Shown here: one piece after another, positions 1-64,000 of the stretch | Layout of the letters: every line of letters begins with the position of its first letter | Position numbering within the stretch: position 1 is the stretch's first letter | From: Jannaschia aquimarina | GTDB lineage: Bacteria; Pseudomonadota; Alphaproteobacteria; Rhodobacterales; Rhodobacteraceae | Length of the DNA stretch: 64,000 bases | Reading direction: 5' to 3' | Assembly: GCF_000877395.1 (NCBI RefSeq) | Contig: NZ_JYFE01000074.1 | Location: 62,001-126,000 of the forward strand | Program-made: the position numbers and the translations under genes | Notes under the pieces: model-generated | The model's database searches: none | Seen by the model: the letters and a program-made list of their open reading frames with translations, nothing else | Told to the model about the DNA's origin: nothing

Positions 1-181
1 GGATCGTGCCGGTGGTCGTTTCCTCCAGCCCCGCGATCATCCGCAGGAGCGTCGACTTCCCGCAGCCCGAAGGCCCGACGAAGACGCAGAACTCCCCGTC
101 GGCAATCTCCAGGTCGACCCCGTGGATGACCTGCACGTCGCCATATCTCTTGACGACCTGTTCAAGCGTGACGCCAGTCAT
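1..181 (-). CDS. Sugar ABC transporter ATP-binding protein, N-terminal part (cut by window edge)
   Basis: The first 60 residues of an ABC ATPase are readable before the window ends. They include a typical beta-strand opening ([12 protein letters not shown]) and a Walker A loop, GPSGCGKST, at residues 36-44, followed by LLRMIAGLE. This wording is characteristic of the UgpC/MalK/MsmX class that powers carbohydrate importers. The ATG lies 20 bp inside the 3' end of the iclR gene on the same strand, so the two are probably co-transcribed. The neighbouring binding protein and permeases lack an ATPase of their own, so this is the likely energising subunit. The rest of the gene, including the Walker B, signature and regulatory domains, is outside the window. 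Confidence 0.9.
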
Positions 182-980
182 GGCGCTCCTCCCTCTCGTC
201 GGGGAAGCGCCAGTCGCGCAGGTCCCTCGTGATGTCGTCGGCCGCGCGGCGCAGGCGCGGGATGTGCGCCTCCAGCGCCGCGGCCGGGATCCGGTCGGTC
301 GGCCCGGTGATCGAGACCGCGCCCTGCACCCGTCCTCCCGGGCCCAGCACCGGGGCGGCGATACAGGCGATGCCCGGCTCGTGCTCCTGCCGGTCGCGGG
401 CGACCCCCTCCGTGCGGATGGTGGCCAGTTCGACGCGCATCGCGTCTGGATCGGTGATCGTCGTCCCGGTGAAGCGGTGCCAGGATTGCCGCGCCAGAGC
501 GGCCTCCAGCTCCGGCTCCGGCAGGAAGGCCAGCATCGCCTTGCCGACGCCCGTGCAATAGGCGGGTCCGACCTTGCCCGCCTCGGAATACATCTGGACC
601 GGGCGCGCCGCATTGCGCTTGTCGACATAGAGCACGGCGCCCCCGTCGAGCTGCGCCAGGTGGACCGTCTCGCCCACATCCGCCGACAAGGCGTCCAGAT
701 GCGGCCGGGCGATGGGGGCGAGGCTCGACTGCGCCCAGGCGGAATGGGCCATGCGCACCAGGCGCAGACCCGGACTGTAGGTCCCGCGATCCGGATCGAG
801 GTCCAGCATCCCCTGGCTGACCAGCGTCTGAAGCAGCCGGTAGAGCGTGGCCTTGGGATAGGGGCTGTCCTCCAGCAGCGCGGCGAACCGCACGGGCCGG
901 CCCGCGGCGGCCACGGCGTCGAGCACGGCCAGCGCCTTGCCCACTGTCCCGTCCCCGCTCTGTCGGTTCTCGACGTTCAA
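162..980 (-). CDS. IclR-family transcriptional regulator
   Basis: This 272-residue protein has the two-part IclR layout. A winged helix-turn-helix covers residues ~10-70 ([11 protein letters not shown], then [18 protein letters not shown]). The effector domain runs from ~85 to 255 and contains the conserved [11 protein letters not shown] and D(R)[14 protein letters not shown] motifs. The start is a TTG, chosen because a strong GGGGAGGG ribosome site lies ~8 nt upstream and the domain begins at once. It sits back-to-back with the sugar-binding-protein gene and overlaps the ATPase gene downstream. It is inferred to control this galactoside locus and itself, probably through the paired palindromes at 1033-1070. 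The effector is unknown; galactose-derived sugars or sugar acids are plausible. Confidence 0.92.
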
Positions 981-1032
981 CCGCTCGCCCTCCCCGCGAT
1001 GGCTGTTGACACGCTAGGCGATTCCGCGGACA

Positions 1033-1070
1033 GTTTTCAATATAAGAAACCCGGTTCCGATATGTGAAAC
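1033..1070. promoter_or_regulatory. Two palindromic operator-like sites exactly 20 bp apart
   Basis: Positions 1033-1050 and 1053-1070 each carry an imperfect palindrome centred on ATAT. The first is GTTTnnnATATnnnAAAC and the second GGTTnnnATATnnnAAAC. The ATAT cores (1040-1043 and 1060-1063) are 20 bp apart, about two helical turns. The sites are the only AT-rich stretch between the divergent iclR and binding-protein genes. Seen directly: the repeats and spacing. Inferred: they bind the adjacent IclR regulator or another dimeric repressor. No convincing -35/-10 pair was assigned. Confidence 0.55.
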
Positions 1071-1120
1071 CTCTGGAGGAGGGGCGGGCCGGGCCACAGG
1101 GAACCAACGGGAGGATCACC

Positions 1121-2386
1121 ATGCGTTCCATCACCCTGGCGCTCGCCGCCAGTACCGCGCTCTTGTCGTTCGGGACGGGCGCGGCCCTCGCCGATGCCCA
1201 TTCCAGCCTCGAAGGCACGCTGCGCATCAGCTCGGACATGTCCAACCCGGCGCCCCGCGCCGTGATGGAGGGGCTGGCCGCCGAGTTTGACGAGATGCAC
1301 CCGAATCTAGATGTCGAGCTGACGATCGTCGACCGCGAGGCCTGGAAGACCCAGATCCGGAACGCGCTATCGGCCAATCCGCCGGACGTGGTGAACTGGT
1401 ACGCGGCCAACCGGATGCGTCCCTACGTGGATGCGGGCCTCTTCATGGACATCTCGGATCTCTGGGCCGAGCCGGAATTCGAGGCCATGGCTTCCACCCG
1501 CGGCGCGATGACCATCGACGGCGCCCAGTACGGCGTGCCCTACACCTACTACCAGTGGGGCGTTTACTACCGCGAGGACATCTTCGACGAGTTGGGCCTG
1601 ACCGAGCCGACCACCTGGGAAGAGGAAAAGGCCAATTGCCAGGCGATCCTCGACTCGGGGCGCAAGTGCTACACGATCGGCACCAAGTTCCTCTGGACCG
1701 CAGGCGGCTGGTTCGACTACATCAACGCCCGGACCCACGGCTACGACTTCCACATGGAACTCGCCCGCGGCGAGGTGCCCTGGACCGACGACCGCGTCCG
1801 TCAGACCTTCGCCAACTGGCGCGAGCTGATCGACATGGGCGCCTATATCGACGACCACCAGAACTATTCCTGGCAGGAGGCGCTGCCGTTCATGCTGAAC
1901 GGCGAGGCGACGTCCTACCTGATGGGCAACTTCGCCGTGGCCGCGATGCGCGACGGCGGGCTGACCGACGACCAGCTGGACTTCTACCAGTTCGTCAAGA
2001 TCAACCCCGACGTGGACTATGCCGAGGACGCGCCCACCGATACGTTCCACATCGCCTCCGGCGCGCAGAACGTGGACGCGGCGAAGGAATTCCTGCGCTT
2101 CGTCACCTCGCCCGACGTGCAGACCCGCATCAACGCGGGCGACGCGCTGGGGCAGCTTCCGGTGAACGCCAACTCGTCGGTGGATGACGACGAGTTCCTG
2201 CAGCAGGGCTTCGAGATGCTTTCGAGCAACGCCCAGGGCGGGATCATGCAGTTCTTCGACCGCGACCTGGATGCCGAGATGGCCTCCATCGCGATGGAAG
2301 GCCTGCAGGAATTCATGGTCTTCCCCGACAACCTGGACGACATTCTGGCCCGCCTCGAAGACGCGCGCCAGCGCATCTACGAGTGA
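1121..2386 (+). CDS. Sugar ABC transporter extracellular solute-binding protein
   Basis: This is a 421-residue periplasmic binding protein of the MalE-like cluster. It opens with a signal peptide (charged MRS, hydrophobic core, cleavage near ALADA at ~24-26) and continues with the usual family phrases. These include a VNWYAANRMRPYVDAGLFMDIS-type region, PYTYYQWGVYYREDIFDELGL and later NGEATSYLMGNFAV, where the protein closes on ligand. The start at 1121 is preferred over an upstream in-frame ATG because GGGAGG lies 6 bp before it and the signal peptide follows directly. It begins the rightward galactoside operon. The ligand is probably an alpha- or beta-galactoside or galactose oligomer, judged only from the neighbouring hydrolases. 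Confidence 0.93.
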   Translation: MRSITLALAASTALLSFGTGAALADAHSSLEGTLRISSDMSNPAPRAVMEGLAAEFDEMHPNLDVELTIVDREAWKTQIRNALSANPPDVVNWYAANRMRPYVDAGLFMDISDLWAEPEFEAMASTRGAMTIDGAQYGVPYTYYQWGVYYREDIFDELGLTEPTTWEEEKANCQAILDSGRKCYTIGTKFLWTAGGWFDYINARTHGYDFHMELARGEVPWTDDRVRQTFANWRELIDMGAYIDDHQNYSWQEALPFMLNGEATSYLMGNFAVAAMRDGGLTDDQLDFYQFVKINPDVDYAEDAPTDTFHIASGAQNVDAAKEFLRFVTSPDVQTRINAGDALGQLPVNANSSVDDDEFLQQGFEMLSSNAQGGIMQFFDRDLDAEMASIAMEGLQEFMVFPDNLDDILARLEDARQRIYE

Positions 2387-2484
2387 GCTATCCGGGGTGG
2401 GCGCCCGTCGCGCCCGCCCCCCTCGATGCCGACGCATCGGCATGGCCCCCGCCATCCCAATGCGCCGCGACCCGGAGCGACCAG

Positions 2485-2943
2485 ATGGTTCGACCCATCG
2501 CCATCCTGACCTTGCTGGCCTTCGCCGCACCCGCCGCAGCGCAGGTGCGCGGGATCTGCACCAATGGCAGCCTCTGGTGGGCCGAAGGGCGGCTCGCCGG
2601 GCTCGGCCCCTGCGAGAGCCCGGAAGAGGGCTTCTTCGTCCTGGCCTGCGGGCCCGACGGCGTGACGCTGGATGCCGAAAGCGAGATGGGCGTGGCCGAG
2701 GGCGATCCGACCGGCCTCCTCCTGTCCGTCGACGGAGAAGGCTTCTATCTCGACGGCACCGGCACGCTCTTTCCGCGCAGCGGCTTCGTGGGCGTGGGCC
2801 GCGCGCCCGTTCCGCCCGAGGCGCTCGCCGCCCTGCGCCGGGGCACGGGGGCCAGCTTCGCCTTCAAGGCCGAGACCCGCGACATTCACCTGACCGGATC
2901 GAACGCGGCGATCGGATCCATGCTGCAAGCCTGCGGAGGGTAA
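2485..2943 (+). CDS. Small secreted protein of unknown function in sugar ABC operon
   Basis: This 152-residue protein is not recognised. Residues 1-20 form a clean signal peptide ending AAPAAAQ, so the product should be periplasmic. The mature part has four cysteines (in GIC, GPCES, LACGPDG and the final QACGG), enough for two disulfides. It has the feel of a compact beta-rich domain ending in a GSNAAIGSMLQAC helix. The start at 2485 is chosen for the signal peptide and a GGAG 8 nt upstream; an in-frame ATG at 2383 overlaps the binding-protein gene and would bury the signal. It ends 3 nt before the first permease, so it is almost certainly in the transporter operon. A role as a periplasmic accessory factor is only inference. 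Confidence 0.7.
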   Translation: MVRPIAILTLLAFAAPAAAQVRGICTNGSLWWAEGRLAGLGPCESPEEGFFVLACGPDGVTLDAESEMGVAEGDPTGLLLSVDGEGFYLDGTGTLFPRSGFVGVGRAPVPPEALAALRRGTGASFAFKAETRDIHLTGSNAAIGSMLQACGG

Positions 2944-2946
2944 TCC

Positions 2947-3903
2947 ATGGCTAACGTCTCGCCCGCCGTCCCGGACACCCATCCGCCGGTGAAGCCCCGC
3001 GGCTGGTACCGCCGCAACGAGATCGCTCTGACCCCCTGGCTCTTCCTTCTGCCGGGGGTCCTGTTCTTCGCGGTCTACGTGATCGTTCCCATCTTCCAGA
3101 GCTTCTACATCAGCCTGTGGGAATGGAACGGGCTGGGCGACCTGCACGAGACCGGCGAGTATGTCGGCCTCGCCAATTACGAGCGTCTGCTGGGCGGCGA
3201 CCGCAAGTTCGAGGTCTCGTTCTGGAACAACATCCGCTGGCTCGTCCTCTACCTGCTGGCGATCCCGGCGGGGCTCTTCATCGCGCTGTTCCTGAACCAG
3301 ACGGTCACGGGCATCCGGCTCTACAAGTCGCTCTTCTTCTTTCCCTTCGTGCTGAGCCAGGTGGTCGTCGGGCTGGTCTTCTCCTGGTTCTACTTGCCGC
3401 GCGAGGGGCTTCTGAACGCGATCCTCGGCGTGTTCGGCGCGGGCGGGCTGAACATCCTGGGCGATCCCGACCTCGCGACCTACGGGATCATCGCCGCCGG
3501 GCTCTGGCCGCAGACGGCCTATTGCATGATCCTCTATCTCACGGGCCTGAATGCCGTGGACCCCGAACAGGTCGAGGCCGCCCGTCTCGACGGGGCAAAG
3601 GGCTGGCGGATGCTCTGGTACGTGATCCTGCCGCAGCTCAAGCCCGCGACCTTCATCGCCTTCGTGGTCACGATCATCGGCGCGCTGCGCAGCTTCGACC
3701 TGATCTCCGTGATGACCAACGGCGGGCCCTTCGGATCGACCCGCGTCCTCAGCTTCTACATGTTCGAAGAGGCGCTCAGCGAATTCGGCTTCCGCATGGG
3801 CTACGGCTCGGCCATCGCGGTGGTGCTGTTCCTGCTGATGCTGATTTTCATCACCTACTTCCTGTGGTCGATGTGGCGCGAAGAGAAGGCGGCCCGGCGA
3901 TGA
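2947..3903 (+). CDS. Sugar ABC transporter permease, MalF type
   Basis: This 318-residue inner-membrane protein starts with a cytoplasmic stretch and a first helix (TPWLFLLPGVLFFAVYVIVP). Five further membrane segments follow, and the permease signature (EAA loop, VEAARLDGAKGWRMLWYVILP) begins at ~residue 210, where the ATPase docks. Length and order match the first of the two permeases in carbohydrate importers of the CUT1 type. It starts 3 nt after the small secreted protein. Its TGA overlaps the ATG of the next small gene, indicating translational coupling. Confidence 0.94.
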   Translation: MANVSPAVPDTHPPVKPRGWYRRNEIALTPWLFLLPGVLFFAVYVIVPIFQSFYISLWEWNGLGDLHETGEYVGLANYERLLGGDRKFEVSFWNNIRWLVLYLLAIPAGLFIALFLNQTVTGIRLYKSLFFFPFVLSQVVVGLVFSWFYLPREGLLNAILGVFGAGGLNILGDPDLATYGIIAAGLWPQTAYCMILYLTGLNAVDPEQVEAARLDGAKGWRMLWYVILPQLKPATFIAFVVTIIGALRSFDLISVMTNGGPFGSTRVLSFYMFEEALSEFGFRMGYGSAIAVVLFLLMLIFITYFLWSMWREEKAARR

Positions 3904-4241
3904 AAGGCGCGGCGACCCTCGCCCTCGCGGCGGCCATCGGCGCGGCGGCCCCTCTGGCGGCCCAGGTCAATACCGGCGCGCCCCCCTTCGAGGCCCCGCT
4001 CGACATGAATGAACCCGCAGAGGCGTTCTTCGCGCGCTGCGCGGGCGTCATCCTCTTCACCACCACCCGGCCGGGCGGGTCGACGACGGCAGAGACGGCC
4101 GTCGCGATGAAGGTCTTCACCGACCAGCTCGAAGACCCAGACACGCGAATGGACGCGACGCTGCGCTACTACATGACCGACCCGGCCATCACCTCGGCGG
4201 ATTTTTCGTTTTGCATGGACCTGCTGGAGCGCGACAGATGA
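3900..4241 (+). CDS. Small secreted protein of unknown function between permease genes
   Basis: This 113-residue protein matches no family known to me. It begins with an alanine-rich signal peptide (MKGAATLALAAAIGAAAPLAAQ, cut after ~22). The rest is a short, mostly helical domain with two cysteines (FFARCAGV and FSFCMDLL) that could form one disulfide. The ATG overlaps the permease stop codon (ATGA) and its own stop overlaps the next gene in the same way. It is therefore translated as part of the ABC operon. It shares its small size, signal peptide and operon position with the protein at 2485-2943, but no clear sequence similarity. Confidence 0.72.
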   Translation: MKGAATLALAAAIGAAAPLAAQVNTGAPPFEAPLDMNEPAEAFFARCAGVILFTTTRPGGSTTAETAVAMKVFTDQLEDPDTRMDATLRYYMTDPAITSADFSFCMDLLERDR

Positions 4242-4600
4242 CTCGCGCCGAGTTCGACACCCTCTGCGCCCGCCACCCCGGCGCCGTGCTCTCCGGCCCC
4301 GGAGAGCTGGATGCCTGGAAGGTCGGGGGCAAGATGTTCGCCTGTTTCGGCCACACCGACACCCGCGCGACCAACGACGATCACGCGGTCGTCCGCTGCG
4401 CCGACGCCGAGATGGCGCGGATGCTGATTGAGACCGGCGCCGCCGGAAAGCCCGCCTATTTCCGCGGCGCGTGGGTACGCCTCGACCTCGCGGCGCTGGA
4501 CGCGGACGAGGCCGCCCACCGGATCGCAGTATCCTACGACACGATCCGCGCGGGCCTGACGAAGAAGGCGCAGGCCGCCCTGCCGCCGAGGGAGGACTGA
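4238..4600 (+). CDS. MmcQ/YjbR-family protein
   Basis: This 120-residue cytoplasmic protein has the features of the MmcQ/YjbR fold. An N-terminal helix (TRAEFDTLCARHPGA) is followed by the strand pattern DAWKVGGKMFACFG and a central VVRCADAEMARMLIETG. The later FRGAWVRLDL with DTIRAGLTKKAQAAL completes the family profile. Such proteins are compact CyaY-like domains, sometimes described as DNA-binding, with no firmly established role. The ATG is embedded in the stop of the preceding gene. The next permease starts 3 nt after its stop. Its presence inside a sugar ABC operon is unexpected. Confidence 0.8.
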   Translation: MTRAEFDTLCARHPGAVLSGPGELDAWKVGGKMFACFGHTDTRATNDDHAVVRCADAEMARMLIETGAAGKPAYFRGAWVRLDLAALDADEAAHRIAVSYDTIRAGLTKKAQAALPPRED

Positions 4601-4603
4601 GCC

Positions 4604-5452
4604 ATGTTCCCCACGCCGATCCAGAAACGCTCCGCGGCCGCGCAGGCGACCTACAAGTCGCTCCTGCCGGTGGCGCTGATCCTGTGGCTCCTGCCGCTCA
4701 TCGCGGTGATGGTCTTCTCGATCCGCCCGGATGCCGACTTCACCCAGGGCAATTACTGGGGCCTGCCGTCCAGCTTCGACCTGATCCCGAACTATTCCCA
4801 GGTCTTCTTCAACTCGGACATGCCGCGCTATCTGTGGAACTCGGTCCTGATCACGCTGCCCACCGTGGCGGGCGCCGTGGCGCTCTCGGCGATGACGGGC
4901 TTCGCGCTGGGGGTCTATCGGTTCAAGGGCAACCTTCTGATCTTCTTCATGTTCATCGCGGGCAACTTCGTTCCGTTCCAGATCCTGATGGTCCCGGTGC
5001 GCGACCTGACGGTGGATGTGGGGCTCTACGACACGAAGACGGGGCTGATCCTCTTCCACATCGCGTTCCAGACGGGGTTCTGCACGCTCTTCATGCGCAA
5101 CTTCATCCGCGCCCTGCCCTACCCCCTGATCGAGGCCGCCCGCGTCGAGGGCGTCGCCGAATGGCGCATCTTCCTCTACGTCGTGCTGCCGCTGATGAAG
5201 CCCGCGCTGGCCGCGCTCTCGGTGCTGATCTTCACCTTCATCTGGAACGACTATTTCTGGGCCGTCGTCCTGACCCAGGGCCCCGACGCCCAGCCGGTCA
5301 CGGCGGGGATCACGGCCTTCAACTCGCAGTTCCGCGCCGCCTACCACCTCATGAGCGCGGGCAGCATCGTCGCCGCCCTTCCGCCGGTCCTGATCTTCTT
5401 CCTGATGCAGAAGCACTTCATCGCCGGCCTCACGCTGGGCGCCGTGAAGTGA
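4604..5452 (+). CDS. Sugar ABC transporter permease, MalG type
   Basis: This 282-residue protein has six predicted membrane helices. The EAA loop (IEAARVEGVAEWRIFLYVVLP) starts near residue 177, and the final helix and short tail (HFIAGLTLGAVK) are typical of the second permease of CUT1 sugar importers. It would pair with the MalF-type permease and the ATPase at the left edge. It follows the YjbR gene by 3 nt, and 61 nt separate it from the alpha-galactosidase gene. Confidence 0.94.
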   Translation: MFPTPIQKRSAAAQATYKSLLPVALILWLLPLIAVMVFSIRPDADFTQGNYWGLPSSFDLIPNYSQVFFNSDMPRYLWNSVLITLPTVAGAVALSAMTGFALGVYRFKGNLLIFFMFIAGNFVPFQILMVPVRDLTVDVGLYDTKTGLILFHIAFQTGFCTLFMRNFIRALPYPLIEAARVEGVAEWRIFLYVVLPLMKPALAALSVLIFTFIWNDYFWAVVLTQGPDAQPVTAGITAFNSQFRAAYHLMSAGSIVAALPPVLIFFLMQKHFIAGLTLGAVK

Positions 5453-5513
5453 CATCGCGGCCCGTCCATCCGGTCACGGCACGGCGGACCACGGCCCGCC
5501 CGGGGGTGCCCTC

Positions 5514-7631
5514 GTGAAGGACGCCGCCCCCGCCCTGCGCACCTGGCGGCTCGACGACCATGACGGCCGAACGGCGCGCCAGACCCTCGTGCTGGCCGCC
5601 CGGGGCGACCGGCTGCCCCAATGCGTCTACTGGGGCCCGCCGCTCCCGCCCGAAGCCGATCTCGCCACCCTCGCCGCCGCCCATGCCATCGACGTCACCG
5701 GCGGGATGCTGGACGAGAACCCGGATCTCAGCCTCTGCCCCGAGGCGAGCCGCTCCTTTCCCGGCCAGCCCGGCCTGATCCTGCGCGACGCGGGCGGCAC
5801 GCCGATCCTGCCGCGCTTCCACTACCACTCGGACAAGCAGGACGGCGAGGCCCTGACGCTCGGCTATGCCGATCCCGATCATGGTCTGACGCTTACCTTC
5901 CACTTCGCCCCCGACCCGGCGACCCGCATCATCCGCGCGCGGACCACGCTCCGGGCCGACAGCCCGATCCACCTCCACTGGCTCGCCGCGCCGGTCCTGC
6001 CCGCGCCCCAGCATTCGGACGAGATGATCGACGTCTCCGGCCGCTGGATCGGGGAGTTCGCGCTCAACCGCACCCCCTGGTCGCCCGGCATCCGCTACCG
6101 CGAGAACCGCACCGGCCGCACCGGGCACGAGCATTTCCCCGGCCTCCTGATCCCCTGCACCGGCGCCACCAACACGCAAGGAGAGGCCTACGGCTTTCAT
6201 TACGGCTGGTCCGGCGGCCATCGCATGATCGCCGAGGAGCTGCCCGACGGGCGCCGCCAGATCCAGTTCGGCCACGCCACGGGGAAAGAACTCCGCCCCG
6301 CCACCCGCTTCGAAAGCGCCGAGCTTCACCTCACCTATTCCGGTTACGGGCTGAACGGCTGCGCGGTCGCCTTCCAGCGCCATGTCCGCGACCGCGTCGT
6401 CACCTGGCCCGACGCGGCCCGCCCCCGCCCCGTCCATTACAATTGCTGGGAGGCGGTCTATTTCGACCACGACCTCCCCCTCTTGCGCGACATCGCCACC
6501 CGCGCCGCCGATCTCGGCGCCGAACGCTTCGTGCTGGATGACGGCTGGTTCGGCCAGCGCGACGACGACACCCGCTCGCTCTCGGACTGGACGGTCGATC
6601 CGCGCAAGTATCCCGACGGCCTCGACCCGCTGATCGAGCATGTCCACGGGCTCGGCATGACCTTCGGGATCTGGTTCGAGCCCGAGATGGTGAACCCCGA
6701 CAGCGACCTGCACCGGGCCCATCCGGACTGGGCACTAGGGGCCCACGACCAGACGCTGGGCCGTCAGCAGAAGGCGCTCAACATGGCGCTGCCCGAAGTC
6801 CGCGACTTCCTCTTCGAGCGCATGGCCGAGATCCTGGGCAATCACGCGATCGACTACGTGAAATGGGATCACAACCGGGTCCTGCCGATGCCCGATGCCG
6901 ATCAGACGCGGGGTTCCTACGCGCTGATCGACCGGCTGCGCGCCGCTTTCCCGGCGGTCGAGATCGAAAGCTGCGCCTCGGGCGGCGGACGGATCGACTT
7001 CGGCATCCTCGGCCGCACCCAGCGCATCTGGCTCAGCGACTCGAACGACGCGCTCGAACGGCTGCGGATCCAGCATGACGCGGCCCTGTTCCTGCCGCTG
7101 GCCGTCACCGGCAGCCATGTGGGCCCCCGGCGCTGCCACACGTCCGGCCGCATCCTCGATATCCGCCTGCGCGCCTGGGTCGCCGCCCAGCGCCATATGG
7201 GCTTCGAGATGGACCCCCGCGAACTGACCGAACACGAAGCGGCGGTGCTCCGCAACGTCACCGCCTGGTGGAAGGACAATCGCGACTGGATGACCCGCGC
7301 CGATATCCACCGCCTCGACGCCTCCGACCCGGCGGTCATCGCCGAGCAACAGCAGGCCCGCGACGGCAGCCGCTTCGTGGTCTTCGCGGGCAAGGCGGCG
7401 ACCAGCACCCAGATCGCGCCGCGCCCCCTGCGTCTCACCTCGCTGGAGCCCGGTGCCACTTACCGCGTCGCGCTCTGCGACGCCGACGCGCTGCCCGCCC
7501 TGTCGCGCGGCACCCCGCTCCTGAAGGACGGCCCCGTCGACCTGCCGGGCGCCTGGCTGATGCATCACGGCCTCGTCCTGCCCTGGGACTTCCCCGAAAC
7601 GATGGCCGTCATCGAGGGGAGGCGCCTGTGA
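5514..7631 (+). CDS. Alpha-galactosidase, glycoside hydrolase family 36
   Basis: This 705-residue enzyme hydrolyses terminal alpha-linked galactose (melibiose, raffinose and similar). An N-terminal beta-sandwich (to ~300) precedes a catalytic barrel. The barrel carries LDDGWFG and WFEPEMVN, then the nucleophile in YVKWDHNR (Asp452), ESCASGGGR, and the acid/base in WLSDSND (Asp509). These are the GH36 catalytic motifs and the length is normal for the family. The start is a GTG at 5514, just downstream of a G-rich ribosome site; no ATG lies near. There is no signal peptide, so it acts in the cytoplasm on imported oligosaccharide. It is followed by a 321-bp gap. Confidence 0.93.
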   Translation: MKDAAPALRTWRLDDHDGRTARQTLVLAARGDRLPQCVYWGPPLPPEADLATLAAAHAIDVTGGMLDENPDLSLCPEASRSFPGQPGLILRDAGGTPILPRFHYHSDKQDGEALTLGYADPDHGLTLTFHFAPDPATRIIRARTTLRADSPIHLHWLAAPVLPAPQHSDEMIDVSGRWIGEFALNRTPWSPGIRYRENRTGRTGHEHFPGLLIPCTGATNTQGEAYGFHYGWSGGHRMIAEELPDGRRQIQFGHATGKELRPATRFESAELHLTYSGYGLNGCAVAFQRHVRDRVVTWPDAARPRPVHYNCWEAVYFDHDLPLLRDIATRAADLGAERFVLDDGWFGQRDDDTRSLSDWTVDPRKYPDGLDPLIEHVHGLGMTFGIWFEPEMVNPDSDLHRAHPDWALGAHDQTLGRQQKALNMALPEVRDFLFERMAEILGNHAIDYVKWDHNRVLPMPDADQTRGSYALIDRLRAAFPAVEIESCASGGGRIDFGILGRTQRIWLSDSNDALERLRIQHDAALFLPLAVTGSHVGPRRCHTSGRILDIRLRAWVAAQRHMGFEMDPRELTEHEAAVLRNVTAWWKDNRDWMTRADIHRLDASDPAVIAEQQQARDGSRFVVFAGKAATSTQIAPRPLRLTSLEPGATYRVALCDADALPALSRGTPLLKDGPVDLPGAWLMHHGLVLPWDFPETMAVIEGRRL

Positions 7632-7755
7632 CCGCGCCTTGCTCCCCCATTAAGGTTGACGCGCCCTCCCCCGCCGCGCCTGGCGCCGCGCCGGCGGGCA
7701 CCGACCCCCGCGGATCGCAGGCGCATCGCGAGGAGTCGAGGCACGACGCCGTGTC

Positions 7756-7784
7756 TCTCATCCTGCCGGAAATATCCCGGGGGG
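7756..7784 (+). repeat. Intergenic repeat family, copy 1
   Basis: The stretch TCTCATCCTGCCGGAAATAT followed by CCC and a G run matches copy 2 at 16188 closely and copy 3 at 18538 in reverse orientation. A hairpin (7819-7833) and a GACGGCGCAA string follow it, as in copy 2. It lies downstream of the alpha-galactosidase gene. Confidence 0.65.
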
Positions 7785-7886
7785 CGCGTGCCACGTCCAC
7801 GCCGACCTCCGGCCGACCGGGGGCAGAGCCCCCCTCGTGCGACGGCGCAAAAGTTAACGGCGCTCCCCGTGCACGTCCGTCTGCAC

Positions 7887-7919
7887 AGGGGGTGCACGGG
7901 GGGTGCACAGGGGGTGCAC
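7887..7919. repeat. Three tandem 11-bp units containing GTGCAC
   Basis: Three head-to-tail units of (A/G)GGGGGTGCAC occupy 7887-7897, 7898-7908 and 7909-7919. Further TGCAC cores lie at 7870 and 7882, extending the near-11-bp phase. GTGCAC is itself a palindrome, so equivalent faces fall on one side of the helix. The array ends 33 bp before the SDR start codon. A protein-binding array or leader structure is inferred. Confidence 0.6.
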
Positions 7920-7952
7920 GCCGATTTCCGCCATTCGAGCCGAAAGGTTAAC

Positions 7953-8723
7953 ATGATCCAGGCCAGTTTTCCCGACCTCCGCGACGCCTCCATCTTCATC
8001 ACCGGCGGCGGCTCCGGCATCGGTGCCGCCCTGACCGAGGGCTTCCTGCGCCAGGGCGCCCGCGTCGCGTTCATCGGCCGCTCGGACGCCTCCGCCTTCG
8101 TGGACGAGATGGAGGAAGCGACCGGCAACCGCCCCCTCTTCATCCAGGGAGACGTTACCGAAAACGCAAGCCTTTTCCGTGCGATGGACCAGGCGGCCGA
8201 GGCGCACGGCCCGATCACCCGGCTGGTCAACAACGCCGCCAACGACCAGCGCCACGCCACGCTCGACGTGGACGAAGCCTTCTGGGACTGGTCGATCTCG
8301 ATCAACCTCAAGGCCTATCTCTTCGCCTGCCAGCACGCGATCCGGGGCATGACGGCGGCGGGCCTGCCGGGCCACATCGTCAATTTCAGCTCGATCAGCT
8401 ACATGATGGGCAATGCGGGCTATGCGATCTACACCGCCGCCAATTCCGGCATCAACGGCCTAACCCGCTCTCTCGCAAGGGAATTCGGCCCCGATGGCAT
8501 CCGCGTGAACGCGCTGGCACCTGGTTGGGTCCTGACGCAGAAACAGCTCGACCTGTGGGCCGATCCCGACAGCCTCAAGGCCCATCTCGACCGCCAGTGC
8601 ATCCCCGAACATCTGGCCCCGGACGACATCGTCGGCCCCACCCTGTTTCTGGCCTCGGATATCTCGAAAATGATGACGGGTCAGGCGCTTGTGGTCGATG
8701 GCGGCGTGGTGACGACCGGATGA
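7953..8723 (+). CDS. SDR-family oxidoreductase, probable D-galactose 1-dehydrogenase
   Basis: This 256-residue short-chain dehydrogenase has the nucleotide-binding TGGGSGIG near residue 17, NNAA, SSIS and a standard PGW/VNALAPGW tail. It lies at the head of the kinase-aldolase-lactonase set. The expected reaction is therefore oxidation of galactose (or a related aldose) to its lactone. One oddity matters: the catalytic YxxxK reads Tyr160-Thr-Ala-Ala-Asn164, so the lysine is replaced by asparagine. The start follows a GAAAGG site, and the stop overlaps the next start. The dehydrogenase assignment comes from context and is not certain given the missing lysine. Confidence 0.8.
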   Translation: MIQASFPDLRDASIFITGGGSGIGAALTEGFLRQGARVAFIGRSDASAFVDEMEEATGNRPLFIQGDVTENASLFRAMDQAAEAHGPITRLVNNAANDQRHATLDVDEAFWDWSISINLKAYLFACQHAIRGMTAAGLPGHIVNFSSISYMMGNAGYAIYTAANSGINGLTRSLAREFGPDGIRVNALAPGWVLTQKQLDLWADPDSLKAHLDRQCIPEHLAPDDIVGPTLFLASDISKMMTGQALVVDGGVVTTG

Positions 8724-9595
8724 GATGGATCGCCGTCGATTGGGGCACCACCTCCCTGCGCGCCTGGCTGATGGACGGCGAGGCGCCGATCGACGCCCGC
8801 AACGACGAGCGTGGCATGAATCGCTTGACCCCCGACGCGTTCGAGAGGACGTTCCTCGATCTCGCCGCCGACTGGGTGGACGGCCCGACGACTGTCCGCA
8901 TCTGCGGAATGGCCGGCGCGCGGCAGGGCTGGCACGAAGGGCCCTATCGCGCCGTGCCCTGCACGCCGCTCGACGGCGCCGGGGTGAAGGTGCCGGTGGA
9001 CGACGATCGGCTGGATGTCGCCATCGTACCCGGCCTCTCGCAAACCGCACCCCATGCGGATGTCATGCGCGGGGAAGAGACGCAGATCGCGGGCCTCCTG
9101 GCCCGGTTCCCGGACTTCGACGGCTGCGCCTGCCTGCCCGGCACCCATACCAAATGGGTTCATCTCAGCGCCGGGGAAGTGGTCAGCTTCCAGACCGTCA
9201 TGACCGGCGAAACCTTTCAACTCTATGCCAAAAGTTCCGTTCTGCGCCATTCGCTCGGCGGCGACGGATGGGACGATGACGCCTTCGACACCGCCCTGTC
9301 CGAGGCGCTGTCCCGGCCCGAACGGATGGTCGCCCGCCTCTTCGGGCTGCGCGCCGCCGACCTTCTGCAGGGGCAGGAGTCCGGGGCCGCGCGCGCGACG
9401 CTGTCGGGCCTGCTGATCGGTGCGGAACTCGCCGCGACCAGGCCTTGGTGGCTGGGCCGGGATGTGGTCATCTGCGGCAGCGACCGGACGATGCCGGTCT
9501 ACGACCGTGCCCTGCGCGCCCAGGGCGTGACGACCCGAACCCTCCCGGCCGCCGAGTCGACCCTCGCCGGCCTCGCCAGTCTGGTAACGCCATGA
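8720..9595 (+). CDS. dgoK: 2-dehydro-3-deoxygalactonokinase
   Basis: This 291-residue sugar-acid kinase phosphorylates 2-keto-3-deoxygalactonate, the third intermediate of the De Ley-Doudoroff route. It has the family opening ([16 protein letters not shown]), then [22 protein letters not shown] and FQTVMTGE, and a late [15 protein letters not shown], all in DgoK order. The ATG overlaps the SDR stop codon, and its own stop overlaps the aldolase start. This gives an unbroken chain of coupled genes. Confidence 0.93.
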
Positions 9596-10194
9596 GCCGA
9601 CCGCTGATCGCCATCCTCCGCGGCATCGAACCGGATCAGGCCGTCCCCGCCTGCGCCGCGCTGATCGAGGCGGGGATCACCGTGATCGAGGTGCCGCTGA
9701 ACTCCCCCGACCCGTTGCGCTCCATCGCCGCGATGGCCAGCGCGCACGGGGCCGACGCCCTGATCGGCGCGGGCACCGTGCTGACGCCCGAGCAGGTCGA
9801 CGCCGTGGCCGAGGCCGGCGGGCGCCTCATTGTCTCGCCCGATTGCAACTCGGACGTCATCTCCCGCACGGTCGAACACGGCCTGCAATCCTGGCCCGGT
9901 ATCTTCACCCCGACCGAGGCCTTCGCCGCGATCCGCGCGGGCGCGACCGGGTTGAAACTCTTCCCCGGTTCCATGGCCGGCCCGTCCGGCCTGAAGGCGA
10001 TGAAGGCCGTCCTGCCGCCGGAGATCCCGGTCTATGCCGTGGGCGGCGCCGGGGCCGGGAACTTCGCCGAATGGATCGCGGCCGGGGCGGACGGCTTCGG
10101 GCTGGGCACGGCGCTCTATACGCCCGGCCTGTCCGCCGCCGACATTGCCGACCGCGCCCGAACCATCGTCGCCGCATGGGACGCGCTGGGATGA
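9592..10194 (+). CDS. dgoA: 2-dehydro-3-deoxy-6-phosphogalactonate aldolase
   Basis: This 200-residue class I aldolase splits 2-keto-3-deoxy-6-phosphogalactonate into pyruvate and glyceraldehyde 3-phosphate. It shows [11 protein letters not shown], the catalytic Glu in [31 protein letters not shown], and the Schiff-base lysine in GLKLFPG. The VYAVGGAG phosphate site and length are typical of the DgoA/Eda trimeric aldolases. Position next to dgoK favours the galactonate rather than the gluconate isomer. Start and stop both overlap neighbours. Confidence 0.93.
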
Positions 10195-11051
10195 CCCCAC
10201 GGGTCTACGACGACCGCCGCTGCCGCTTGGGCGAAGGCGCGCTCTGGCACCCCGAGCGCCAGCAGCTCTTCTGGTTCGACATCACCGCGCGCAAGCTCCT
10301 GACGCGCAGCGCCGCGGGACCGCAGGAATGGGAGTGGGACGAACCGGTCTCCGCCGCCGGATGGATCGACCGCGAAACGCTGATGGTCGTCTCCGCCAGC
10401 GGGTTCTGGCGGTTCGCCATTGCCGACGGGTCGCGCGACCTGCTCGCCCCGCTGGAGGCGGACGACCCGCTCACGCGCTCCAACGACGGCCGAGCGGACC
10501 CCGTCGGCGGCTTCTGGGTCGGCACGATGGGGCTGGACGCGGACCCCGAGGCAGGCGCCGTCTATCGCTATTTCCGCGGCGAGGTGCGCAAGCTTTTCGA
10601 GGGGGTGACGATCCCGAACTCCATCTGCTTTTCGCCGGACCGGGACTTCGCCTACTTCACCGACACGGCCGTGGGCGTGCTCTGGCGCCAGCGCCTCGAC
10701 CGGGCCGGCTGGCCGTCGGGACGGCCGGAGGCGCTGGTCGATTTCGGCCCCGTGGGCCTCGCCCCGGACGGCGCCGTGTGCGATGCGCAGGGCAATATCT
10801 GGATCGCACAATGGGGCGCGTGGCGCGTCGCGTGCCACGCGCCCGACGGGCAGTTCCGTCAGGCGCTCCAGGTCTCGGCTGCGCATACCACCTGCCCGGC
10901 CTTCGGTGGACCGGACCTGCGGCACATGTTCGTCACCTCGGCCACGCAAGGCCTGCCTGACGGCGCGCTGGACCACCAGCCCGGCGGCGGCCTGACCTGG
11001 GTCGCCGAGATGCCCGTGCGCGGCCAGCGCGAGCATCGCGTCGTCCCCTGA
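10191..11051 (+). CDS. SMP-30/gluconolactonase-family sugar lactonase
   Basis: This 286-residue six-bladed propeller of the SMP-30/regucalcin family has [38 protein letters not shown] and [19 protein letters not shown]. These supply the metal-binding Glu, Asn and Asp. In this setting it should open galactonolactone, made by the upstream dehydrogenase, to galactonate. The ATG overlaps the aldolase stop. No signal peptide is present. Arabinonolactone or xylonolactone are possible alternative substrates. Confidence 0.88.
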
Positions 11052-11070
11052 CCCCTTTCGGGAGCCATCC

Positions 11071-12999
11071 ATGAAACGCACGCTGGGCGTCTGCTACTAT
11101 CCCGAACACTGGCCCGAGGATCGCTGGGCCACGGACGCCACCATGATGGCAGAGGCGGGCCTGACCTGGGTCCGTATCGGCGAATTCGCCTGGTCCCGGC
11201 TGGAACCCGCGCCGGGCGAATTGCGCTTCGACTGGCTGGCGCGGGCCATCGACACGCTACGCGGGGCCGGGCTGAAAATCGTGCTGGGCACCCCCTCGGC
11301 CACGCCGCCGCACTGGATGCTCGACCGCCACCCCGACATGCTGGCCGTGGATGCCGAGGGAAGGCCCCGCAAGTTCGGGTCACGCCGGCATTACTGCTTC
11401 AGCCACGTCCCCTACCGCGACGAAGCCGCGCGCATGGCCCGCCTTCTGGCCGAGCGGTTCCCGGACGTGGATGCCTGGCAGACAGACAACGAGTACGGCT
11501 GCCACGATACGATCCTGAGCTGGTCCGACGCCGCCCGCGACGCCTTTCGCGACTGGCTGCGCGAGCGGTATTCGAAGGCCGGCGCCAACGACCCGATCGG
11601 CGCGCTGAACGCCCATTGGGGTAACGTCTTCTGGTCGATGGACTATGCGGATTTCGACCAGATCGACCTGCCCAACCTGACCGTGACGGAACCGAATCCG
11701 GCACATCTGATGGCCTTCCGCCGCTTCAGCAGCGATCAGGTGGCCCGTTGGAACGCCGCCCAGGTCGAAGCGATCCGCGTCCATTCGGATGCCCCGATCA
11801 GCCACAACTACATGGGTCGGATAACGGAATTCGACCATTACGATCTGGGCCGCCAGATGGAGATCGCGACCTGGGACAGCTATCCGCTGGGCTTCCTGCT
11901 GGACCGGGTGCCGGACGGCGACGCGCAGGCCTATCTGCGGCAAGGCGATCCAGACTTCCAGGCGTTCCACCACGACCTCTATCGTGCCGTGGCCGCACAG
12001 GCTCCCGGCGACGCCCCACCCCGCTGGTGGGTGATGGAACAGCAGCCCGGACCCGTGAACTGGGCGCCCCACAATCCCGCGCCGCTGCCGGGCATGGTCC
12101 GCCTCTGGACATGGGAGGCATTCGCCCACGGGGCCGAAGCGGTCTGCTATTTCCGGTGGCGCCAGGCGCCCTTCGCGCAGGAGAGCCACCATGCGGGCCT
12201 TCTGCGCCCCGATGCCGAACCTGCGCCGGGATTGGCCGAGGCGCGCGCCGTCGCCGCCGAACTGGCCGACGCTCCGGACGTGGCATCCGCGCAGGCTCCG
12301 GTCGCGCTGGTCTTCGACTACGCCTCGCAATGGGCATGGGAGGTGCAGCCGCAGGGCAAGGGGTTCGACCATTTCGCGCTGGCCTTCCACCTCTACCGGG
12401 CCTTGCGTTCGCTGGGATTGGGTGTCGACATCCTGCCGCCCGACGCGCCATCGCTCGATGGCTACGCGCTGACGCTGATCCCGTCCCTGATGACGCTGGG
12501 ATCCGCCCTGCGCGGCGCCATTGAAGAGGCGCCCGGGATCGTCCTGACCGGTCCGCGCACCGACCTGCGCGGTCCCGATCTGGCGATGCACGTCCCGCTC
12601 GGGCCGCATCTGCCCGGCCTCGACGTGACTGCCACGCTGGTCGAGACGCTGCCGCCTCACGCGCCGCGCGCGCTGCGGCGAGGCGGCGCGCTGACGCTGT
12701 GGCTGGAGCATCTGGAGACGGATGCCGCCATCGTCGAGCACACGACCGACGGCCTGCCTGCGCTGGTCCGGTCGGGCAACCGTGCTCATCTGGCGGGATG
12801 GCCAGACATGGAAGCGGCGCGCCGCATCCTGCGCGACCTCGCCACCGAGGCGGGGCTCGATCCCATCGACATGCCAGAGGGCGTGCGCCGGCGCGGAACG
12901 GCCACCGAGACGTTCCTGTTCAACTACGCCGCCGAGGACCGCGAGTTCGCCGGCCACAGACTTCCCCCGGCGGGCGTATTACGGCTGCCGGACGCCTGA
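11071..12999 (+). CDS. Beta-galactosidase, glycoside hydrolase family 42
   Basis: This 642-residue enzyme releases terminal beta-linked galactose. The N-terminal barrel holds GVCYYPEHWPEDRW, the acid/base Glu141 in TDNEYGCHD and the nucleophile Glu323 in WWVMEQQPG. These positions match well-studied GH42 enzymes. A trimerisation domain (~390-580) and a short C-terminal beta domain follow. There is no signal peptide, so it works on imported disaccharides. It lies 19 nt after the lactonase and closes the rightward operon, facing the leftward extensin-like gene. Confidence 0.94.
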   Translation: MKRTLGVCYYPEHWPEDRWATDATMMAEAGLTWVRIGEFAWSRLEPAPGELRFDWLARAIDTLRGAGLKIVLGTPSATPPHWMLDRHPDMLAVDAEGRPRKFGSRRHYCFSHVPYRDEAARMARLLAERFPDVDAWQTDNEYGCHDTILSWSDAARDAFRDWLRERYSKAGANDPIGALNAHWGNVFWSMDYADFDQIDLPNLTVTEPNPAHLMAFRRFSSDQVARWNAAQVEAIRVHSDAPISHNYMGRITEFDHYDLGRQMEIATWDSYPLGFLLDRVPDGDAQAYLRQGDPDFQAFHHDLYRAVAAQAPGDAPPRWWVMEQQPGPVNWAPHNPAPLPGMVRLWTWEAFAHGAEAVCYFRWRQAPFAQESHHAGLLRPDAEPAPGLAEARAVAAELADAPDVASAQAPVALVFDYASQWAWEVQPQGKGFDHFALAFHLYRALRSLGLGVDILPPDAPSLDGYALTLIPSLMTLGSALRGAIEEAPGIVLTGPRTDLRGPDLAMHVPLGPHLPGLDVTATLVETLPPHAPRALRRGGALTLWLEHLETDAAIVEHTTDGLPALVRSGNRAHLAGWPDMEAARRILRDLATEAGLDPIDMPEGVRRRGTATETFLFNYAAEDREFAGHRLPPAGVLRLPDA

Positions 13000-13015
13000 C
13001 CGGCGCCATGCGGGC

Positions 13016-14125
13016 CTAGCGGCAGAAGCTGCCCGAGCGGTAGCGTGCCGTATCGAAGTGAAAATGATCCCGGTGGTAGCGATCCGAATTCGGGCCGAGG
13101 ACCGTTCCGAACGGCCCGCAGGCCGCCCGCCAGAGCGCTGCGAGAATGCGGCCTTCGGCCCCCTGCCCCCAATCCCGCAGGACGCTGAGCGTCTCTCCAT
13201 TGGCGAGACGGATGCCCGAGATGTCGATCGCGCGGCCCTTGGCGTGCTCGCTCAGACGGCCGCCCGAGCGGTTGTTGCGGTTCCGGCAGGCATAGCCGGC
13301 GGCGACCTCGATCCGCGTCGCCCCCCCGCCGCGCCCGCCGACCGTGGGGATGAGACCCGTCCTCACCCAGGTTTCCAGCGCCCGCGCAGTGCCGCAATCC
13401 ATCCGGGCCGGGCGGCTGAGCCCAACGCCCGCGACCGACCGGACGCGCACCGCCTCTTGGATACCGCAGGCGCCGGGACCGGGCACGGGGTCGATCCGCT
13501 CGCCCGCGATGGCGGCGCTGCCGCAGAGGCCGCCGCCCTGCTGGCGGTTGGCGCGGCGCGCGGCGGCAAGGCGGATGGCGGGGCGGATCTGCGGCCGGTC
13601 GGATTGCAGCGGCAGCCCTTGCAGGTCGATCCGCGGCACCGGGTCCGAGAGCATCGCGAACATCGCGCGCGCCTCGCGCACATCCTCGGGCACCCGCCCC
13701 ACCGGCCGGACCGAGGTCGCGACCGCAGGCTGTGCCGCCGGGCGCGCCGGAGCCTGCGAGAGCACTTCGACCAACCCGGCAGGCCGCGCCTTCGGAGCCG
13801 GGGTCGCAAGCGCCGGATCCGGCGTGGCCAAGCGGATCGGGGCGACCGTCCCGCGCGAGGAGGGAACGGTCCGCAGAACCTCCGCCCCGATCTCGGCCGC
13901 GTCGATGGCTTTACGCAGGGTCTCGGCCAGATCGGCGGGGTCGCGCAATCCCCTGTCGGGGCGCGGTGTCGGAACGGATGACGGCGCCGAGGCGGCGCGC
14001 TCGGGCCGCGGCAGGGGCCGCAGAGCGGGCTCGATGAGTTCGATCGCCGGACGCGGCACCGGCCGCGGAGACGCGAAGGCCGGCAGCGCGACCGCGATCG
14101 CCAGAAGTGTCGCGATCCCCTTCAT
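13016..14125 (-). CDS. Extensin-like C-terminal domain protein, exported
   Basis: This 369-residue protein begins with a signal peptide (MKGIATLLAIAVALPAFA). A long proline/arginine-rich, low-complexity linker runs to ~190. The C-terminal domain then shows CGSAAI, GAC, RPARMDCGTARALETWV, YACRNRNN, LSEHAKGRAIDISG and a final HRDHFHFD. The SEHAKGRAID plus HFH histidines recall a zinc peptidase fold of the D-Ala-D-Ala carboxypeptidase/VanY type. A cell-wall role is therefore likely, though plant-type extensin function is not implied. Its start overlaps the tyrA stop by 4 nt. Confidence 0.88.
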   Translation of the reverse strand: MKGIATLLAIAVALPAFASPRPVPRPAIELIEPALRPLPRPERAASAPSSVPTPRPDRGLRDPADLAETLRKAIDAAEIGAEVLRTVPSSRGTVAPIRLATPDPALATPAPKARPAGLVEVLSQAPARPAAQPAVATSVRPVGRVPEDVREARAMFAMLSDPVPRIDLQGLPLQSDRPQIRPAIRLAAARRANRQQGGGLCGSAAIAGERIDPVPGPGACGIQEAVRVRSVAGVGLSRPARMDCGTARALETWVRTGLIPTVGGRGGGATRIEVAAGYACRNRNNRSGGRLSEHAKGRAIDISGIRLANGETLSVLRDWGQGAEGRILAALWRAACGPFGTVLGPNSDRYHRDHFHFDTARYRSGSFCR

Positions 14126-15051
14126 CCGGCCGTGCCCTTCCGCAGCACCGCGCGCCCGAAATCGGGTACATCCACGTCCTGCCCGGCATCCAGGATGCCG
14201 CGCCGGATCGCGCGCGTGCGGGTGAAGTAATCCTCGAGCATCTTCCCGTCTCCCGTGCGGATGGCGCGCTGGAGCGCGAACAGCTCTTCGGTGAATCGTC
14301 CCAGGATCTCGAGCGTCGCGTCCTTGTTATTCAAGAACACGTCGCGCCACATGACCGGATCGGAGGCGGCGATGCGCGTGAAGTCGCGGAAGCCCGCCGC
14401 CGAATACTTGATGACCTCGCTGTCGGTCACGCGCCGCAGATCGTCGGCCACGCCGACCATCGTGTAGGCGATCAGGTGAGGCGCATGGCTGGTCACGGCC
14501 AGCACCAGATCGTGGTGATCCGGCTCCATCACATCGACATGGGAGCCCAGCGCGTTCCAGAGCCGCGCCAGCCGCTCCACCTCCGGCCCGTCGGACAGGG
14601 GCGTCAGCAGGCACCAGCGACCTTCGAAAAGTTCCGGAAAGCCAGATTCGGGGCCGGAATGCTCGGTTCCCGCGATGGGGTGGGCGGGGACGAAATGGAC
14701 GCCGTCCGGCAGATGCGGACCGACCGCCGTGATGACGTCGCGCTTGACCGAGCCGACATCGCTGACCGTCGCACCCGATGCGAGATGCGGCGCGATCTCG
14801 CGGGCGACCGCATCCATCGCACCGACGGGCACGCAGAGCACGACGAGATCGGCGCCCTCGACCGCCTCCGCCGCGGTGTCGCAGACCCGATCGACCAGCC
14901 CGCGTTGCAGCGCGACTTCGCGGGTGCGGGCGGTCCGGGCATGGCCCACCACTTCCCCGGCGAGGCCGTCGGCGCGCATCCGCAGGCCCATCGATCCCGC
15001 GATCAGCCCCAGCCCGATCAGCGCGACGCGGTCGTAGATCACTGCGCCCAT
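14122..15051 (-). CDS. tyrA: Prephenate/arogenate dehydrogenase family protein
   Basis: This 309-residue NAD(P)-dependent enzyme performs the oxidative decarboxylation that makes tyrosine. The nucleotide loop is VALIGLGLIAGS, followed by ADLVVLCVPVGAM and DVGSVKRDV. The active-site histidines lie in FVPAHPIAGTEHSG and in SHAPHLIAYTMV. Length fits the single-domain cyclohexadienyl dehydrogenases without a chorismate mutase part. It overlaps hisC by 13 nt and is coupled to the extensin-like gene downstream. Whether prephenate or arogenate is preferred cannot be read from the sequence. Confidence 0.92.
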   Translation of the reverse strand: MGAVIYDRVALIGLGLIAGSMGLRMRADGLAGEVVGHARTARTREVALQRGLVDRVCDTAAEAVEGADLVVLCVPVGAMDAVAREIAPHLASGATVSDVGSVKRDVITAVGPHLPDGVHFVPAHPIAGTEHSGPESGFPELFEGRWCLLTPLSDGPEVERLARLWNALGSHVDVMEPDHHDLVLAVTSHAPHLIAYTMVGVADDLRRVTDSEVIKYSAAGFRDFTRIAASDPVMWRDVFLNNKDATLEILGRFTEELFALQRAIRTGDGKMLEDYFTRTRAIRRGILDAGQDVDVPDFGRAVLRKGTAG

Positions 15052-16118
15052 GCGGCGACGCCTTCCAGGACCCGATCCACGCCGTCCGCGTCACCGACCG
15101 TGATGCGCAGGGCTTCGGGAAACCCGTAGCTCGCGACGTGACGCACGATGACGCCGTGTTCCTTGAGGATGGCGTCGCAGGCCAGCGCGGCCTCTTCATG
15201 GGCGAACCGCGCCAGCACGAAGTTCGCCGCGCTGTCGTCGACGGCCAGTCCAAGTTCGCGCAGCCCCGCCGCGAGTCGGGCGCGCTGCTCCCGGTTCACG
15301 TCCCGACACCGCGTGACGAACTCGCGGTCCCGCATCGCCGCCTCGGCCGCGGCCAGCGCCACGTTGGACAGGTTGAACGGCCCCCGGATCCGGTTGAGCA
15401 CGTCGATCACTTCTCGCGGGCCATAGCCCCAGCCGACACGCATTCCGCCCAGCCCGTACATCTTGGAGAAGGTGCGTGTAGCGAACACGTTTTCGCGCGT
15501 TTGCGCCAGCGCCAGCCCGCCGTCGAAATCGTCCGCGTATTCGGCATAGGCCCCGTCCAGGACCAGCAGGCAGCCATCGGGCAAGCCGTCGGCGAGCCGC
15601 GTCACCTCCTGCCCGTTCAGGATCGTCCCGGTCGGATTGGCGGGATTGGCCAGGTAGACCAGGCGCGTGCGGTCGGTGACCGCGGCCAGCATGGCGGCCA
15701 CATCGACGCGGCGGTCGTGTTCGGGCGCGGGGACAGGGGTGCCGCCGGCCCCGCGTGTGACGATCGGATAGATCAGGAAGCCGTGCTCGGGATAGACGAC
15801 CTCGTCTCCCGGCCCGACATAGGCCTGTGCCAGCAGATGCAGGATCTCGTCCGAGCCGACGCCGCAGATGATCCGGTCCGGGTCGAGGTCATGCACCTCG
15901 GCGATCGCCGCGCGCAATCCGGCATGGTCGGTGGCCGGGTAGAGCTGCATGTCGCCGACCGCCTCGCGCGCGGCGGCCTGCGCCGCCTCCGGCGCACCGA
16001 ACGGGTTCTCGTTCGACGACAGCTTCAATACGTCGTCACGCCCCGCGATCTTCGACGCGCCGCCCTGATAGAGCGGGATGTCCATTATGCCGGGCTGCGG
16101 CCGGGGCGCGGCTGTCAT
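15039..16118 (-). CDS. hisC: Histidinol-phosphate aminotransferase
   Basis: This 359-residue PLP-dependent class II aminotransferase opens with PQPGIMDIPLYQGG and LSSNENPFGAP. It then has GVGSDEILHLLAQAYVGPGDEV, NPANPTGT, LVLDGAYAEY and the Schiff-base lysine in RTFSKMYGLGGMRVGW. The ATG at 16118 is preceded by an excellent AAGGAG (16127-16132). Next to tyrA, the enzyme may also serve aromatic amino acid transamination, as is known for some HisC proteins. A second HisC-like protein is encoded at 28861. Confidence 0.93.
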   Translation of the reverse strand: MTAAPRPQPGIMDIPLYQGGASKIAGRDDVLKLSSNENPFGAPEAAQAAAREAVGDMQLYPATDHAGLRAAIAEVHDLDPDRIICGVGSDEILHLLAQAYVGPGDEVVYPEHGFLIYPIVTRGAGGTPVPAPEHDRRVDVAAMLAAVTDRTRLVYLANPANPTGTILNGQEVTRLADGLPDGCLLVLDGAYAEYADDFDGGLALAQTRENVFATRTFSKMYGLGGMRVGWGYGPREVIDVLNRIRGPFNLSNVALAAAEAAMRDREFVTRCRDVNREQRARLAAGLRELGLAVDDSAANFVLARFAHEEAALACDAILKEHGVIVRHVASYGFPEALRITVGDADGVDRVLEGVAAWAQ

Positions 16119-16187
16119 GGCGGTTACTCCTTCAAATCCGCGCCTGTCTAGCCGTCTCCCGCGGGCGAGGAAAGCGCCACGCCCTTC

Positions 16188-16215
16188 TCTCATCCTGCTG
16201 CAAATATCCTGGGGG
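16188..16215 (+). repeat. Intergenic repeat family, copy 2
   Basis: The sequence reads TCTCATCCTGCTGCAAATAT then CCT and five G. It differs from copy 1 at only a few positions. It lies between hisC and priA and is followed immediately by two perfect hairpins. Confidence 0.65.
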
Positions 16216-16216
16216 T

Positions 16217-16264
16217 GTGGGGGTGAAACCCCCACCGGATCGGACGGCGCAAGCCGTCCGATCC
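16217..16264 (-). terminator. Two adjacent perfect hairpins at the 3' end of priA
   Basis: Right after the priA stop (16266-16268) is a 12-bp perfect stem, GGATCGGACGGC with its complement (16237-16264, loop GCAA). It is followed by an 8-bp perfect stem, GTGGGGGT/ACCCCCAC (16217-16235, 3-nt loop). Read on the minus strand, both lie just downstream of priA and could end its transcript. There is no U run, so intrinsic termination is uncertain. The structures may instead belong to the repeat family. Confidence 0.5.
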
Positions 16265-16265
16265 C

Positions 16266-18467
16266 TCAGAGAAAGCTCTGCGGGTCGATATCGACGCTCA
16301 GACGGGTCGAGCGGGGCACGTCGACCTGCCCGATCCACCGCGCCAAAGCGCCCTGGATCGGCGCCTGCCGCGGCGCCTTGACCAGCAGCCGCACGCGGTG
16401 CCGGCCCCGGATGCGCGCAATCGGCGCCGGGGCGGGCCCCCAGACCTCGGCTCCGACCTCCTCCAGCACCTGTGCGCGGCGGGCCAGCGCATTGCCCAGA
16501 TCGAAGGCGACCGACGCCTCGGGATCGGAGATCACGATCCCCGCCATCCGCCCGTAGGGCGGCACACCGGCGGCACGCCGCTCGGCGGCCTCGGCGGCCC
16601 AGAACCCCTCCTCGTCGCCGGACAGGATCGCGCGGATGACCGGATGCTCCGGCTGATAGGTCTGCAGCAATGCCTCGCCCGGCCGGTCGGCCCGTCCCGC
16701 CCGGCCCGATACCTGGCGCATCAACTGGAACGTCCGCTCGGCGGCGCGCAGGTCGCCGCCCTGAAGCCCCAGATCCGCGTCGATCACACCGACCAGCGTC
16801 AGCAGCGGGAAGTTGTGGCCCTTGGCCACCAATTGCGTCCCGATCACGATATCGGCGCCGCCGGCCGCGATCTCCTCGACGGCGGCCTTCAACGCGCGGG
16901 CGCTGCCGAACAGGTCCGACGAAAGGACGGCGGCACGGGCATCGGGGAAAAGCTCGGCCACCTCTTCCGCCATGCGTTCGACGCCTGGCCCGACGGGCGC
17001 CATCTTGCCCTCGATCCCGCAGGACGGACAGGTCTCGGGCATCGGGCGGGTCTCACCGCATTGATGGCACATGAGCCGCTTCAGGAAGCGGTGCTCGACC
17101 ATGCGCGCGTCGCATTGGTGGCAGGCGACCTGCTGCCCGCAGGCCCGGCACAGCGTCACCGGGGCGTAGCCGCGCCGGTTGAGGAAGACAAGCGATTGCT
17201 CGCCCGCTTCGAGCCGGCGCGCGATGGCGCCGCGCAGGGTGGGTGAGATCCACCGTCCCGCCGGGACCGTCTCGGCCCGCATGTCGATGGCGCGAAGCAC
17301 GGGCATCGCCCGCTCGCCGAACCGCGAGGTCAGATCGAGACGGTCGTATTTGCCGGCCTCGACATTGGCCCAGCTTTCCAGCGACGGCGTGGCCGAGGCG
17401 AGGACGACGCGCGCGCCCTCCTCTGCGGCGCGCAGAACGGCCATGTCGCGCGCAGAATAGAGCACGCCATCCTCCTGCTTGTAGGAGGTATCGTGTTCCT
17501 CATCGACGACGATCAGGCCGAGGCGCGGATAGGGCAGGAACAGCGAAGAGCGCGCGCCCACGACAAGCTTCGCCTGTCCTTCGGCCACCATCCGCCAGCA
17601 GCGGCGGCGTTCGGCCTGGGTGACGCCGGAATGCCATTCGGCCGGTGTGGCCCCGAAGCGCGCTTCGACCCGTTTCAGGAATTCGCTCGTCAGCGCGATC
17701 TCGGGCAGCAGGACCAGCGCCTGACGCCCCTCAGAGAGGCATTCGGCCACCGCCTCGAGATAGACCTCGGTCTTGCCCGATCCGGTCACGCCCTTCAGCA
17801 GCGTCGTCCCGTAGCCTCCGGTGCGAAGATGGTCGCGCAGGAGATCCGCCGCCGCCTGCTGGTCGGGGGCGAGCGGCTTGCCCGGCCGTGCGGGATCCAG
17901 CACCGGATAGGGCGCGTCACGGGGCGCCTCCACCTCGGCCACCGCCCCGGACGGGAGCAGGCCCTTGACGACGCCGGTCGACACTCCGGCGAGATCGGCC
18001 AGCTCGGACAGGGCGAACAGGTCTCCGCGCCGCTCTTCCAGCAGGGCGAGCACCTTCGTCCGCGCGTCGGTGACCCGATCCGGCTCTCCGTCGCCGAGGG
18101 TATAGAGCCGGCGCTTGCCGGGCTTTTCTCCGGGGCCGGGCACGCGCATCGCCAGCCGCAGCATCGAGACGAGCGGCGTCAAAGTGTAGGCGGCGGCCCG
18201 TTCCAGAAAGGCGCGCATCCCGGGCGTCATCGGCGGGACGTCGAGAACGCCGAGCACCGGACGCAGTTTTTCGACCGGCCAATCCCCCTCCGCCTCGCCC
18301 CAGACGACGCCCATCACCTTCCGGGGCCCCAGCGGCACTTCGACGAAGGCACCCAGGACCACGCCGCCCTCTGGCGCGCGGTAATCGAGCGCGCCGTCCA
18401 GCGGTTGCGTGGTCAGCACGGCCAGAGGCTCTCCGGGGGCGAAGCGGCGCGGGGTCATGGATGCCAT
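16266..18467 (-). CDS. priA: Primosomal protein N', replication restart helicase PriA
   Basis: This 733-residue 3'-5' DNA helicase reassembles the primosome at stalled forks. The N-terminal DNA-binding domain (~1-200) is followed by Walker A LLKGVTGSGKTEVYL, then LLPEIALT and VVDEEHDTSYKQ. The zinc-binding insert has eight cysteines in four CxxC-type pairs (from CRACGQQVACHQC to CPSCG), followed by VIGTQLVAKGHNFP. Length equals the usual ~730. The start is placed at 18467 (MASMTPRRFAPG); a second ATG at 18458 is equally possible. An open frame extends further upstream through an intergenic repeat and is not believed. Confidence 0.95.
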   Translation of the reverse strand: MASMTPRRFAPGEPLAVLTTQPLDGALDYRAPEGGVVLGAFVEVPLGPRKVMGVVWGEAEGDWPVEKLRPVLGVLDVPPMTPGMRAFLERAAAYTLTPLVSMLRLAMRVPGPGEKPGKRRLYTLGDGEPDRVTDARTKVLALLEERRGDLFALSELADLAGVSTGVVKGLLPSGAVAEVEAPRDAPYPVLDPARPGKPLAPDQQAAADLLRDHLRTGGYGTTLLKGVTGSGKTEVYLEAVAECLSEGRQALVLLPEIALTSEFLKRVEARFGATPAEWHSGVTQAERRRCWRMVAEGQAKLVVGARSSLFLPYPRLGLIVVDEEHDTSYKQEDGVLYSARDMAVLRAAEEGARVVLASATPSLESWANVEAGKYDRLDLTSRFGERAMPVLRAIDMRAETVPAGRWISPTLRGAIARRLEAGEQSLVFLNRRGYAPVTLCRACGQQVACHQCDARMVEHRFLKRLMCHQCGETRPMPETCPSCGIEGKMAPVGPGVERMAEEVAELFPDARAAVLSSDLFGSARALKAAVEEIAAGGADIVIGTQLVAKGHNFPLLTLVGVIDADLGLQGGDLRAAERTFQLMRQVSGRAGRADRPGEALLQTYQPEHPVIRAILSGDEEGFWAAEAAERRAAGVPPYGRMAGIVISDPEASVAFDLGNALARRAQVLEEVGAEVWGPAPAPIARIRGRHRVRLLVKAPRQAPIQGALARWIGQVDVPRSTRLSVDIDPQSFL

Positions 18468-18511
18468 ATCGCGTCTCGGGCAGGCCGGGGAAAGGGGCGT
18501 TCCGGCATCGC

Positions 18512-18564
18512 GCGGGCGAGAGGCCAGCCCCTCGCGCTCCCCGGGATATTTTCGGCAGGATGAG
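18512..18564 (-). repeat. Intergenic repeat family, copy 3, with hairpin
   Basis: On the minus strand the stretch 18564-18538 reads CTCATCCTGCCGAAAATATC then CCGGGGA, the same element as copies 1 and 2. A near-perfect hairpin built on GCGAG/CTCGC (18516-18535, loop CCAG) lies next to it at the G-run end. It sits in the gap between the NHL/esterase-like gene and priA. Confidence 0.6.
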
Positions 18565-18728
18565 TCAGCGGGGTCGGGCATCGGAGCCAGTGGACGGAGG
18601 ATCGGCAGCCTGTCGTCCGTGAGACTTTGCCGCCATGGTCCGACGATCCATCGACCACCGGAAAAACCGGACGGGCGAAGCAAGCACCTCGCCTCCGAGA
18701 CCGGACGCCCCGATTGCGCGGCCCTTGG

Positions 18729-19496
18729 TCAGAACATCATGCAATCCGCGCCCGGCGGCAGAGGCTCCGCGCCTTCGGGTAGCGTCGCGGTATAGTCGAA
18801 GCTGACAATCCGCGCGCCGGTATCGAACGCGATGAAGAGCTGTCCCGATCCGGGGCGGATCGCGATACCTTCCGGATCGGTTCCGTATTCCCAGAGCGGC
18901 ACAGAGGCGATCAACTCCCCGTCCGGCGTGAGCTCGTAGAGCGAATTCGTCCCTTCCTGGTCGTCCACGATCAGCATGTGGCCCGTCCGGGGATCCACCG
19001 CGATGCCTTGCGCCTCGATGAGCGGCGGGTCCAGCGTGGTCGTGTCGATACGGCGGAGCAGCGTCCCGTCGGGCGAGAACCAGCTCAACCGCTCTGGATC
19101 ATCCTCGACGGTGACGATCGTGCCATCCGCCAGGACTGCGATCCCCTCGGTATCGGCCCAACCCCCATCCAAAGAGAACGGCGCCCCCAGCGCCACACCG
19201 TCCTTGGAGACGCGCTGCATCCCGCCATAGCCGTCGCCCAGCAGCAGGTCGTCGCCTTCCAGCGCGATCGCCTTGACGCGGCTGAGGTCGCTGGTGATGC
19301 GGCGAAGCTCCTCTCCGGCGAGGGTCTTGAGCGCGACGTCCGGCCCCTCGTTCGCGATCCAGAGGCCGCAGAAGGTGGGGTCGTAATCCAGGCTCGCAGG
19401 GCGGTTCAGGTCGTAGCTGCCGGTCTGGACCAGTTCCAGCGCGGGCACGGATCCGGCCGAAAGCGACAGCGCGACGGCAAGGCGCAGGGCTGTCAT
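18729..19496 (-). CDS. Secreted NHL/SMP-30-like beta-propeller protein
   Basis: This 255-residue protein starts with a signal peptide (MTALRLAVALSLSAGSVPA). It contains repeated propeller-blade phrases: LNRPASLDYDPTFCGLWIANEG, VKAIALEGDDLLLGDGYGG, WADTEGIAVLADGTIVTVED, IEAQGIAVDPRTGHMLIVDD and TDPEGIAIRPGSGQLFIA. The repeated EGIA/QGIA followed by D or E resembles SdiA-regulated or esterase-like phytase-type propellers. It is probably periplasmic. The substrate is unknown. The start is the ATG at 19496 preceded by GGGAGAG. Confidence 0.8.
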   Translation of the reverse strand: MTALRLAVALSLSAGSVPALELVQTGSYDLNRPASLDYDPTFCGLWIANEGPDVALKTLAGEELRRITSDLSRVKAIALEGDDLLLGDGYGGMQRVSKDGVALGAPFSLDGGWADTEGIAVLADGTIVTVEDDPERLSWFSPDGTLLRRIDTTTLDPPLIEAQGIAVDPRTGHMLIVDDQEGTNSLYELTPDGELIASVPLWEYGTDPEGIAIRPGSGQLFIAFDTGARIVSFDYTATLPEGAEPLPPGADCMMF

Positions 19497-19601
19497 GGCG
19501 TCTCTCCCCCGGTTGCGTCCGGGAAATGATTTGGCCCGAGGGAACGCCGCGTCAACGCACGCGCCATTGAAGCCGGGCGGCGCGCGGCTAGCTGGCCTGC
19601 C

Positions 19602-20321
19602 ATGGAAATCCGCACGCGCACCGCTCTCGTCACCGGCGCAGCCGGGCTGATCGGTCGGGGTCTGGTCACGCATCTTCTCGGGCGGGGCTGGCGTGTCGCG
19701 GCGCTGGACGAGGCGCCGGATGTCGATGGGCCGGGCGCCCCGGCGGGCGGCGATCTCTTGCGGCTCGTGGCCGATGTCTCGGACGAGGCGGCGGTGCGCC
19801 GTTCCGCGCGCGAGGTGGCGGACTGGGCCGGACGTCTGGATCTGCTGGTGAACAATGCGGGGCTCGCCGGGGCCGCGTCCGGGCCGGTGGAGCACCTGTC
19901 GCTGGAGGACTGGAACCGGCGTCTTGCCGTGAACCTGACGGGGCCGCTCCTGATGGCGAAGCATTTCGCCCCGCTCCTGCGCGAGGCTCGGGGGGCGATC
20001 GTCAACATCACCTCGACCCGCGCCCACATGTCCGAACCCGATTGCGAAAGCTATGCCGCCTCGAAGGGCGGGCTGACGGCGCTGACCCATGCGCTCGCGA
20101 TCAGCCTCGGCCCCGAGATCCGGGTGAACGCGGTCGCGCCCGGCTGGATCACCGAAGACGACCTGCGCGGGATTGACCACGCCCAGCACCCTGCGGGGCG
20201 CGCGGGACGGCCGGAGGATGTCGCCGAAACCGCCACCTGGCTGGCCGATGCGGGCTTCGTCACCGGGCAGGTCGTCATCGTGGACGGAGGAATGACGAGG
20301 AAGATGATCTATGCCGAATGA
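19602..20321 (+). CDS. SDR-family oxidoreductase
   Basis: This 239-residue short-chain dehydrogenase has the cofactor loop VTGAAGLIGRG and NNAGLAG. The catalytic Ser is in NITSTRAHMS, YAASK is intact, and the VNAVAPGWI tail is present. It resembles 3-oxoacyl-ACP reductase-like members, but the substrate cannot be named. Its 3' end overlaps the next SDR by 11 nt and so heads a three-gene overlapping unit ending in a photolyase. An unstudied link to light-responsive metabolism is possible but purely contextual. Confidence 0.88.
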   Translation: MEIRTRTALVTGAAGLIGRGLVTHLLGRGWRVAALDEAPDVDGPGAPAGGDLLRLVADVSDEAAVRRSAREVADWAGRLDLLVNNAGLAGAASGPVEHLSLEDWNRRLAVNLTGPLLMAKHFAPLLREARGAIVNITSTRAHMSEPDCESYAASKGGLTALTHALAISLGPEIRVNAVAPGWITEDDLRGIDHAQHPAGRAGRPEDVAETATWLADAGFVTGQVVIVDGGMTRKMIYAE

Positions 20322-20973
20322 AGCGCGCCGCGCTCTCGTGATCGGGGCCTCGGGCGGGATCGGGGCGGCGTTGGCCGATGCCCTGTCCAGGGACCACGAG
20401 GTGACGCGGATGTCCCGATCCGCCGACGGGCTGGACGTGGCCGACCCCGAAAGCGTCGCCCGCGGGTTGGGGGCCGTAGAGGGCCCCTTCGATACGGTCT
20501 TCGTGGCCACCGGTATCCTGGCGCCCGAAGGGGCCTCGCCGGAAAAGGCGCTGGACCAGATCGACGCCGACGCCATGGCGCGGACCTTCGCGGTCAATGC
20601 CATCGGCCCGGCCATCGTCCTGCGCCACCTCGTCCCGCTTCTGGCCGAGGGCGCGCGGGTCGGGGTTCTGACGGCGCGGGTGGGCAGCATCGGCGACAAC
20701 CGAATGGGGGGCTGGTACTCTTACCGGGCGTCGAAAGCCGCGGCGAACCAGATCGTCCATGGCGCCGCCATCGAGATCGGACGCAAGGACAAGGCCGCCG
20801 TGATCGTCGCGCTTCATCCCGGCACGGTCGAGACGACCTTCACCGAGGGCTACAAGGCCAAGAAGGTCACCGCAGAGAAGGCGGCGGACAACCTGATCGG
20901 GGTTCTCTCCGGTCTCTCCCCCGATCAGTCGGGCGGGTTCTTCGACTACGCCGCCAAGGCGATCGAATGGTGA
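20311..20973 (+). CDS. SDR-family / C-factor-like oxidoreductase
   Basis: This 220-residue short SDR has VIGASGGIGAALADAL, NAIGPAIVLRHL, and an active site with YRASKAAAN preceded by ARVGSIGDN. It ends HPGTVETTFTEGY and SGGFFDYAAK, a form common in the CsgA/C-factor-like group of SDRs. The ATG lies inside the end of the previous SDR. Its own TGA is inside the start of the photolyase gene. The substrate is unknown. Confidence 0.86.
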   Translation: MPNEARRALVIGASGGIGAALADALSRDHEVTRMSRSADGLDVADPESVARGLGAVEGPFDTVFVATGILAPEGASPEKALDQIDADAMARTFAVNAIGPAIVLRHLVPLLAEGARVGVLTARVGSIGDNRMGGWYSYRASKAAANQIVHGAAIEIGRKDKAAVIVALHPGTVETTFTEGYKAKKVTAEKAADNLIGVLSGLSPDQSGGFFDYAAKAIEW

Positions 20974-22496
20974 AGCGTCTCATCCTGGTTCTGGGCGATC
21001 AGCTCTCGGACGATCTGAGCGCGCTGCGCGAGGGCGACAAGGAGACGGATATCGTCGTCATGGCCGAGGTCCGGTCGGAGACGGATTACGTCGCCCATCA
21101 TCCCAAGAAGATCGCATTCCTGTTCGCCGCGATGCGCAAGCATGCAGAGCGGTTGCGCGCGGATGGGTGGGATGTCCGCTATTCCCGCCTCGACGATACC
21201 GAGAACACCCAGTCGATCCCCGGTGAATTGATCCGCTACGCCGACGAGACAGGGGCCGAGGAAGTCCTCGCGACCGAGCCGGGCGAGTTCCGCCTGATCG
21301 ACGCGTTGGAGGAATGCCCCATCCCCGTCCACCTGTTCCCCGACGATCGCTTCCTGTGCTCCCACGCCGAGTTCGAGGCCTGGGCCGAGGGCCGCAAGGA
21401 ATTGCGGATGGAGTGGTTCTACCGCGAGATGCGCCGCAAGACCGGCCTTCTGATGGAGGGGGACAAGCCGGCGGGCGGCAAGTGGAACTACGACGCCGAA
21501 AACCGCAAGCCGCCGAAAGAGGGTCTGGATCCGTCAGGTCCGATGAAGTTCACGCCGGATAAGACCGTCCAGGAGGTGCTGGACCTCGTCGCGGCCCAGT
21601 TCGGCAACCGCTACGGCAGCCTCGACGATTTCTGGTTCGCGACCGAGCCTGGGCAGGCCCGCCGGGCGCTGGCTCATTTCATCAGGCGCAGCCTGCCCAC
21701 CTTCGGCGACTTCCAGGACGCGATGGTCACGGGCGAGCCCTACATGTTCCATGCGCTTCTCTCGCCTTACATCAACGCCGGGCTTCTGGGTTGGCGCGAG
21801 GTCTGCGAGGCCGCAGTGCAGGCCTATGAGGATGGCGACGCGCCGCTGAACGCGGTCGAAGGCTTCGTCCGGCAGATCATCGGCTGGCGCGAATACATCC
21901 GGGGCATCTACTTCCTGGAAGGGCCAGACTATCCCCAGCGCAACGGCCTCGGCCACGACCGCGACCTGCCCGAATTCTACTGGACCGGCGACACCGACAT
22001 GCATTGCCTGAAGGAATGCGTGACGGCCACGATGGACAACGCCTACGCCCATCACATCCAGCGGCTGATGGTGACGGGCAATTTCGCGCTGCTGGCCGGG
22101 CTCGACCCTCAGCAGGTCAGCGAGTGGTATCTGATCGTCTATGCCGACGCCTACGAATGGGTCGAGGCGCCCAACGTCGTCGGCATGTCGCAATTCGCCG
22201 ATGGCGGGGTGGTGGCCTCCAAACCCTACGTGTCGGGGGGCAATTACATCAACAGGATGTCGGATTACTGCAAGCATTGCAGCTATTCCGTCTCGACCAA
22301 GACCGGAGAGGGGGCGTGCCCGTTCAACCTGCTCTACTGGCATTTCCTGAACCGCCATCGCGAGCGGTTCGAGAACAATCCCCGCATGGCGCAGATGTAT
22401 CGAAGCTGGGACCGCATGGATGAAGGCCGCCGCGAGACCGTGATCACCGAAGGCGATGCGTTCCTGCAGCGGTTATCGGCGGGAAATCGCGTATAA
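20967..22496 (+). CDS. Iron-sulfur bacterial cryptochrome/photolyase (FeS-BCP), (6-4) photolyase-like
   Basis: This 509-residue flavoprotein belongs to the PhrB/CryB branch. The N-terminal Rossmann part begins LILVLGDQLSDDLSAL, and the FAD-binding helical part carries the VTGNFALLAGL and WVEAPNVVGMSQFADGG motifs. Four cysteines at 347, 435, 438 and 451 (CLKEC; CKHC; then CPF) have the spacing I recall for the 4Fe-4S ligands of Agrobacterium PhrB (88, 3, 13). It should repair (6-4) photoproducts or act as a light sensor, as proposed for CryB of Rhodobacter. It overlaps the upstream SDR by 7 nt, implying co-expression. Confidence 0.92.
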   Translation: MVKRLILVLGDQLSDDLSALREGDKETDIVVMAEVRSETDYVAHHPKKIAFLFAAMRKHAERLRADGWDVRYSRLDDTENTQSIPGELIRYADETGAEEVLATEPGEFRLIDALEECPIPVHLFPDDRFLCSHAEFEAWAEGRKELRMEWFYREMRRKTGLLMEGDKPAGGKWNYDAENRKPPKEGLDPSGPMKFTPDKTVQEVLDLVAAQFGNRYGSLDDFWFATEPGQARRALAHFIRRSLPTFGDFQDAMVTGEPYMFHALLSPYINAGLLGWREVCEAAVQAYEDGDAPLNAVEGFVRQIIGWREYIRGIYFLEGPDYPQRNGLGHDRDLPEFYWTGDTDMHCLKECVTATMDNAYAHHIQRLMVTGNFALLAGLDPQQVSEWYLIVYADAYEWVEAPNVVGMSQFADGGVVASKPYVSGGNYINRMSDYCKHCSYSVSTKTGEGACPFNLLYWHFLNRHRERFENNPRMAQMYRSWDRMDEGRRETVITEGDAFLQRLSAGNRV

Positions 22497-22612
22497 TTGA
22501 AAACAGTCCGGGCTGTGGGCGCCGATTTTCCGCCCCGGCGCCCCAATTCCGCCGTCTGCGTCCGGCATTTCCCTTCCTTGAGTATTACCCGAGCGTAAAG
22601 GGATCGGGCCCG

Positions 22613-23236
22613 ATGCAGATCGACCGGCTATTGTTGAAGACCGCAACCCGGCTTGCGCCGCGCCTCATGCGGATGGCGTCGCGCGGCGGGCAGACACCCG
22701 CGACGGAGCCCGCGAAGGCCGTGGCCAGCGCCCCGGAGGAGTCGCTGCGCGGTTCCGGGTCCTGGGCCAACGAATGGGCCGGGGCACGGGCCGCGATCGC
22801 GCGCGCGGCGGCTGCCGGGCCGATCCCGAAGCGGAACGCGGCGCCTCCGCCGCCCGAGAACATCATCCGCCCCCGCCCGCTGATGTCCGCACGCGAGATC
22901 AAGCTGCACAACTGGATTGCCGACAAGCTGGAGGTTTCGTGCCCCGACTGCTCGCTCCATGCGGGCGTCGCGCTGGAATCGTTCCTCGTCTCGGAGCAGC
23001 CCGATGCGCTGGACGGCCTCGTCGCCGACATGCTCATCGCGGATGACAGAGGCACGCCACTGGTGACGCTGATCCGGGACAGGAAGGTGGATAACGACCG
23101 CCAGGTCCGTCTGCTCGACGCGCTGATCGATGCGGAACTTCCGGTGATCGACCTGCCCGACAAGCTGTCGCTGTCGAAGCTCTGGGCGCAGATCGAACAG
23201 CACCTGCCGGGCGAAGCAGCGGTAACGCAGCACTGA
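22613..23236 (+). CDS. DUF2726-like protein
   Basis: This 207-residue protein has an N-terminal helix rich in basic residues and a disordered Ala/Pro linker to ~95. A C-terminal domain of ~110 residues begins PLMSAREIKLHNWI. The phrase LVADMLIADDRGTPLVTLIRDR and the later DRQVRLLDALIDAELPVIDLP fit DUF2726, a domain related to restriction-endonuclease-like folds. The fit is from memory and moderate. No operon partner is evident: it faces the MORN gene tail to tail across 276 bp in which I see no feature. Confidence 0.65.
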   Translation: MQIDRLLLKTATRLAPRLMRMASRGGQTPATEPAKAVASAPEESLRGSGSWANEWAGARAAIARAAAAGPIPKRNAAPPPPENIIRPRPLMSAREIKLHNWIADKLEVSCPDCSLHAGVALESFLVSEQPDALDGLVADMLIADDRGTPLVTLIRDRKVDNDRQVRLLDALIDAELPVIDLPDKLSLSKLWAQIEQHLPGEAAVTQH

Positions 23237-23512
23237 GTCCCGGTCGGACCATCAGGCAGAGGCCTCGTCGCGGTCGGTCGGGCCGGGCCGCCGCCTTCCA
23301 GAGGCGCGATCAGGCTGCACGATCCGACAGGCGCCCAGCCTGGACGAGGAGGGCACTCGCCGTGCCGGTCCAGCGAAGAAGGCGGGCACAGGCCTGAGAC
23401 AGTCACACTCCGCGGGTCACGACAGCAGGCCCGAGGGCACCTGCCCGCACGCGCCGCTACCCGCGGCCCCCATTCACGCACGGCCGCGCCCGAGGACGTT
23501 ACGGCCGTCGGA

Positions 23513-24997
23513 TCAATCCGTGGCGACAGCGCCCCCTGCCGCCTCGTCCTCTGCCTGCGCCGTCGCCTCGTCGGCCTCGGCGGATGTCGGCTGGATCTGC
23601 GACTCGACCGTGTCGAGCGGCCGTGCCTCTGCGAAGTCGCCGGATTCCCAGCGGCCCGTCTCGACCTGACCGGTCGCATACCGCATCGTCCCCGGCCCCT
23701 GACGCTGCCCGTTGACGAACTCTCCCTCGTAGACGTCGCCATTGGCATAGGTCGCGGTCCCGGCCCCGTGGATGACGCCGGCGCGCCACCCTCCGGCATA
23801 GGAGAACCCGTCCGGCTTGGCGATACGGCCTTCGCCCTCGCGTTGGCCGTCCACGAAAGTGCCTTCGTAGATCGTCCCGTCGGCATAGGTGGCGCGGCCG
23901 TCGCCATGACGCTCCCCGTCGCGCCACTCGCCCTCGTAGCGGTAGCCGTCGGGGAAGGTCATTACACCTTCACCGTGGTTGCGCCCATCCTGAAAGCCGC
24001 CTTCGTAGGTCATGCCGTTGGCATAGACCGCGCGACCCTCGCCATGGATCGTGCCGTCCCGCCAACCGCCCTCGTAGACCGTCCCGTCCGCGTACTCGAT
24101 CCGCCCCTCGCCATCGGCCAGATCGTCCTTGAAGCTGCCTTCGTAGACGGACCCGTCCGGATAGCGGACGCGGCCCTGGCCCTCGATCAGTCCCGCGGAC
24201 CATTCGCCCACGTATTCGTAGCCGTCGGGCCGCGTGAAGGTCCCATGGCCATGGCGGAGATCGGCAACGAAGCTGCCTTCGTAGCGGTCGCCATTGGCGT
24301 AGGTGACGATGCCGTTCCCTTCCCTTCGCCCATCGACCAGCGTTCCGACATAGGCATCCCCGCCGGGCTGGATCAGCGTGCCCGTCCCGGTGATCGCCCC
24401 GTCCGTCCACTGCCCGTCATAGGTCAGGCCGTCCGGGCTGCGAAAGATCCCCTCGCCGTGACGCAGGTTGCCCTGCATGCCACCCTCGTAGGTCGACCCG
24501 TCCGGGTAGGTGATCCGACCCTCTCCCTCTTTCAAACCGTCGATCCAGCCGCCCTCGTAACGGTAGCCGCTGGGCATCTCCATGACGCCCTGTCCGTGGT
24601 GGACCGCGTTCACGAACTCTCCGCGGTAGCGCGTGCCGTTGGCGTATTGCGCGGCGCCATCGCCGTCGATCCGACCGTCGACCCAACTGCCGGTATAGGT
24701 CCCCCCATCGGCGAAGGTGATCGTGCCGACGCCGTGGGGCTTGCCGTTCTCGAAGCTGCCTTCGTAGATCGACCCGTCCGCAAAGCGCGCGCGGCCCTGC
24801 CCCCGGATCTCTCCGTCGACGAACTCGCCGGTATATTGATACCCCGATGGCAGCGTGTACGTGCCCGTGCCGTGTTGCAGCCCGTTGCGGAAGGTGCCTT
24901 CGTAGACACCCCCGCCCTCGTATTCCTTGGTTATGATCTCCTGGGCCTGAGCGGTGCCTGCCGCCAGGATGATCCCCAGGATTGCCGCGCGGATCAT
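23513..24997 (-). CDS. Exported MORN-repeat protein with 18 repeats
   Basis: This 494-residue protein starts with a signal peptide (MIRAAILGIILAAGTAQA). Residues 30-443 are 18 consecutive MORN units of exactly 23 residues (core YxGxFxxGxxHGxGxxxxxDG), with a nineteenth broken unit after. An acidic, Ala-rich tail covers ~455-494. MORN arrays form elongated beta-sheet rods and are associated with membrane or protein scaffolding. The location is likely periplasmic or outer-membrane. The units group in a higher-order set of four. The strand opposite has a long spurious open frame caused by the repeats. Confidence 0.92.
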   Translation of the reverse strand: MIRAAILGIILAAGTAQAQEIITKEYEGGGVYEGTFRNGLQHGTGTYTLPSGYQYTGEFVDGEIRGQGRARFADGSIYEGSFENGKPHGVGTITFADGGTYTGSWVDGRIDGDGAAQYANGTRYRGEFVNAVHHGQGVMEMPSGYRYEGGWIDGLKEGEGRITYPDGSTYEGGMQGNLRHGEGIFRSPDGLTYDGQWTDGAITGTGTLIQPGGDAYVGTLVDGRREGNGIVTYANGDRYEGSFVADLRHGHGTFTRPDGYEYVGEWSAGLIEGQGRVRYPDGSVYEGSFKDDLADGEGRIEYADGTVYEGGWRDGTIHGEGRAVYANGMTYEGGFQDGRNHGEGVMTFPDGYRYEGEWRDGERHGDGRATYADGTIYEGTFVDGQREGEGRIAKPDGFSYAGGWRAGVIHGAGTATYANGDVYEGEFVNGQRQGPGTMRYATGQVETGRWESGDFAEARPLDTVESQIQPTSAEADEATAQAEDEAAGGAVATD

Positions 24998-25113
24998 GCG
25001 CTGCCCCCTGCTCCATTCCCTCGGGGCGGAAGCTAGGCCACGCGGCCTTTGGGCGCAACGGTGCGCAAGCGTCGCACCTTCCCCCCGGCGCGTCGCCGCG
25101 CTACGTGCCGCCC

Positions 25114-26778
25114 ATGAGCCGCCGTTTTCGCCTGTTTCTCGCCCAGATGAACCCCGTGATGGGCGACATCGAAGGCAATGCCGCCCAGATCCGCGACCTG
25201 TGGGAGGCCGGGCGGGAGGCCGGGGCCGACATGGTCGCCGTGCCCGAGATGGCGCTGACGGGCTATCAGCCGCAGGATCTGGTCCGCAAGCCGGCCTTCG
25301 TGGCCCACGCCACCGCGGCATTGGACCGGCTGGTTGAGGGTCTGGACGAGGGACCGGCGCTCGGGGTGGGGCTGCCGGTCTGGCCGCCGGGCTGCGAGAA
25401 GCCCTTCAACGCCTACATCGTGGCGCAGAACGGACGCGTTCTGGCAGAGAACCTCAAGCACCACCTGCCGAACTACAAGGTCTTCGACGAGAAGCGCTAC
25501 TTCGAGGCGGGACCGATCTCGGGTCCCTACTCGGTCAACGGCGTCCGGATCGGGACACCGATCTGCGAGGATGCCTGGTACGAGGACGTCCCGGAGACGC
25601 AGGCCGAAACCGGGGCCGAGATCCTGGTGGTGCCGAACGGCTCTCCTTATTTTCGCGGCAAGCAGGACGTGCGCTACAACGTGGTCGTCGCCCGCGTGGT
25701 CGAGACCGGATTGCCGCTGGCCTATCTCAATCTCGTGGGCGGTCAGGACGACCAGATCTTCGACGGGGCCTCCTTCGTCATCAATCCCGGCGGCGCGTTG
25801 GCCTGCCATCTGCCCAGCTTCGAGACCGCCACCGAGATGGTCGAGTTCGAGGAACGCCAAGACGGCTGGCGCGCCCGTCCCGGCCGGAAGGCGCCGCAGC
25901 CCGAGGACCACGCCGCCGACTATCAGGCGATGGTGCTCGGGACGCGCGACTACATGCACAAGGCCGGCTTCGAGCGCGCGCTTCTGGGTCTGTCCGGTGG
26001 CATCGACAGCGCCATCGTGGCCGCCATCGCCACCGATGCGCTGGGGCCGGAGAACGTGCATTGCGTGATGCTGCCCTCCGAATACACGTCCCCGACCTCG
26101 CTGGAGGACGCGGCGGCTGTCGCACACAACCTGGGCTGCCATCTGGACGAAGTGCCGATCAGCGGCCCCCGCGCCGCCGTGACCGATGCGTTGGCGCATC
26201 TCTTCGCCGGAAGCGAGCCCGACATCACCGAGGAGAACATCCAGTCGCGCCTGCGCGGCCTCCTCCTGATGGCGATCTCCAACAAGTTCGGTGCGATGCT
26301 GCTGACGACCGGCAACAAGTCCGAAGTCGCCGTCGGATACGCGACGATCTATGGCGACATGTCGGGCGGCTACAATCCGGTGAAGGATCTCTACAAGACC
26401 CGTCTCTTCGAGACCTGCCGCTGGCGCAATGCCAACCATGTGGACTGGTTCAAGGGCCCTGCGGGCGAGGTCATCCCCCCCCGCGTGATCGACAAGCCGC
26501 CGACCGCCGAATTGCGGGAGGATCAGAAGGACGAGGACAGCCTGCCCCCCTACCCCGTTCTCGACGATATCCTGGAGCGGTTGATCGACCACGAGCAATC
26601 CGTGGCCGAGGTCGTCGCGGCAGGGCACGACCGCGAGACGGTCAAGCAGGTCGAACGGCTGATCTACCTGTCCGAGTACAAGCGCTTCCAGTCGGCACCG
26701 GGCGCGCGCCTGTCGCAGCGCGCCTTCTGGCTCGACCGCCGCTATCCGATCGTGAACCGCTGGCGCGACCCGTCCTGA
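25114..26778 (+). CDS. nadE: Glutamine-dependent NAD+ synthetase
   Basis: This 554-residue two-domain enzyme makes NAD from nicotinic acid adenine dinucleotide, ATP and glutamine. The N-terminal nitrilase-type amidase (~1-260) has the catalytic triad Glu in VPEMALTGY, Lys in ENLKHHLPNY and Cys in TPICEDAWYE. The C-terminal synthetase has the ATP loop LLGLSGGIDSA, NIQSRLRGLLLM and TTGNKSEVAVGY. The ATG at 25114 is chosen because the amidase strand starts at once (RRFRLFLAQMNPVMGD); the frame is open upstream but overlaps the MORN promoter region. Confidence 0.95.
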   Translation: MSRRFRLFLAQMNPVMGDIEGNAAQIRDLWEAGREAGADMVAVPEMALTGYQPQDLVRKPAFVAHATAALDRLVEGLDEGPALGVGLPVWPPGCEKPFNAYIVAQNGRVLAENLKHHLPNYKVFDEKRYFEAGPISGPYSVNGVRIGTPICEDAWYEDVPETQAETGAEILVVPNGSPYFRGKQDVRYNVVVARVVETGLPLAYLNLVGGQDDQIFDGASFVINPGGALACHLPSFETATEMVEFEERQDGWRARPGRKAPQPEDHAADYQAMVLGTRDYMHKAGFERALLGLSGGIDSAIVAAIATDALGPENVHCVMLPSEYTSPTSLEDAAAVAHNLGCHLDEVPISGPRAAVTDALAHLFAGSEPDITEENIQSRLRGLLLMAISNKFGAMLLTTGNKSEVAVGYATIYGDMSGGYNPVKDLYKTRLFETCRWRNANHVDWFKGPAGEVIPPRVIDKPPTAELREDQKDEDSLPPYPVLDDILERLIDHEQSVAEVVAAGHDRETVKQVERLIYLSEYKRFQSAPGARLSQRAFWLDRRYPIVNRWRDPS

Positions 26779-26819
26779 GGTCGACGCATCCGCCGGGGCA
26801 TCGAGCCCCTGTGGATGCG

Positions 26820-26840
26820 GCGAGAGGCTCTGCCTCTCGC
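26820..26840 (+). terminator. Hairpin downstream of nadE
   Basis: A perfect 9-bp stem, GCGAGAGGC/GCCTCTCGC, with a 3-nt loop lies 42 nt after the nadE stop. It touches a repeat-family element, the same arrangement as near priA. No U run follows, so a terminator or mRNA 3' end stabiliser is only likely. Confidence 0.45.
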
Positions 26841-26870
26841 GCTCTCCGGGATATTTGGAAAGCGAAGAAG
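26841..26870 (-). repeat. Intergenic repeat family, copy 4 (variant)
   Basis: On the minus strand this reads CTTCTTCGCTTTCCAAATAT then CCCGGAGAGC. It shares the AAATATCCCGG core of copies 1-3 but carries CTTCTTC in place of CATCCTG at the outer end. The hairpin at 26820-26840 adjoins its G-rich end. Confidence 0.55.
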
Positions 26871-27317
26871 GGGGGCGGGGGGTGCCCGGGGGGGCCGCGC
26901 CGGGCGCGGTTTCGCGCGTCGCGTTCACCCGCAATTAACCGCTCGGGACGACAACCTCCCTGCGCGCAGGGGAGACACCTCCCCGGACAGACCGGAATGA
27001 CGGGCCGCCCGGCCCTCCGGAGATGACGGTCCGCCCCGGCAAGGCGGACCCACGGGCAGACGGGGCGTGACAGGCCCCCGACCGTCGGTTCCCCGCGAAC
27101 CCGGCGCCGATCCCGGATCGACCCACGGGCCGCGGCGCCCGCTCCGAGAGCACCGCCCGCTTCAGCCGCCGCTCCTTCCGGATCGCCCGGACCAGGCGCC
27201 CGCCCGCCGGAGATCCATCCGATGCGGGCCAGAGGCATGGCCGGGCCGCAGCGCCGAGACCGACCGAACGCCCCGGATCCGCGGGCGCCCCCGATGAGGC
27301 GCGGATCGCCCGCGGCC

Positions 27318-27350
27318 TTCTTCTCGGCCCAAATACTCCCGCCGGAGGCC
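27318..27350 (+). repeat. Intergenic repeat family, copy 5 (diverged)
   Basis: The stretch CTTCTTCTCGGCCCAAATAC followed by TCCCGCCGGAGG matches the outer half of copy 4. It has a shifted core (AAATACTCCC). It sits alone in the long gap before the VOC gene. Confidence 0.45.
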
Positions 27351-27499
27351 TCCCGCCCCCGCATCAAGGACGGCCCGCGCAGACGGACGCCTGTCCCACC
27401 GCGCGCGACGCCGCCGCGGCGTCTGGGTCCCGGGCCCGGGACGTGGCCGGGTGGCGGATTCGGATTGGCGGCAGGAAACGGGTCGCCTATCCACGCCTC

Positions 27500-27913
27500 A
27501 TGAGTATCTTCCACCTCGCTTTCAATGTCGAAGACCTCGACGGCGCGCGGCACTTCTATGGCGATCTGCTTGGCTGCCGGGAGGGTCGCTCGACCGACAC
27601 CTGGGTCGATTTCGACTTTTTCGACCATCAGATCAGCCTGCATCTCGGTCCGCCCTTCGACCACGCCCCGACAGGAAAGGTCGGCGACCATCTGGTGCCG
27701 ATACCCCATTTCGGCGTCCTTCTGGATCTCGCCGCCTGGCGTGCCCTGGCAGACCGGCTGGGGGCGGCGGGCACGGAATTCGTCATCGCGCCGACGATCC
27801 GCTTCGAGGGCGAGCCGGGCGAACAGGCGACGATGTTCCTGCTGGACCCGTTCGGCAACCCGATCGAGATCAAGGGGATGCGCGACCCTGCCGGATCGGC
27901 CTTCGCGACATGA
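27500..27913 (+). CDS. VOC-family (glyoxalase-like) protein
   Basis: This 137-residue single-domain VOC protein has the paired beta-alpha-beta-beta-beta motifs (FHLAFNVEDLDGARHFYGDLLGC and a later FGVLLDLAAW). Metal-type ligand positions include His5 and the Glu of NPIEIKG. It closes with ATMFLLDPFGNPIEIKG, typical of dioxygenase- or glyoxalase-like members. The substrate is unknown. Its stop overlaps the start of the reductase gene by 4 nt, so the two may act on related small metabolites. Confidence 0.85.
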   Translation: MSIFHLAFNVEDLDGARHFYGDLLGCREGRSTDTWVDFDFFDHQISLHLGPPFDHAPTGKVGDHLVPIPHFGVLLDLAAWRALADRLGAAGTEFVIAPTIRFEGEPGEQATMFLLDPFGNPIEIKGMRDPAGSAFAT

Positions 27914-28851
27914 CGCTGGTCCTCTTCGCGGCGAATCGGGACAAATGGCGGGAATACGAGGCTTCGTTGAAAAATGCCCTTACCCAAGAGGGCGTGGTCG
28001 CCCAAATCCTTCATCTCGACGACGCGCCTCCGCCGGGCTCGGTGGACTGGATCGTCTATGCGCCGAACTCCACCCTCAAAGACTTCACTCCCTACACGGC
28101 GCTCAAGGGCGTGCTGAATCTCTGGGCGGGGGTCGAAGGGATCGAGGGCAACCGGACCCTGACCGCTCCGTTGACCCGCATGGTCGACGGCGATCTGACC
28201 CAAGGCATGGTCGAATGGGTGACCGGGCACGTCTTGCGGCACCATCTGGGCATGGACGCCCAGATCGCCAATCCCGAATGCCGCTGGGATCCGGTGCCGC
28301 CTCCTTTGGCCCGGGACAGGCCGGTGGCGATCCTGGGGCTCGGCGCGCTCGGCGGGGCGTGCGGGCGGGCGCTGTCGGCTCTCGGCTTTCCCGTCACGGG
28401 CTGGTCACGCAGCGAGAAGGCGATCCCCGGCATCCGCTCCGTGACCGGCGAAGACGGGCTGGCGGCTGCCCTTGCGGCGGCCGAGATCGTAGTGGTTCTG
28501 GTCCCGCATACCCGTTCGACCGAAGGGCTGATCGATGCCGCGCGGCTGGCGCAGATGCGGCGCGGCGCGGTGCTGCTGAACCCGGCGCGCGGGGCCGTGA
28601 TCGACGATGACGCCCTGCTGGATGCGCTCGATCGCGGTCACCTCGCGCATGCGACGCTCGACACGTTCCGCACCGAACCCTTGCCCGAGGGCCATCGCTT
28701 CTGGACCCATCCCCGCATCACGGTGACGCCGCATATCGCGTCGGTCACGCGGCCCGCATCCGCCGCGTGCGTCATCGCGGCCAACATCGCGCGCGGCGAG
28801 CGGGGAGAGCCGCTGCTGCATCTGGTGGACCGCTCCGAGGCGCTGGGCTAA
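27910..28851 (+). CDS. Glyoxylate/hydroxypyruvate reductase A-like D-2-hydroxyacid dehydrogenase
   Basis: This 313-residue NAD(P)H-dependent oxidoreductase has the nucleotide loop VAILGLGALGGACGRAL. The catalytic Arg lies in LNPARGAVIDDDALLDAL, the Glu in DTFRTEPLP and the His in TPHIASVTRP. The short N-terminal substrate domain (YAPNSTLKDFTPYTALKGVLNLWAGVEG) matches the GhrA subgroup, which reduces glyoxylate and hydroxypyruvate. It is translationally coupled to the VOC gene and lies 9 nt before the aminotransferase gene. Confidence 0.9.
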   Translation: MTLVLFAANRDKWREYEASLKNALTQEGVVAQILHLDDAPPPGSVDWIVYAPNSTLKDFTPYTALKGVLNLWAGVEGIEGNRTLTAPLTRMVDGDLTQGMVEWVTGHVLRHHLGMDAQIANPECRWDPVPPPLARDRPVAILGLGALGGACGRALSALGFPVTGWSRSEKAIPGIRSVTGEDGLAAALAAAEIVVVLVPHTRSTEGLIDAARLAQMRRGAVLLNPARGAVIDDDALLDALDRGHLAHATLDTFRTEPLPEGHRFWTHPRITVTPHIASVTRPASAACVIAANIARGERGEPLLHLVDRSEALG

Positions 28852-28860
28852 GCCGCGCCC

Positions 28861-29958
28861 ATGCGCCTGACCGATCTCGCTGCCTCCCTGCCCGCCTCGG
28901 TTCCGTTCACCGGGCCCGAGACGCTGGAACGCCGCGCCGGGCGGCCGTTCGCGGCACGGCTGGGCGCAAACGAGAGCGGCTTCGGCCCGTCCCCGCGCGC
29001 GATCGCGGCGATGGAGGACGCGGCCCGCGATGCGTGGATGTACGGCGACCCCGAATACCACGACCTGCGCCATGCCCTCGCCATCCATCACGGTGTCCCG
29101 TTCGACAGCATCGTCGCCGGGGAGGGCATCGACGGGCTGCTGGGTTATCTCGTCCGCCTGCTGGTCGCGCCGGGCGATCCGGTCGTCACCTCGGCGGGCG
29201 CCTATCCGACCTTCGGCTATCACGTGACCGGCTTTGGCGGCGTCCTGCACCCCGTGTCCTATCGCGGCGATCACGAGGATCCGGACGCCCTGCTGGCGAA
29301 GGCGCGCGAGACCGGCGCCCGGCTGATCTACCTGGCCAATCCGGACAATCCGATGGGCAGCCATCACGATGCGGCCACCGTCACCGCGATGATCGAGGCG
29401 CTCCCCGAGGATGCGGTGCTCTGTCTGGACGAGGCGTATGCCGATCTCGCCCCCGCAGACGCCCTGCCTCGGCTGGACCCATCCGATCCGAGGGTGATCC
29501 GGATGCGGACCTTTTCGAAAGCCCATGGGCTGGCGGGTCTGCGGGTCGGTTATGCGATCGGACATCCCGACCTGATCGCCGCTTTCGACCGGGTTCGGAA
29601 CCATTTCGGTCTGAACCGCATGGGCCAGGCGGCCGCGCTCGCCTCGCTGGCGGACGAGGACTGGATGACCCATGTCCGAGAGCGGGTGGCCGAAAGCCGT
29701 CAGACCATCGCCGCCATAGCGCGCGACGCCGGGCTGCGCCCCCTGCCATCGGCGACCAACTTCGTCGCCGTCGATTGCGGCAGGGACGGTGCCCATGCGC
29801 GGCGGGTGCTGGAGGGACTGGCGCAGGAAGGCGTCTTCGTGCGGATGCCGGGGGTCGCACCGCTCGATAGATGCATCCGGATTTCGTGCGGCCCCGTATC
29901 CGACATGGAGATCCTGCGCGGGGCCTTGCCGAAGGCCATCGCATTTGCGGGAACGTGA
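28861..29958 (+). CDS. PLP-dependent aminotransferase, HisC-like paralogue
   Basis: This 365-residue class I/II aminotransferase has LGANESGFGPSP, GEGIDGLLGYLVRLLVAPGD, YLANPDNPMGS, LCLDEAYADL and the PLP lysine in RTFSKAHGLAGLRVGYA. It belongs to the HisC superfamily but diverges from the hisC product at 15039. It uses pyroglycine-like N-terminal wording (GAN rather than SSN) and clusters with a 2-hydroxyacid dehydrogenase. A role with another amino acid is therefore more likely than histidine synthesis. The specific substrate is not deducible. Confidence 0.87.
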   Translation: MRLTDLAASLPASVPFTGPETLERRAGRPFAARLGANESGFGPSPRAIAAMEDAARDAWMYGDPEYHDLRHALAIHHGVPFDSIVAGEGIDGLLGYLVRLLVAPGDPVVTSAGAYPTFGYHVTGFGGVLHPVSYRGDHEDPDALLAKARETGARLIYLANPDNPMGSHHDAATVTAMIEALPEDAVLCLDEAYADLAPADALPRLDPSDPRVIRMRTFSKAHGLAGLRVGYAIGHPDLIAAFDRVRNHFGLNRMGQAAALASLADEDWMTHVRERVAESRQTIAAIARDAGLRPLPSATNFVAVDCGRDGAHARRVLEGLAQEGVFVRMPGVAPLDRCIRISCGPVSDMEILRGALPKAIAFAGT

Positions 29959-30013
29959 CATGCCCCCGCCTCGTTTCCGGCTAGGCTGATGGCCCAAGAA
30001 CCCGGAGATCGCG

Positions 30014-30202
30014 ATGCACCGCCATCAACCCGACCCCGCACCGGATTACACCAACGCCTTTCTGGGCATCAGCTATCTGATTCTAGTGATGGCGCTTTGG
30101 GTGATCTGGGGGATCTGGGGCTACGTGGCGGCGCTTGCGACCTGCTGGCTGGTGCATACGGGGATCGGACGGCTTGCGGTGATCCGCGCACGGGACGACT
30201 GA
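30014..30202 (+). CDS. Small single-helix membrane protein
   Basis: This 62-residue protein has a short polar N-terminus. A continuous hydrophobic stretch follows (FLGISYLILVMALWVIWGIWGYVAALATCW), long enough for one or two membrane passes, before a basic tail. GGAG lies 6 nt before the ATG. The high tryptophan content and compactness suggest an inner-membrane accessory peptide. No family is recognised. It is 55 nt downstream of the aminotransferase, so it may share that transcript. Confidence 0.65.
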   Translation: MHRHQPDPAPDYTNAFLGISYLILVMALWVIWGIWGYVAALATCWLVHTGIGRLAVIRARDD

Positions 30203-30245
30203 CGACGCCACCCGGCCTGTCTCGGAACCGCCGCTTGCGACCGGC

Positions 30246-30923
30246 CTATTGCGCCGTCTGGTCCGTCGTCGTTCGGGCCGCGCGGGCGGCTTCTTTCTTG
30301 GCGGCGGCGCGCGCGCGGATCGCCTCCAGCTTCGCCTTGAGAGCCCAGCGGCGGCGGCGCTGATAGGCCGTGATCAACGGCATCGCGATCGTATAGCTTG
30401 CGAGGCCCGCGAAGATGCCCGGGATGATGCCCCCGACGGTCCAGGGCCAGAAGACGTCGTGCCAGAAGATATGCGTCGCCGTCCAATCGACCGGATGGCC
30501 CGACAGCGCGTACCAGGAATTCCAGAAGAGATCCTTGCCCGCCCCGGCGAACTTGGAAAACAGGCCCTCGTCCACCTCGCCCTGAAACTCGGTCCCCAGC
30601 ATCCAGTGCCCGAGATTCAGCGACACGACTCCGATGGGGACGTAGGTGAGCGGATTGCCGAAGAACGTGCCCAGAAGCGACGCCATCACGTTCCCGCGCA
30701 CGACCCAGGCGAGCATGGCGGCCAGGATGAAGTGCAGCCCGTAGAGCGGCGTGAAGGTCGTGAAGACGCCCACCATGATGCCGCGGCTGATCTTCTGCGG
30801 CGTGTCCGGCAGGCGGCGAAGGCGATGCTTGACGTAAAGCGCCGCACGACGCCATCCGCCCCGCGGCCAGAGCGCGAAGATCACCGATTGCCAGATCGGC
30901 AGCCTGTCTCGCCGCTTGAACAT
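30246..30923 (-). CDS. DUF2062 domain membrane protein
   Basis: This 225-residue protein has three or four hydrophobic stretches and the DUF2062 signature region. The signature includes PQKISRGIMVGVFTTFTPLYGLHFILAAMLAWVVRGNVMASLLGTFFGNPLTY, in which the GNPLT turn is conserved. It lies 10 nt downstream of rsh, an arrangement common in related genomes. The function is unknown. A C-terminal Ala/Lys-rich helix is cytoplasmic. Confidence 0.88.
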   Translation of the reverse strand: MFKRRDRLPIWQSVIFALWPRGGWRRAALYVKHRLRRLPDTPQKISRGIMVGVFTTFTPLYGLHFILAAMLAWVVRGNVMASLLGTFFGNPLTYVPIGVVSLNLGHWMLGTEFQGEVDEGLFSKFAGAGKDLFWNSWYALSGHPVDWTATHIFWHDVFWPWTVGGIIPGIFAGLASYTIAMPLITAYQRRRRWALKAKLEAIRARAAAKKEAARAARTTTDQTAQ

Positions 30924-30933
30924 CGTCCTCCCT

Positions 30934-33066
30934 TCAGGCCGGGACCGGGGTTCTCAGGTCTCTCCGATAGCGCCTGATCTGAGCCACGTCGCTCTCGGTC
31001 TCAAGCGCCATCATCGTCGCATGCAGATGCTCGATGTCGCGCACCTCCATGTCGAGAAGGAGGCGGAAGAAGTCCGGTTTTCGGTCCACGAAGCTCAGGT
31101 TCGAAATGTTCGCGCCCTGCTCGCCGATCAAGGTGCAGATCCGACCCAGAACGCCGGTATCGTTGGAAATCGTCATCTCGATGGTAACGTCGGAGGTGGC
31201 CGCGTGGTGACCGGGCGCCCATTGCAGGTCGATCCACCGGTCGGTCTGGTCCTCGAATTCAACCATGCGGGGGCAGTCGATCGCGTGGATCGAGACGCCG
31301 CGGCCCCGGTTGGTGATGCCCACGATCCGTTCGCCGGGAACGGGCTGGCAGCAGGGCGCCCGCTCGAAATGCGCCTTCGGATCGAGACCCACGACGGCCC
31401 TTGCCGGGTCCACGTCCGGGGTTGGACGTTCCTGGGCCAGTTCTGGCCAGAGCGTCTCGGCCACCTTGCGGGCCGTGATCTCGGAGGCGCCGATGGCGGC
31501 CAGGAGGTCGTCGGCATCCTCGTGTCCCAGCGCGCGCGCGGCCGTGCGCATCGCCTTCTCGGTCGGCTTCTTGTCGAGATGGGCAAAGGCGGCGCGCGCC
31601 AGCTCCCGGCCCAGCCGGACATGGCCGGACCGCCGCTCGGCCTTGAGCGCGCGGCGGATCGCGGACTTGGCGCGGCCCGTCGTCGCGATGTCGATCCAGG
31701 TCGCCTGGGGGGTCTGCGCCTCGGCGGTGACGATCTCGACCGACTGGCCGTTCTTGAGCCGCGTCCAGAGCGGCACGCGCAACCCGTCCACCTTGGCCGC
31801 GACGGTGCGGTGCCCGATCCGGGTGTGGATCGCATAGGCGAAGTCGATGGGCGTGGCCCCCTTGGGCAACTTGATGACGTCGCCCTTGGGCGTGAAGCAG
31901 AAGACCTGGTCGGAATACATCTCCAGCTTGACGGCCTCGAGGAACTCGTCGTGGTCCTGCGCTTCCTCGAATCGCTCGGTCATCTGGCGCAGCCACTCGG
32001 CCGGATCGACGGCAAAACGGTTCTCGGACCGCACCCCGTCGCGGTACGACCAATGCGCCGCCACGCCGCGCTCGGCCACTTCGTGCATCTCGCGGGTCCG
32101 GATCTGAACCTCGACCCGCTTGCCGTCGCGGCCCGAGACCGTCGTGTGGATCGAGCGGTATCCGTTCGACTTGGGCTGGCTGATGTAATCCTTGAATCGG
32201 CCCGGCACCGCCCGCCAGCGGCGATGGACGGCACCGAGCGCGCGGTAGCAATCGCCTTCCTCGTCCGTCAGGATGCGGAACCCGTAGATATCCGAGAGCC
32301 GCGAAAAGCCGATCTGCTTCTCTTCCATCTTGCGCCAGATCGAGAAGGGCCGCTTGGCGCGCCCGACGACGTCTGCGGCGATGCCGGAACTCTCCAGCTC
32401 GGCCTCGATATCCGACGTGATGCGCCGGATCACGTCCCCCGCCTCGCGCTGCAGGGTCACGAACCGTCGCAGGATCGAGGTGCGTGCCTCGGGATTGAGG
32501 ACGGAGAAGGACAGGTCCTCCAACTCCTCGCGCATCCATTGCATCCCCATGCGCCCGGCGAGGGGGGCGTAGATATCCATCGTCTCGCGCGACTTCTGGA
32601 TCTGCTTGTCGTGGGACATGTGACGGATCGTGCGCATGTTGTGCAGCCGATCCGTCAGCTTGACCAGGATCACCCGCAGATCCTTGGACATCGCCATGAA
32701 GAGCTTGCGGAAGTTCTCGGCCTGCTTCGTCTCGGAGGACGAAAGCTGGATCTTGGTCAGCTTGGTGACGCCGTCGACCAGTTCGGCGACATCGCGACCG
32801 AACCGCTCCTCGACATCCGAGAACGAGGCGCGCGTGTCCTCGATCACGTCGTGGAGCAACGCGCAGGCGATGGTCGCGTCGTCGAGCCGCTGCTCTGTCA
32901 GAAGGCAGGCCACCTCGACGGGATGTGTGAAGTAAGGCTCGCCCGAGCGGCGCGTCTGGCCGGAATGCATTTCCGCGCCGAAAGCGTAGGCCCGTTCGAT
33001 CAGATCGGCATCGGTGCGGGGGTTGTAGGCCCGCACCAGGGCGACGAGGTCCTGTGCCGATATCAT
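30934..33066 (-). CDS. rsh: Bifunctional (p)ppGpp synthetase/hydrolase
   Basis: This 710-residue RelA/SpoT homologue controls the stringent response. The hydrolase HD domain shows YFTHPVEVA and LLHDVIEDT (active metal ligands intact). The synthetase domain contains YGFRILTDEEGDCYRALGAVH and RFKDYISQPKSNGYRSIHT, where RFKD is the RxKD form of bifunctional enzymes. A TGS domain (CFTPKGDVIKLPKGATPIDFAY), a Cys-containing helical part (PCCQPVPG) and a C-terminal ACT domain follow. It lies 19 nt after rpoZ. RNA polymerase omega is known to help ppGpp binding, so the pairing is functional. Confidence 0.95.
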   Translation of the reverse strand: MISAQDLVALVRAYNPRTDADLIERAYAFGAEMHSGQTRRSGEPYFTHPVEVACLLTEQRLDDATIACALLHDVIEDTRASFSDVEERFGRDVAELVDGVTKLTKIQLSSSETKQAENFRKLFMAMSKDLRVILVKLTDRLHNMRTIRHMSHDKQIQKSRETMDIYAPLAGRMGMQWMREELEDLSFSVLNPEARTSILRRFVTLQREAGDVIRRITSDIEAELESSGIAADVVGRAKRPFSIWRKMEEKQIGFSRLSDIYGFRILTDEEGDCYRALGAVHRRWRAVPGRFKDYISQPKSNGYRSIHTTVSGRDGKRVEVQIRTREMHEVAERGVAAHWSYRDGVRSENRFAVDPAEWLRQMTERFEEAQDHDEFLEAVKLEMYSDQVFCFTPKGDVIKLPKGATPIDFAYAIHTRIGHRTVAAKVDGLRVPLWTRLKNGQSVEIVTAEAQTPQATWIDIATTGRAKSAIRRALKAERRSGHVRLGRELARAAFAHLDKKPTEKAMRTAARALGHEDADDLLAAIGASEITARKVAETLWPELAQERPTPDVDPARAVVGLDPKAHFERAPCCQPVPGERIVGITNRGRGVSIHAIDCPRMVEFEDQTDRWIDLQWAPGHHAATSDVTIEMTISNDTGVLGRICTLIGEQGANISNLSFVDRKPDFFRLLLDMEVRDIEHLHATMMALETESDVAQIRRYRRDLRTPVPA

Positions 33067-33085
33067 GCCACGTCGCCCTCCGGGA

Positions 33086-33439
33086 TCAGCGTTCCCCCTG
33101 CGCCTCCATCAGCGCGCGGAGCAGCTTCTCCTCGTTCATGTCGTCTTCAGCCGGCGCGTCCTTCTCGACGCCCATCAGAAGGGTCATGTTGTCGTCTTCC
33201 GGCTCGTCGACCTCGATCTGGGTCTGGTTCGACTCGATCAGACGTTCGCGCAGGTCGTCGGCCTGCTGCGTCTCTTCGGCGATCTCGCGCAGGGCGACGA
33301 CCGGGTTCTTGTCCTTGTCCCGGTCCACGGTCAGCGGCGCACCGGTCGCGATCTCGCGGGCGCGGTGGGCGGCCAGAAGCACCAGCTCGAAACGGTTGGG
33401 GACCTTGTCGACGCAATCCTCGACAGTCACGCGGGCCAT
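33086..33439 (-). CDS. rpoZ: DNA-directed RNA polymerase omega subunit
   Basis: This 117-residue subunit opens [29 protein letters not shown], the diagnostic omega sequence, followed by [13 protein letters not shown]. The acidic C-terminal extension is typical of alphaproteobacteria. The start is at 33439, with GGAGG upstream, rather than at an open-frame ATG 57 nt earlier. It precedes rsh in one operon. Confidence 0.95.
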
Positions 33440-33533
33440 GGGGACCTCCTGCGGAAAGGGAAGGCTCCATCTACGCAGGACTTTCGCGCTTGACAACCCT
33501 TGCCGTCACGGCCGCGCGGGCGACGCATGCGGG

Positions 33534-34115
33534 CTACAACGGTCGTCCCAACGGCCTGAGGCGGGTGCGGTCACGGGCGGGGATGCGGGCCCACATCGCG
33601 GCGACGCTGCGCCCCGTCAGAGGGTGCCGCCAATCCGGCGCGAGATCCATCAGAGGGCCCAGGACGAAGGCGCGGTCCTGCAGGCGCGGATGCGGCAGAA
33701 GCAGGTTGCCCGGCGTCTCGTGCATCTGGCGCGCCACCGGCAGGTCGATCCAGGCCCGCAACGTCGGGATGTCGGGACGGATCAGACCCCCGACGGCGAG
33801 AAGGTCCAGATCGAGGATCCGCGCGGTCCATCGCAGGTGACGCTTGCGACCGGCGCGCGCTTCGATCGCGTGCAGGTCGGCCAGCGCGCGGGCCGGGTCG
33901 ACCGGCCGGGGAAGCAGGGCGCAGGCATTGACGAAATCACCCCCCGCGCCGGGCGGGAAGGCCGGCGTGCGCCAGGCCCGCGAGAACCGCAGCGCCGGGC
34001 CCAACCTTGCCCGCAAGGCAGCGGCGGCCGCGGCGACCCTGTGCCGATTAACCGACACACCCTGCCCCGCATTTGCGCCGAGGGCGATGAGCGTTACGCT
34101 CCGTGAACAGACCAT
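33534..34115 (-). CDS. folK: 2-amino-4-hydroxy-6-hydroxymethyldihydropteridine pyrophosphokinase
   Basis: This 193-residue folate enzyme transfers pyrophosphate to the pterin. It has LIALGANAGQ near the start, RAWRTPAFPPGAGGDFVNAC and the conserved R-x-x-R-W...R-x-L-D-L-D-L-L block (RKRHLRWTARILDLDLL). LLPHPRLQDRAFVLGPL completes the set. The ATG at 34115 is used because the core begins a few residues later. It lies 94 nt before rpoZ on the same strand. Divergent from it is the NYN gene. Confidence 0.93.
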   Translation of the reverse strand: MVCSRSVTLIALGANAGQGVSVNRHRVAAAAAALRARLGPALRFSRAWRTPAFPPGAGGDFVNACALLPRPVDPARALADLHAIEARAGRKRHLRWTARILDLDLLAVGGLIRPDIPTLRAWIDLPVARQMHETPGNLLLPHPRLQDRAFVLGPLMDLAPDWRHPLTGRSVAAMWARIPARDRTRLRPLGRPL

Positions 34116-34227
34116 GGCTCTTCCACCGGTGGACATTTCCGGGTAGCGTCCCTCTCCGACCCGCCACTCACACACTCACAGGCATCCGGTCGACCGCGAT
34201 TATTTTAGAAGAAAGGATTTATTAACG

Positions 34228-34863
34228 ATGTTCTATCGCGACGAAAGACTGGCCCTCTTCATAGACGGCTCCAACCTCTACGCCACCGCAAAGGCCCTGT
34301 CCTTCGACATCGACTACAAGTTGCTGCGACAGGAATTCATGCGGCGCGGCAAGCTTCTGCGCGCGTTCTACTACACGGCCCTGCTCGAGAACGAGGAATA
34401 TTCCCCGATCCGGCCGCTGGTCGACTGGCTGCACTACAACGGCTTCACGCTGGTGACGAAGCCCGCCAAGGAGTTCATCGACAGCCAGGGCCGCCGCAAG
34501 GTCAAGGGCAACATGGATATCGAACTGACCGTCGATGCCATGGAGACCGCGCAGCACGTGGATCACATCGTGCTCTTCTCGGGCGACGGCGACTTCAAGC
34601 CCCTCGTCTCCGCGCTTCAACGCCGGGGGGTCCGGGTTTCGGTCTGCTCGACGATCCGCAGCCAGCCGCCGATGATCGCCGACGACCTGCGCCGTCAGGC
34701 GGACAATTTCATCGAACTGGACGAATTGCGCGACGTGATCGGGCGCCCGCCTCGCGACTATACTCAGACGCCCCGCCCAGCGGACGAGCCGCCCGGCCTG
34801 CGGACCCAACCGCCCCATCCCCGGACCCAGCCGCCCCAGGCGCTGCCGGCCGAGGAAGACTGA
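34228..34863 (+). CDS. NYN/LabA-like domain protein (DUF88)
   Basis: This 211-residue protein has the PIN-fold NYN core. The first metal ligand is in LFIDGSNLYATAK, acidic positions appear in KGNMDIELTVDAM, and the SGDGDFKPLVSALQRRGVRV motif is near 120. Family members are predicted or shown to be ribonucleases. A Pro-rich, unstructured tail (~175-211) follows. The ATG is preceded by an AT-rich leader and AGAAAGGA, unlike the GC-rich surroundings, suggesting a strong start region. Divergent from folK. Confidence 0.9.
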   Translation: MFYRDERLALFIDGSNLYATAKALSFDIDYKLLRQEFMRRGKLLRAFYYTALLENEEYSPIRPLVDWLHYNGFTLVTKPAKEFIDSQGRRKVKGNMDIELTVDAMETAQHVDHIVLFSGDGDFKPLVSALQRRGVRVSVCSTIRSQPPMIADDLRRQADNFIELDELRDVIGRPPRDYTQTPRPADEPPGLRTQPPHPRTQPPQALPAEED

Positions 34864-34892
34864 GCGAGGGCCCGGCGGGGCCCTTCGTCTTG

Positions 34893-35264
34893 TCAGGGCC
34901 ACCGCCGGACTTCACGCAGCGCGCGGCGGAAGACGGGGTGGAACCCGGTATCGTCCGCACCCGGTCGGTGCCAGAAGAAGTCGAACAGCAGCCCGCCGTC
35001 ATCCTCGCAGAAATGCGACCAGCACTCCGGCACCGGCCCGACACATGCCTCCACCATGTGCCACCCCAGATCCGGGATGTGACCGCGCCGGATGATGCGC
35101 CGGGCGCGAAGGCCCGCCTCTTCGCGCAGCTCGCGCCGTGCGGCGGCGGCGACCCCCTCGCCCGGCTCGATCCGCCCCTTCACCAGTTGCGCACCGGCCA
35201 GCGGGTGACGGAAGGCCAGGATCGCGCGCCCGCGCCGGGGCACGACGCAGACACGGGGCGTCAC
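34893..35264 (-). CDS. NUDIX hydrolase
   Basis: This 123-residue Nudix protein has the box [23 protein letters not shown], which contains the GX5EX7REUXEEXGU pattern. It would hydrolyse a nucleoside diphosphate derivative. The start is a GTG at 35264 overlapping the rnhA stop codon (GTGA), because no ATG precedes the strand [15 protein letters not shown]. Location after RNase HI suggests nucleotide clean-up, but the substrate is unknown. Confidence 0.88.
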
Positions 35265-35725
35265 GTGTTTCGATCCGCCTTGAACGGCTTCATCCCGGCG
35301 CGGGCCAACTCGTCGGCGCGCTCGTTCTCGGGGTGGCCGGCATGGCCCTTGACCCATTGCCACGTCACGTCGTGACGCGCGGCGGCCTCGTCGAGGCGGC
35401 GCCAGAGGTCCTCGTTCTTGACCGGCTTCTTCGTCGACGTGCGCCAGCCGTTGCGCTTCCAGCCGTGCAACCAGCCGGTGATGCCGCCCTTCACATAGGC
35501 GCTGTCGGTGACGACCGTCAGGCGCGAAGGCCGCGCCAACGCCTCCAGCGCCTCGATGGCGGCCATCAACTCCATGCGGTTGTTGGTCGTCTCGGCCGCC
35601 CCGCCCTTGAGCTCCCGCTCCTTGACGACGGCCTCGCCGTCGCGCGCGATGAGCAACGCGCCCCAGCCCCCGGGACCGGGATTCCCGGAGCAGGCACCGT
35701 CGGTATAGGCAAAGAGATCGGGCAT
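35261..35725 (-). CDS. rnhA: Ribonuclease HI
   Basis: This 154-residue enzyme degrades RNA in RNA-DNA hybrids. The four catalytic acids lie in [16 protein letters not shown] (Asp), [12 protein letters not shown] (Glu), [11 protein letters not shown] (Asp) and [14 protein letters not shown] (Asp). Length matches the E. coli enzyme. The ATG at 35725 is chosen because [10 protein letters not shown] matches the family start. It is coupled to the Nudix gene. Confidence 0.95.
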
Positions 35726-35792
35726 GGCCCCTTGTCGGCGCAACGCGGCCGGAATGTCCACACGGGACGTCGGGACCGGGCCGGTCGCAGCG

Positions 35793-36812
35793 TCACTCCG
35801 TCCGGTCGAAGAGACCCGTCATCGCCCGGCCGACCAGCGCCGAGATGCGGGGCGGACGTTCGGCCGCGAAGGGGAGCGGGCGGCACACTTCAATCGCGGC
35901 GAGGCCGACGCGCGCGGTCAGGGCTCCGTTGACGACGCCCTCACCGAAGCGCCGGGACAGCTTGGCCAAAAGTCCGCCGCCCGCGACCGACTGGATCATG
36001 TCGTCGCCCACGGCCACGGCGCCCGTCGCTGCGAGATGTGTCAGCACCGCGCGGGTCAGGCGCCAGGATCCCAGCGTCCCGGCCCGTCCGCCATAGATCA
36101 GCGCGATCCGGCGGATCATCGTCAGGTTGGAGGCCAGCGCCGCGAAGACGTCCGCCAGCGCCAGCGGCACCACCGCCGTCACCAGAGCCACCTTGCGGGC
36201 CGCCGCCTCGACCTCCTTGGCCGCCGCCGCGTCGAGAGGGGCCAGCACCGCCCGTTCCGCCAGCGCAAGTTGGGCTTCGGCGTCGAACGTATCGGCGGTG
36301 CGCGCGGCCAGTTCCTCCCGTCCCCAGCGGGTGTCGGGACGGCCAGCGTAGAAGCCCGCGATCCGGTCCGTCACCTTGCGCGCATCGGCCAGCGTCGTCA
36401 CCGACGCCGCCATCTCGCGCAGGTCGTCGATCCGCCCGAGGCGGCGCAGGGCCGAAAGCTCCCGCACCACGACGGCGAGGCAGGCAAGGACGAACGCGCC
36501 CGTCAGGCCCAGCGCGACCCATCCGAGCCAGGGCCGCGTCTCCAGCAGTCCGGTCACGAAGTCCCATGCCGCAAGCGACAACACGAAGCCCAGGAGAGCC
36601 ACGAGCGTGCCCCAGACCCACTTTCCCAATCCGGTCTGCCGCTGGGCGGCGAGAACGGCCAAGGTCTGCATCGCGCGACCCGAGGGCGGTGGCGCCTCTT
36701 CGGCCTCTGGCACCGGCGGCGCGGTGGCGGGGCTCTGCGGCACGGCCTCCGGCGCGGGAGGCTCGGCATCGAGCTCGATCAGGACAGGGCGGCGCGGGGA
36801 TTTGTCGGTCAC
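35793..36812 (-). CDS. YcjF-family membrane protein (TIGR01620/DUF697)
   Basis: This 339-residue protein has a Pro/Glu-rich cytoplasmic N-terminus and two membrane helices ([20 protein letters not shown] and [21 protein letters not shown]). A C-terminal DUF697-like helical domain follows ([18 protein letters not shown] and [40 protein letters not shown]). It is read from a GTG that overlaps the ycjX stop. The YcjX-YcjF pair is linked with envelope-stress functions in enterobacteria. Confidence 0.88.
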
Positions 36813-38194
36813 AGGCGATCCCCCAGCAGGAACTCGGCGGCGCGGTCCAGGCGGATATGGGGCGGCCCCTCCCCCCGGCACAGGGTATCGGGCGCGGGCG
36901 CGAAGGCCATCACGTCGTAATCGCCGTCGAGCCAGCGCGGCGCGCCCTCGGCGGCCTGCGCCAGCAACCGCGACGGATCGTCCGGCAGGTCGCCCGGATG
37001 CAGCGCGACATTGCGCCCGTCCAGCAGGCGTCCGCGCACCAGATCGACCTGCACGCCATCCACGTCGCGCGTCTCTTCGGTGGTGGTCCGCAGGGCGGCC
37101 AGCGCGATGGCCCGCGTCTCGGCGCCCGCGAAATCGGCTCGGTCGCGCGCGTCGCGCACCAACGCCTCGAGGACGGCCTGAAGGCGGGCATGTTGGGAAT
37201 GATGCAGATGATCGGCCTTGGTCGCGGCAAAGAGGATCCGGTCGATCCGGCTCTGTCCGAGCAGGCGCAGCAGCCAGCCCGCGCGGCCGGGCCGGAAGGC
37301 GCGCAGGATGTCGGTCATCGCCTCGCGCATCTCGGCGAGGGCGCGGGGGCCGCGCCGGATCGCCTCCAGCACGTCGAGCAGCACCACCTGCCGGTCGATC
37401 CGCGCGAAGTGCCGCCGGAAGAACGGCTGCACGACGCGCGCCTTGTAGGCCTCGAACCGGCGCGCGAATTCCGCCCTGAGAGAGCCGCGCGGGGCGGCGC
37501 CCGGCGGCAGCGGCGCGAAGGTAAGCGCGGGCGAGCCCTCCATCTCGCCGGGCAGCAGGAAGCGGCCGGGCGTCAGGTCATAGGCCCCGGCCTCGCGCGC
37601 GGCGTGGAGTGCGGCAGTATACTCGGCGGCCAGCGCCTTGGCCGTCGGCTCCTCCAGGCGGGCGGCGCCGTCGACATCCGGCTGATAGGGGACATCCCAG
37701 GTCGCCAGCCGTGCCAGAGTGCGGGCGGACCACGCCTCGTAATCCAGGTCCATCAGCGACAGGTCCAGCAGCCACTCGCCCGGATAGTCGACGATATCGA
37801 GATGCCCGACCCGCGCGCCGCCAAGGCCCGACAACAACCCGCCCGCGCGCACGCGCATCGAGACGCGCAGCTCGCTTACGGCGCGGGTGCCGTCTGGCCA
37901 GCGCGGCTCGGGCCCGGTGAGCGCGCGCAGGTTCGCCTCGTAATCGAACCTCGGGACGGTATCGTCGGGTTGGGGTTGCAGATAGGCCGCCTCGATCCGG
38001 GGCGCGGCGGTCAGGGCAGGCATCCGGCCCCGGTCCAGCAGATTGGCCACCAGCGACGTCACGAAGACCGTCTTGCCCGACCGCGACAAGCCCGTGACCC
38101 CCAGCCGGAGCGAGGTGTCAAACGGCGCGAGAAACGGACGCGTCAGCGCCTCGGCCCCGCCCGAGACGGCATCCGCGATGCGACCGATAACCAT
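36809..38194 (-). CDS. YcjX-family P-loop protein (DUF463)
   Basis: This 461-residue protein is a predicted GTPase-like ATPase. It has RLGVTGLSRSGKTVFVTSLVANLL (P-loop) near residue 35 and DIVDYPGEWLLDLSLM (Walker B-like). Later come VVLLDVLEAIRRG and FAATKADHLHH, the last resembling a TKAD base-recognition motif. It is coupled to the YcjF-type gene. The partner arrangement is a conserved gene pair. Confidence 0.92.
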   Translation of the reverse strand: MVIGRIADAVSGGAEALTRPFLAPFDTSLRLGVTGLSRSGKTVFVTSLVANLLDRGRMPALTAAPRIEAAYLQPQPDDTVPRFDYEANLRALTGPEPRWPDGTRAVSELRVSMRVRAGGLLSGLGGARVGHLDIVDYPGEWLLDLSLMDLDYEAWSARTLARLATWDVPYQPDVDGAARLEEPTAKALAAEYTAALHAAREAGAYDLTPGRFLLPGEMEGSPALTFAPLPPGAAPRGSLRAEFARRFEAYKARVVQPFFRRHFARIDRQVVLLDVLEAIRRGPRALAEMREAMTDILRAFRPGRAGWLLRLLGQSRIDRILFAATKADHLHHSQHARLQAVLEALVRDARDRADFAGAETRAIALAALRTTTEETRDVDGVQVDLVRGRLLDGRNVALHPGDLPDDPSRLLAQAAEGAPRWLDGDYDVMAFAPAPDTLCRGEGPPHIRLDRAAEFLLGDRL

Positions 38195-38357
38195 GTTCCG
38201 TCCCCTTCGGCTTGCGGATGGCTAGATAGGGGCTGGCGACACGGATGGCGAGACGGGCTTGCCGTGACACCCGAGGCGCGCTACGGATCGCAACAGGCGG
38301 ATGGCAGAGATGATCCGCCCCCTTTCGACATGACAGAAGACCGGAGGTTTCGTCGCC

Positions 38358-38630
38358 ATGCAGGCGTCGCGCGGGCCCGGGTCGCTCGAGACGTGGCTGG
38401 CCACGCACGAGCAGACCCTGAAATGGATCGCCCTGTTGCTGGGCTTGGGAAGCACGATCGCCATCGTGCAGGATTGGCAGCCGTGGCCGATGATCCTGGG
38501 CCTGCCCTTCTGCGTGATCTGGATCGCCTGCGGCTGGCTGCATGGCGAGCGGCAGCTCAAGTGGATCAACGTCGTCTTCACCGCGCTCTACGTCTACGGG
38601 ATCGTGCGCTGGACGATCCTGAGCGGCTGA
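38358..38630 (+). CDS. Small hypothetical membrane protein
   Basis: This 90-residue protein has three hydrophobic segments (WIALLLGLGSTIAIVQDW, WPMILGLPFCVIWIACGWL and NVVFTALYVYGIVRWTIL). It is likely an inner-membrane protein with no recognisable family. The ATG follows a purine-rich stretch. It stands alone between the divergent ycjX and the convergent VOC gene. Confidence 0.7.
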   Translation: MQASRGPGSLETWLATHEQTLKWIALLLGLGSTIAIVQDWQPWPMILGLPFCVIWIACGWLHGERQLKWINVVFTALYVYGIVRWTILSG

Positions 38631-38657
38631 GCCTCGAAGAGCCGAGACCGGGACAGA

Positions 38658-39041
38658 TCATCCCGGCGAATGGCAGACGGCCTCCACGTTGTTGCCGTCG
38701 GGGTCCAGCACGAAGGCCCCGTAATAGCCGGAATGGTAATGGGGTCGAAGGCCAGGTGCGCCGTTGTCGCGCCCTCCGGCCGCGAGGGCCGCGGCATGGA
38801 AGTCCCTCACCTGCTGACGGGTCGCGGCGGCGAAGGCGAAATGTATGGGGGACGACGCCCTGTCGGCTTCGCTGATCCAGAATTCGGCACGTCCGGCACC
38901 GAATCTGCCGACCCTCGCGCCGCCCGTGTGCTCGGGCGGCACCATGAAAACGAAAGCCAGACCGAGAGGGCCGAGCGCGGCGTCGTAGAACGCCTTCGAC
39001 GCACCGAAGTCGGAGACATCGATGCCGAAATGGTCGATCAG
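38658..39041 (-). CDS. VOC-family protein with a probable CTG start
   Basis: This 127-residue VOC domain begins IDHFGIDVSDFGASKAFYDAALGPLG and ends YGAFVLDPDGNNVEAV, the standard family frame. No ATG, GTG or TTG lies at the expected N-terminus. The in-frame codon is a CTG at 39041 with GGGAGG 9 nt upstream. This points to a rare CTG initiation or to an edited start. Family members usually read M-(I/L)-DH at this position, consistent with CTG as the initiator. It is the last gene of a leftward group after the endonuclease-like gene. Confidence 0.78.
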   Translation of the reverse strand: MIDHFGIDVSDFGASKAFYDAALGPLGLAFVFMVPPEHTGGARVGRFGAGRAEFWISEADRASSPIHFAFAAATRQQVRDFHAAALAAGGRDNGAPGLRPHYHSGYYGAFVLDPDGNNVEAVCHSPG

Positions 39042-39130
39042 GGCGCGCGCCCTCCCGGTTTCACGCGGAAGGCTGGCACCGGCGGCCCATCTGGCCCAGC
39101 GTTCGACGCGGGGCCGACAAGGGGCACCGC

Positions 39131-40207
39131 CTAGCTGGTCAGGTCCTCCGGCATCGGGTTCCAATCGAAGGCCGCCCGGACGATGCCGTGGTCCGACGCG
39201 CCCGCGACCTTGGCGCCGTCGTCGCCCACATGGTCGTTCCAGATGAACATCTCGCGGAACGACCACAGGCGGTCGCGGGCGTGGTCGTAGAAATGCGGAG
39301 AGACGAGGATGTGATCCAGGCTCTCTCGGCGGTCGTCGAAGATATAGGTATAATAGACGTGGCGCAGGCTGCGGTATTGCTGAAGCCGCTCGACCGAATA
39401 GAGCTTGCCGCGGGCGCTGTTTCCCTTGGTCGACTTCTCGATGACCCGGTAGCCCGGCTCGCCCGAGATGAGTTGCGTCGTCACCGATAGCGAGCCGTCG
39501 TTCAGGTCGCCCATCACCACGCGCGGGGTGTCGGGATCGGCCTCCAGCATCTCGCGCAGGGCGCCCGCCTCCATCACCCGGCGGACATGGCTGACGACGC
39601 TGCGCAGCGTGTCCCGGACGGCCCGGTCCGTGGGCGCGGAGGCGCGGAAATCCAACCGCGCGGGGCCCTTCGACTTCAGATGCGCGACCATCAATTCCAC
39701 TTCGGGCGGACGCGGCGCACGGCTGGCTTCGGGCTTCATGCGGGCGCGCAGGACGGGGCGCGAGAAGGTGTCGATGGTCACCGTCACCTCTTCCTGTGCG
39801 CCGTGATCCTCGACCACGTCGCGAAGCCGGAACGCATCGGGGAACGCCTCGACCCATTCGGCGCCGGGCAGAAGCTGGCTTTCGCCGTTGCGATCCTTGC
39901 GCACGGCGAGCGCGACCTGCGGTTTGCGCGGCGGGGCGTCGCGGGCCACGATGTCGTAGCTCTCCCGCAGGCCGGCCTCGTCGAAACACCGCTCCAGCGC
40001 GGCGACGGACCAGCATTCCTGGAACCCGATCACCTCTGCGTCGAGCGTGCCCAGCATGTCTGCGATCCAGGCCACCTTGCGGTCGAAGCGGGCGACGCCT
40101 TCGGCATCGTCCGGAAGCGGATCCCCGTAGGTGACGCCGCCAGGCACCTGAAGGTTCAGCAGGTTGAAAGTCGCGAAGCTGAGGTCGCGCATGTTTCGAT
40201 CGGTCAT
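39131..40207 (-). CDS. Endonuclease/exonuclease/phosphatase family protein
   Basis: This 358-residue protein is of the DNase I-like superfamily. It has LSFATFNLLNLQVPGG, VIGFQECWS (catalytic Glu), LMVAHLKSKG, VVMGDLNDG (Asp/Asn) and a terminal SDHGIVRAAF. The YIFDDRRESLDHILVSPHF segment also fits. No signal peptide is present, so the substrate may be nucleic acid or a phosphoester in the cytoplasm. The ATG at 40207 follows GGAGGGTGGG. Confidence 0.85.
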   Translation of the reverse strand: MTDRNMRDLSFATFNLLNLQVPGGVTYGDPLPDDAEGVARFDRKVAWIADMLGTLDAEVIGFQECWSVAALERCFDEAGLRESYDIVARDAPPRKPQVALAVRKDRNGESQLLPGAEWVEAFPDAFRLRDVVEDHGAQEEVTVTIDTFSRPVLRARMKPEASRAPRPPEVELMVAHLKSKGPARLDFRASAPTDRAVRDTLRSVVSHVRRVMEAGALREMLEADPDTPRVVMGDLNDGSLSVTTQLISGEPGYRVIEKSTKGNSARGKLYSVERLQQYRSLRHVYYTYIFDDRRESLDHILVSPHFYDHARDRLWSFREMFIWNDHVGDDGAKVAGASDHGIVRAAFDWNPMPEDLTS

Positions 40208-40279
40208 GGTCCCACCCTCCTGCCGGCAGGCTAGCACGGCCAAGGAGACGTGGGGACGGCGCAGCGGGTGGGGTTTTCC

Positions 40280-41263
40280 CTACCCCGCAAGCGCCAGCGC
40301 CTCGGCCTCCAGCGCGGCATCGAAATGATCGCGGGGATAGGCGGCGAGGATCGGAAGATATGGCTCCCATCCGTCGAGGGGCAGGTCCATCAGCCAGTCG
40401 AGCGCGGGGCCGACGGTCTGCGCGTAGGTGCGGTCGAATGGCAGGGCCGAGGCGCAGACGAACGGACGCGCGGTCGACCAGGGCGTGGCCCCCAGCCGCG
40501 GCGGAAAGGGCGCGTCCGGCAGGCCCACCAGCTCCGCCTCGATCCCGAGATAGGTCATGATCGTCCGCCCGATCTGCGCGACGTCCGGTCCGTCGGCATC
40601 GCAGACATTCGCGATACGGGGCGAATGTCCGTCCAGGATCGACCGTATCGCCGCCGCGATCGCGCTGACAGAGGTCGTCTGGAACCGCGACCGGCCGCCA
40701 TAGGCCAACGGAATACGCTCGGCCCCCGAGCGCAATCGGCGAACGAACCACCATTCGCGCGCATGGCGGCTACGGGGCCCATGGATCGCCCCGGGGCGCA
40801 GGACATGGACGTTTCCCGCGACCAGAGCCGCGCGTTCCATGGCGACCTTGCGGGTGGAGTACGTCTCGGGCCCCGGTGCGACGGTCGGATGATCCTCGTG
40901 CATCGGCACCGGCAGGTTGGGAAAGCCGGTCCGCGGCGCCTCGTCCAGGGTGCGGCCCCGCGGATCGACATAGACCGACTGGCTTGAGATCGCGACGACC
41001 CGCCCGAACCGCGGCGCCAGCGCCGCCAGTTGCGCGCCCGCCGCCGCGTCGAAGGCGGCGCAGTCCAGAAGCAGATCACCCGATCCGACCGCCGCGGACA
41101 GCGCGGCGTCGTCGCTTCGGTCAGCCGTGACGAACGAAGCGCCGTCCGGCAGCGGCACTACCTTTCGCCCGATCACCGCGACGTCCCAGCCGGCCGCCAA
41201 GAGATCGGTCGCCACGCCGTGTCCGATCTGTCCCGCCCCGCCGATCAGGATGGCGCGGCTCAC
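40280..41263 (-). CDS. NAD-dependent epimerase/dehydratase family protein
   Basis: This 327-residue extended SDR has the dinucleotide loop AILIGGAGQIGHG. An active-site Tyr lies in PETYSTRKVAME, a YxxxK. The remaining body resembles atypical NAD-dependent epimerases (SQSVYVDPRG and LRPGAIHGPRSRHA). It is read from a GTG that overlaps the flavin reductase stop codon. The substrate is unknown. Confidence 0.85.
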   Translation of the reverse strand: MSRAILIGGAGQIGHGVATDLLAAGWDVAVIGRKVVPLPDGASFVTADRSDDAALSAAVGSGDLLLDCAAFDAAAGAQLAALAPRFGRVVAISSQSVYVDPRGRTLDEAPRTGFPNLPVPMHEDHPTVAPGPETYSTRKVAMERAALVAGNVHVLRPGAIHGPRSRHAREWWFVRRLRSGAERIPLAYGGRSRFQTTSVSAIAAAIRSILDGHSPRIANVCDADGPDVAQIGRTIMTYLGIEAELVGLPDAPFPPRLGATPWSTARPFVCASALPFDRTYAQTVGPALDWLMDLPLDGWEPYLPILAAYPRDHFDAALEAEALALAG

Positions 41264-41862
41264 TCTCCGGGCCGGGCGAGGGTGAAGACGTTCTCCACCA
41301 CGGCGTAATCCCGGTAGCCCAAGCGCGACAGGGGCCGGAAGGTCGTCACGTCGAACCGCCCGTCCACGAGGCAATCCTCTCGGATATGCACGCCCGTCAC
41401 CTCTCCGAAGACGACGAAATTGGCCTCTCCGGGCAGTTGCACGATCTGCGTCAGGCGGCATTCCAGCGAGGCGGGCGCGTCGCCGACGCGGGGGCAATCG
41501 ATCGTCTCGCATTCCGCCTTCCGGGCGCCGGAGACCTCGAACTCGTCCTGTCCGGCGGGATGGGCCCCGGAAGACGCGTTCATGACGTCGCGCGCGGCAC
41601 TCTCGACGACGTTCACGCTGAAGACGCCGCTTTCGCGGATCTGGGCGACGCTATCCTTCGTGCCGTCCCGGTCGTCCTTGGCCGATGTCGAGGCGAACAT
41701 CACCTGCGGCGGCACGTAGGCGACGGCGTTGAAGAAGGAATACGGGGCGAGGTTGTCACCCAGCTTACCGCGCGTCCCGATCCAGCCGATGGGCCGGGGC
41801 GCGACGATCGCGTTGAAGGGGTTGAAGGGCAGCCCGTGGCCGTCTTCCGGGCGGTAGAACAT
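41260..41862 (-). CDS. Flavin reductase family protein
   Basis: This 200-residue FMN-binding split-barrel protein has the family signatures FNAIVAPRPIGWIGT, LAPYSFFNAVAYVPPQVMF and GVFSVNVV. The later HIREDCLVDGRFD and LSRLGYRDYA also match. Members reduce FMN or FAD for partner monooxygenases. The gene is coupled to the NAD-dependent epimerase gene. No monooxygenase lies adjacent, so the partner is unknown. Confidence 0.9.
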   Translation of the reverse strand: MFYRPEDGHGLPFNPFNAIVAPRPIGWIGTRGKLGDNLAPYSFFNAVAYVPPQVMFASTSAKDDRDGTKDSVAQIRESGVFSVNVVESAARDVMNASSGAHPAGQDEFEVSGARKAECETIDCPRVGDAPASLECRLTQIVQLPGEANFVVFGEVTGVHIREDCLVDGRFDVTTFRPLSRLGYRDYAVVENVFTLARPGE

Positions 41863-41956
41863 GGCGTCACCTCAAGTCTGTCGCGCCTTGGTAGCGGGGC
41901 CACGCCGGGCGCGCCACCGGGTTGCACGTCGCCGCCCGCCGGGGCCTAACGGCGGC

Positions 41957-42427
41957 ATGAAGCTGGACGTGGAACACGCCGACGACGCCTGGGAGGTCGA
42001 AGCGCTCTTCGACCATTGCTTCGCGCCGGGACGGACGGCCTTGTCGTCCTATCGTCTGCGCGACGGCATCCCGCCCGCCCGCGACCTCTGCCTCGTGGCG
42101 CGCGCGGATGGGACGATCGGCGGGGCGGTCCGCTTCTGGCCCATCCGCGTCGGCGACCATGAGGCGATGCTGCTGGGTCCCATCGCCGTGCACCCGACGC
42201 GGCAGGGCGAGGGTCTGGGCGCGGCACTCATCTGCGAGGGTCAGGAGCGCGCGCGTGCGGCAGGGGTCGAGCGCATCCTGCTGGTGGGCGACGCGCCGTA
42301 TTACGGCCGCTTCGGCTTTGCCCGGCTAAACGGCGTCGAGATGCCGCCGCCCACCAACCCCGAGCGGGTGCTGGGCTGCTGGGACTGGGACGGCGTGACG
42401 GGCCCCGTCCGCCGCGCTGCGGACTAG
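41957..42427 (+). CDS. GNAT-family N-acetyltransferase
   Basis: This 156-residue acetyltransferase has the acetyl-CoA loop in GPIAVHPTRQGEGLGAALI near residue 80 and the LLVGDAPYYGRFGFARL strand typical of the YhbS-like branch. The ATG at 41957 is the first in the frame that fits the fold; earlier in-frame ATGs overlap the divergent flavin reductase gene. The substrate is unknown. It faces the SulP gene tail to tail. Confidence 0.88.
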   Translation: MKLDVEHADDAWEVEALFDHCFAPGRTALSSYRLRDGIPPARDLCLVARADGTIGGAVRFWPIRVGDHEAMLLGPIAVHPTRQGEGLGAALICEGQERARAAGVERILLVGDAPYYGRFGFARLNGVEMPPPTNPERVLGCWDWDGVTGPVRRAAD

Positions 42428-42455
42428 GCAAGCGAGACCGCCCGGGGCCGCCCAA

Positions 42456-44054
42456 TCAGTGTCCGCCCAGGATCCCCGTCCGCACACCGTAATTCGCCGC
42501 GATGGCGTAATCCGGGTCGTCGTCGCTATCGACCATCAGATGGCCCGCGCGGTTCAGCAGCTTGTGGCAATCGCGGCTGAGATGGCGCAGCTCCAGCTTC
42601 TTGCCGGCGGCCTCGTACTTCGCGGCGACGGCCTCGATGGCCTGCAGCGCCGATTGGTCGGCCACCCGGCTTTCGGCAAAATCGACCACCACGCGGGCCG
42701 GGTCGTTCTCGGGGTCGAACATCTCCACGAAGCCCGTGGCCGAGCCGAAGAAGAGCGGGCCGTTCACCTGGTAGACCCGCGCGCCCTCGGGCGTCTCGTA
42801 GGTGCTGGCGCGGATGCGGGTGGCGTTCTGCCAGGCATAGGCGAGCGCGCTGACGATGACGCCCACGACGACCGCGATGGCGAGATCGGTCAGAACCGTG
42901 ACGATGGTCACCAGCACGATGACCACGGCGTCGATGCGCGGCACCTTCGCCAGGATCTTGAGCGAGTTCCACGCGAAGGTCCCGATCACGACCATGAACA
43001 TCACGCCGACCAGCGCGGCGAGCGGGATCCCTTCGATCAGGGGCGAGGCCACGACGATGAAGGCCAGCAGGAACAGGGCCGCGGAGATCCCCGATATCCG
43101 GGTCCGCCCGCCCGATTTCACGTTGATCATCGACTGGCCGATCATGGCGCAGCCGCCCATGCCGCCAAAGACGCCGGTCACCGTGTTCGCGGCGCCCTGG
43201 GCGATGCATTCCTGGCTTGCGCCGCCGCGCTGGCCCGTGATCTCCCCCACCAGGTTCAGGGTCAGAAGGCTCTCGATCAGGCCGATGGCGGCCAGGATCA
43301 ACGCGTAGGGCAGGACGATCTGCAGCGTCTCCAGCGTGAAGGGCACGGCGGGGATATGGAATTGCGGCAGCCCGCCCTCGATCGACGCCATGTCGCCCAC
43401 CGTGGGCGTGTTCAGCCCCACGCCGATCACCACCAGCGCCGTCACAGCGATGCCGGCCAGCGGCGCGGGCACGACGTTGGTGACCTTGGGCAGGCCCCAG
43501 ATCACCGCCATCGTCAGCGCCACGAGCGCCAGCATCAGCGCGATGTCGGTCAGCGGCAGCCACGCCCCGTCGACGGTCCTGAACTGGCTGAGCTGCGCCA
43601 GAAAAATCACGATGGCCAACCCGTTCACGAAGCCCAGCATCACCGGATGCGGCACGAGGCGGATGAACTTGCCCCACCGCATCAGCCCCACGAAGATCTG
43701 GATCAGACCCATCAGGACGACAGCGGCAAAGAGATATTCCACCCCGTTATCCGCGACCAGCGCGACCATCACGACCGCCAGCGCCCCCGTCGCGCCCGAG
43801 ATCATGCCCGGCCGCCCCCCGATGAGCGCCGTGATCAGGCCCACCAGGAAGGCGGCGTACAGGCCGACGAGCGGATGCACGTCCGCGACGAAGGCGAAGG
43901 CGATCGCCTCGGGCACGAGGGCCAGCGCGACCGTCAGGCCGGCCAGGATCTCGGTCTTCATGCGGGGAAGGGTCAGCGGCGCAGTCGGGGCGAGGCGCAG
44001 GTCCGGCGTCTCGATACGGTCCGCGATCCGCGACAGCAATGTCGGGGTCGTCAT
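42456..44054 (-). CDS. SulP-family anion transporter with STAS domain
   Basis: This 532-residue membrane protein has about ten to twelve helices, beginning MKTEILAGLTVALALVPEAIAFA, the SulP entrance sequence. It continues through GGRPGMISGATGALAVV and GGMGGCAMIGQSMINVKSGGRTRISG. The last ~120 residues are a cytoplasmic STAS domain (VVVDFAESRVADQSALQAIEAV). It probably exchanges sulfate, bicarbonate or a related anion. The start at 44054 has GAAAGAG upstream; the longer open frame is not believed. Confidence 0.92.
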   Translation of the reverse strand: MTTPTLLSRIADRIETPDLRLAPTAPLTLPRMKTEILAGLTVALALVPEAIAFAFVADVHPLVGLYAAFLVGLITALIGGRPGMISGATGALAVVMVALVADNGVEYLFAAVVLMGLIQIFVGLMRWGKFIRLVPHPVMLGFVNGLAIVIFLAQLSQFRTVDGAWLPLTDIALMLALVALTMAVIWGLPKVTNVVPAPLAGIAVTALVVIGVGLNTPTVGDMASIEGGLPQFHIPAVPFTLETLQIVLPYALILAAIGLIESLLTLNLVGEITGQRGGASQECIAQGAANTVTGVFGGMGGCAMIGQSMINVKSGGRTRISGISAALFLLAFIVVASPLIEGIPLAALVGVMFMVVIGTFAWNSLKILAKVPRIDAVVIVLVTIVTVLTDLAIAVVVGVIVSALAYAWQNATRIRASTYETPEGARVYQVNGPLFFGSATGFVEMFDPENDPARVVVDFAESRVADQSALQAIEAVAAKYEAAGKKLELRHLSRDCHKLLNRAGHLMVDSDDDPDYAIAANYGVRTGILGGH

Positions 44055-44345
44055 CAATCGGCTCTTTCGGGATGTCGTGTGTCGAGGCGCCCCTAACAGG
44101 CGCACGCCCGTTTGGCTACCCGTAGGCACGATGCGCGACCGGGCGGCATGCGCCGCGACGTCACGTTTCGGGGTCGGGTTTCCCCGACTTGGCGGATTGG
44201 TCCGCGCAAGGCACCATCGAACCGTCCAGAGGGCCATGTTCCGGTCCCGGACGAATGCGGTCGACCCCGTTTTCTCCCGACCGTCCCCGAAGTCGACGTA
44301 ACCAAAAGGATCGCCGTCGCGGTCCGCGTAACGAGGAGTCTCGAC

Positions 44346-44477
44346 ATGCCCTATACGATCAAGGTCCCCGCCGCGATGCTGGCCATGCTGCTGGCCACGC
44401 TGATGATGCTGCCCGACACGCATTCCGCACGGGCGACCGGAGACGACAGCTTGCGAACGAACGTCTCGACGAAGTGA
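44346..44477 (+). CDS. Putative small secreted peptide
   Basis: This 43-residue peptide has a hydrophobic signal-like segment (VPAAMLAMLLATLMMLP) and a short polar tail (DDSLRTNVSTK). The ATG follows a good AGGAG (44334-44338, ~8 nt). It stands in a 477-bp gap between the SulP and LysE genes. No family is recognised, and the coding status rests on the ribosome site and the hydrophobic stretch. Confidence 0.4.
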   Translation: MPYTIKVPAAMLAMLLATLMMLPDTHSARATGDDSLRTNVSTK

Positions 44478-44531
44478 CGGCGCACGGCAAAAAGTCTTGT
44501 TCCGTCCGGTGAGGAGGGGCAGGGTCGGAGA

Positions 44532-45149
44532 ATGATCTCCCTCCAGTTCCTCCTGACCGCCTTCGTGGTCGTCATCGCGCCCGGCACGGGTGTCGTCTAC
44601 ACGCTCGCCCTCGGGCTTGGGCGCGGACGGCGCGCCGCGATCGCTGCGGCGACGGGGTGCACGTTCGGGATCGTCCCGCATCTCGCGGCGGCGACGCTCG
44701 GCCTCGCCGCATTGCTCCATGCCTCGGCGCTTCTGTTCAACGTCATCAAATGGGCGGGCGTGGCCTACCTGCTGTGGATGGCCTGGGGGGCCTTGCGGCA
44801 GACGGGCGCACTGGCGGTGAAGCCGGCCGCGCCGTCACGCGACGGGCTGGTGCGCATCGCGATCCGCGGCGCGCTGATCAACATCCTCAATCCGAAACTG
44901 TCGATCTTCTTCCTGGCCTTGCTGCCCCCGTTCCTGTCCGGCGATCCCTCCACGGCCACAGCCGAGATGGCGATGCTGGGCGCGGTGTTCATGGCGATGA
45001 CCTGGGCCATGTTCGCGGTCTACGGCCTGTTCGCGAGCGCGTTCCGGGACTGGGTCCTGGCCTCGGAGCGCGCGATGGCGTGGCTGAACCGTGCCTTTGC
45101 GGGCATGTTCGCGGCGCTCGCCGTCCGGCTGGCGGCCGAGCGCGCCTGA
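44532..45149 (+). CDS. LysE-family translocator
   Basis: This 205-residue exporter has six membrane stretches. The opening is ISLQFLLTAFVVVIAPGTGVVYTLALGLGRGRRAAIAAATGC, in which the PGTGVVYT motif is conserved. The NPKLSIFFLALLPPFL segment follows at ~120. Such proteins export amino acids or metabolites; the cargo is unknown. It starts 54 nt after the small secreted ORF. Confidence 0.9.
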   Translation: MISLQFLLTAFVVVIAPGTGVVYTLALGLGRGRRAAIAAATGCTFGIVPHLAAATLGLAALLHASALLFNVIKWAGVAYLLWMAWGALRQTGALAVKPAAPSRDGLVRIAIRGALINILNPKLSIFFLALLPPFLSGDPSTATAEMAMLGAVFMAMTWAMFAVYGLFASAFRDWVLASERAMAWLNRAFAGMFAALAVRLAAERA

Positions 45150-45198
45150 AACCGACCCCGCGCTTGCCGGGCCGGGGTGTCGCGCCTAGGTCCGACGG

Positions 45199-45657
45199 AT
45201 GTGGACCGACAGCCCGATCCCCCGTTCCGCCCTGATCCTCGGCCTCGCCGGGCTGCTCCCCTTCGCCTGGGGTGCGGCGGCGATCTACGTCCCCGCGCTA
45301 TATGAGGTGACCTACCGCGCGCTGGGCCCGAGATTCGTCCCGCCCTTCGTCCTGCTGCAATACGGGACCGTGATCCTGTGCTTCATGTCGGGTGTCCTGT
45401 GGGGGTTCGCGACGCGGGCCGAAGGACGGGTCGCGGCGACCGGCTATGCCTTGTCGGTGCTGCCCGCCCTCTGGGCCTTCTTCATGGTGGCGGGTGGACC
45501 GATCAGCGCCTCGATCGCGCTGATGGCGGGGTTCGTGGGGCTGTTGGGGCTGGATTGGCTATTCTGGAACCAGGGGCTTGCACCGCATTGGTGGATGAAG
45601 CTCCGGCTGATCCTGACAGCAGTCGTCGTTCTGTGCCTTCTGCCGGTCGCGCTCTGA
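45199..45657 (+). CDS. DUF3429 membrane protein
   Basis: This 152-residue protein has five hydrophobic segments. It begins LILGLAGLLPFAWGAAAIYVP and includes LQYGTVILCFMSGVLWGFA and LLGLDWLFWNQGLAPHWWMKLRLILT, which fit DUF3429. It is an inner-membrane protein of unknown function. Confidence 0.85.
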   Translation: MWTDSPIPRSALILGLAGLLPFAWGAAAIYVPALYEVTYRALGPRFVPPFVLLQYGTVILCFMSGVLWGFATRAEGRVAATGYALSVLPALWAFFMVAGGPISASIALMAGFVGLLGLDWLFWNQGLAPHWWMKLRLILTAVVVLCLLPVAL

Positions 45658-45713
45658 GAGCGCGTCAGGGAAAGGCCAGGCCGCATTCGTTGGGCCGGGT
45701 AGCCGCCGATCGC

Positions 45714-45839
45714 GCCACCATGGTCCCCGCTGACGCTACCGTGACCGTCACTGGCGCCACCATGGTCGCCGCTGGCACTACCGTGGCCGCCAATGGCGCG
45801 ACCGTGGCCGCCGCTGGCATGACCGCGACTGCAAATGGC
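45714..45839. repeat. Six tandem 21-bp units
   Basis: Positions 45714-45839 hold six head-to-tail 21-bp units of the form GCnACCnTGGnCGCCnnTGGC, with alternating similarity giving a 42-bp super-unit. The unit length is a multiple of three, so any frame reads a 7-residue repeat. No frame through it has a convincing gene structure. It occupies the 297-bp gap after the DUF3429 gene. Confidence 0.7.
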
Positions 45840-45954
45840 GCTGATCGCTGTGAAGCGCCCGGCCGTCCGCGCCGGACCGATCCGTCGGCCACGTCGAGTC
45901 GAGCAGAGCGTGCCCCGCCTGACCTTCGCCGGCCCCGCACGGCGGGCGGTCGCC

Positions 45955-46071
45955 TCAGATGTCGCGATGCGGAACGCCGATCGCGTCTTTCCGCCTGGGT
46001 AGCGGAAGCACAAGCGGCGTGAGCACGACGAGAGCGGTTCCCAGAAATGCGACGAGCATCGTGATGGCCAT
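45955..46071 (-). CDS. Putative 38-residue single-helix membrane peptide
   Basis: This short frame encodes MAITMLVAFLGTALVVLTPL followed by a Leu/Pro-rich stretch and a basic tail (RRKDAIGVPHRD), i.e. one membrane helix. An unusually strong GAGGAGGA lies 8-15 nt upstream. It is 49 nt after the monooxygenase stop on the same strand and could share its transcript. No family is recognised; the call depends on the ribosome site and hydrophobicity. Confidence 0.45.
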   Translation of the reverse strand: MAITMLVAFLGTALVVLTPLVLPLPRRKDAIGVPHRDI

Positions 46072-46120
46072 GGATCGTCCTCCTCTCCCCCACGACTTGC
46101 ATGACTGTGTGAAGAATGGA

Positions 46121-47314
46121 TTAATCCACGAAAGAGGCGGCGCCGATCGGGCCCAGACCCGCACCCAGAGGCGGCATCATCGTGCCGCGCACCAGCGCAG
46201 GCAGGATCGCCTTCGCCGGTTGCGCCTGCGACACGGGCGCAAGCACCCGGTCGCGCAGCCATGGCAGCGCGCGACTGTCGGACTGGTATTGCGGCGTGAA
46301 GGCCGCCGACATCGTCTGATAGGCACGGACATGGGCGCGCCGCGCGTTCCACATGCGATGGCCCGCCTCGCCCAGGGGTCCCGCCTCGACAGCGCGGACC
46401 AGCGCCAGCGCATCCAGCAGGGCCATGTTCGCCCCCTGCCCCAGTTGCGGGCTCGCACGGTGCGCCGCGTCGCCCAGATGGACGATCCCGTCCGCAAAGG
46501 GACGCCGCAACTGGCCGTGGCCATAGCGCGCCATCACCATCTGGTCGTGGTCGGTGATCAGATCCAGGAACGGCCGCGCCTCGGGCCAGAGCATAGACGC
46601 CTCCGCGCGCCAGTCGTCCAGGGGACGCGCCAGCCAACCGGCATGCCCGTCGCGGGGCAGCGACCAGAAGACCGCGGCGAGGGCGGGGCCGCCGGTCTCC
46701 GCCCGGCCGATGGGAAGGACGCCGATCATGCGGTCCGCCCGGCGGTAGCGTTGGGACAGGCGATCGGATGGCAGGTCGGTCGCGGGCCATTCGACGACGC
46801 CCCAGATCGCACCATAGGGCAGCGGCCGGGCCGCAAGCGGCGAGAGCGGCGACGCCGCGCCCGCCGCGTCGATCACCAGATCGAACGCCTCGGTGAGGCG
46901 CTCGTTCACCCGCAACCGCGTCCCCTCCCGTCCGGTGACCGGGGCCCCCAGATCGAACCGCGCGCCTGCGCCGCGCGCCGCGTCGAGCAGGACGCCGTGC
47001 AAGGCGGCGCGGTGCATCGCCAGCCCCTCGCGGCCACGGCCCGCCGGGTCGTAGGTTACGTCCAGGATCACCCGGCCGCCCAGGGCCTCGGTGCCGTACA
47101 TCCGCGAGATCGGCTGCCCCAGCGCGCGGGCCGCGCCGCCCGAACCCAGCACATCCAGCACCGACAGGCCGACGGGCTGCACCACCAGGCCCGAGCCCAC
47201 GGGCCGCGGTGCCTCCCATTGATCGAAGACGACGACATCGTGCCCGGCCTGCGCGAGGCCCGTGGCCGCCGCGAGGCCGGCGATGCCCGCCCCAGCGATC
47301 GCGAACCGTCCCAT
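46121..47314 (-). CDS. FAD-dependent monooxygenase (salicylate hydroxylase-like)
   Basis: This 397-residue flavoprotein has FAIAGAGIAGLAAATGLAQAGHDVVVFDQ (FAD loop) at the start and LHGVLLDAA around the DG region. GDAAHRASPQLGQGANMALLDALAL (the GD motif) appears near 290. It belongs to the class A aromatic hydroxylases, though the aromatic substrate cannot be deduced. It is divergent from ileS across 223 bp. Confidence 0.88.
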   Translation of the reverse strand: MGRFAIAGAGIAGLAAATGLAQAGHDVVVFDQWEAPRPVGSGLVVQPVGLSVLDVLGSGGAARALGQPISRMYGTEALGGRVILDVTYDPAGRGREGLAMHRAALHGVLLDAARGAGARFDLGAPVTGREGTRLRVNERLTEAFDLVIDAAGAASPLSPLAARPLPYGAIWGVVEWPATDLPSDRLSQRYRRADRMIGVLPIGRAETGGPALAAVFWSLPRDGHAGWLARPLDDWRAEASMLWPEARPFLDLITDHDQMVMARYGHGQLRRPFADGIVHLGDAAHRASPQLGQGANMALLDALALVRAVEAGPLGEAGHRMWNARRAHVRAYQTMSAAFTPQYQSDSRALPWLRDRVLAPVSQAQPAKAILPALVRGTMMPPLGAGLGPIGAASFVD

Positions 47315-47537
47315 GAGCCCGGCCTAGATCGGGGGCGAGGGGCGCGCCACCTGCCAGGGCGTCGCGTCTTGCCGCGCCGTGGCACCAGTGCCATAAGCCG
47401 CCGCGACATGCCCCGGATGCGCCACATATCGCGAATTCTCCGCCCGGCGCCCTGACGGTTCCGTCGGGGTGGCCGGGCCACAAGGCGCCGGAGATCCGCG
47501 CCGACCGCATCGCCAGCATCTCGACGAAAGACGCGCC

Positions 47538-50489
47538 ATGACCACCGACGCTCCCGACAATGCTCCTGACTACAAGGACACGCTCAACCTGCCGCAGACG
47601 GACTTCCCGATGCGTGCCGGCCTGCCCAAGCGCGAACCCGCCTGGCTGGCCCGCTGGCAAGAGATGGGCATCTACGACCGCCTCCGCGAGAAGGAGGGGC
47701 GGGAGCGGTTCGTCCTCCATGACGGGCCGCCCTATGCGAACGGCAATCTCCATATCGGCCACGCGCTGAACAAGACGCTGAAGGACATCGTGGTCCGCAG
47801 CCACCAGATGATGGGCTACGACAGTCCCTACGTCCCCGGCTGGGACTGCCACGGCCTGCCCATCGAGTGGAAGATCGAGGAGAAGTACCGCAAGAAGGGC
47901 CGCGACAAGGACGCCGTCGACGTGGTCGAGTTCCGCCGGGAATGCCGGGAATTCGCCGATCACTGGGTCGGCGTGCAGCGGGACGAGTTCCAGCGGCTGG
48001 GCATCACCGGCAACTGGGCCGATCCCTACCTGACCATGGCGCATCACGCCGAGGCGGTGATCGCGGGGGAGTTCCTCAAGTTCGTCGAGAACGGGCTGGT
48101 CTATCAGGGCTCGAAGCCGGTGATGTGGTCGCCGGTCGAGAAGACCGCGCTGGCCGAGGCCGAGGTCGAGTACCACGACCGGCAGGTGGACGCGGTGTGG
48201 GTGGCTTTCAACATTGTCCGGCCGGTTGGAACCGCGAATGATAACGGCGTGGTGTACGAGGACATTCGTTGGACAGGTAACGCTAAGGTTGTCATCTGGA
48301 CAACCACGCCCTGGACCCTTCCTTCGAACCACGCGATCTGCTTCGGCCCCGACATCAAATATGGAATCTACGAGGTTACCGGTACGCCTGACGAATGCTG
48401 GGTCAACGTTGGAGACGTCTTCGTCATCGCTGACAAGCTGGCAAGCGATGCGCTAAGTGCTATGCGGCTTGATACGGACATGTGGCGTTACCGTTCGGAT
48501 GTTCCGCAAGAGCAACTCGCACAGATTGTATGCGCCCACCCCCTGCGCGGGGCCGAGGGCGCAGACGGCGAGTGGGACTTCGACGTGCCCCTCCTCCCCG
48601 GCGACCACGTCACCGACGACGCCGGCACGGGCTTCGTCCACACCGCGCCCAGCCACGGGGACGACGACTACCAGATCGGGCTCAAGCACGGCCTGCCCAT
48701 GACCCACAATGTCGAGGTGGACGGGTCCTTCCGCGAGGGTCTGCCCTTCTTCGGCGGGCAATACATCCTCAGCCGCGACGGCAAGAAGCCCGGCGGCGCC
48801 AACAAGGCCGTCATCGACAAGCTGGTCGAGATGGGCGCCCTGCTCGCCCGCAAGCGGATCACGATCAGCGACGCCCATTCCTGGCGTTCCAAGGCGCCGG
48901 TGATCCGCCTGAACCGCCCGCAATGGTTCGCCGCCATCGACCGCGAGGTCGGCGACGGGCAGGACACCTATGGCGACACGATCCGGAAGCGTGCGCTGAC
49001 CTCGATCGACAAGCTGGTGGAATGGACGCCCAAGACCGGGCGCAACCGTCTCTATTCCATGATCGAGGCGCGGCCCGACTGGGTTCTGTCGCGTCAGCGC
49101 GCCTGGGGCGTCCCGCTCGCCATGTTCACCAAGGCGGGCGCCAAGCCGGACGATCCGGACTTCATCCTGAACGACCCGGCCGTGAACGCCCGCATCCTCG
49201 ACGCCTTCGAGGCCGAGGGCGCGGATGCCTGGTATCAGCCCGGCGCCAAGGCCCGCTTCCTCGGCAACGATCACGATCCCGACGCCTATGAGCAGGTGTT
49301 CGACATCCTCGACGTCTGGTTCGACTCGGGCTCCACCCACGCCTTCGTCCTGCGCGACCGCGAGGACGGGACCGAGGACGGCATCGCCGACGTCTATCTG
49401 GAGGGCACCGACCAGCATCGCGGCTGGTTCCATTCCTCGATGCTGCAGGGCTGCGGCACCAAGGGACGCGCGCCCTACAAGGCCGTCGTCACCCACGGCT
49501 TCACGATGGACGAGAAGGGCATGAAGATGTCCAAGTCCATCGGCAACACCATCGCGCCGCAGGATATCGTGGGCCAGTACGGGGCCGACATCCTGCGCCT
49601 GTGGGTCGCGCAGGTGGACTATACCGCCGATCACCGCATCGGGCCCGAGATCCTGAAGGGCGTGGCCGACAGCTACCGCCGCCTGCGGAACACGCTGCGC
49701 TTCATCCTCGGCAACGTCGCCCATCTCGACGGGGTCGAACCCGCCGATCCGCTGGAGATGCCGGAGCTTGAACGATGGGTCCTGCACCGCCTGTCCGAAC
49801 TGGACGAGGTCGTCCGGGACGGCTACCGGCGGTTCGACTTCTCCGGCGTGTGGACCGCGATCTTCCAGTTCGCGACCGTGGACCTGTCGGCGTTCTACTT
49901 CGACATCCGCAAGGACGCGCTCTATTGCGATGGCGACAGCCTGCGCCGCCGCTCGGCCCTGACGGTGCTGGACATCCTGCACCGCCGCCTCACGGCGTGG
50001 CTTGCGCCGATCCTGCCCTTCACCATGGAGGAAGTCTGGCTGGAACGCTTCCCCGGCGACGGCAGCTCGATCCACCTCGAGGACTTCCCCGAGCCGCGGC
50101 CCGGCTGGCGCGACGGGGCGCTGGCCGAAAAGTGGGCGAAGGTGCGTGCCGTGCGCCGGGTCGTGACCGGCGCGCTGGAAGTGGCGCGGCGGGACAAGGT
50201 GATCGGCGCCTCGCTGGAGGCGGCCCCCATCGTCCATATCGACGGCACCACCAAGGCGCTGCTGGACGACCTGCCCTTCGACGACATCTGCATCGTGTCC
50301 GGCATCACGGTGACCGATGCCCCCGCCCCCGACGACGCGTTCCGGGGCGAAGGGTCGGACGGCGTGGCCGTGGTCTTCGCCCATGCCGAGGGCGGCAAGT
50401 GCCTGCGCTGCTGGAAGGTGCTGCCCGATGTGGGCCATCACGGCCATGACGGCGTCTGCGGGCGCTGCGACGGGGCATTGGGGGGATGA
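47538..50489 (+). CDS. ileS: Isoleucyl-tRNA synthetase
   Basis: This 983-residue class I synthetase has [16 protein letters not shown] (HIGH signature) and [13 protein letters not shown]. The CP1 editing domain carries [13 protein letters not shown] and [15 protein letters not shown], and [10 protein letters not shown] (KMSKS) is intact. The C-terminal zinc site is CLRCWKV...CGRC. Codons 223-332 (48204-48533) have markedly higher A/T in the third position than either flank, but the reading frame and conserved residues are intact. The ATG at 47538 is chosen over an upstream frame extension. The stop overlaps the macro-domain gene. Confidence 0.96.
48204..48533 (+). other. Low-GC3 segment within ileS (possible recombinant tract)
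   Basis: By hand count about 41 of roughly 110 codons in this segment end in A or T. The ~40 codons on either side have only about one each. Rare-for-this-genome codons such as GGA, GTT, CTA, GTA, ACA and AGT cluster here, and the edges are abrupt. It falls in the editing domain and includes WTTTPWTLP. Most easily explained by intragenic recombination from a different donor. Confidence 0.7.
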
Positions 50490-50941
50490 AGGTGCGGGAG
50501 GGCGACCTCCTGCATCTCGCCGAAGACGGCGCGTTCGACGTGATCGTCCATGGTTGTAATTGTTTTCACACGATGGGGGCCGGGATCGCGCGGGCGATCG
50601 CCGCGCGCTTTCCCGCCGCATTGGAGGCCGACCGCGCCACACCACATGCCGCCCGCTCGAAGCTGGGGACCTATAGCCATGCCGACGTCACGGTAGCGGC
50701 CGGACCGCTGACGATCGTGAATGCCTATACCCAGTACCGCTGGGGCGGTCGGGGTCGACAGGCGGATTACGAGGCCATCGACGGCGCGTTCGCAGCGATC
50801 GCGCGGGACTTCGCGACCCGGCGGATCGGCTACCCCCTGATCGGCGCGGGGCTCGCGGGCGGCGATTGGGACGTGATCGAGGGCATCATCCGGCGACGGC
50901 TGGACGGCCTCGACCACACGCTCGTCCGATGGACGGGCTGA
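50486..50941 (+). CDS. Macro-domain protein
   Basis: This 151-residue protein has the macro-domain ligand loop [20 protein letters not shown], then YTQYRWGG and [16 protein letters not shown]. These match ADP-ribose phosphatase/Appr-1''-p processing type macro proteins. It would remove or hydrolyse ADP-ribose derivatives, although substrate evidence is absent. The ATG is within the ileS stop region (GATGA overlap), so expression is coupled to the tRNA synthetase. Confidence 0.9.
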
Positions 50942-51165
50942 CCGACGCCCGGATCGCCGCTGTGATCCGCACGCTCGCCGACCAGCGGGCCGGGCGGAGC
51001 TTCTGCCCATCCGAGGCCGCCCGCGCCCTGACCGACGACTGGCGTCCGGTGATGCCGGACGTGCGCCGGGTCGCCGCGGGGCTGGCCGACATCAAAGCCA
51101 CCCAGAAGGGTCAGGAGGTCGATCCGCTGACCGCGCGGGGACCGATCCGATTGGCGCGGCGCTAG
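50929..51165 (+). CDS. DUF3253 protein
   Basis: This 78-residue protein shows DARIAAVIRTLADQRAGRSFCPSEAARAL, then WRPVMPDVRRVAAGLA and QKGQEVDP with a terminal GPIRLARR. This matches the small winged-helix-like DUF3253. The function is unknown. It overlaps the macro gene by 13 nt and closes the ileS group. Confidence 0.85.
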   Translation: MDGLTDARIAAVIRTLADQRAGRSFCPSEAARALTDDWRPVMPDVRRVAAGLADIKATQKGQEVDPLTARGPIRLARR

Positions 51166-51211
51166 GGACCGGGCCCGCGAGCCGTCCGTCCCGTCCGGGT
51201 GAACGTGCGCC

Positions 51212-51793
51212 CTACCCGACCCGCCCGCGACGATCGGAGCGCAGCATCGCGTAGAGCACGTGGTTCCGCCACCGCCCTGCAATCTGGAGATAGGCCTGGG
51301 CCACTCCTTCGTACTTGAAGCCGCATCGCTCCAAGAGGGCGCGGCTGGCGACGTTCTCTTCGAGGCAGGCGGCTTCGAGCCGCGACAGGTCCAGCCGCCG
51401 GAAGGCGTGATGCGTCAGCGCCTCGATCGCCTCGCGCATGTAACCGTGACGGGCATGGGGCTCTCCGATCCAGTAGCCCAGCGTACCCTGCTGCGCGGGT
51501 CCGCGCCGGATGTTGTCCAGCGTGATCGCGCCGAGCAGGTCGCCCCCGTCCTTCTGCGTCAGGAACAGCGCCAGTGCGTTGCCCTGCACCTGGCTGCGCT
51601 GTGCCCAGTAGACGCGGTTGGTGAATGCCTTGCGGCTGAGATGATCGTGGGCCCAGGCGGGTTCCCATGGCTGCAGGAACGCAGCCGATCCTTCGCGCAA
51701 GGCGACCCAGGCCCGGTAATCGCCATGCTGGGGGAGACGCAGGATCATCCGATCCGTCTCGATCCTCGGACGACGAAAGCGGCCGAGCATCAC
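51212..51793 (-). CDS. GNAT-family N-acetyltransferase, RimJ-like
   Basis: This 193-residue acetyltransferase opens with TDRMILRLPQHGDYRAWVALREGS. It contains LGYWIGEPHARHGYMREAIEALTHHAF (acetyl-CoA loop) and RLEAACLEENVASRALLERCGF, the pattern of the RimJ/RimL group that modifies protein N-termini. Its start is coupled to the M16 peptidase stop by a 4-nt overlap, the last gene in the cytochrome oxidase operon direction. Confidence 0.9.
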   Translation of the reverse strand: MMLGRFRRPRIETDRMILRLPQHGDYRAWVALREGSAAFLQPWEPAWAHDHLSRKAFTNRVYWAQRSQVQGNALALFLTQKDGGDLLGAITLDNIRRGPAQQGTLGYWIGEPHARHGYMREAIEALTHHAFRRLDLSRLEAACLEENVASRALLERCGFKYEGVAQAYLQIAGRWRNHVLYAMLRSDRRGRVG

Positions 51794-53049
51794 GCCGCCA
51801 GCCTCTCCCGCAGGGCGCCAACGGTGGGGGCCGCCTCGACCGGTCCATAGAGCGCGAGCGCCGGCTCCGTCCCCAGAAGCGCACCGGCATGGTCCCGCAG
51901 AACGCGGGCGTCGACGGCGTCGATCTTCTCGATCATTTCCGCAAGGGGCGGCACCCGGTCCCAGATGGCGACGACGCGGGCCAGACGCTCGGCCCGGCTG
52001 GACGGGCTTTCCAAGCCCATCAACATGCCGGCCTTCATCTGCGCCCGGGCACGCGCGACTTCCACCTCGGTCATGTCGTCGGCGGCGCGGCGCAACTCGT
52101 CCACCACCAGCGCGCCAAGCCCGGCCACATCCTCGGCGCCCGTGCCCGCATAGACGGTCAGGAGGCCGGTATCGGAATAGGCGCCCACCTGCGCAAAGAT
52201 CGTGTAGCAGAGGCCGCGCTTCTCGCGCGCTTCCTGAAACAGCCGGGAGGACATGCCGCCGCCCATCGCGCCGGCGAAGACCTGCGCGGCGTAGATGCCG
52301 TCTTCGCGATAGCCCGGTTGCGCGAAGCCCAGGGCGAGATGCGCCTGTTCCAGATCCTTGACCGTGCGGTGCTCTCCCCCAACGAAGCGGGCCGGGTCGG
52401 GCGCCGGAACGGGGCGTGGGGTCAGATGGCCCAACAGATCTTCGGCCATGCGGCAGATATCGTCGTGATCCACCGCGCCCGCCGCCGACAGGATCATCGA
52501 ATGGGGCGCGTAGTGGCGCGCGGTGAAGGCCTGGAAATCGGCGCGCTGGAACGCGCGGACCCGATCCGACGGACCCAGGATCGTGCGGCCCATGGGTTGC
52601 TCCGGGTAGGCCGCTTCCTGGAGCCAGTCGAAGATGATGTCATCGGGCGTGTCGAGCGCCTGTCCGATTTCCTGAAGGATGACGCCCCGCTCGGTCTCGA
52701 TCTCGCCCTCGTCGAAGGCCGGGTTGAGCACGATGTCCGAGATGAGGTCCAGCGCCAGCGGCACGTCGTCCCGCAGCACGCGGGCGTAATAGGCTGTCAC
52801 CTCGCGGGAGGTATAGGCGTTGATGTAGCCGCCCACATCCTCGATCTCTTCGGCGATCCGCAGTGCGCTGCGCCGGGCCGTCCCCTTGAAGGCCATGTGT
52901 TCGAGGAAATGCGCGATGCCGTTCTGCTCGACGCTCTCGTGCCGGCCACCTGCACCGACCCAGATCCCGATGGAGGCGGATTCGAGACCCGGCATGGCCT
53001 CGGTCACGACGCGGACGCCGTTGGGCAGGCGGTGAAGGCGTGGCGTCAT
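51790..53049 (-). CDS. M16-family zinc metallopeptidase
   Basis: This 419-residue processing peptidase has the inverted zinc motif HFLEHMAFKGT (HxxEH) near residue 50 and a downstream Glu in the family helix. The second, inactive half carries the repeat fold. It resembles the mitochondrial processing peptidase beta subunit, as in other alphaproteobacteria. It is coupled to thrC by a 4-nt overlap. Confidence 0.93.
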   Translation of the reverse strand: MTPRLHRLPNGVRVVTEAMPGLESASIGIWVGAGGRHESVEQNGIAHFLEHMAFKGTARRSALRIAEEIEDVGGYINAYTSREVTAYYARVLRDDVPLALDLISDIVLNPAFDEGEIETERGVILQEIGQALDTPDDIIFDWLQEAAYPEQPMGRTILGPSDRVRAFQRADFQAFTARHYAPHSMILSAAGAVDHDDICRMAEDLLGHLTPRPVPAPDPARFVGGEHRTVKDLEQAHLALGFAQPGYREDGIYAAQVFAGAMGGGMSSRLFQEAREKRGLCYTIFAQVGAYSDTGLLTVYAGTGAEDVAGLGALVVDELRRAADDMTEVEVARARAQMKAGMLMGLESPSSRAERLARVVAIWDRVPPLAEMIEKIDAVDARVLRDHAGALLGTEPALALYGPVEAAPTVGALRERLAA

Positions 53050-54443
53050 GCGGCCCGTGCCCCCGCCCGTTTCTCGTCGATGAGTGCTTCGACCGCCGCC
53101 AAATCGTTCTCGACGCGGGTGATGCGTTCCCTGCGGTCCATCAGATCTTCCATGCGGGCGGGCAATGGCGGGCGGATGCCGGTGGCGGCCTCTACCGCAT
53201 CCGGGAACTTGGCGGGATGAGCGGTGGCCAGCGTCACCATGGGCGCCTCGCCCATCGCCTCTTCCGCGACCTTCACGCCCACGGCGGAATGGGGGCAGAG
53301 CAACTCTCCGGTCGTCTCCAGCGTCCGGCGGATCGCGGCACTGGTCTCGTCCTCCGACGCACGGCCGGACTGGTAGGTTTCACGCAGAGCCTGAAGCGCG
53401 CCCTGGCTTATGGCGAAGCCGCCCGCCTTCAACTCGTCCATGAGCTGCGCCACGGCCGCACCGTCCCCGTCATAGGCAAGATGCAGCGCCCGTTCGAAAT
53501 TGGAGCTGACCTGAATGTCCATCGACGGAGAGATCGACGGCGCCACCTCTCCGACCCGGTAGTCGCCGCTCGTCAGGGCGCGGTGCAGGATATCGTTCTG
53601 GTTCGTCGCCACGATCAGGCGCCCGATGGGCAGGCCCATCCGCTTGGCGATGTGGCCCGCGAAGATGTCTCCGAAATTGCCGGTGGGCACGCAGAAATCG
53701 ACCGTCCGGTGCGGCGCGCCCAACGCGGTGGCGGCCGTGAAGTAGTAGACGACCTGCGCGAGCACGCGGGCGAAGTTGATCGAGTTCACCCCCGCCAACC
53801 CCACCCGGTCCCGGAAGGCGAAGTCGTTGAACATGTCCTTCACGCGCGCCTGGCAATCGTCGAAATGCCCCGTCAGTGCGAGCGCGTGGACATTTGCCGC
53901 CTCGGGCGTGGTCATCTGACGGCGCTGCACTTCGGAGACGCGACCGTGCGGATAGAGGATGAACACGTCGACCGCATCGAGCCCGGCGAAGGCCTCGATC
54001 GCGGCGGACCCGGTATCGCCGGACGTCGCGCCGACGATCGTCACCTTGTCGCCACGGCGGGTCAGGACATGCTCGAACATGCGGCCGATGAGCTGCATGG
54101 CGAAGTCCTTGAACGCCAGCGTCGGGCCGTGGAACAGCTCCAGCAGGTGATGGTTCGGACCAAGCTGCACCAGGGGCGCGCGGGCGGCGTGGCCGAAGCC
54201 CGCATAGGCGTCGCGAACGAGGCCGGCCAATGTCGCCTCGTCGAACGTATCCGCCACGAACGGCGCCATCACCCGGACCGCGACTTCTTCATAGGGACGC
54301 CCCGCGAGCGCGGCGATCTCGTCCGCCGACAGGGTCGGGACCGTCTCGGGCACGTAAAGGCCGCCGTCGCGGGCGAGCCCGGTCAGCATCGTGTCCTCGA
54401 AGCCCAAGGCGGGGGCCTGGCCCCTTGTCGAGATATAGCGCAT
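53046..54443 (-). CDS. thrC: Threonine synthase
   Basis: This 465-residue PLP enzyme converts O-phosphohomoserine to threonine. It begins RYISTRGQAPALGFEDTML, then the PLP lysine in FHGPTLAFKDFAMQ and GATSGDTGSAAI. The phosphate and substrate site is in FCVPTGNFGDIFAG. Length matches the long bacterial/fungal ThrC class. It lies between surf1 and the M16 gene in a conserved run. Confidence 0.94.
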   Translation of the reverse strand: MRYISTRGQAPALGFEDTMLTGLARDGGLYVPETVPTLSADEIAALAGRPYEEVAVRVMAPFVADTFDEATLAGLVRDAYAGFGHAARAPLVQLGPNHHLLELFHGPTLAFKDFAMQLIGRMFEHVLTRRGDKVTIVGATSGDTGSAAIEAFAGLDAVDVFILYPHGRVSEVQRRQMTTPEAANVHALALTGHFDDCQARVKDMFNDFAFRDRVGLAGVNSINFARVLAQVVYYFTAATALGAPHRTVDFCVPTGNFGDIFAGHIAKRMGLPIGRLIVATNQNDILHRALTSGDYRVGEVAPSISPSMDIQVSSNFERALHLAYDGDGAAVAQLMDELKAGGFAISQGALQALRETYQSGRASEDETSAAIRRTLETTGELLCPHSAVGVKVAEEAMGEAPMVTLATAHPAKFPDAVEAATGIRPPLPARMEDLMDRRERITRVENDLAAVEALIDEKRAGARAA

Positions 54444-54454
54444 CTGGGTCCCTC

Positions 54455-55114
54455 TCACCCGGTCCGGCGGGTCATACGCCAGAGGTAGAAGGCTGTCATC
54501 CCCGCCCAGACCAATGCGAGGCCGAACCATTGGATCGCGTAGCCCAGATGGTTGTTCGGGATCCCGGCAGTGCCGACCGGCAGCGGCGTGGGCTGAACGG
54601 CAGGTGACACTTCGCGCGCGACGACCAGGATCGGATCCGCGAGCAGGACCTCCGACAGAAGCCCGACGTCGCGGGCAAACCACTGGTCCCCATCGGGAGC
54701 CGGCGTCGAAGAGTTCGTTTCGTCTGGCCAATCCAGGTTGCCGGTGATTTCGAGCGGTCCGTCGGGCAGGGTCACGACTGCGCCCGCCCCCACGAAGCCG
54801 AAATCGACCATTACGCGCCGTCCTTCGGTCAGGACCGGGGCGACGATCCGCTCTCCCGCGCCGCCACCGCGCCACGTCCCGAAGACCCTTACCGGATATC
54901 CCTCCACAGAGCCGGTCAACGTGACGGCAAGGTAGGCATCCTCCTGCGGGTCGGGTGCCTCGGGCAACGGGACAGGGTCGGCGGCGATCCGCGCCTCGAT
55001 CTCGGCGATCAGGCCCTCTTTCCAGTCGAGGCGCTGCACCTGCCAGACGCCGAACGACGCAAGGACGGCGGTGCCAAGTACCCCGAACAGCAGCGGAACG
55101 ATCATCCTGCGCAT
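54455..55114 (-). CDS. SURF1-family cytochrome oxidase assembly protein
   Basis: This 219-residue protein has a first membrane helix (PLLFGVLGTAVLASFGVWQVQRLDWKE, the SURF1 opening). A periplasmic domain containing GPLEITGNLDWPDETN-type wording follows, and a second helix appears near the C-terminus (YAIQWFGLALVWAGMTAFYLW). SURF1 helps insert heme a into subunit I. It lies ~100 nt after ctaE. Confidence 0.91.
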   Translation of the reverse strand: MRRMIVPLLFGVLGTAVLASFGVWQVQRLDWKEGLIAEIEARIAADPVPLPEAPDPQEDAYLAVTLTGSVEGYPVRVFGTWRGGGAGERIVAPVLTEGRRVMVDFGFVGAGAVVTLPDGPLEITGNLDWPDETNSSTPAPDGDQWFARDVGLLSEVLLADPILVVAREVSPAVQPTPLPVGTAGIPNNHLGYAIQWFGLALVWAGMTAFYLWRMTRRTG

Positions 55115-55213
55115 CTCATGCCCCCGAAATGGAGAACGGCGCGGGTGTCCCCGCGCCGCGCCAAACGGCCTCGATGCGGGCCTGCGACCCGCATCAAGGC
55201 GAGTTGCGACCGC

Positions 55214-56017
55214 TTACCCGCCCCAGATGTAGACGGCGGCGAAGAGGAACAGCCAGACGACATCGACGAAGTGCCAGTACCAGGCCGCCGCTTCGAAGCC
55301 GACATGCTTCTCGGCGGTGAAGTGACCGGCCTGGAGCCGGAACAGGCACACGGCGAGGAAGATCGTGCCGATGATGACATGCGCGCCGTGGAAACCCGTC
55401 GCCATGAAGAAGTTCGCGCCGTAGATGTTGCCCGAGAAGCCGAAGGCGGCGTGGCTGTACTCGTAGGCCTGGAACAGCGTGAAGATGAAGCCCAGCGCAA
55501 CGGTGAGGATCAGGCCCCACTTGACGTCCTGACGGTTGTTTTCATGGACGAGGGCGTGGTGTGCCCATGTCAGCGTCGCTCCCGACAGAAGCAGGATCAG
55601 CGTGTTGATCAGGGGCAGGTGCCACGGATCGAAGGTCTCGATCCCGGCTGGGGGCCAGACGCCATCCACTGCCGGGGAAGCCGGGCCCATCGGGTAGAGC
55701 GCGTGCTTGAAGAACGACCAGAACCATGCCGCGAAGAACATGACCTCGGACATGATGAAGAAGATGAAGCCGTATTTCAGGCCGATCCGGACCACCGGCG
55801 TGTGATCCCCCGCGTTGGATTCGCGGATGACGTCCGCCCACCAGGCGAACATGACGCCGATGACGCCCACGAAGCCGGCGGCGAAGAGCCAGGGACCGGA
55901 CCCCTTCATCCACAGGACCGCGCCGATCAGCATGAAGAAGCCTGCCACCGAGCCCAGGAAAGGCCAGATGCTTGGCGGCAGGATATGGTAGTCGTGGTTC
56001 TTGGCGCCGGAAGCCAT
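55214..56017 (-). CDS. ctaE: Cytochrome c oxidase subunit III
   Basis: This 267-residue membrane subunit of the aa3 oxidase has seven helices. It carries the familiar [23 protein letters not shown] and [20 protein letters not shown] motifs, plus [21 protein letters not shown] at the end. It lies 12 nt downstream of ctaG. Confidence 0.95.
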
Positions 56018-56029
56018 GGATCGTCCCTC

Positions 56030-56623
56030 TCAATTCGTCTGGTTCGTGGCAGGCGCGTCCAGCGCCGCGTAGTCTTCGGGCATGTCGGTCACGTGGAACG
56101 TGTAGGACAACGTGATCTCGGGCATGTGCATCGTCTCGGGGTCGTCCACGATCTCGGGGTCGACATAGAAGGTCACCGGCATCGAGATCGTCTGGCCCGG
56201 CTCCAACACCTGAAGCTCGAAGCAGAAGCAGTCGATCTTGACGAAATGCGGGCCCGCCGGAAATGGCGCCACATTGTAGCTGGCCGATCCGGCGACGGGT
56301 TCGTCGGTCGGGTTATGCGCCTCGTAGAAGGCGAGGTAGGTCTTGCCGATCTGGACTTCCATAGAGGTCTGCTCGGGACGGAACTGCCACGGCATCCCGC
56401 GTTCGCGCGAGGCATCGAAACGAACGGTGACGGTCTGGTCCAGGATGGTGTCCGACCCCGCATCGGCCTGCTGGGTCGTGCCGCCATAGCCGGTGACGCG
56501 GCAGAAAAGATCGTAAAGCGGCACGGACGCATAGCCCAGCGACCCCATCGCGACGACCGTGGCGAGTGTCGAGGCCACGACACGGCCATTGTCGGAAAGC
56601 GAACGGTACCAGCTGCGGATCAT
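56030..56623 (-). CDS. ctaG: Cytochrome c oxidase assembly protein CtaG/Cox11
   Basis: This 197-residue protein has a single N-terminal helix and a periplasmic domain. The CuB-delivery motif IDCFCFELQ is present, followed by LEPGQTISMPVTFYVDPE. It inserts copper into the CuB site of subunit I. The ATG at 56623 follows GGAAGGAGC. It overlaps the small upstream gene by 4 nt. Confidence 0.94.
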   Translation of the reverse strand: MIRSWYRSLSDNGRVVASTLATVVAMGSLGYASVPLYDLFCRVTGYGGTTQQADAGSDTILDQTVTVRFDASRERGMPWQFRPEQTSMEVQIGKTYLAFYEAHNPTDEPVAGSASYNVAPFPAGPHFVKIDCFCFELQVLEPGQTISMPVTFYVDPEIVDDPETMHMPEITLSYTFHVTDMPEDYAALDAPATNQTN

Positions 56624-56814
56624 TGCGATGCTCCTTCCGTCTGACCTTCGATCATCTGCGGGCGCAGGACGTGGTCGAACCCTTCCTGCAGGCCGCCCGT
56701 GCGCACCTTGACCACCGTCACCGCGAAGACGACCGCGATGAAGCCGATCAGCACCACGAGCAGACCCAGATTTCGGCCCCGGCGGCGGACATGCATCTCG
56801 CTGTCGCGGTGCAT
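56620..56814 (-). CDS. Small membrane protein of the cytochrome oxidase operon
   Basis: This 64-residue protein has a basic N-terminus (MHRDSEMHVRRRGRN) and one membrane helix (LGLLVVLIGFIAVVFAVTVV). A polar tail with VRTGGLQEGFDH follows. The ATG overlaps the ctaB stop (TGATG) and its own stop overlaps ctaG. A similar small gene between ctaB and ctaG is usual in related alphaproteobacteria. Its role in oxidase assembly is inferred from place only. Confidence 0.8.
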   Translation of the reverse strand: MHRDSEMHVRRRGRNLGLLVVLIGFIAVVFAVTVVKVRTGGLQEGFDHVLRPQMIEGQTEGASQ

Positions 56815-57764
56815 CACCATCCCCCCAATCCGAAGGACAGCAGACCCGCCTCGACGGCGAGGACCGCGAAATGCGCGAGCATGTAGACCAGCGACCACTT
56901 GAACAGCGCCTTCTCGGCGGCGTGCCCATCGGCCTCGGATGCGGCATCGTCGCGGCGCCACACCACGATGGCCCGCTGCATCCAGACCGCGTTCAGCACC
57001 AGCGCCACGGCCAGCGTGAGCGGACCGCCCACCGGGCTAAGCGCCAGGAACAGCGAAGCGGGAACCGTCAGCACCGCCCAGAGCAGCGCCTGACGCCGCG
57101 TCTCATCCCGCCCGCGCGTGACCGTCAGCATCGGGATCCCCGCGCGGTGGTAGTCGAGCTTGACGAAGAGCGCGAGGGCCCAGAAATGCGTCGGCTGCCA
57201 TGCGAAGAGCAGCGCGAACATCGCCACCGCCTCCCAACCCAGACCGCCTGTCGCGGCGGCCCAGCCGATCACGGGAGGCAGGGCGCCCGCCGCGCCGCCG
57301 ACGACCGTGTTCCAATGCGTCGTCCGCTTGAGCCAGATCGAGTAGATGACCGCGTAAAAGAAGATCGTGAAGGCCAGCAGGCCCGCCGCGACCCAATTCG
57401 CCACAAGGCCCAGCATCACCACCGAGATCCCGGACAGGCCGAGCCCCAGCGCAAGTGCATCGTCCCGCGCCACACGACCGTCCGGGATCGGGCGGCCGGA
57501 TGTCCGCTTCATCACCGCGTCGATGTCGTGATCCACCCACATGTTCAGCGCGCCGGAGGCTCCTGCCCCCAAGGCGATGAACAGGATCGAGACCGCTGCC
57601 AGAACGGGGTGCATCGCGCCAGGCGCGACCACCAGTCCGACGAAAGCCGTGAAGACGCAGAGCGACATCAGCCGCGGCTTCAGAAGCGCGACGTAGTCGC
57701 CGAAGGCGGGCTCCGTCTCCGGAACCGCGCTGTCGGGGATGCTATGCAGGCTGAGGTCGGTCAT
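56814..57764 (-). CDS. ctaB: Protoheme IX farnesyltransferase
   Basis: This 316-residue UbiA-type prenyltransferase converts heme b to heme o for the oxidase. The aspartate-rich loop is NMWVDHDIDAVMKRTSGRP, and the second conserved loop lies after WALALFVKLDYHRAGIPML. Eight or nine membrane helices are evident. It follows ctaC by 12 nt. Confidence 0.94.
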   Translation of the reverse strand: MTDLSLHSIPDSAVPETEPAFGDYVALLKPRLMSLCVFTAFVGLVVAPGAMHPVLAAVSILFIALGAGASGALNMWVDHDIDAVMKRTSGRPIPDGRVARDDALALGLGLSGISVVMLGLVANWVAAGLLAFTIFFYAVIYSIWLKRTTHWNTVVGGAAGALPPVIGWAAATGGLGWEAVAMFALLFAWQPTHFWALALFVKLDYHRAGIPMLTVTRGRDETRRQALLWAVLTVPASLFLALSPVGGPLTLAVALVLNAVWMQRAIVVWRRDDAASEADGHAAEKALFKWSLVYMLAHFAVLAVEAGLLSFGLGGW

Positions 57765-57776
57765 GGCGCCTGCGGC

Positions 57777-58694
57777 TTACCAGACGATCATGTCGCCGGT
57801 CTTCATCGCCTCGACCCAAGCGTCGTACTTTTCCTGCGAGACGACCTTGACCGTGATCGGCATGTAGGCGTGGGCGATGCCGCAGAGTTCGGAACACTGG
57901 CCGAAATAGACGCCTTCCTGCTCGGCGCGGAACCAGAGCTGCGCGAGGCGGCCGGGGATCCCGTCCTGCTTCACGCCGAAGGACGGAATCGTCCATGAGT
58001 GGATGACGTCGCCGGCCGTGACCTGCATCACCACCGTGGCGCCGACGGGCACGACGACCGAGGTGTCGGTGGCGAGGCGGAAAAGATCGTCCGAGTAGCC
58101 CGCCGCTTGAAGCTGCGCGCTGGTCGAGGGCGACATGGCGTTGTCGACGAATTCGAGCTCCTCCTGCTCTTCGGTCAGGAGGTCGACAGTCGCCGCGCCC
58201 GGCGCACCGATCATGTAGGACGTGAACTCCTCGATCCCTTCCTCGGGATACTCGTAGGCCCAGTACCACTGGTAGCCGGTCACCTTCACGACCACGTCGC
58301 CTTCGGGGATCCGCTGCTGGTCGAAGAGCACGGGCAGGGAGAAGCCGCCAATCACCACGAGGATGAAGATCGGCACCACCGTCCACGTCACTTCCAGCGG
58401 GGAATTGTGCGTGAATTGCGCGGGATTGGAATTGGCCTTCCGGCTGTAGCGCACGATGCACCACAGCAAGAGGCCCATCACGAAGATCGTGATGAAGGTG
58501 ATGATCACCAGCAGGAAGCCGTCGAGCCATTGCAGCTCTGCTGCGAGCGAGGTCGCGGCGGGCTGGAAGCCCGTGCCGCCCGCTTGCGGCGCCCCAATCA
58601 CGGGCAGGTCGCCCAGGATCTCTGCGCCGGTCTGCTGCGCGAGGGCCGGGGCGGCGAAAGCCGCGGCGGCGGCGGAAAGGAGAAGCTTCTTCAT
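57777..58694 (-). CDS. ctaC: Cytochrome c oxidase subunit II
   Basis: This 305-residue subunit has a signal sequence ([20 protein letters not shown]) and two helices ([25 protein letters not shown] and [19 protein letters not shown]). The periplasmic CuA domain has [11 protein letters not shown] and the copper ligands in [14 protein letters not shown]. It begins the leftward ctaC-ctaB-small ORF-ctaG-ctaE-surf1-thrC-peptidase-acetyltransferase run. Confidence 0.95.
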
Positions 58695-59048
58695 CGCGTC
58701 ATCCGTCTGGTCGGTCTGTCCGGGTCGCTGGCCCTAGACCACAAGGAGAGGCCGGTATGCAAGGGGATGCCACCGGGGTCGGGACCCCATGCCGCACCTC
58801 CCACGGTCCGGGTGGTCGCAGGCCTCCGCAATGAAACTGTATCGTCATCCGCTCCGAAGGCCGGACATCCGTCTTCCGTCTTGACCGAAGAAGGTCCGAT
58901 GCGGTCACTCGCATGCGGTTTCTCACGTTACCGGATGAGCGATCTTGACCCCGAACTCACGGATCTGCGGACGGATGACCGCTGTCCTCGCTGCCGAAAT
59001 ACCAGGGCGAATCCAGGGAAGCCCGTTTCGCTGCGCGGAGCCGATCCG
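58695..59048. other. Gap between divergent ctaC and tldD region
   Basis: About 350 bp upstream of ctaC must contain the ctaC promoter, but no convincing core promoter was assigned by eye. One open frame at 58935 (with CPRC) lacks a ribosome site and is in frame with the small ORF at 59049. Nothing else is seen. Confidence 0.6.
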
Positions 59049-59264
59049 ATGACGCGGATCGCGGGACACGGCGTCATCGTCATTCTTCTGACGCTGGTGA
59101 CGCAGGTCGGCGGGCTGGCCTGGCTCATGGCGCGCGACCCCCGCGTCGGAAAAGTCTTCCTCCACCCGCATCTCGTGGCGCGCCTGGATGCGGCGGATCC
59201 CAAGATCCGCTTCCAGGGATGCCGGGCCGCACGGCACGACGACAATATCCATTTGCAGCTCTGA
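59049..59264 (+). CDS. Possible small membrane protein or truncated gene remnant
   Basis: This 71-residue frame has one hydrophobic helix (GVIVILLTLVTQVGGLAWLMA) followed by a polar stretch without domain resemblance. GGAG lies ~8 nt upstream. The helix with TQVGGLAWL reminds me of the N-terminus of longer alphaproteobacterial membrane proteins, so this may be a decayed remnant. Its coding status is unsure. Confidence 0.35.
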   Translation: MTRIAGHGVIVILLTLVTQVGGLAWLMARDPRVGKVFLHPHLVARLDAADPKIRFQGCRAARHDDNIHLQL

Positions 59265-59365
59265 CTTCTCGTCGATTGGACCCACCTTCCAAAGGAGTTG
59301 CCGCCCAGACCATTCACCTCGCCCGCCTGCTGCCCTATCTCTCGATCAACCCCATCGGAGATCCC

Positions 59366-60787
59366 ATGACCGACGCCCCCTTCCGCCCCTTCGACACCCA
59401 TCTCGACCGCGAGGCTGCACTTGGCGTTCTGCGCGGCGCGACCGACGGCGCCGATGACGGCGAGTTGTTCCTCGAACGCCGCCGCTCCGAGGCGCTGGTC
59501 TACGATGACGGACGGGTGAGGACGGCCTCCTACGATGCGTCCGAAGGGTTCGGCCTGCGCGCGGTGAAGGGCGAGGCAGCGGGATACGCGCATTCGACCG
59601 AGGTCTCCGAGCAGGCGCTGACGCGCGCGGCCGAAACGGCGCGGCTGGCCGTGGGCGACGGGGGTGGGACATGGGCCGATGCGCCGCAGCCGACCAACCG
59701 GCGCCTCTATGGCGACGCGGACCCGATCGCCGGCGCGCCCTTCGCCGTGAAAGTCGAAACACTGCGCGAGATCGACGCCTTCCTGCGCGATCTGGATCCG
59801 CGTGTTGTGCAGGTCACGGCGTCCCTTGCCGCGTCCCTGCAGGAGGTGACCATTCTGAGACCGGAAGGAACCGAAGTCTCGGATATCCGCCCAATGGTCC
59901 GGCTCAATGTCTCCGTCATCGTGGAGCGGGACGGGCGGCGCGAATCGGGCAGCGCGGGGGGTGGCGGACGGATCCCTTTGACCGGCCTGCTGGAGCGGTC
60001 GCATTGGGAAGGGACGGCGCGCGAAGCCTTGCGGGTCGCGACGGTGAACCTCGATGCCGTGCCCGCCCCGGCGGGCGTCATGGATGTGGTCCTCGGCCCC
60101 GGCTGGCCCGGCATCCTGCTGCATGAAGCCGTGGGGCACGGGCTGGAAGGTGACTTCAACCGCAAGGGCCAGAGCGCCTTCGCCGGTCTGATGGGCCAGC
60201 GCGTCGCGGCCCCCGGCGTCACGGTGCTGGACGACGGCACGATCCCCGACCGGCGCGGCAGCATCACCGTGGACGACGAAGGCACCCCCTCGGGCAAGAC
60301 GACGCTGATCGAAGACGGGATCCTGGTCGGCTACATGCAGGACCGTCAGTCGGCCCGGCTGACCGGAGTGACCCCGACCGGCAACGGTCGCCGAGAGAAC
60401 CACGCCCACGCCCCGATGACGCGGATGACGAATACCTACATGCTGGGCGGCGACGCGGAGCCGGGCGCCATCCTCGCCGACCTCAAGGACGGCATCTACG
60501 CCGTGGGCTTCGGCGGCGGGCAGGTGGACATCACTAATGGCAAGTTCGTCTTCAGTTGCACCGAGGCCTACCGCGTGAAGGACGGCGTCGTCGGCGCACC
60601 GGTCAAGGGCGCGACCCTGATTGGGGACGGGGCGACGGCCATGACCAAGGTTCGCGCGATCGGCAACGACATGGCGCTCGATCCCGGCATGGGGAACTGC
60701 GGCAAGCAGGGACAGTGGGTGCCCGTGGGCGTAGGCCAGCCGACCCTGATGATCGGCGGTCTGACAGTGGGCGGCAGCGCGGCCTGA
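59366..60787 (+). CDS. tldD: TldD-family metalloprotease
   Basis: This 473-residue TldD acts with TldE (PmbA) in peptide maturation and degradation. It has ILLHEAVGHGLEGD (the HExxxH zinc site) near residue 255, DGTIPDRRGSITVDDEG and RRENHAHAPMTRMTNTY. The closing GGGQVDITNGKFVFSCTEAY is also typical. The ATG at 59366 has CGGAG 5 nt upstream. Confidence 0.94.
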   Translation: MTDAPFRPFDTHLDREAALGVLRGATDGADDGELFLERRRSEALVYDDGRVRTASYDASEGFGLRAVKGEAAGYAHSTEVSEQALTRAAETARLAVGDGGGTWADAPQPTNRRLYGDADPIAGAPFAVKVETLREIDAFLRDLDPRVVQVTASLAASLQEVTILRPEGTEVSDIRPMVRLNVSVIVERDGRRESGSAGGGGRIPLTGLLERSHWEGTAREALRVATVNLDAVPAPAGVMDVVLGPGWPGILLHEAVGHGLEGDFNRKGQSAFAGLMGQRVAAPGVTVLDDGTIPDRRGSITVDDEGTPSGKTTLIEDGILVGYMQDRQSARLTGVTPTGNGRRENHAHAPMTRMTNTYMLGGDAEPGAILADLKDGIYAVGFGGGQVDITNGKFVFSCTEAYRVKDGVVGAPVKGATLIGDGATAMTKVRAIGNDMALDPGMGNCGKQGQWVPVGVGQPTLMIGGLTVGGSAA

Positions 60788-60866
60788 CGTCGCCTGCATG
60801 GCTCTGCGCCCGTGGGACCCGCCGGCGTTAACCGGATCGCAACACTTCCACGCAAGACGTCGCGGG

Positions 60867-62045
60867 ATGGAGTATCCCGAGCCGATCCGCGAACTTCTGC
60901 CAGAGGGGTTGGCCGAAACCCCGCTGCCGCTCTTCGACGCGCCACCGAGCCAGGAAGAGATGTTCGCCCGGCTGCGCCTCGCCCGGTCCAGGCGCGTCGG
61001 GCCGGTGACCTATCGCCGCCTGATCGTCGAACACGGCTCGGCCACAGTGGCCCTGCGGGCTCTGCCCGAAATCGCGCGCGAGGCTGGTATCGACGATGAG
61101 GTGGTCGCCCCCGAAGGCGCCATCCGGGCCGAGATCCGGGCCGCGAAGAAGGCCGGCGCGCGCATGATGGCGCTGGGTATGCCGGGCTATCCCGCGCCGC
61201 TTGACGATCTGGCGGGCGCGCCGCCCATCCTCTGGGCGCAGGGCAACGGTGAGTTGCTCGCACATCCTGCGGTCGCCGTTGTCGGCACGCGGAACGCCTC
61301 GTCCCTGGCGCTGCGCATGGCCCGCGCGCTGGGTCGCGACCTGGCGGAGGCGGGCGTGACGGTCGTTTCCGGGCTGGCCCGCGGCGTCGATGCGGCGGCG
61401 CATCAGACGGCGTTGCCACGGACCGTCGCCGTCCATGCCGGCGGGCTGGATCGCCCCTACCCGCCCGAGAATGCTTCCCTTGCCGCCCGGATCGCCACCG
61501 AAGGGTGCGCCCTCTCTGAACGGCCTTTTGGTCTGTCACCGCAAGCCCGCGACTTTCCGCGCCGCAACCGCATCGTGTCGGGTCTCGCGCAGGTGGTGGT
61601 GGTGGTGGAGGCCGCGGCCCGGTCCGGCAGCATGATCACTGCACGCGATGCCCTCGATCAGGGGCGCGAGGTCATGGCCGTCCCCGGTCATCCGATGGAC
61701 GGGCGGGCGTCGGGCTGCAACTTGCTGCTGCGCGACGGGGCGTCCCTGGCGCGTGGCGCGGACGACGTGCTGGCCGTACTGGAGACGCTTCGCTCGGATC
61801 GGCCGGAACCTGAGCCCGCTGCCGCACCGCCCTCGACGCAAGACGGGCCGCGTCCGGCGTCCCGCGGCGACGACGACCTCAGAGAGCGCGTCCTCTCCCT
61901 CCTGTCGCCCATTCCGGTGGCCGAGGATCAGGTCTGCCGCGATGCCGGAGCCAGCACGGCCGCCTTGTCCCCGCTCCTATCGGAACTGGAATTGGAGGGC
62001 TTGATCGCAAGACGACCGGGCGGAGGGCTGGTCCGGATCGTCTGA
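60867..62045 (+). CDS. dprA: DNA-processing protein DprA
   Basis: This 392-residue protein loads RecA on incoming single-stranded DNA. A short N-terminal SAM-like part precedes the Rossmann-like domain with VAVVGTRNASSLALRMA, TVVSGLARGVDAAAHQ and GGLDRPYPPEN. FPRRNRIVSGLAQVVVVVEAAARSGSMITA follows, and a winged-helix end begins LRERVLSLLSPIPVAEDQVC. The start at 60867 is preferred; an in-frame ATG at 60798 is also possible. It lies 79 nt after tldD. Confidence 0.92.
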   Translation: MEYPEPIRELLPEGLAETPLPLFDAPPSQEEMFARLRLARSRRVGPVTYRRLIVEHGSATVALRALPEIAREAGIDDEVVAPEGAIRAEIRAAKKAGARMMALGMPGYPAPLDDLAGAPPILWAQGNGELLAHPAVAVVGTRNASSLALRMARALGRDLAEAGVTVVSGLARGVDAAAHQTALPRTVAVHAGGLDRPYPPENASLAARIATEGCALSERPFGLSPQARDFPRRNRIVSGLAQVVVVVEAAARSGSMITARDALDQGREVMAVPGHPMDGRASGCNLLLRDGASLARGADDVLAVLETLRSDRPEPEPAAAPPSTQDGPRPASRGDDDLRERVLSLLSPIPVAEDQVCRDAGASTAALSPLLSELELEGLIARRPGGGLVRIV

Positions 62046-62522
62046 TCCGCGCGGGCCGGACTGGCACACGGCGCTTTCGGGGCAGGCTCCCAAGTCGGTC
62101 GGACCGTCCGGTGGTCGTCGGCCGATCCGGCTGCCCGTCCGCTTTACAGCGGAGCATCGCGCGGATGGGGGCCGCTATCGCCCCCTCTCGCTTTTCAGAG
62201 CCCGTTGACCTGCCGCACTCCCACGCGACCCGACCGGGCGGCGACGGCGTGTGCCCGGCCCTCTCGCTGCCACCACTCACTTTCATCGTCCTCCGGGACA
62301 TCGCGGGGCGGCCCCGAAACCGGCGGATGAGGGAGGCGATCGCCTCCGCCAAGGCGTCACCTCATCTTGAACGAAACGGACGGAACCGTAAGCCCCACAA
62401 GACCAGCCGAAAGGACAGTGCCCGTTTGACTCGCCCGACCTGCTTGGACAGAAGACCGGGGCAGTCTCCGAAGGACGTCCCCTGACCCGCTCCCCCCTCT
62501 CAAGTCCGGTCCCGCAACTCTG
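62046..62522. other. Gap between dprA and an EamA transporter gene
   Basis: About 480 bp without a supportable gene. Open frames are arginine/proline-rich with no ribosome sites. No strong hairpin, repeat-family member or tRNA-like fold was seen. Confidence 0.55.
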
Positions 62523-63431
62523 ATGGAGACGTGGGTTGCGATCACCATCGGCGCAGCGTTCCTGCAGAATGTCCGCTCCACCCTCCAGAAGCACCTCAAG
62601 GGCCGGATGGGCACCACGGGCGCGACCTTCGTGCGCTTCGGCTACGGCGTGCCCTTTGCCGCGATCTATGCCGCGATCCTGTTCACCGCGACGGGCGGCA
62701 GCGTGCCGGACGTCCCTGCCGCGTTCCTGCCCTGGCTGGCCCTTGGCGCCGTGACGCAGATCGGAGGGACGTTCCTGCTGGTGCATCTCTTCTCGTTCCG
62801 GAACTTCACCGTCGGGAATGCGTATTCCCGGACCGAGACGGCCCAGACCGCGATCTTCACCTTTCTCCTTTTCGGGGTCGGCTTCTCCTGGACGGCGATC
62901 GCGTCGATCCTGATTTCCGTCGCGGGCGTCATGGCGATCTCTGTCGCGCGGACGGCGGTGACGCCGCGCGCGCTGATCACATCGCTCGTCACGCCCGTGG
63001 CGCTGATGGGCATGGGGGCCGGCACGCTCTTTGGGTTGGCATCGGTCGGCTACCAGACGGCGGCGCGCAGCGTTCAGGCGGAGTCGTTCCTCGCGCAGGC
63101 GGTCGTGACCTTGTTGGCCGCGATCACGCTCCAGACGGTCCTGATGCTGGGATGGATGATCGCCCGGAATCGGGCGGAACTGGTCCGCGTCGGGCAAGCC
63201 TGGCGTCCGGGCCTCGCCGTCGGCTTCGTGGGCGCGACGGCGACGTTTGGCTGGTTCGCCGCCTTCACCTTGCAGCAGGCCGCGCTGGTGAAGGTCGTGG
63301 CACAGATAGAGATGCTCTTCGCCTTCGCCTCGTCCGTGTTCTTCTTCCGCGAGTCGATCAACAGACTCGAGGTCGTCGGCTGCGCGCTGATCGTGATCGG
63401 CGTGATCGTACTTCTGCTGGGGGGTGGATGA
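62523..63431 (+). CDS. EamA/DMT-family transporter
   Basis: This 302-residue inner-membrane protein has about ten helices in two five-helix EamA halves. The second half ends QQAALVKVVAQIEMLFAFASSVFFFRESINRLEVVGCALIVIGV, typical of drug/metabolite exporters. The cargo is unknown. Its stop overlaps the start of the metallo-beta-lactamase fold gene. Confidence 0.9.
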   Translation: METWVAITIGAAFLQNVRSTLQKHLKGRMGTTGATFVRFGYGVPFAAIYAAILFTATGGSVPDVPAAFLPWLALGAVTQIGGTFLLVHLFSFRNFTVGNAYSRTETAQTAIFTFLLFGVGFSWTAIASILISVAGVMAISVARTAVTPRALITSLVTPVALMGMGAGTLFGLASVGYQTAARSVQAESFLAQAVVTLLAAITLQTVLMLGWMIARNRAELVRVGQAWRPGLAVGFVGATATFGWFAAFTLQQAALVKVVAQIEMLFAFASSVFFFRESINRLEVVGCALIVIGVIVLLLGGG

Positions 63432-64000
63432 TGGAGAACTGGGTGGCCCTGCTCGGCGTGAAGGGTGGGCCCGCGATCCGTCCCGGATCCTCTATGCCGA
63501 CGTCGATCCTGGTGAAACTGGGCGGCCGCACGATCCTGGTGGATGCGGGTCTCGGCGCTGCCCGAGCGGTTTGCGCACAGGGGGTCGCTCTGGGTGATCT
63601 CGACCTTATCGTGATCACGCACCTGCATTCAGATCATTACCTGGAGCTCGGCCCGCTGATGCATACGGCCTGGACCGGGGGGCTGACCCGACCGATCCCG
63701 GTGATCGGCCCGGCGGGCCTGCAGGACTATTGGCGGCATTTCCTTGCGTCCATGTCCTTCGACGTCGACCTGCGCATCGCCGACGAGGGGCGTGTGCCCC
63801 TGGCCCCTGTGGCCGACATACACGAGATCGAGGCCGGTCCGATCTGGTCGGAGGGCGTGCGGATCGAGGCGATCCGCAACCACCACCCGCCCATCGCCGA
63901 AAGCTTCGCCCTGCGGATCTGCGGCGCGGAACGGACGGTCGTCCTGTCCGGAGACACGGCGCCCTTCGATGGATGGGCCGCGTTCTGCGAGGGAGCGGAC
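63428..64000 (+). CDS. Metallo-beta-lactamase fold hydrolase, N-terminal part (cut by window edge)
   Basis: About 190 residues are readable to the right edge. They include VDAGLGAAR, the zinc motif THLHSDHYLEL, and later EAIRNHHPPIAES and VVLSGDTAPFDG, the metal-ligand pattern of the superfamily. The frame starts at ATGATG (63428 or 63431) overlapping the transporter stop. It may belong to the arylsulfatase/RNase Z-like branch, but the substrate is unknown and the C-terminus is missing. Confidence 0.88.
   Translation, partial: MMENWVALLGVKGGPAIRPGSSMPTSILVKLGGRTILVDAGLGAARAVCAQGVALGDLDLIVITHLHSDHYLELGPLMHTAWTGGLTRPIPVIGPAGLQDYWRHFLASMSFDVDLRIADEGRVPLAPVADIHEIEAGPIWSEGVRIEAIRNHHPPIAESFALRICGAERTVVLSGDTAPFDGWAAFCEGAD

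Follow-up and report, generated by a model that had tools for sequence, protein, structure and literature searches.

A sharply bounded low-GC3 tract in ileS of Jannaschia aquimarina lies in a fast-evolving segment of isoleucyl-tRNA synthetase

Introduction

How does the gene of an essential cytosolic enzyme come to hold, within an intact frame, a tract of some 110 codons whose third positions depart abruptly from those on either side? The question is raised by ileS, the gene for isoleucyl-tRNA synthetase (IleRS), in a 64,000-nucleotide stretch of the Jannaschia aquimarina genome (the window; contig NZ_JYFE01000074.1, positions 62,001 to 126,000 of the forward strand). Synthetases are usually regarded as slow, vertically inherited housekeeping genes. 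The initial annotation of the window explained the tract as a patch brought in by recombination from another donor, suggested that altered editing or resistance to an IleRS-directed inhibitor might have been selected for, and named an inherited codon feature as the alternative. The tract resembles mosaic genes formed by homologous recombination between species, in which short segments are swapped between conserved flanks and identity and composition change abruptly. In PMC4866539, cell-surface genes are often recombination-hot and some housekeeping functions cold, with transferrin-binding proteins hot in all three species where they are found; unlike such mosaic surface genes, ileS encodes an essential cytosolic synthetase. 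In the open-licence literature searched, no title among the matches listed concerned recombination or hypervariability in ileS or in synthetase editing domains.

Composition and coding content of the tract

The shift in composition is real and sharper than chance. A/T-ending codons make up 41 of the 109 in the tract (codons 223-331), against 69 of 874 in the rest of ileS and one in 40 on either side (codons 183-222 and 332-371). The initial annotation had counted 41 among about 110 codons, with sharp edges and about one per 40-codon side window, and the count recurs exactly over codons 223-332 (41/110), as do the unbroken frame and the placement of the WTTTPWTLP motif (codons 254-262) within the tract. 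Codons 223-331 are the best two-change-point segment of the gene (Table 1), the maximum LR over 1000 shuffles being 14.1; from the way the flanks encode the same amino acids, 7.6 A/T-ending codons would be expected in the tract, and comparison with codons 30-222 plus 373-960 gives a Fisher p of 1.6e-15. Within codons 251-331 the A/T-ending fraction is.40 at conserved columns and.35 at variable ones (.07 and.07 in the flanks), so that it is the DNA stretch as a whole that differs, rather than codon choice at loosely constrained positions. A relaxation of codon choice at variable residues is thereby rejected, conserved residues being equally raised and variable flank residues not.

Table 1. Positions of the features discussed (window coordinates unless stated)
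Feature	Position	Strand	Remarks
ileS, isoleucyl-tRNA synthetase	47538..50489	+	983 aa, frame intact; TIGR00392 760.7 bits; PF00133, PF08264
Low-GC3 tract, codons 223-331	48204..48530	+	Change-point LR 31.0; 41/109 A/T-ending codons
Length-variable insert, codons 223-250	48204..48287	+	12-46 aa across the genus (20-gene alignment)
Codons 251-275 with threonine-rich editing motif	48288..48362	+	T255-T257 and N264 invariant (19 aligned IleRS)
Codons 276-331, editing-domain part	48363..48530	+	48% mean identity to congeners (flanks 81%)
Codons 368-377 (H368 to D377)	48639..48668	+	Not part of the tract; GC3 normal; all 19 rows have H368
valS with length-variable segment	G000 contig C47, 2390-5617 (outside the window)	-	Genus loci L228-L247

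The genomic background was taken from the window and 40 further stretches, 828 kb of 4.10 Mb, in which a mechanical caller found 338 ORFs of at least 300 codons, some of them probably spurious. Five hold an internal low-GC3 tract with LR >15, valS ranking first (33.6) and ileS second (31.6); some of the remaining three may be spurious calls. In a second set of 422 other genes, drawn from 21 of the same-genome sources and from the surroundings of ileS, valS and leuS in the genus, no gene exceeds an LR of 15 and 11 exceed 10. The non-ORF DNA of the genome has a GC content of.667, and its A+T of.333 is near the.38 of the tract's third positions, so a foreign composition is not needed to account for them.

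We take the tract to be the first half of the CP1 editing domain, and T255-T257 of the threonine-rich motif, N264, H368 and D377 to be editing-site positions, the last two presumably corresponding to H333 and D342 of Escherichia coli. All 19 aligned IleRS share T255-T257, N264 and H368; HIGH, KMSKS and D377 are present, and with the threonine-rich motif, N and H they make the protein a full-length IleRS with a putative editing site. In this it is like ordinary bacterial IleRS (TIGR00392; relatives PDB 8C9E and 1FFY), with full length, the expected motifs and one gene, and what sets it apart from them is the unusual divergence and low GC3 of codons 223-331. In the AlphaFold2 model (mean pLDDT 69) the insert is predicted to be poorly ordered, with pLDDT <50 at 232-234 and 236-244, and codons 251-350 are well predicted (84-91). 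Directly after the invariant N264 the window gene has H265 (48330-48332), where 19 of the 19 other genus genes have R.

Neither function once proposed for the tract finds support: the presumed editing residues are conserved, and a single IleRS match in the genome lies above the curated cut-off. A second or wholly divergent IleRS is absent, given that one match and a protein 76-81% identical to the 19 congeners. Four of the eight neighbouring ORFs scanned have a Pfam match (a sulfate permease, DUF3429, a LysE-type translocator and a macro-domain protein). The macro-domain match, in the ORF at 50486-50941 (+), is weak (E 2.2e-6); a four-base overlap of this ORF with the end of ileS suggests that the two are read together.

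The tract among its congeners

Within the genus set of 20 ileS genes (that of the window and 19 others), a strong low-GC3 tract stands at the same place in three, the window gene, L011 and L015, and a weaker one in L009 and L026. Mean identity over codons 276-331 is 48% for the window gene, 51% for L011 and 31% for L015, and at least 58% for the other 17, against flanks of the three that are 81-86% identical to congeners; the nearest congener of the window gene has flanks 84% identical in amino acids. In the flank tree the three lie on separate branches, and their tract sequences are unlike one another. They form no clade in the tract tree, as one shared allele would, but the clade test does not reject such a grouping (p.076).

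Tract and flank histories were judged by trees and AU tests. The flank sister of the window gene is L012 (support 99/96), whose A/T-ending fraction is.07 at the place of the tract and.03 in the flanks. Per-segment trees give two answers: in the 20-gene tract tree the window gene again pairs with L012, weakly (82/67) and on a branch of 0.72 against 0.18 in the flanks, and a wider, quick tract tree parts them, placing L012 within a supported set of eight congeners and the window gene outside it, a single clade for the whole genus not being rejected (p.70). Four clade tests on flanks and tract gave p of.059,.232,.065 and.117; of the control segments, codons 400-480 conflict more (.001) and codons 860-945 show no conflict (.373). 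PHI is significant for the genus ileS (z -5.3, positions 1+2), with a signal that is not localised to the tract.

The window tract is farther from outgroups than the genus median (same-order.72 vs.61, other-order.92 vs.76). Its best identity is.67 in its own genus and.68 in other genera, whereas the ten genus genes with least A/T excess average.86 and.77. In synonymous codons L015 matches its flank sisters L027 and L026 best (z 3.8 and 3.1).

Searches for a source

No donor of the window tract was found by DNA in 394 family genomes (best match 77% over 185 nt) or by protein in 295 (63% over 86 aa), two overlapping draws with at most one or a few genomes per genus. Searched against 385 genomes of the class, the L015 tract has its ten best matches, all outside the family, at 55-59%, and matches five same-family genomes of that draw, the window's included, at 40-56%; in a separate comparison it is 64% identical to the same-family L156 over 114 columns. 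A phage or plasmid source is rejected: phage records held no match to the window tract and viral contigs no relative of it, and plasmid records held just 45 bases, of an unrelated ileS. IleRS genes, whole or partial, do occur in 24 IMG/VR contigs classed as viral (L468-L491), at 29-58% identity, which is not close; many of these contigs are of 100-578 kb.

The same segment in other alphaproteobacteria

A survey of 100 ileS rows from the genus and from named alphaproteobacteria, 99 of them distinct (L082 is the same gene as L025) and one (L039) lacking the motif used for tract extraction, found LR >12 in 15 of the 99, and in 12 of these 15 the tract starts at codons 223-229, Bosea L099 and Brucella grignonensis L111 among them. 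The right edges of eight long tracts fall at 327-365. The tract of Bradyrhizobium L106 starts at codon 274 and ends at 501. Two genes, both of Rhodobacteraceae, have their best low-GC3 segment near the C-terminus and not in CP1, L071 of Sulfitobacter mediterraneus at 835-957 and L090 of Aliishimia ponticola at 865-946 (window numbering).

Three further genera, Bradyrhizobium, Bosea and one we call Defluviimonas-like (genus labels are taken from the named member of each group), were picked because one member had a tract, which biases the frequencies given for them. The Bosea set comprised 50 genes from 67 genomes and the Defluviimonas-like set 20 from 22, of which 19 are distinct from L049.

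In these two genera and in that of the window the CP1 segment evolves fast and shows little agreement with the remainder of the gene, and unusual alleles of it tend to be A/T-rich. Codon windows 220-339 diverge 2.1-4.5 times as much as the flanks in the Defluviimonas-like genus and the window's genus, with correlations to the flanks of -.24 to.31 and.03 to.24, respectively. Across Bosea, windows 220-379 correlate with flank identity at -.03 to.06, windows 380-499, likewise outside the flank set, at.30-.41, and other windows at.18-.73. A C-terminal window at codon 900 is also fast (2.1-3.8 times the flanks in four genera) and tracks the flanks better (.26-.50). Mean identity and A/T excess have rank correlations of -.76 in Bosea, -.66 in the Defluviimonas-like genus and -.56 in the window's genus. 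At 85% identity the Bosea alleles fall into 27 classes, of which 19 are singletons; rare alleles there are A/T-rich and unrelated to flank history, with an A/T excess of +.18 in singletons (n=19) and +.02 in classes of four or more (n=22). Each Defluviimonas-like gene shares.53-.79 of its tract DNA with its flank-nearest gene, against.78-.94 of the flanks, and the 24 pairs with flanks >.90 in amino acids have a mean tract identity of.61.

Sharing across genera is seen in L048 and Ruegeria L050, which are 99% identical in amino acids over codons 251-331, with flanks at 83-85%; their DNA is 85-93% identical over codons 261-380, so the event, if there was one, is old. None of 43,660 pairs combines flanks <.8 with a tract >.9, which argues against the idea that the distant relatives sampled have often exchanged the segment in recent times. 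In the underlying set of 296, some family genes stand twice because both draws supplied them (e.g. L119 and L149), and the best match of L358 "outside the genus" is actually a congener, since L106 and L307 are the same gene.

Replacement in Bradyrhizobium

In Bradyrhizobium, where sampling is dense, the CP1 segment has been replaced by recombination, and the replaced alleles are A/T-rich. Of the 70 genes fetched after a search of 195 genomes, 69 were readable, length variants being over-represented among 40 that were added; two (L307 and L358) show clear segment replacement and a third (L333) shows it in part. DNA identity between L307 and L309 is.965 before CP1,.706 inside and.942 after, and between L358 and L362 it is.950,.726 and.932. 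Inside the patch the flank sister ranks 67th (L307) and 61st (L358) of 68, its closeness gone, and A/T-ending codons rise to.34 from.11 outside in L307 and to.36 from.17 in L358. Even where the residues of L307 are unchanged, synonymous differences affect 35 of 65 codons at 221-320, against 15 of 178 before the patch. L307 lies.55 from outgroups (congener median.59) and is thus no farther off than its congeners, so its patch was not accelerated in place; L358 and L333 lie at.66 and.65. No donor of the L307 patch came to light in 248 family genomes, where the best match was 76%.

Outlying 40-codon windows (z below -5) lie within codons 201-480 in L307, L358 and L333, and occur in four other genes at 441 (L365), 721 (L349 and L376) and 881-921 (L351). 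As a rule the genus is quiet in CP1, with windows 220-339 at.5-1.7 times the flank distance and one main allele class with three exceptions. L333 (G568) has separate A/T-rich changed patches at about 221-320 and 461-480, the codons between (321-460) being nearly unchanged; one simple swap does not explain them, and the two patches may be neighbours in space.

A comparable segment in valS

The low-GC3 tract of valS in the same genome covers codons 528-640 of the called ORF. Across the genus the segment that follows WWGHRIPVWYGP is 24-116 aa long, with a mean identity of.31 against.78 in the flanks, and a correlation of.03. It forms a low-GC3 tract with LR >10 in 9 of 20 genomes. For 16 of 20 genes, identity to the segment of the flank-nearest gene is 14-31%, against flanks at 80-89%. 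Bosea valS (20 genomes) is ordinary at the same place, with an insert of 26 aa, an identity of.88, a rho of.59 and A/T-ending fractions of.08-.31 in the 26 insert codons against.04-.18 in the flanks, and the valS feature is therefore not general. The leuS control exceeds an LR of 10 in one of 19.

Import or change in place

We posit, mainly by analogy with the Bradyrhizobium replacements and from its likeness to the Bosea and Defluviimonas-like alleles, that the window tract is probably a recombinant patch from another donor. The first reading of this DNA thus stands as the likeliest one, qualified by the failure to find a donor in the genomes searched and by the weak pairing of the tract with L012. 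More broadly, the segment is a changeable one that recombination has swapped in one genus or more, and probably in that of the window too. The tract would then be an allele of this segment within an otherwise vertically inherited ileS, having entered by homologous recombination between conserved flanks (EAEVEYHD...WV on the left, CAHPL...GTGFVHTAP on the right). That the window gene acquired it by such exchange is our inference; the incoming allele would have been lower in GC3 than its new host, with adaptation still incomplete. The enzyme would still work, the editing residues being kept and the exchanged part plausibly being a separately folding, exposed piece of the editing domain, and the segment could be a hot spot either since swaps are tolerated or since change is favoured.

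The main competitor is fast evolution within the lineage, under relaxed or diversifying selection, with loss of the force that holds GC3 above 90% in this gene and drift of third positions towards non-coding composition; we give it a real but minority chance. In one version, insertions or divergence stop recombination at the segment and GC-biased gene conversion ceases there. In PMC4450053 such conversion, which ties GC to recombination, is proposed for most bacteria, and it could explain A/T drift in a non-recombining segment; recombining genes are there the GC-richer ones, unlike the exchanged segment posited here, which would be A/T-rich since the incoming allele is. Drift in place would suit a tract close in A/T to the genome's non-ORF DNA and a tract tree that retains the flank sister while the branch grows fourfold. 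Excess distance from outgroups, found in the window tract, L358, L333 and Bosea L418 (.92 vs.59), and the synonymous affinity of L015 to its sisters point the same way. It sits badly with conserved residues affected like variable ones while variable flank residues are spared, with L307 and Bosea L388 and L398, which have no excess outgroup distance, and with L307 and L358, which retain no closeness to their flank sisters. Between import from an unsampled lineage and fast change in place, import is favoured for the window gene because of its sharp edges, the conserved residues affected and the behaviour of the segment elsewhere.

The alternative named at the outset, an inherited codon feature (slow codons for editing-domain folding, or a conserved element beneath the coding sequence), draws on the recurrence of strong and weaker tracts at one place in the genus. 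It is nonetheless very improbable: a Fisher p <1e-6 is reached in just 7 of the 100 survey rows, L012 is without the feature, the three genus tracts lie on separate lineages with unlike sequences, and right edges differ among tracts. Least credible of all is a frame-compatible mobile element insertion or an assembly or contamination artefact: the 5' part is indeed a length-variable insert, but codons 251-331 can be aligned with ordinary IleRS and keep the editing motif, the tract DNA is matched once in its own genome, with no further copies, and not at all in phage records (the short plasmid match being that to an unrelated ileS), completeness of the genome is 99.7% and contamination 0.02%, and the pattern recurs in independent assemblies.

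A rather unlikely proposal for what drives such turnover is that, in several genera of alphaproteobacteria, surface segments of two essential class I synthetases, the IleRS CP1 segment and (in the window's genus) the ValRS insert after WGHRIPVWYGP, face a persistent pressure to change, as if recognised by an antagonist (a phage factor, toxin or bacteriocin), so that rare alleles would be recombined in and left A/T-rich with the catalytic residues fixed. The open-licence literature searched yielded no phage modifier of ValRS.

Implications

A segment that is about 40% different between species whose flanks are more than 90% identical would mislead trees built on whole ileS genes. For biochemical work the CP1 alleles supply a ready-made series of editing-domain variants from nature, and the A/T drift of the segment offers a place to test whether recombination holds up the high GC3 of these bacteria. 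The segment also raises the question of what drives change in an essential cytosolic enzyme.
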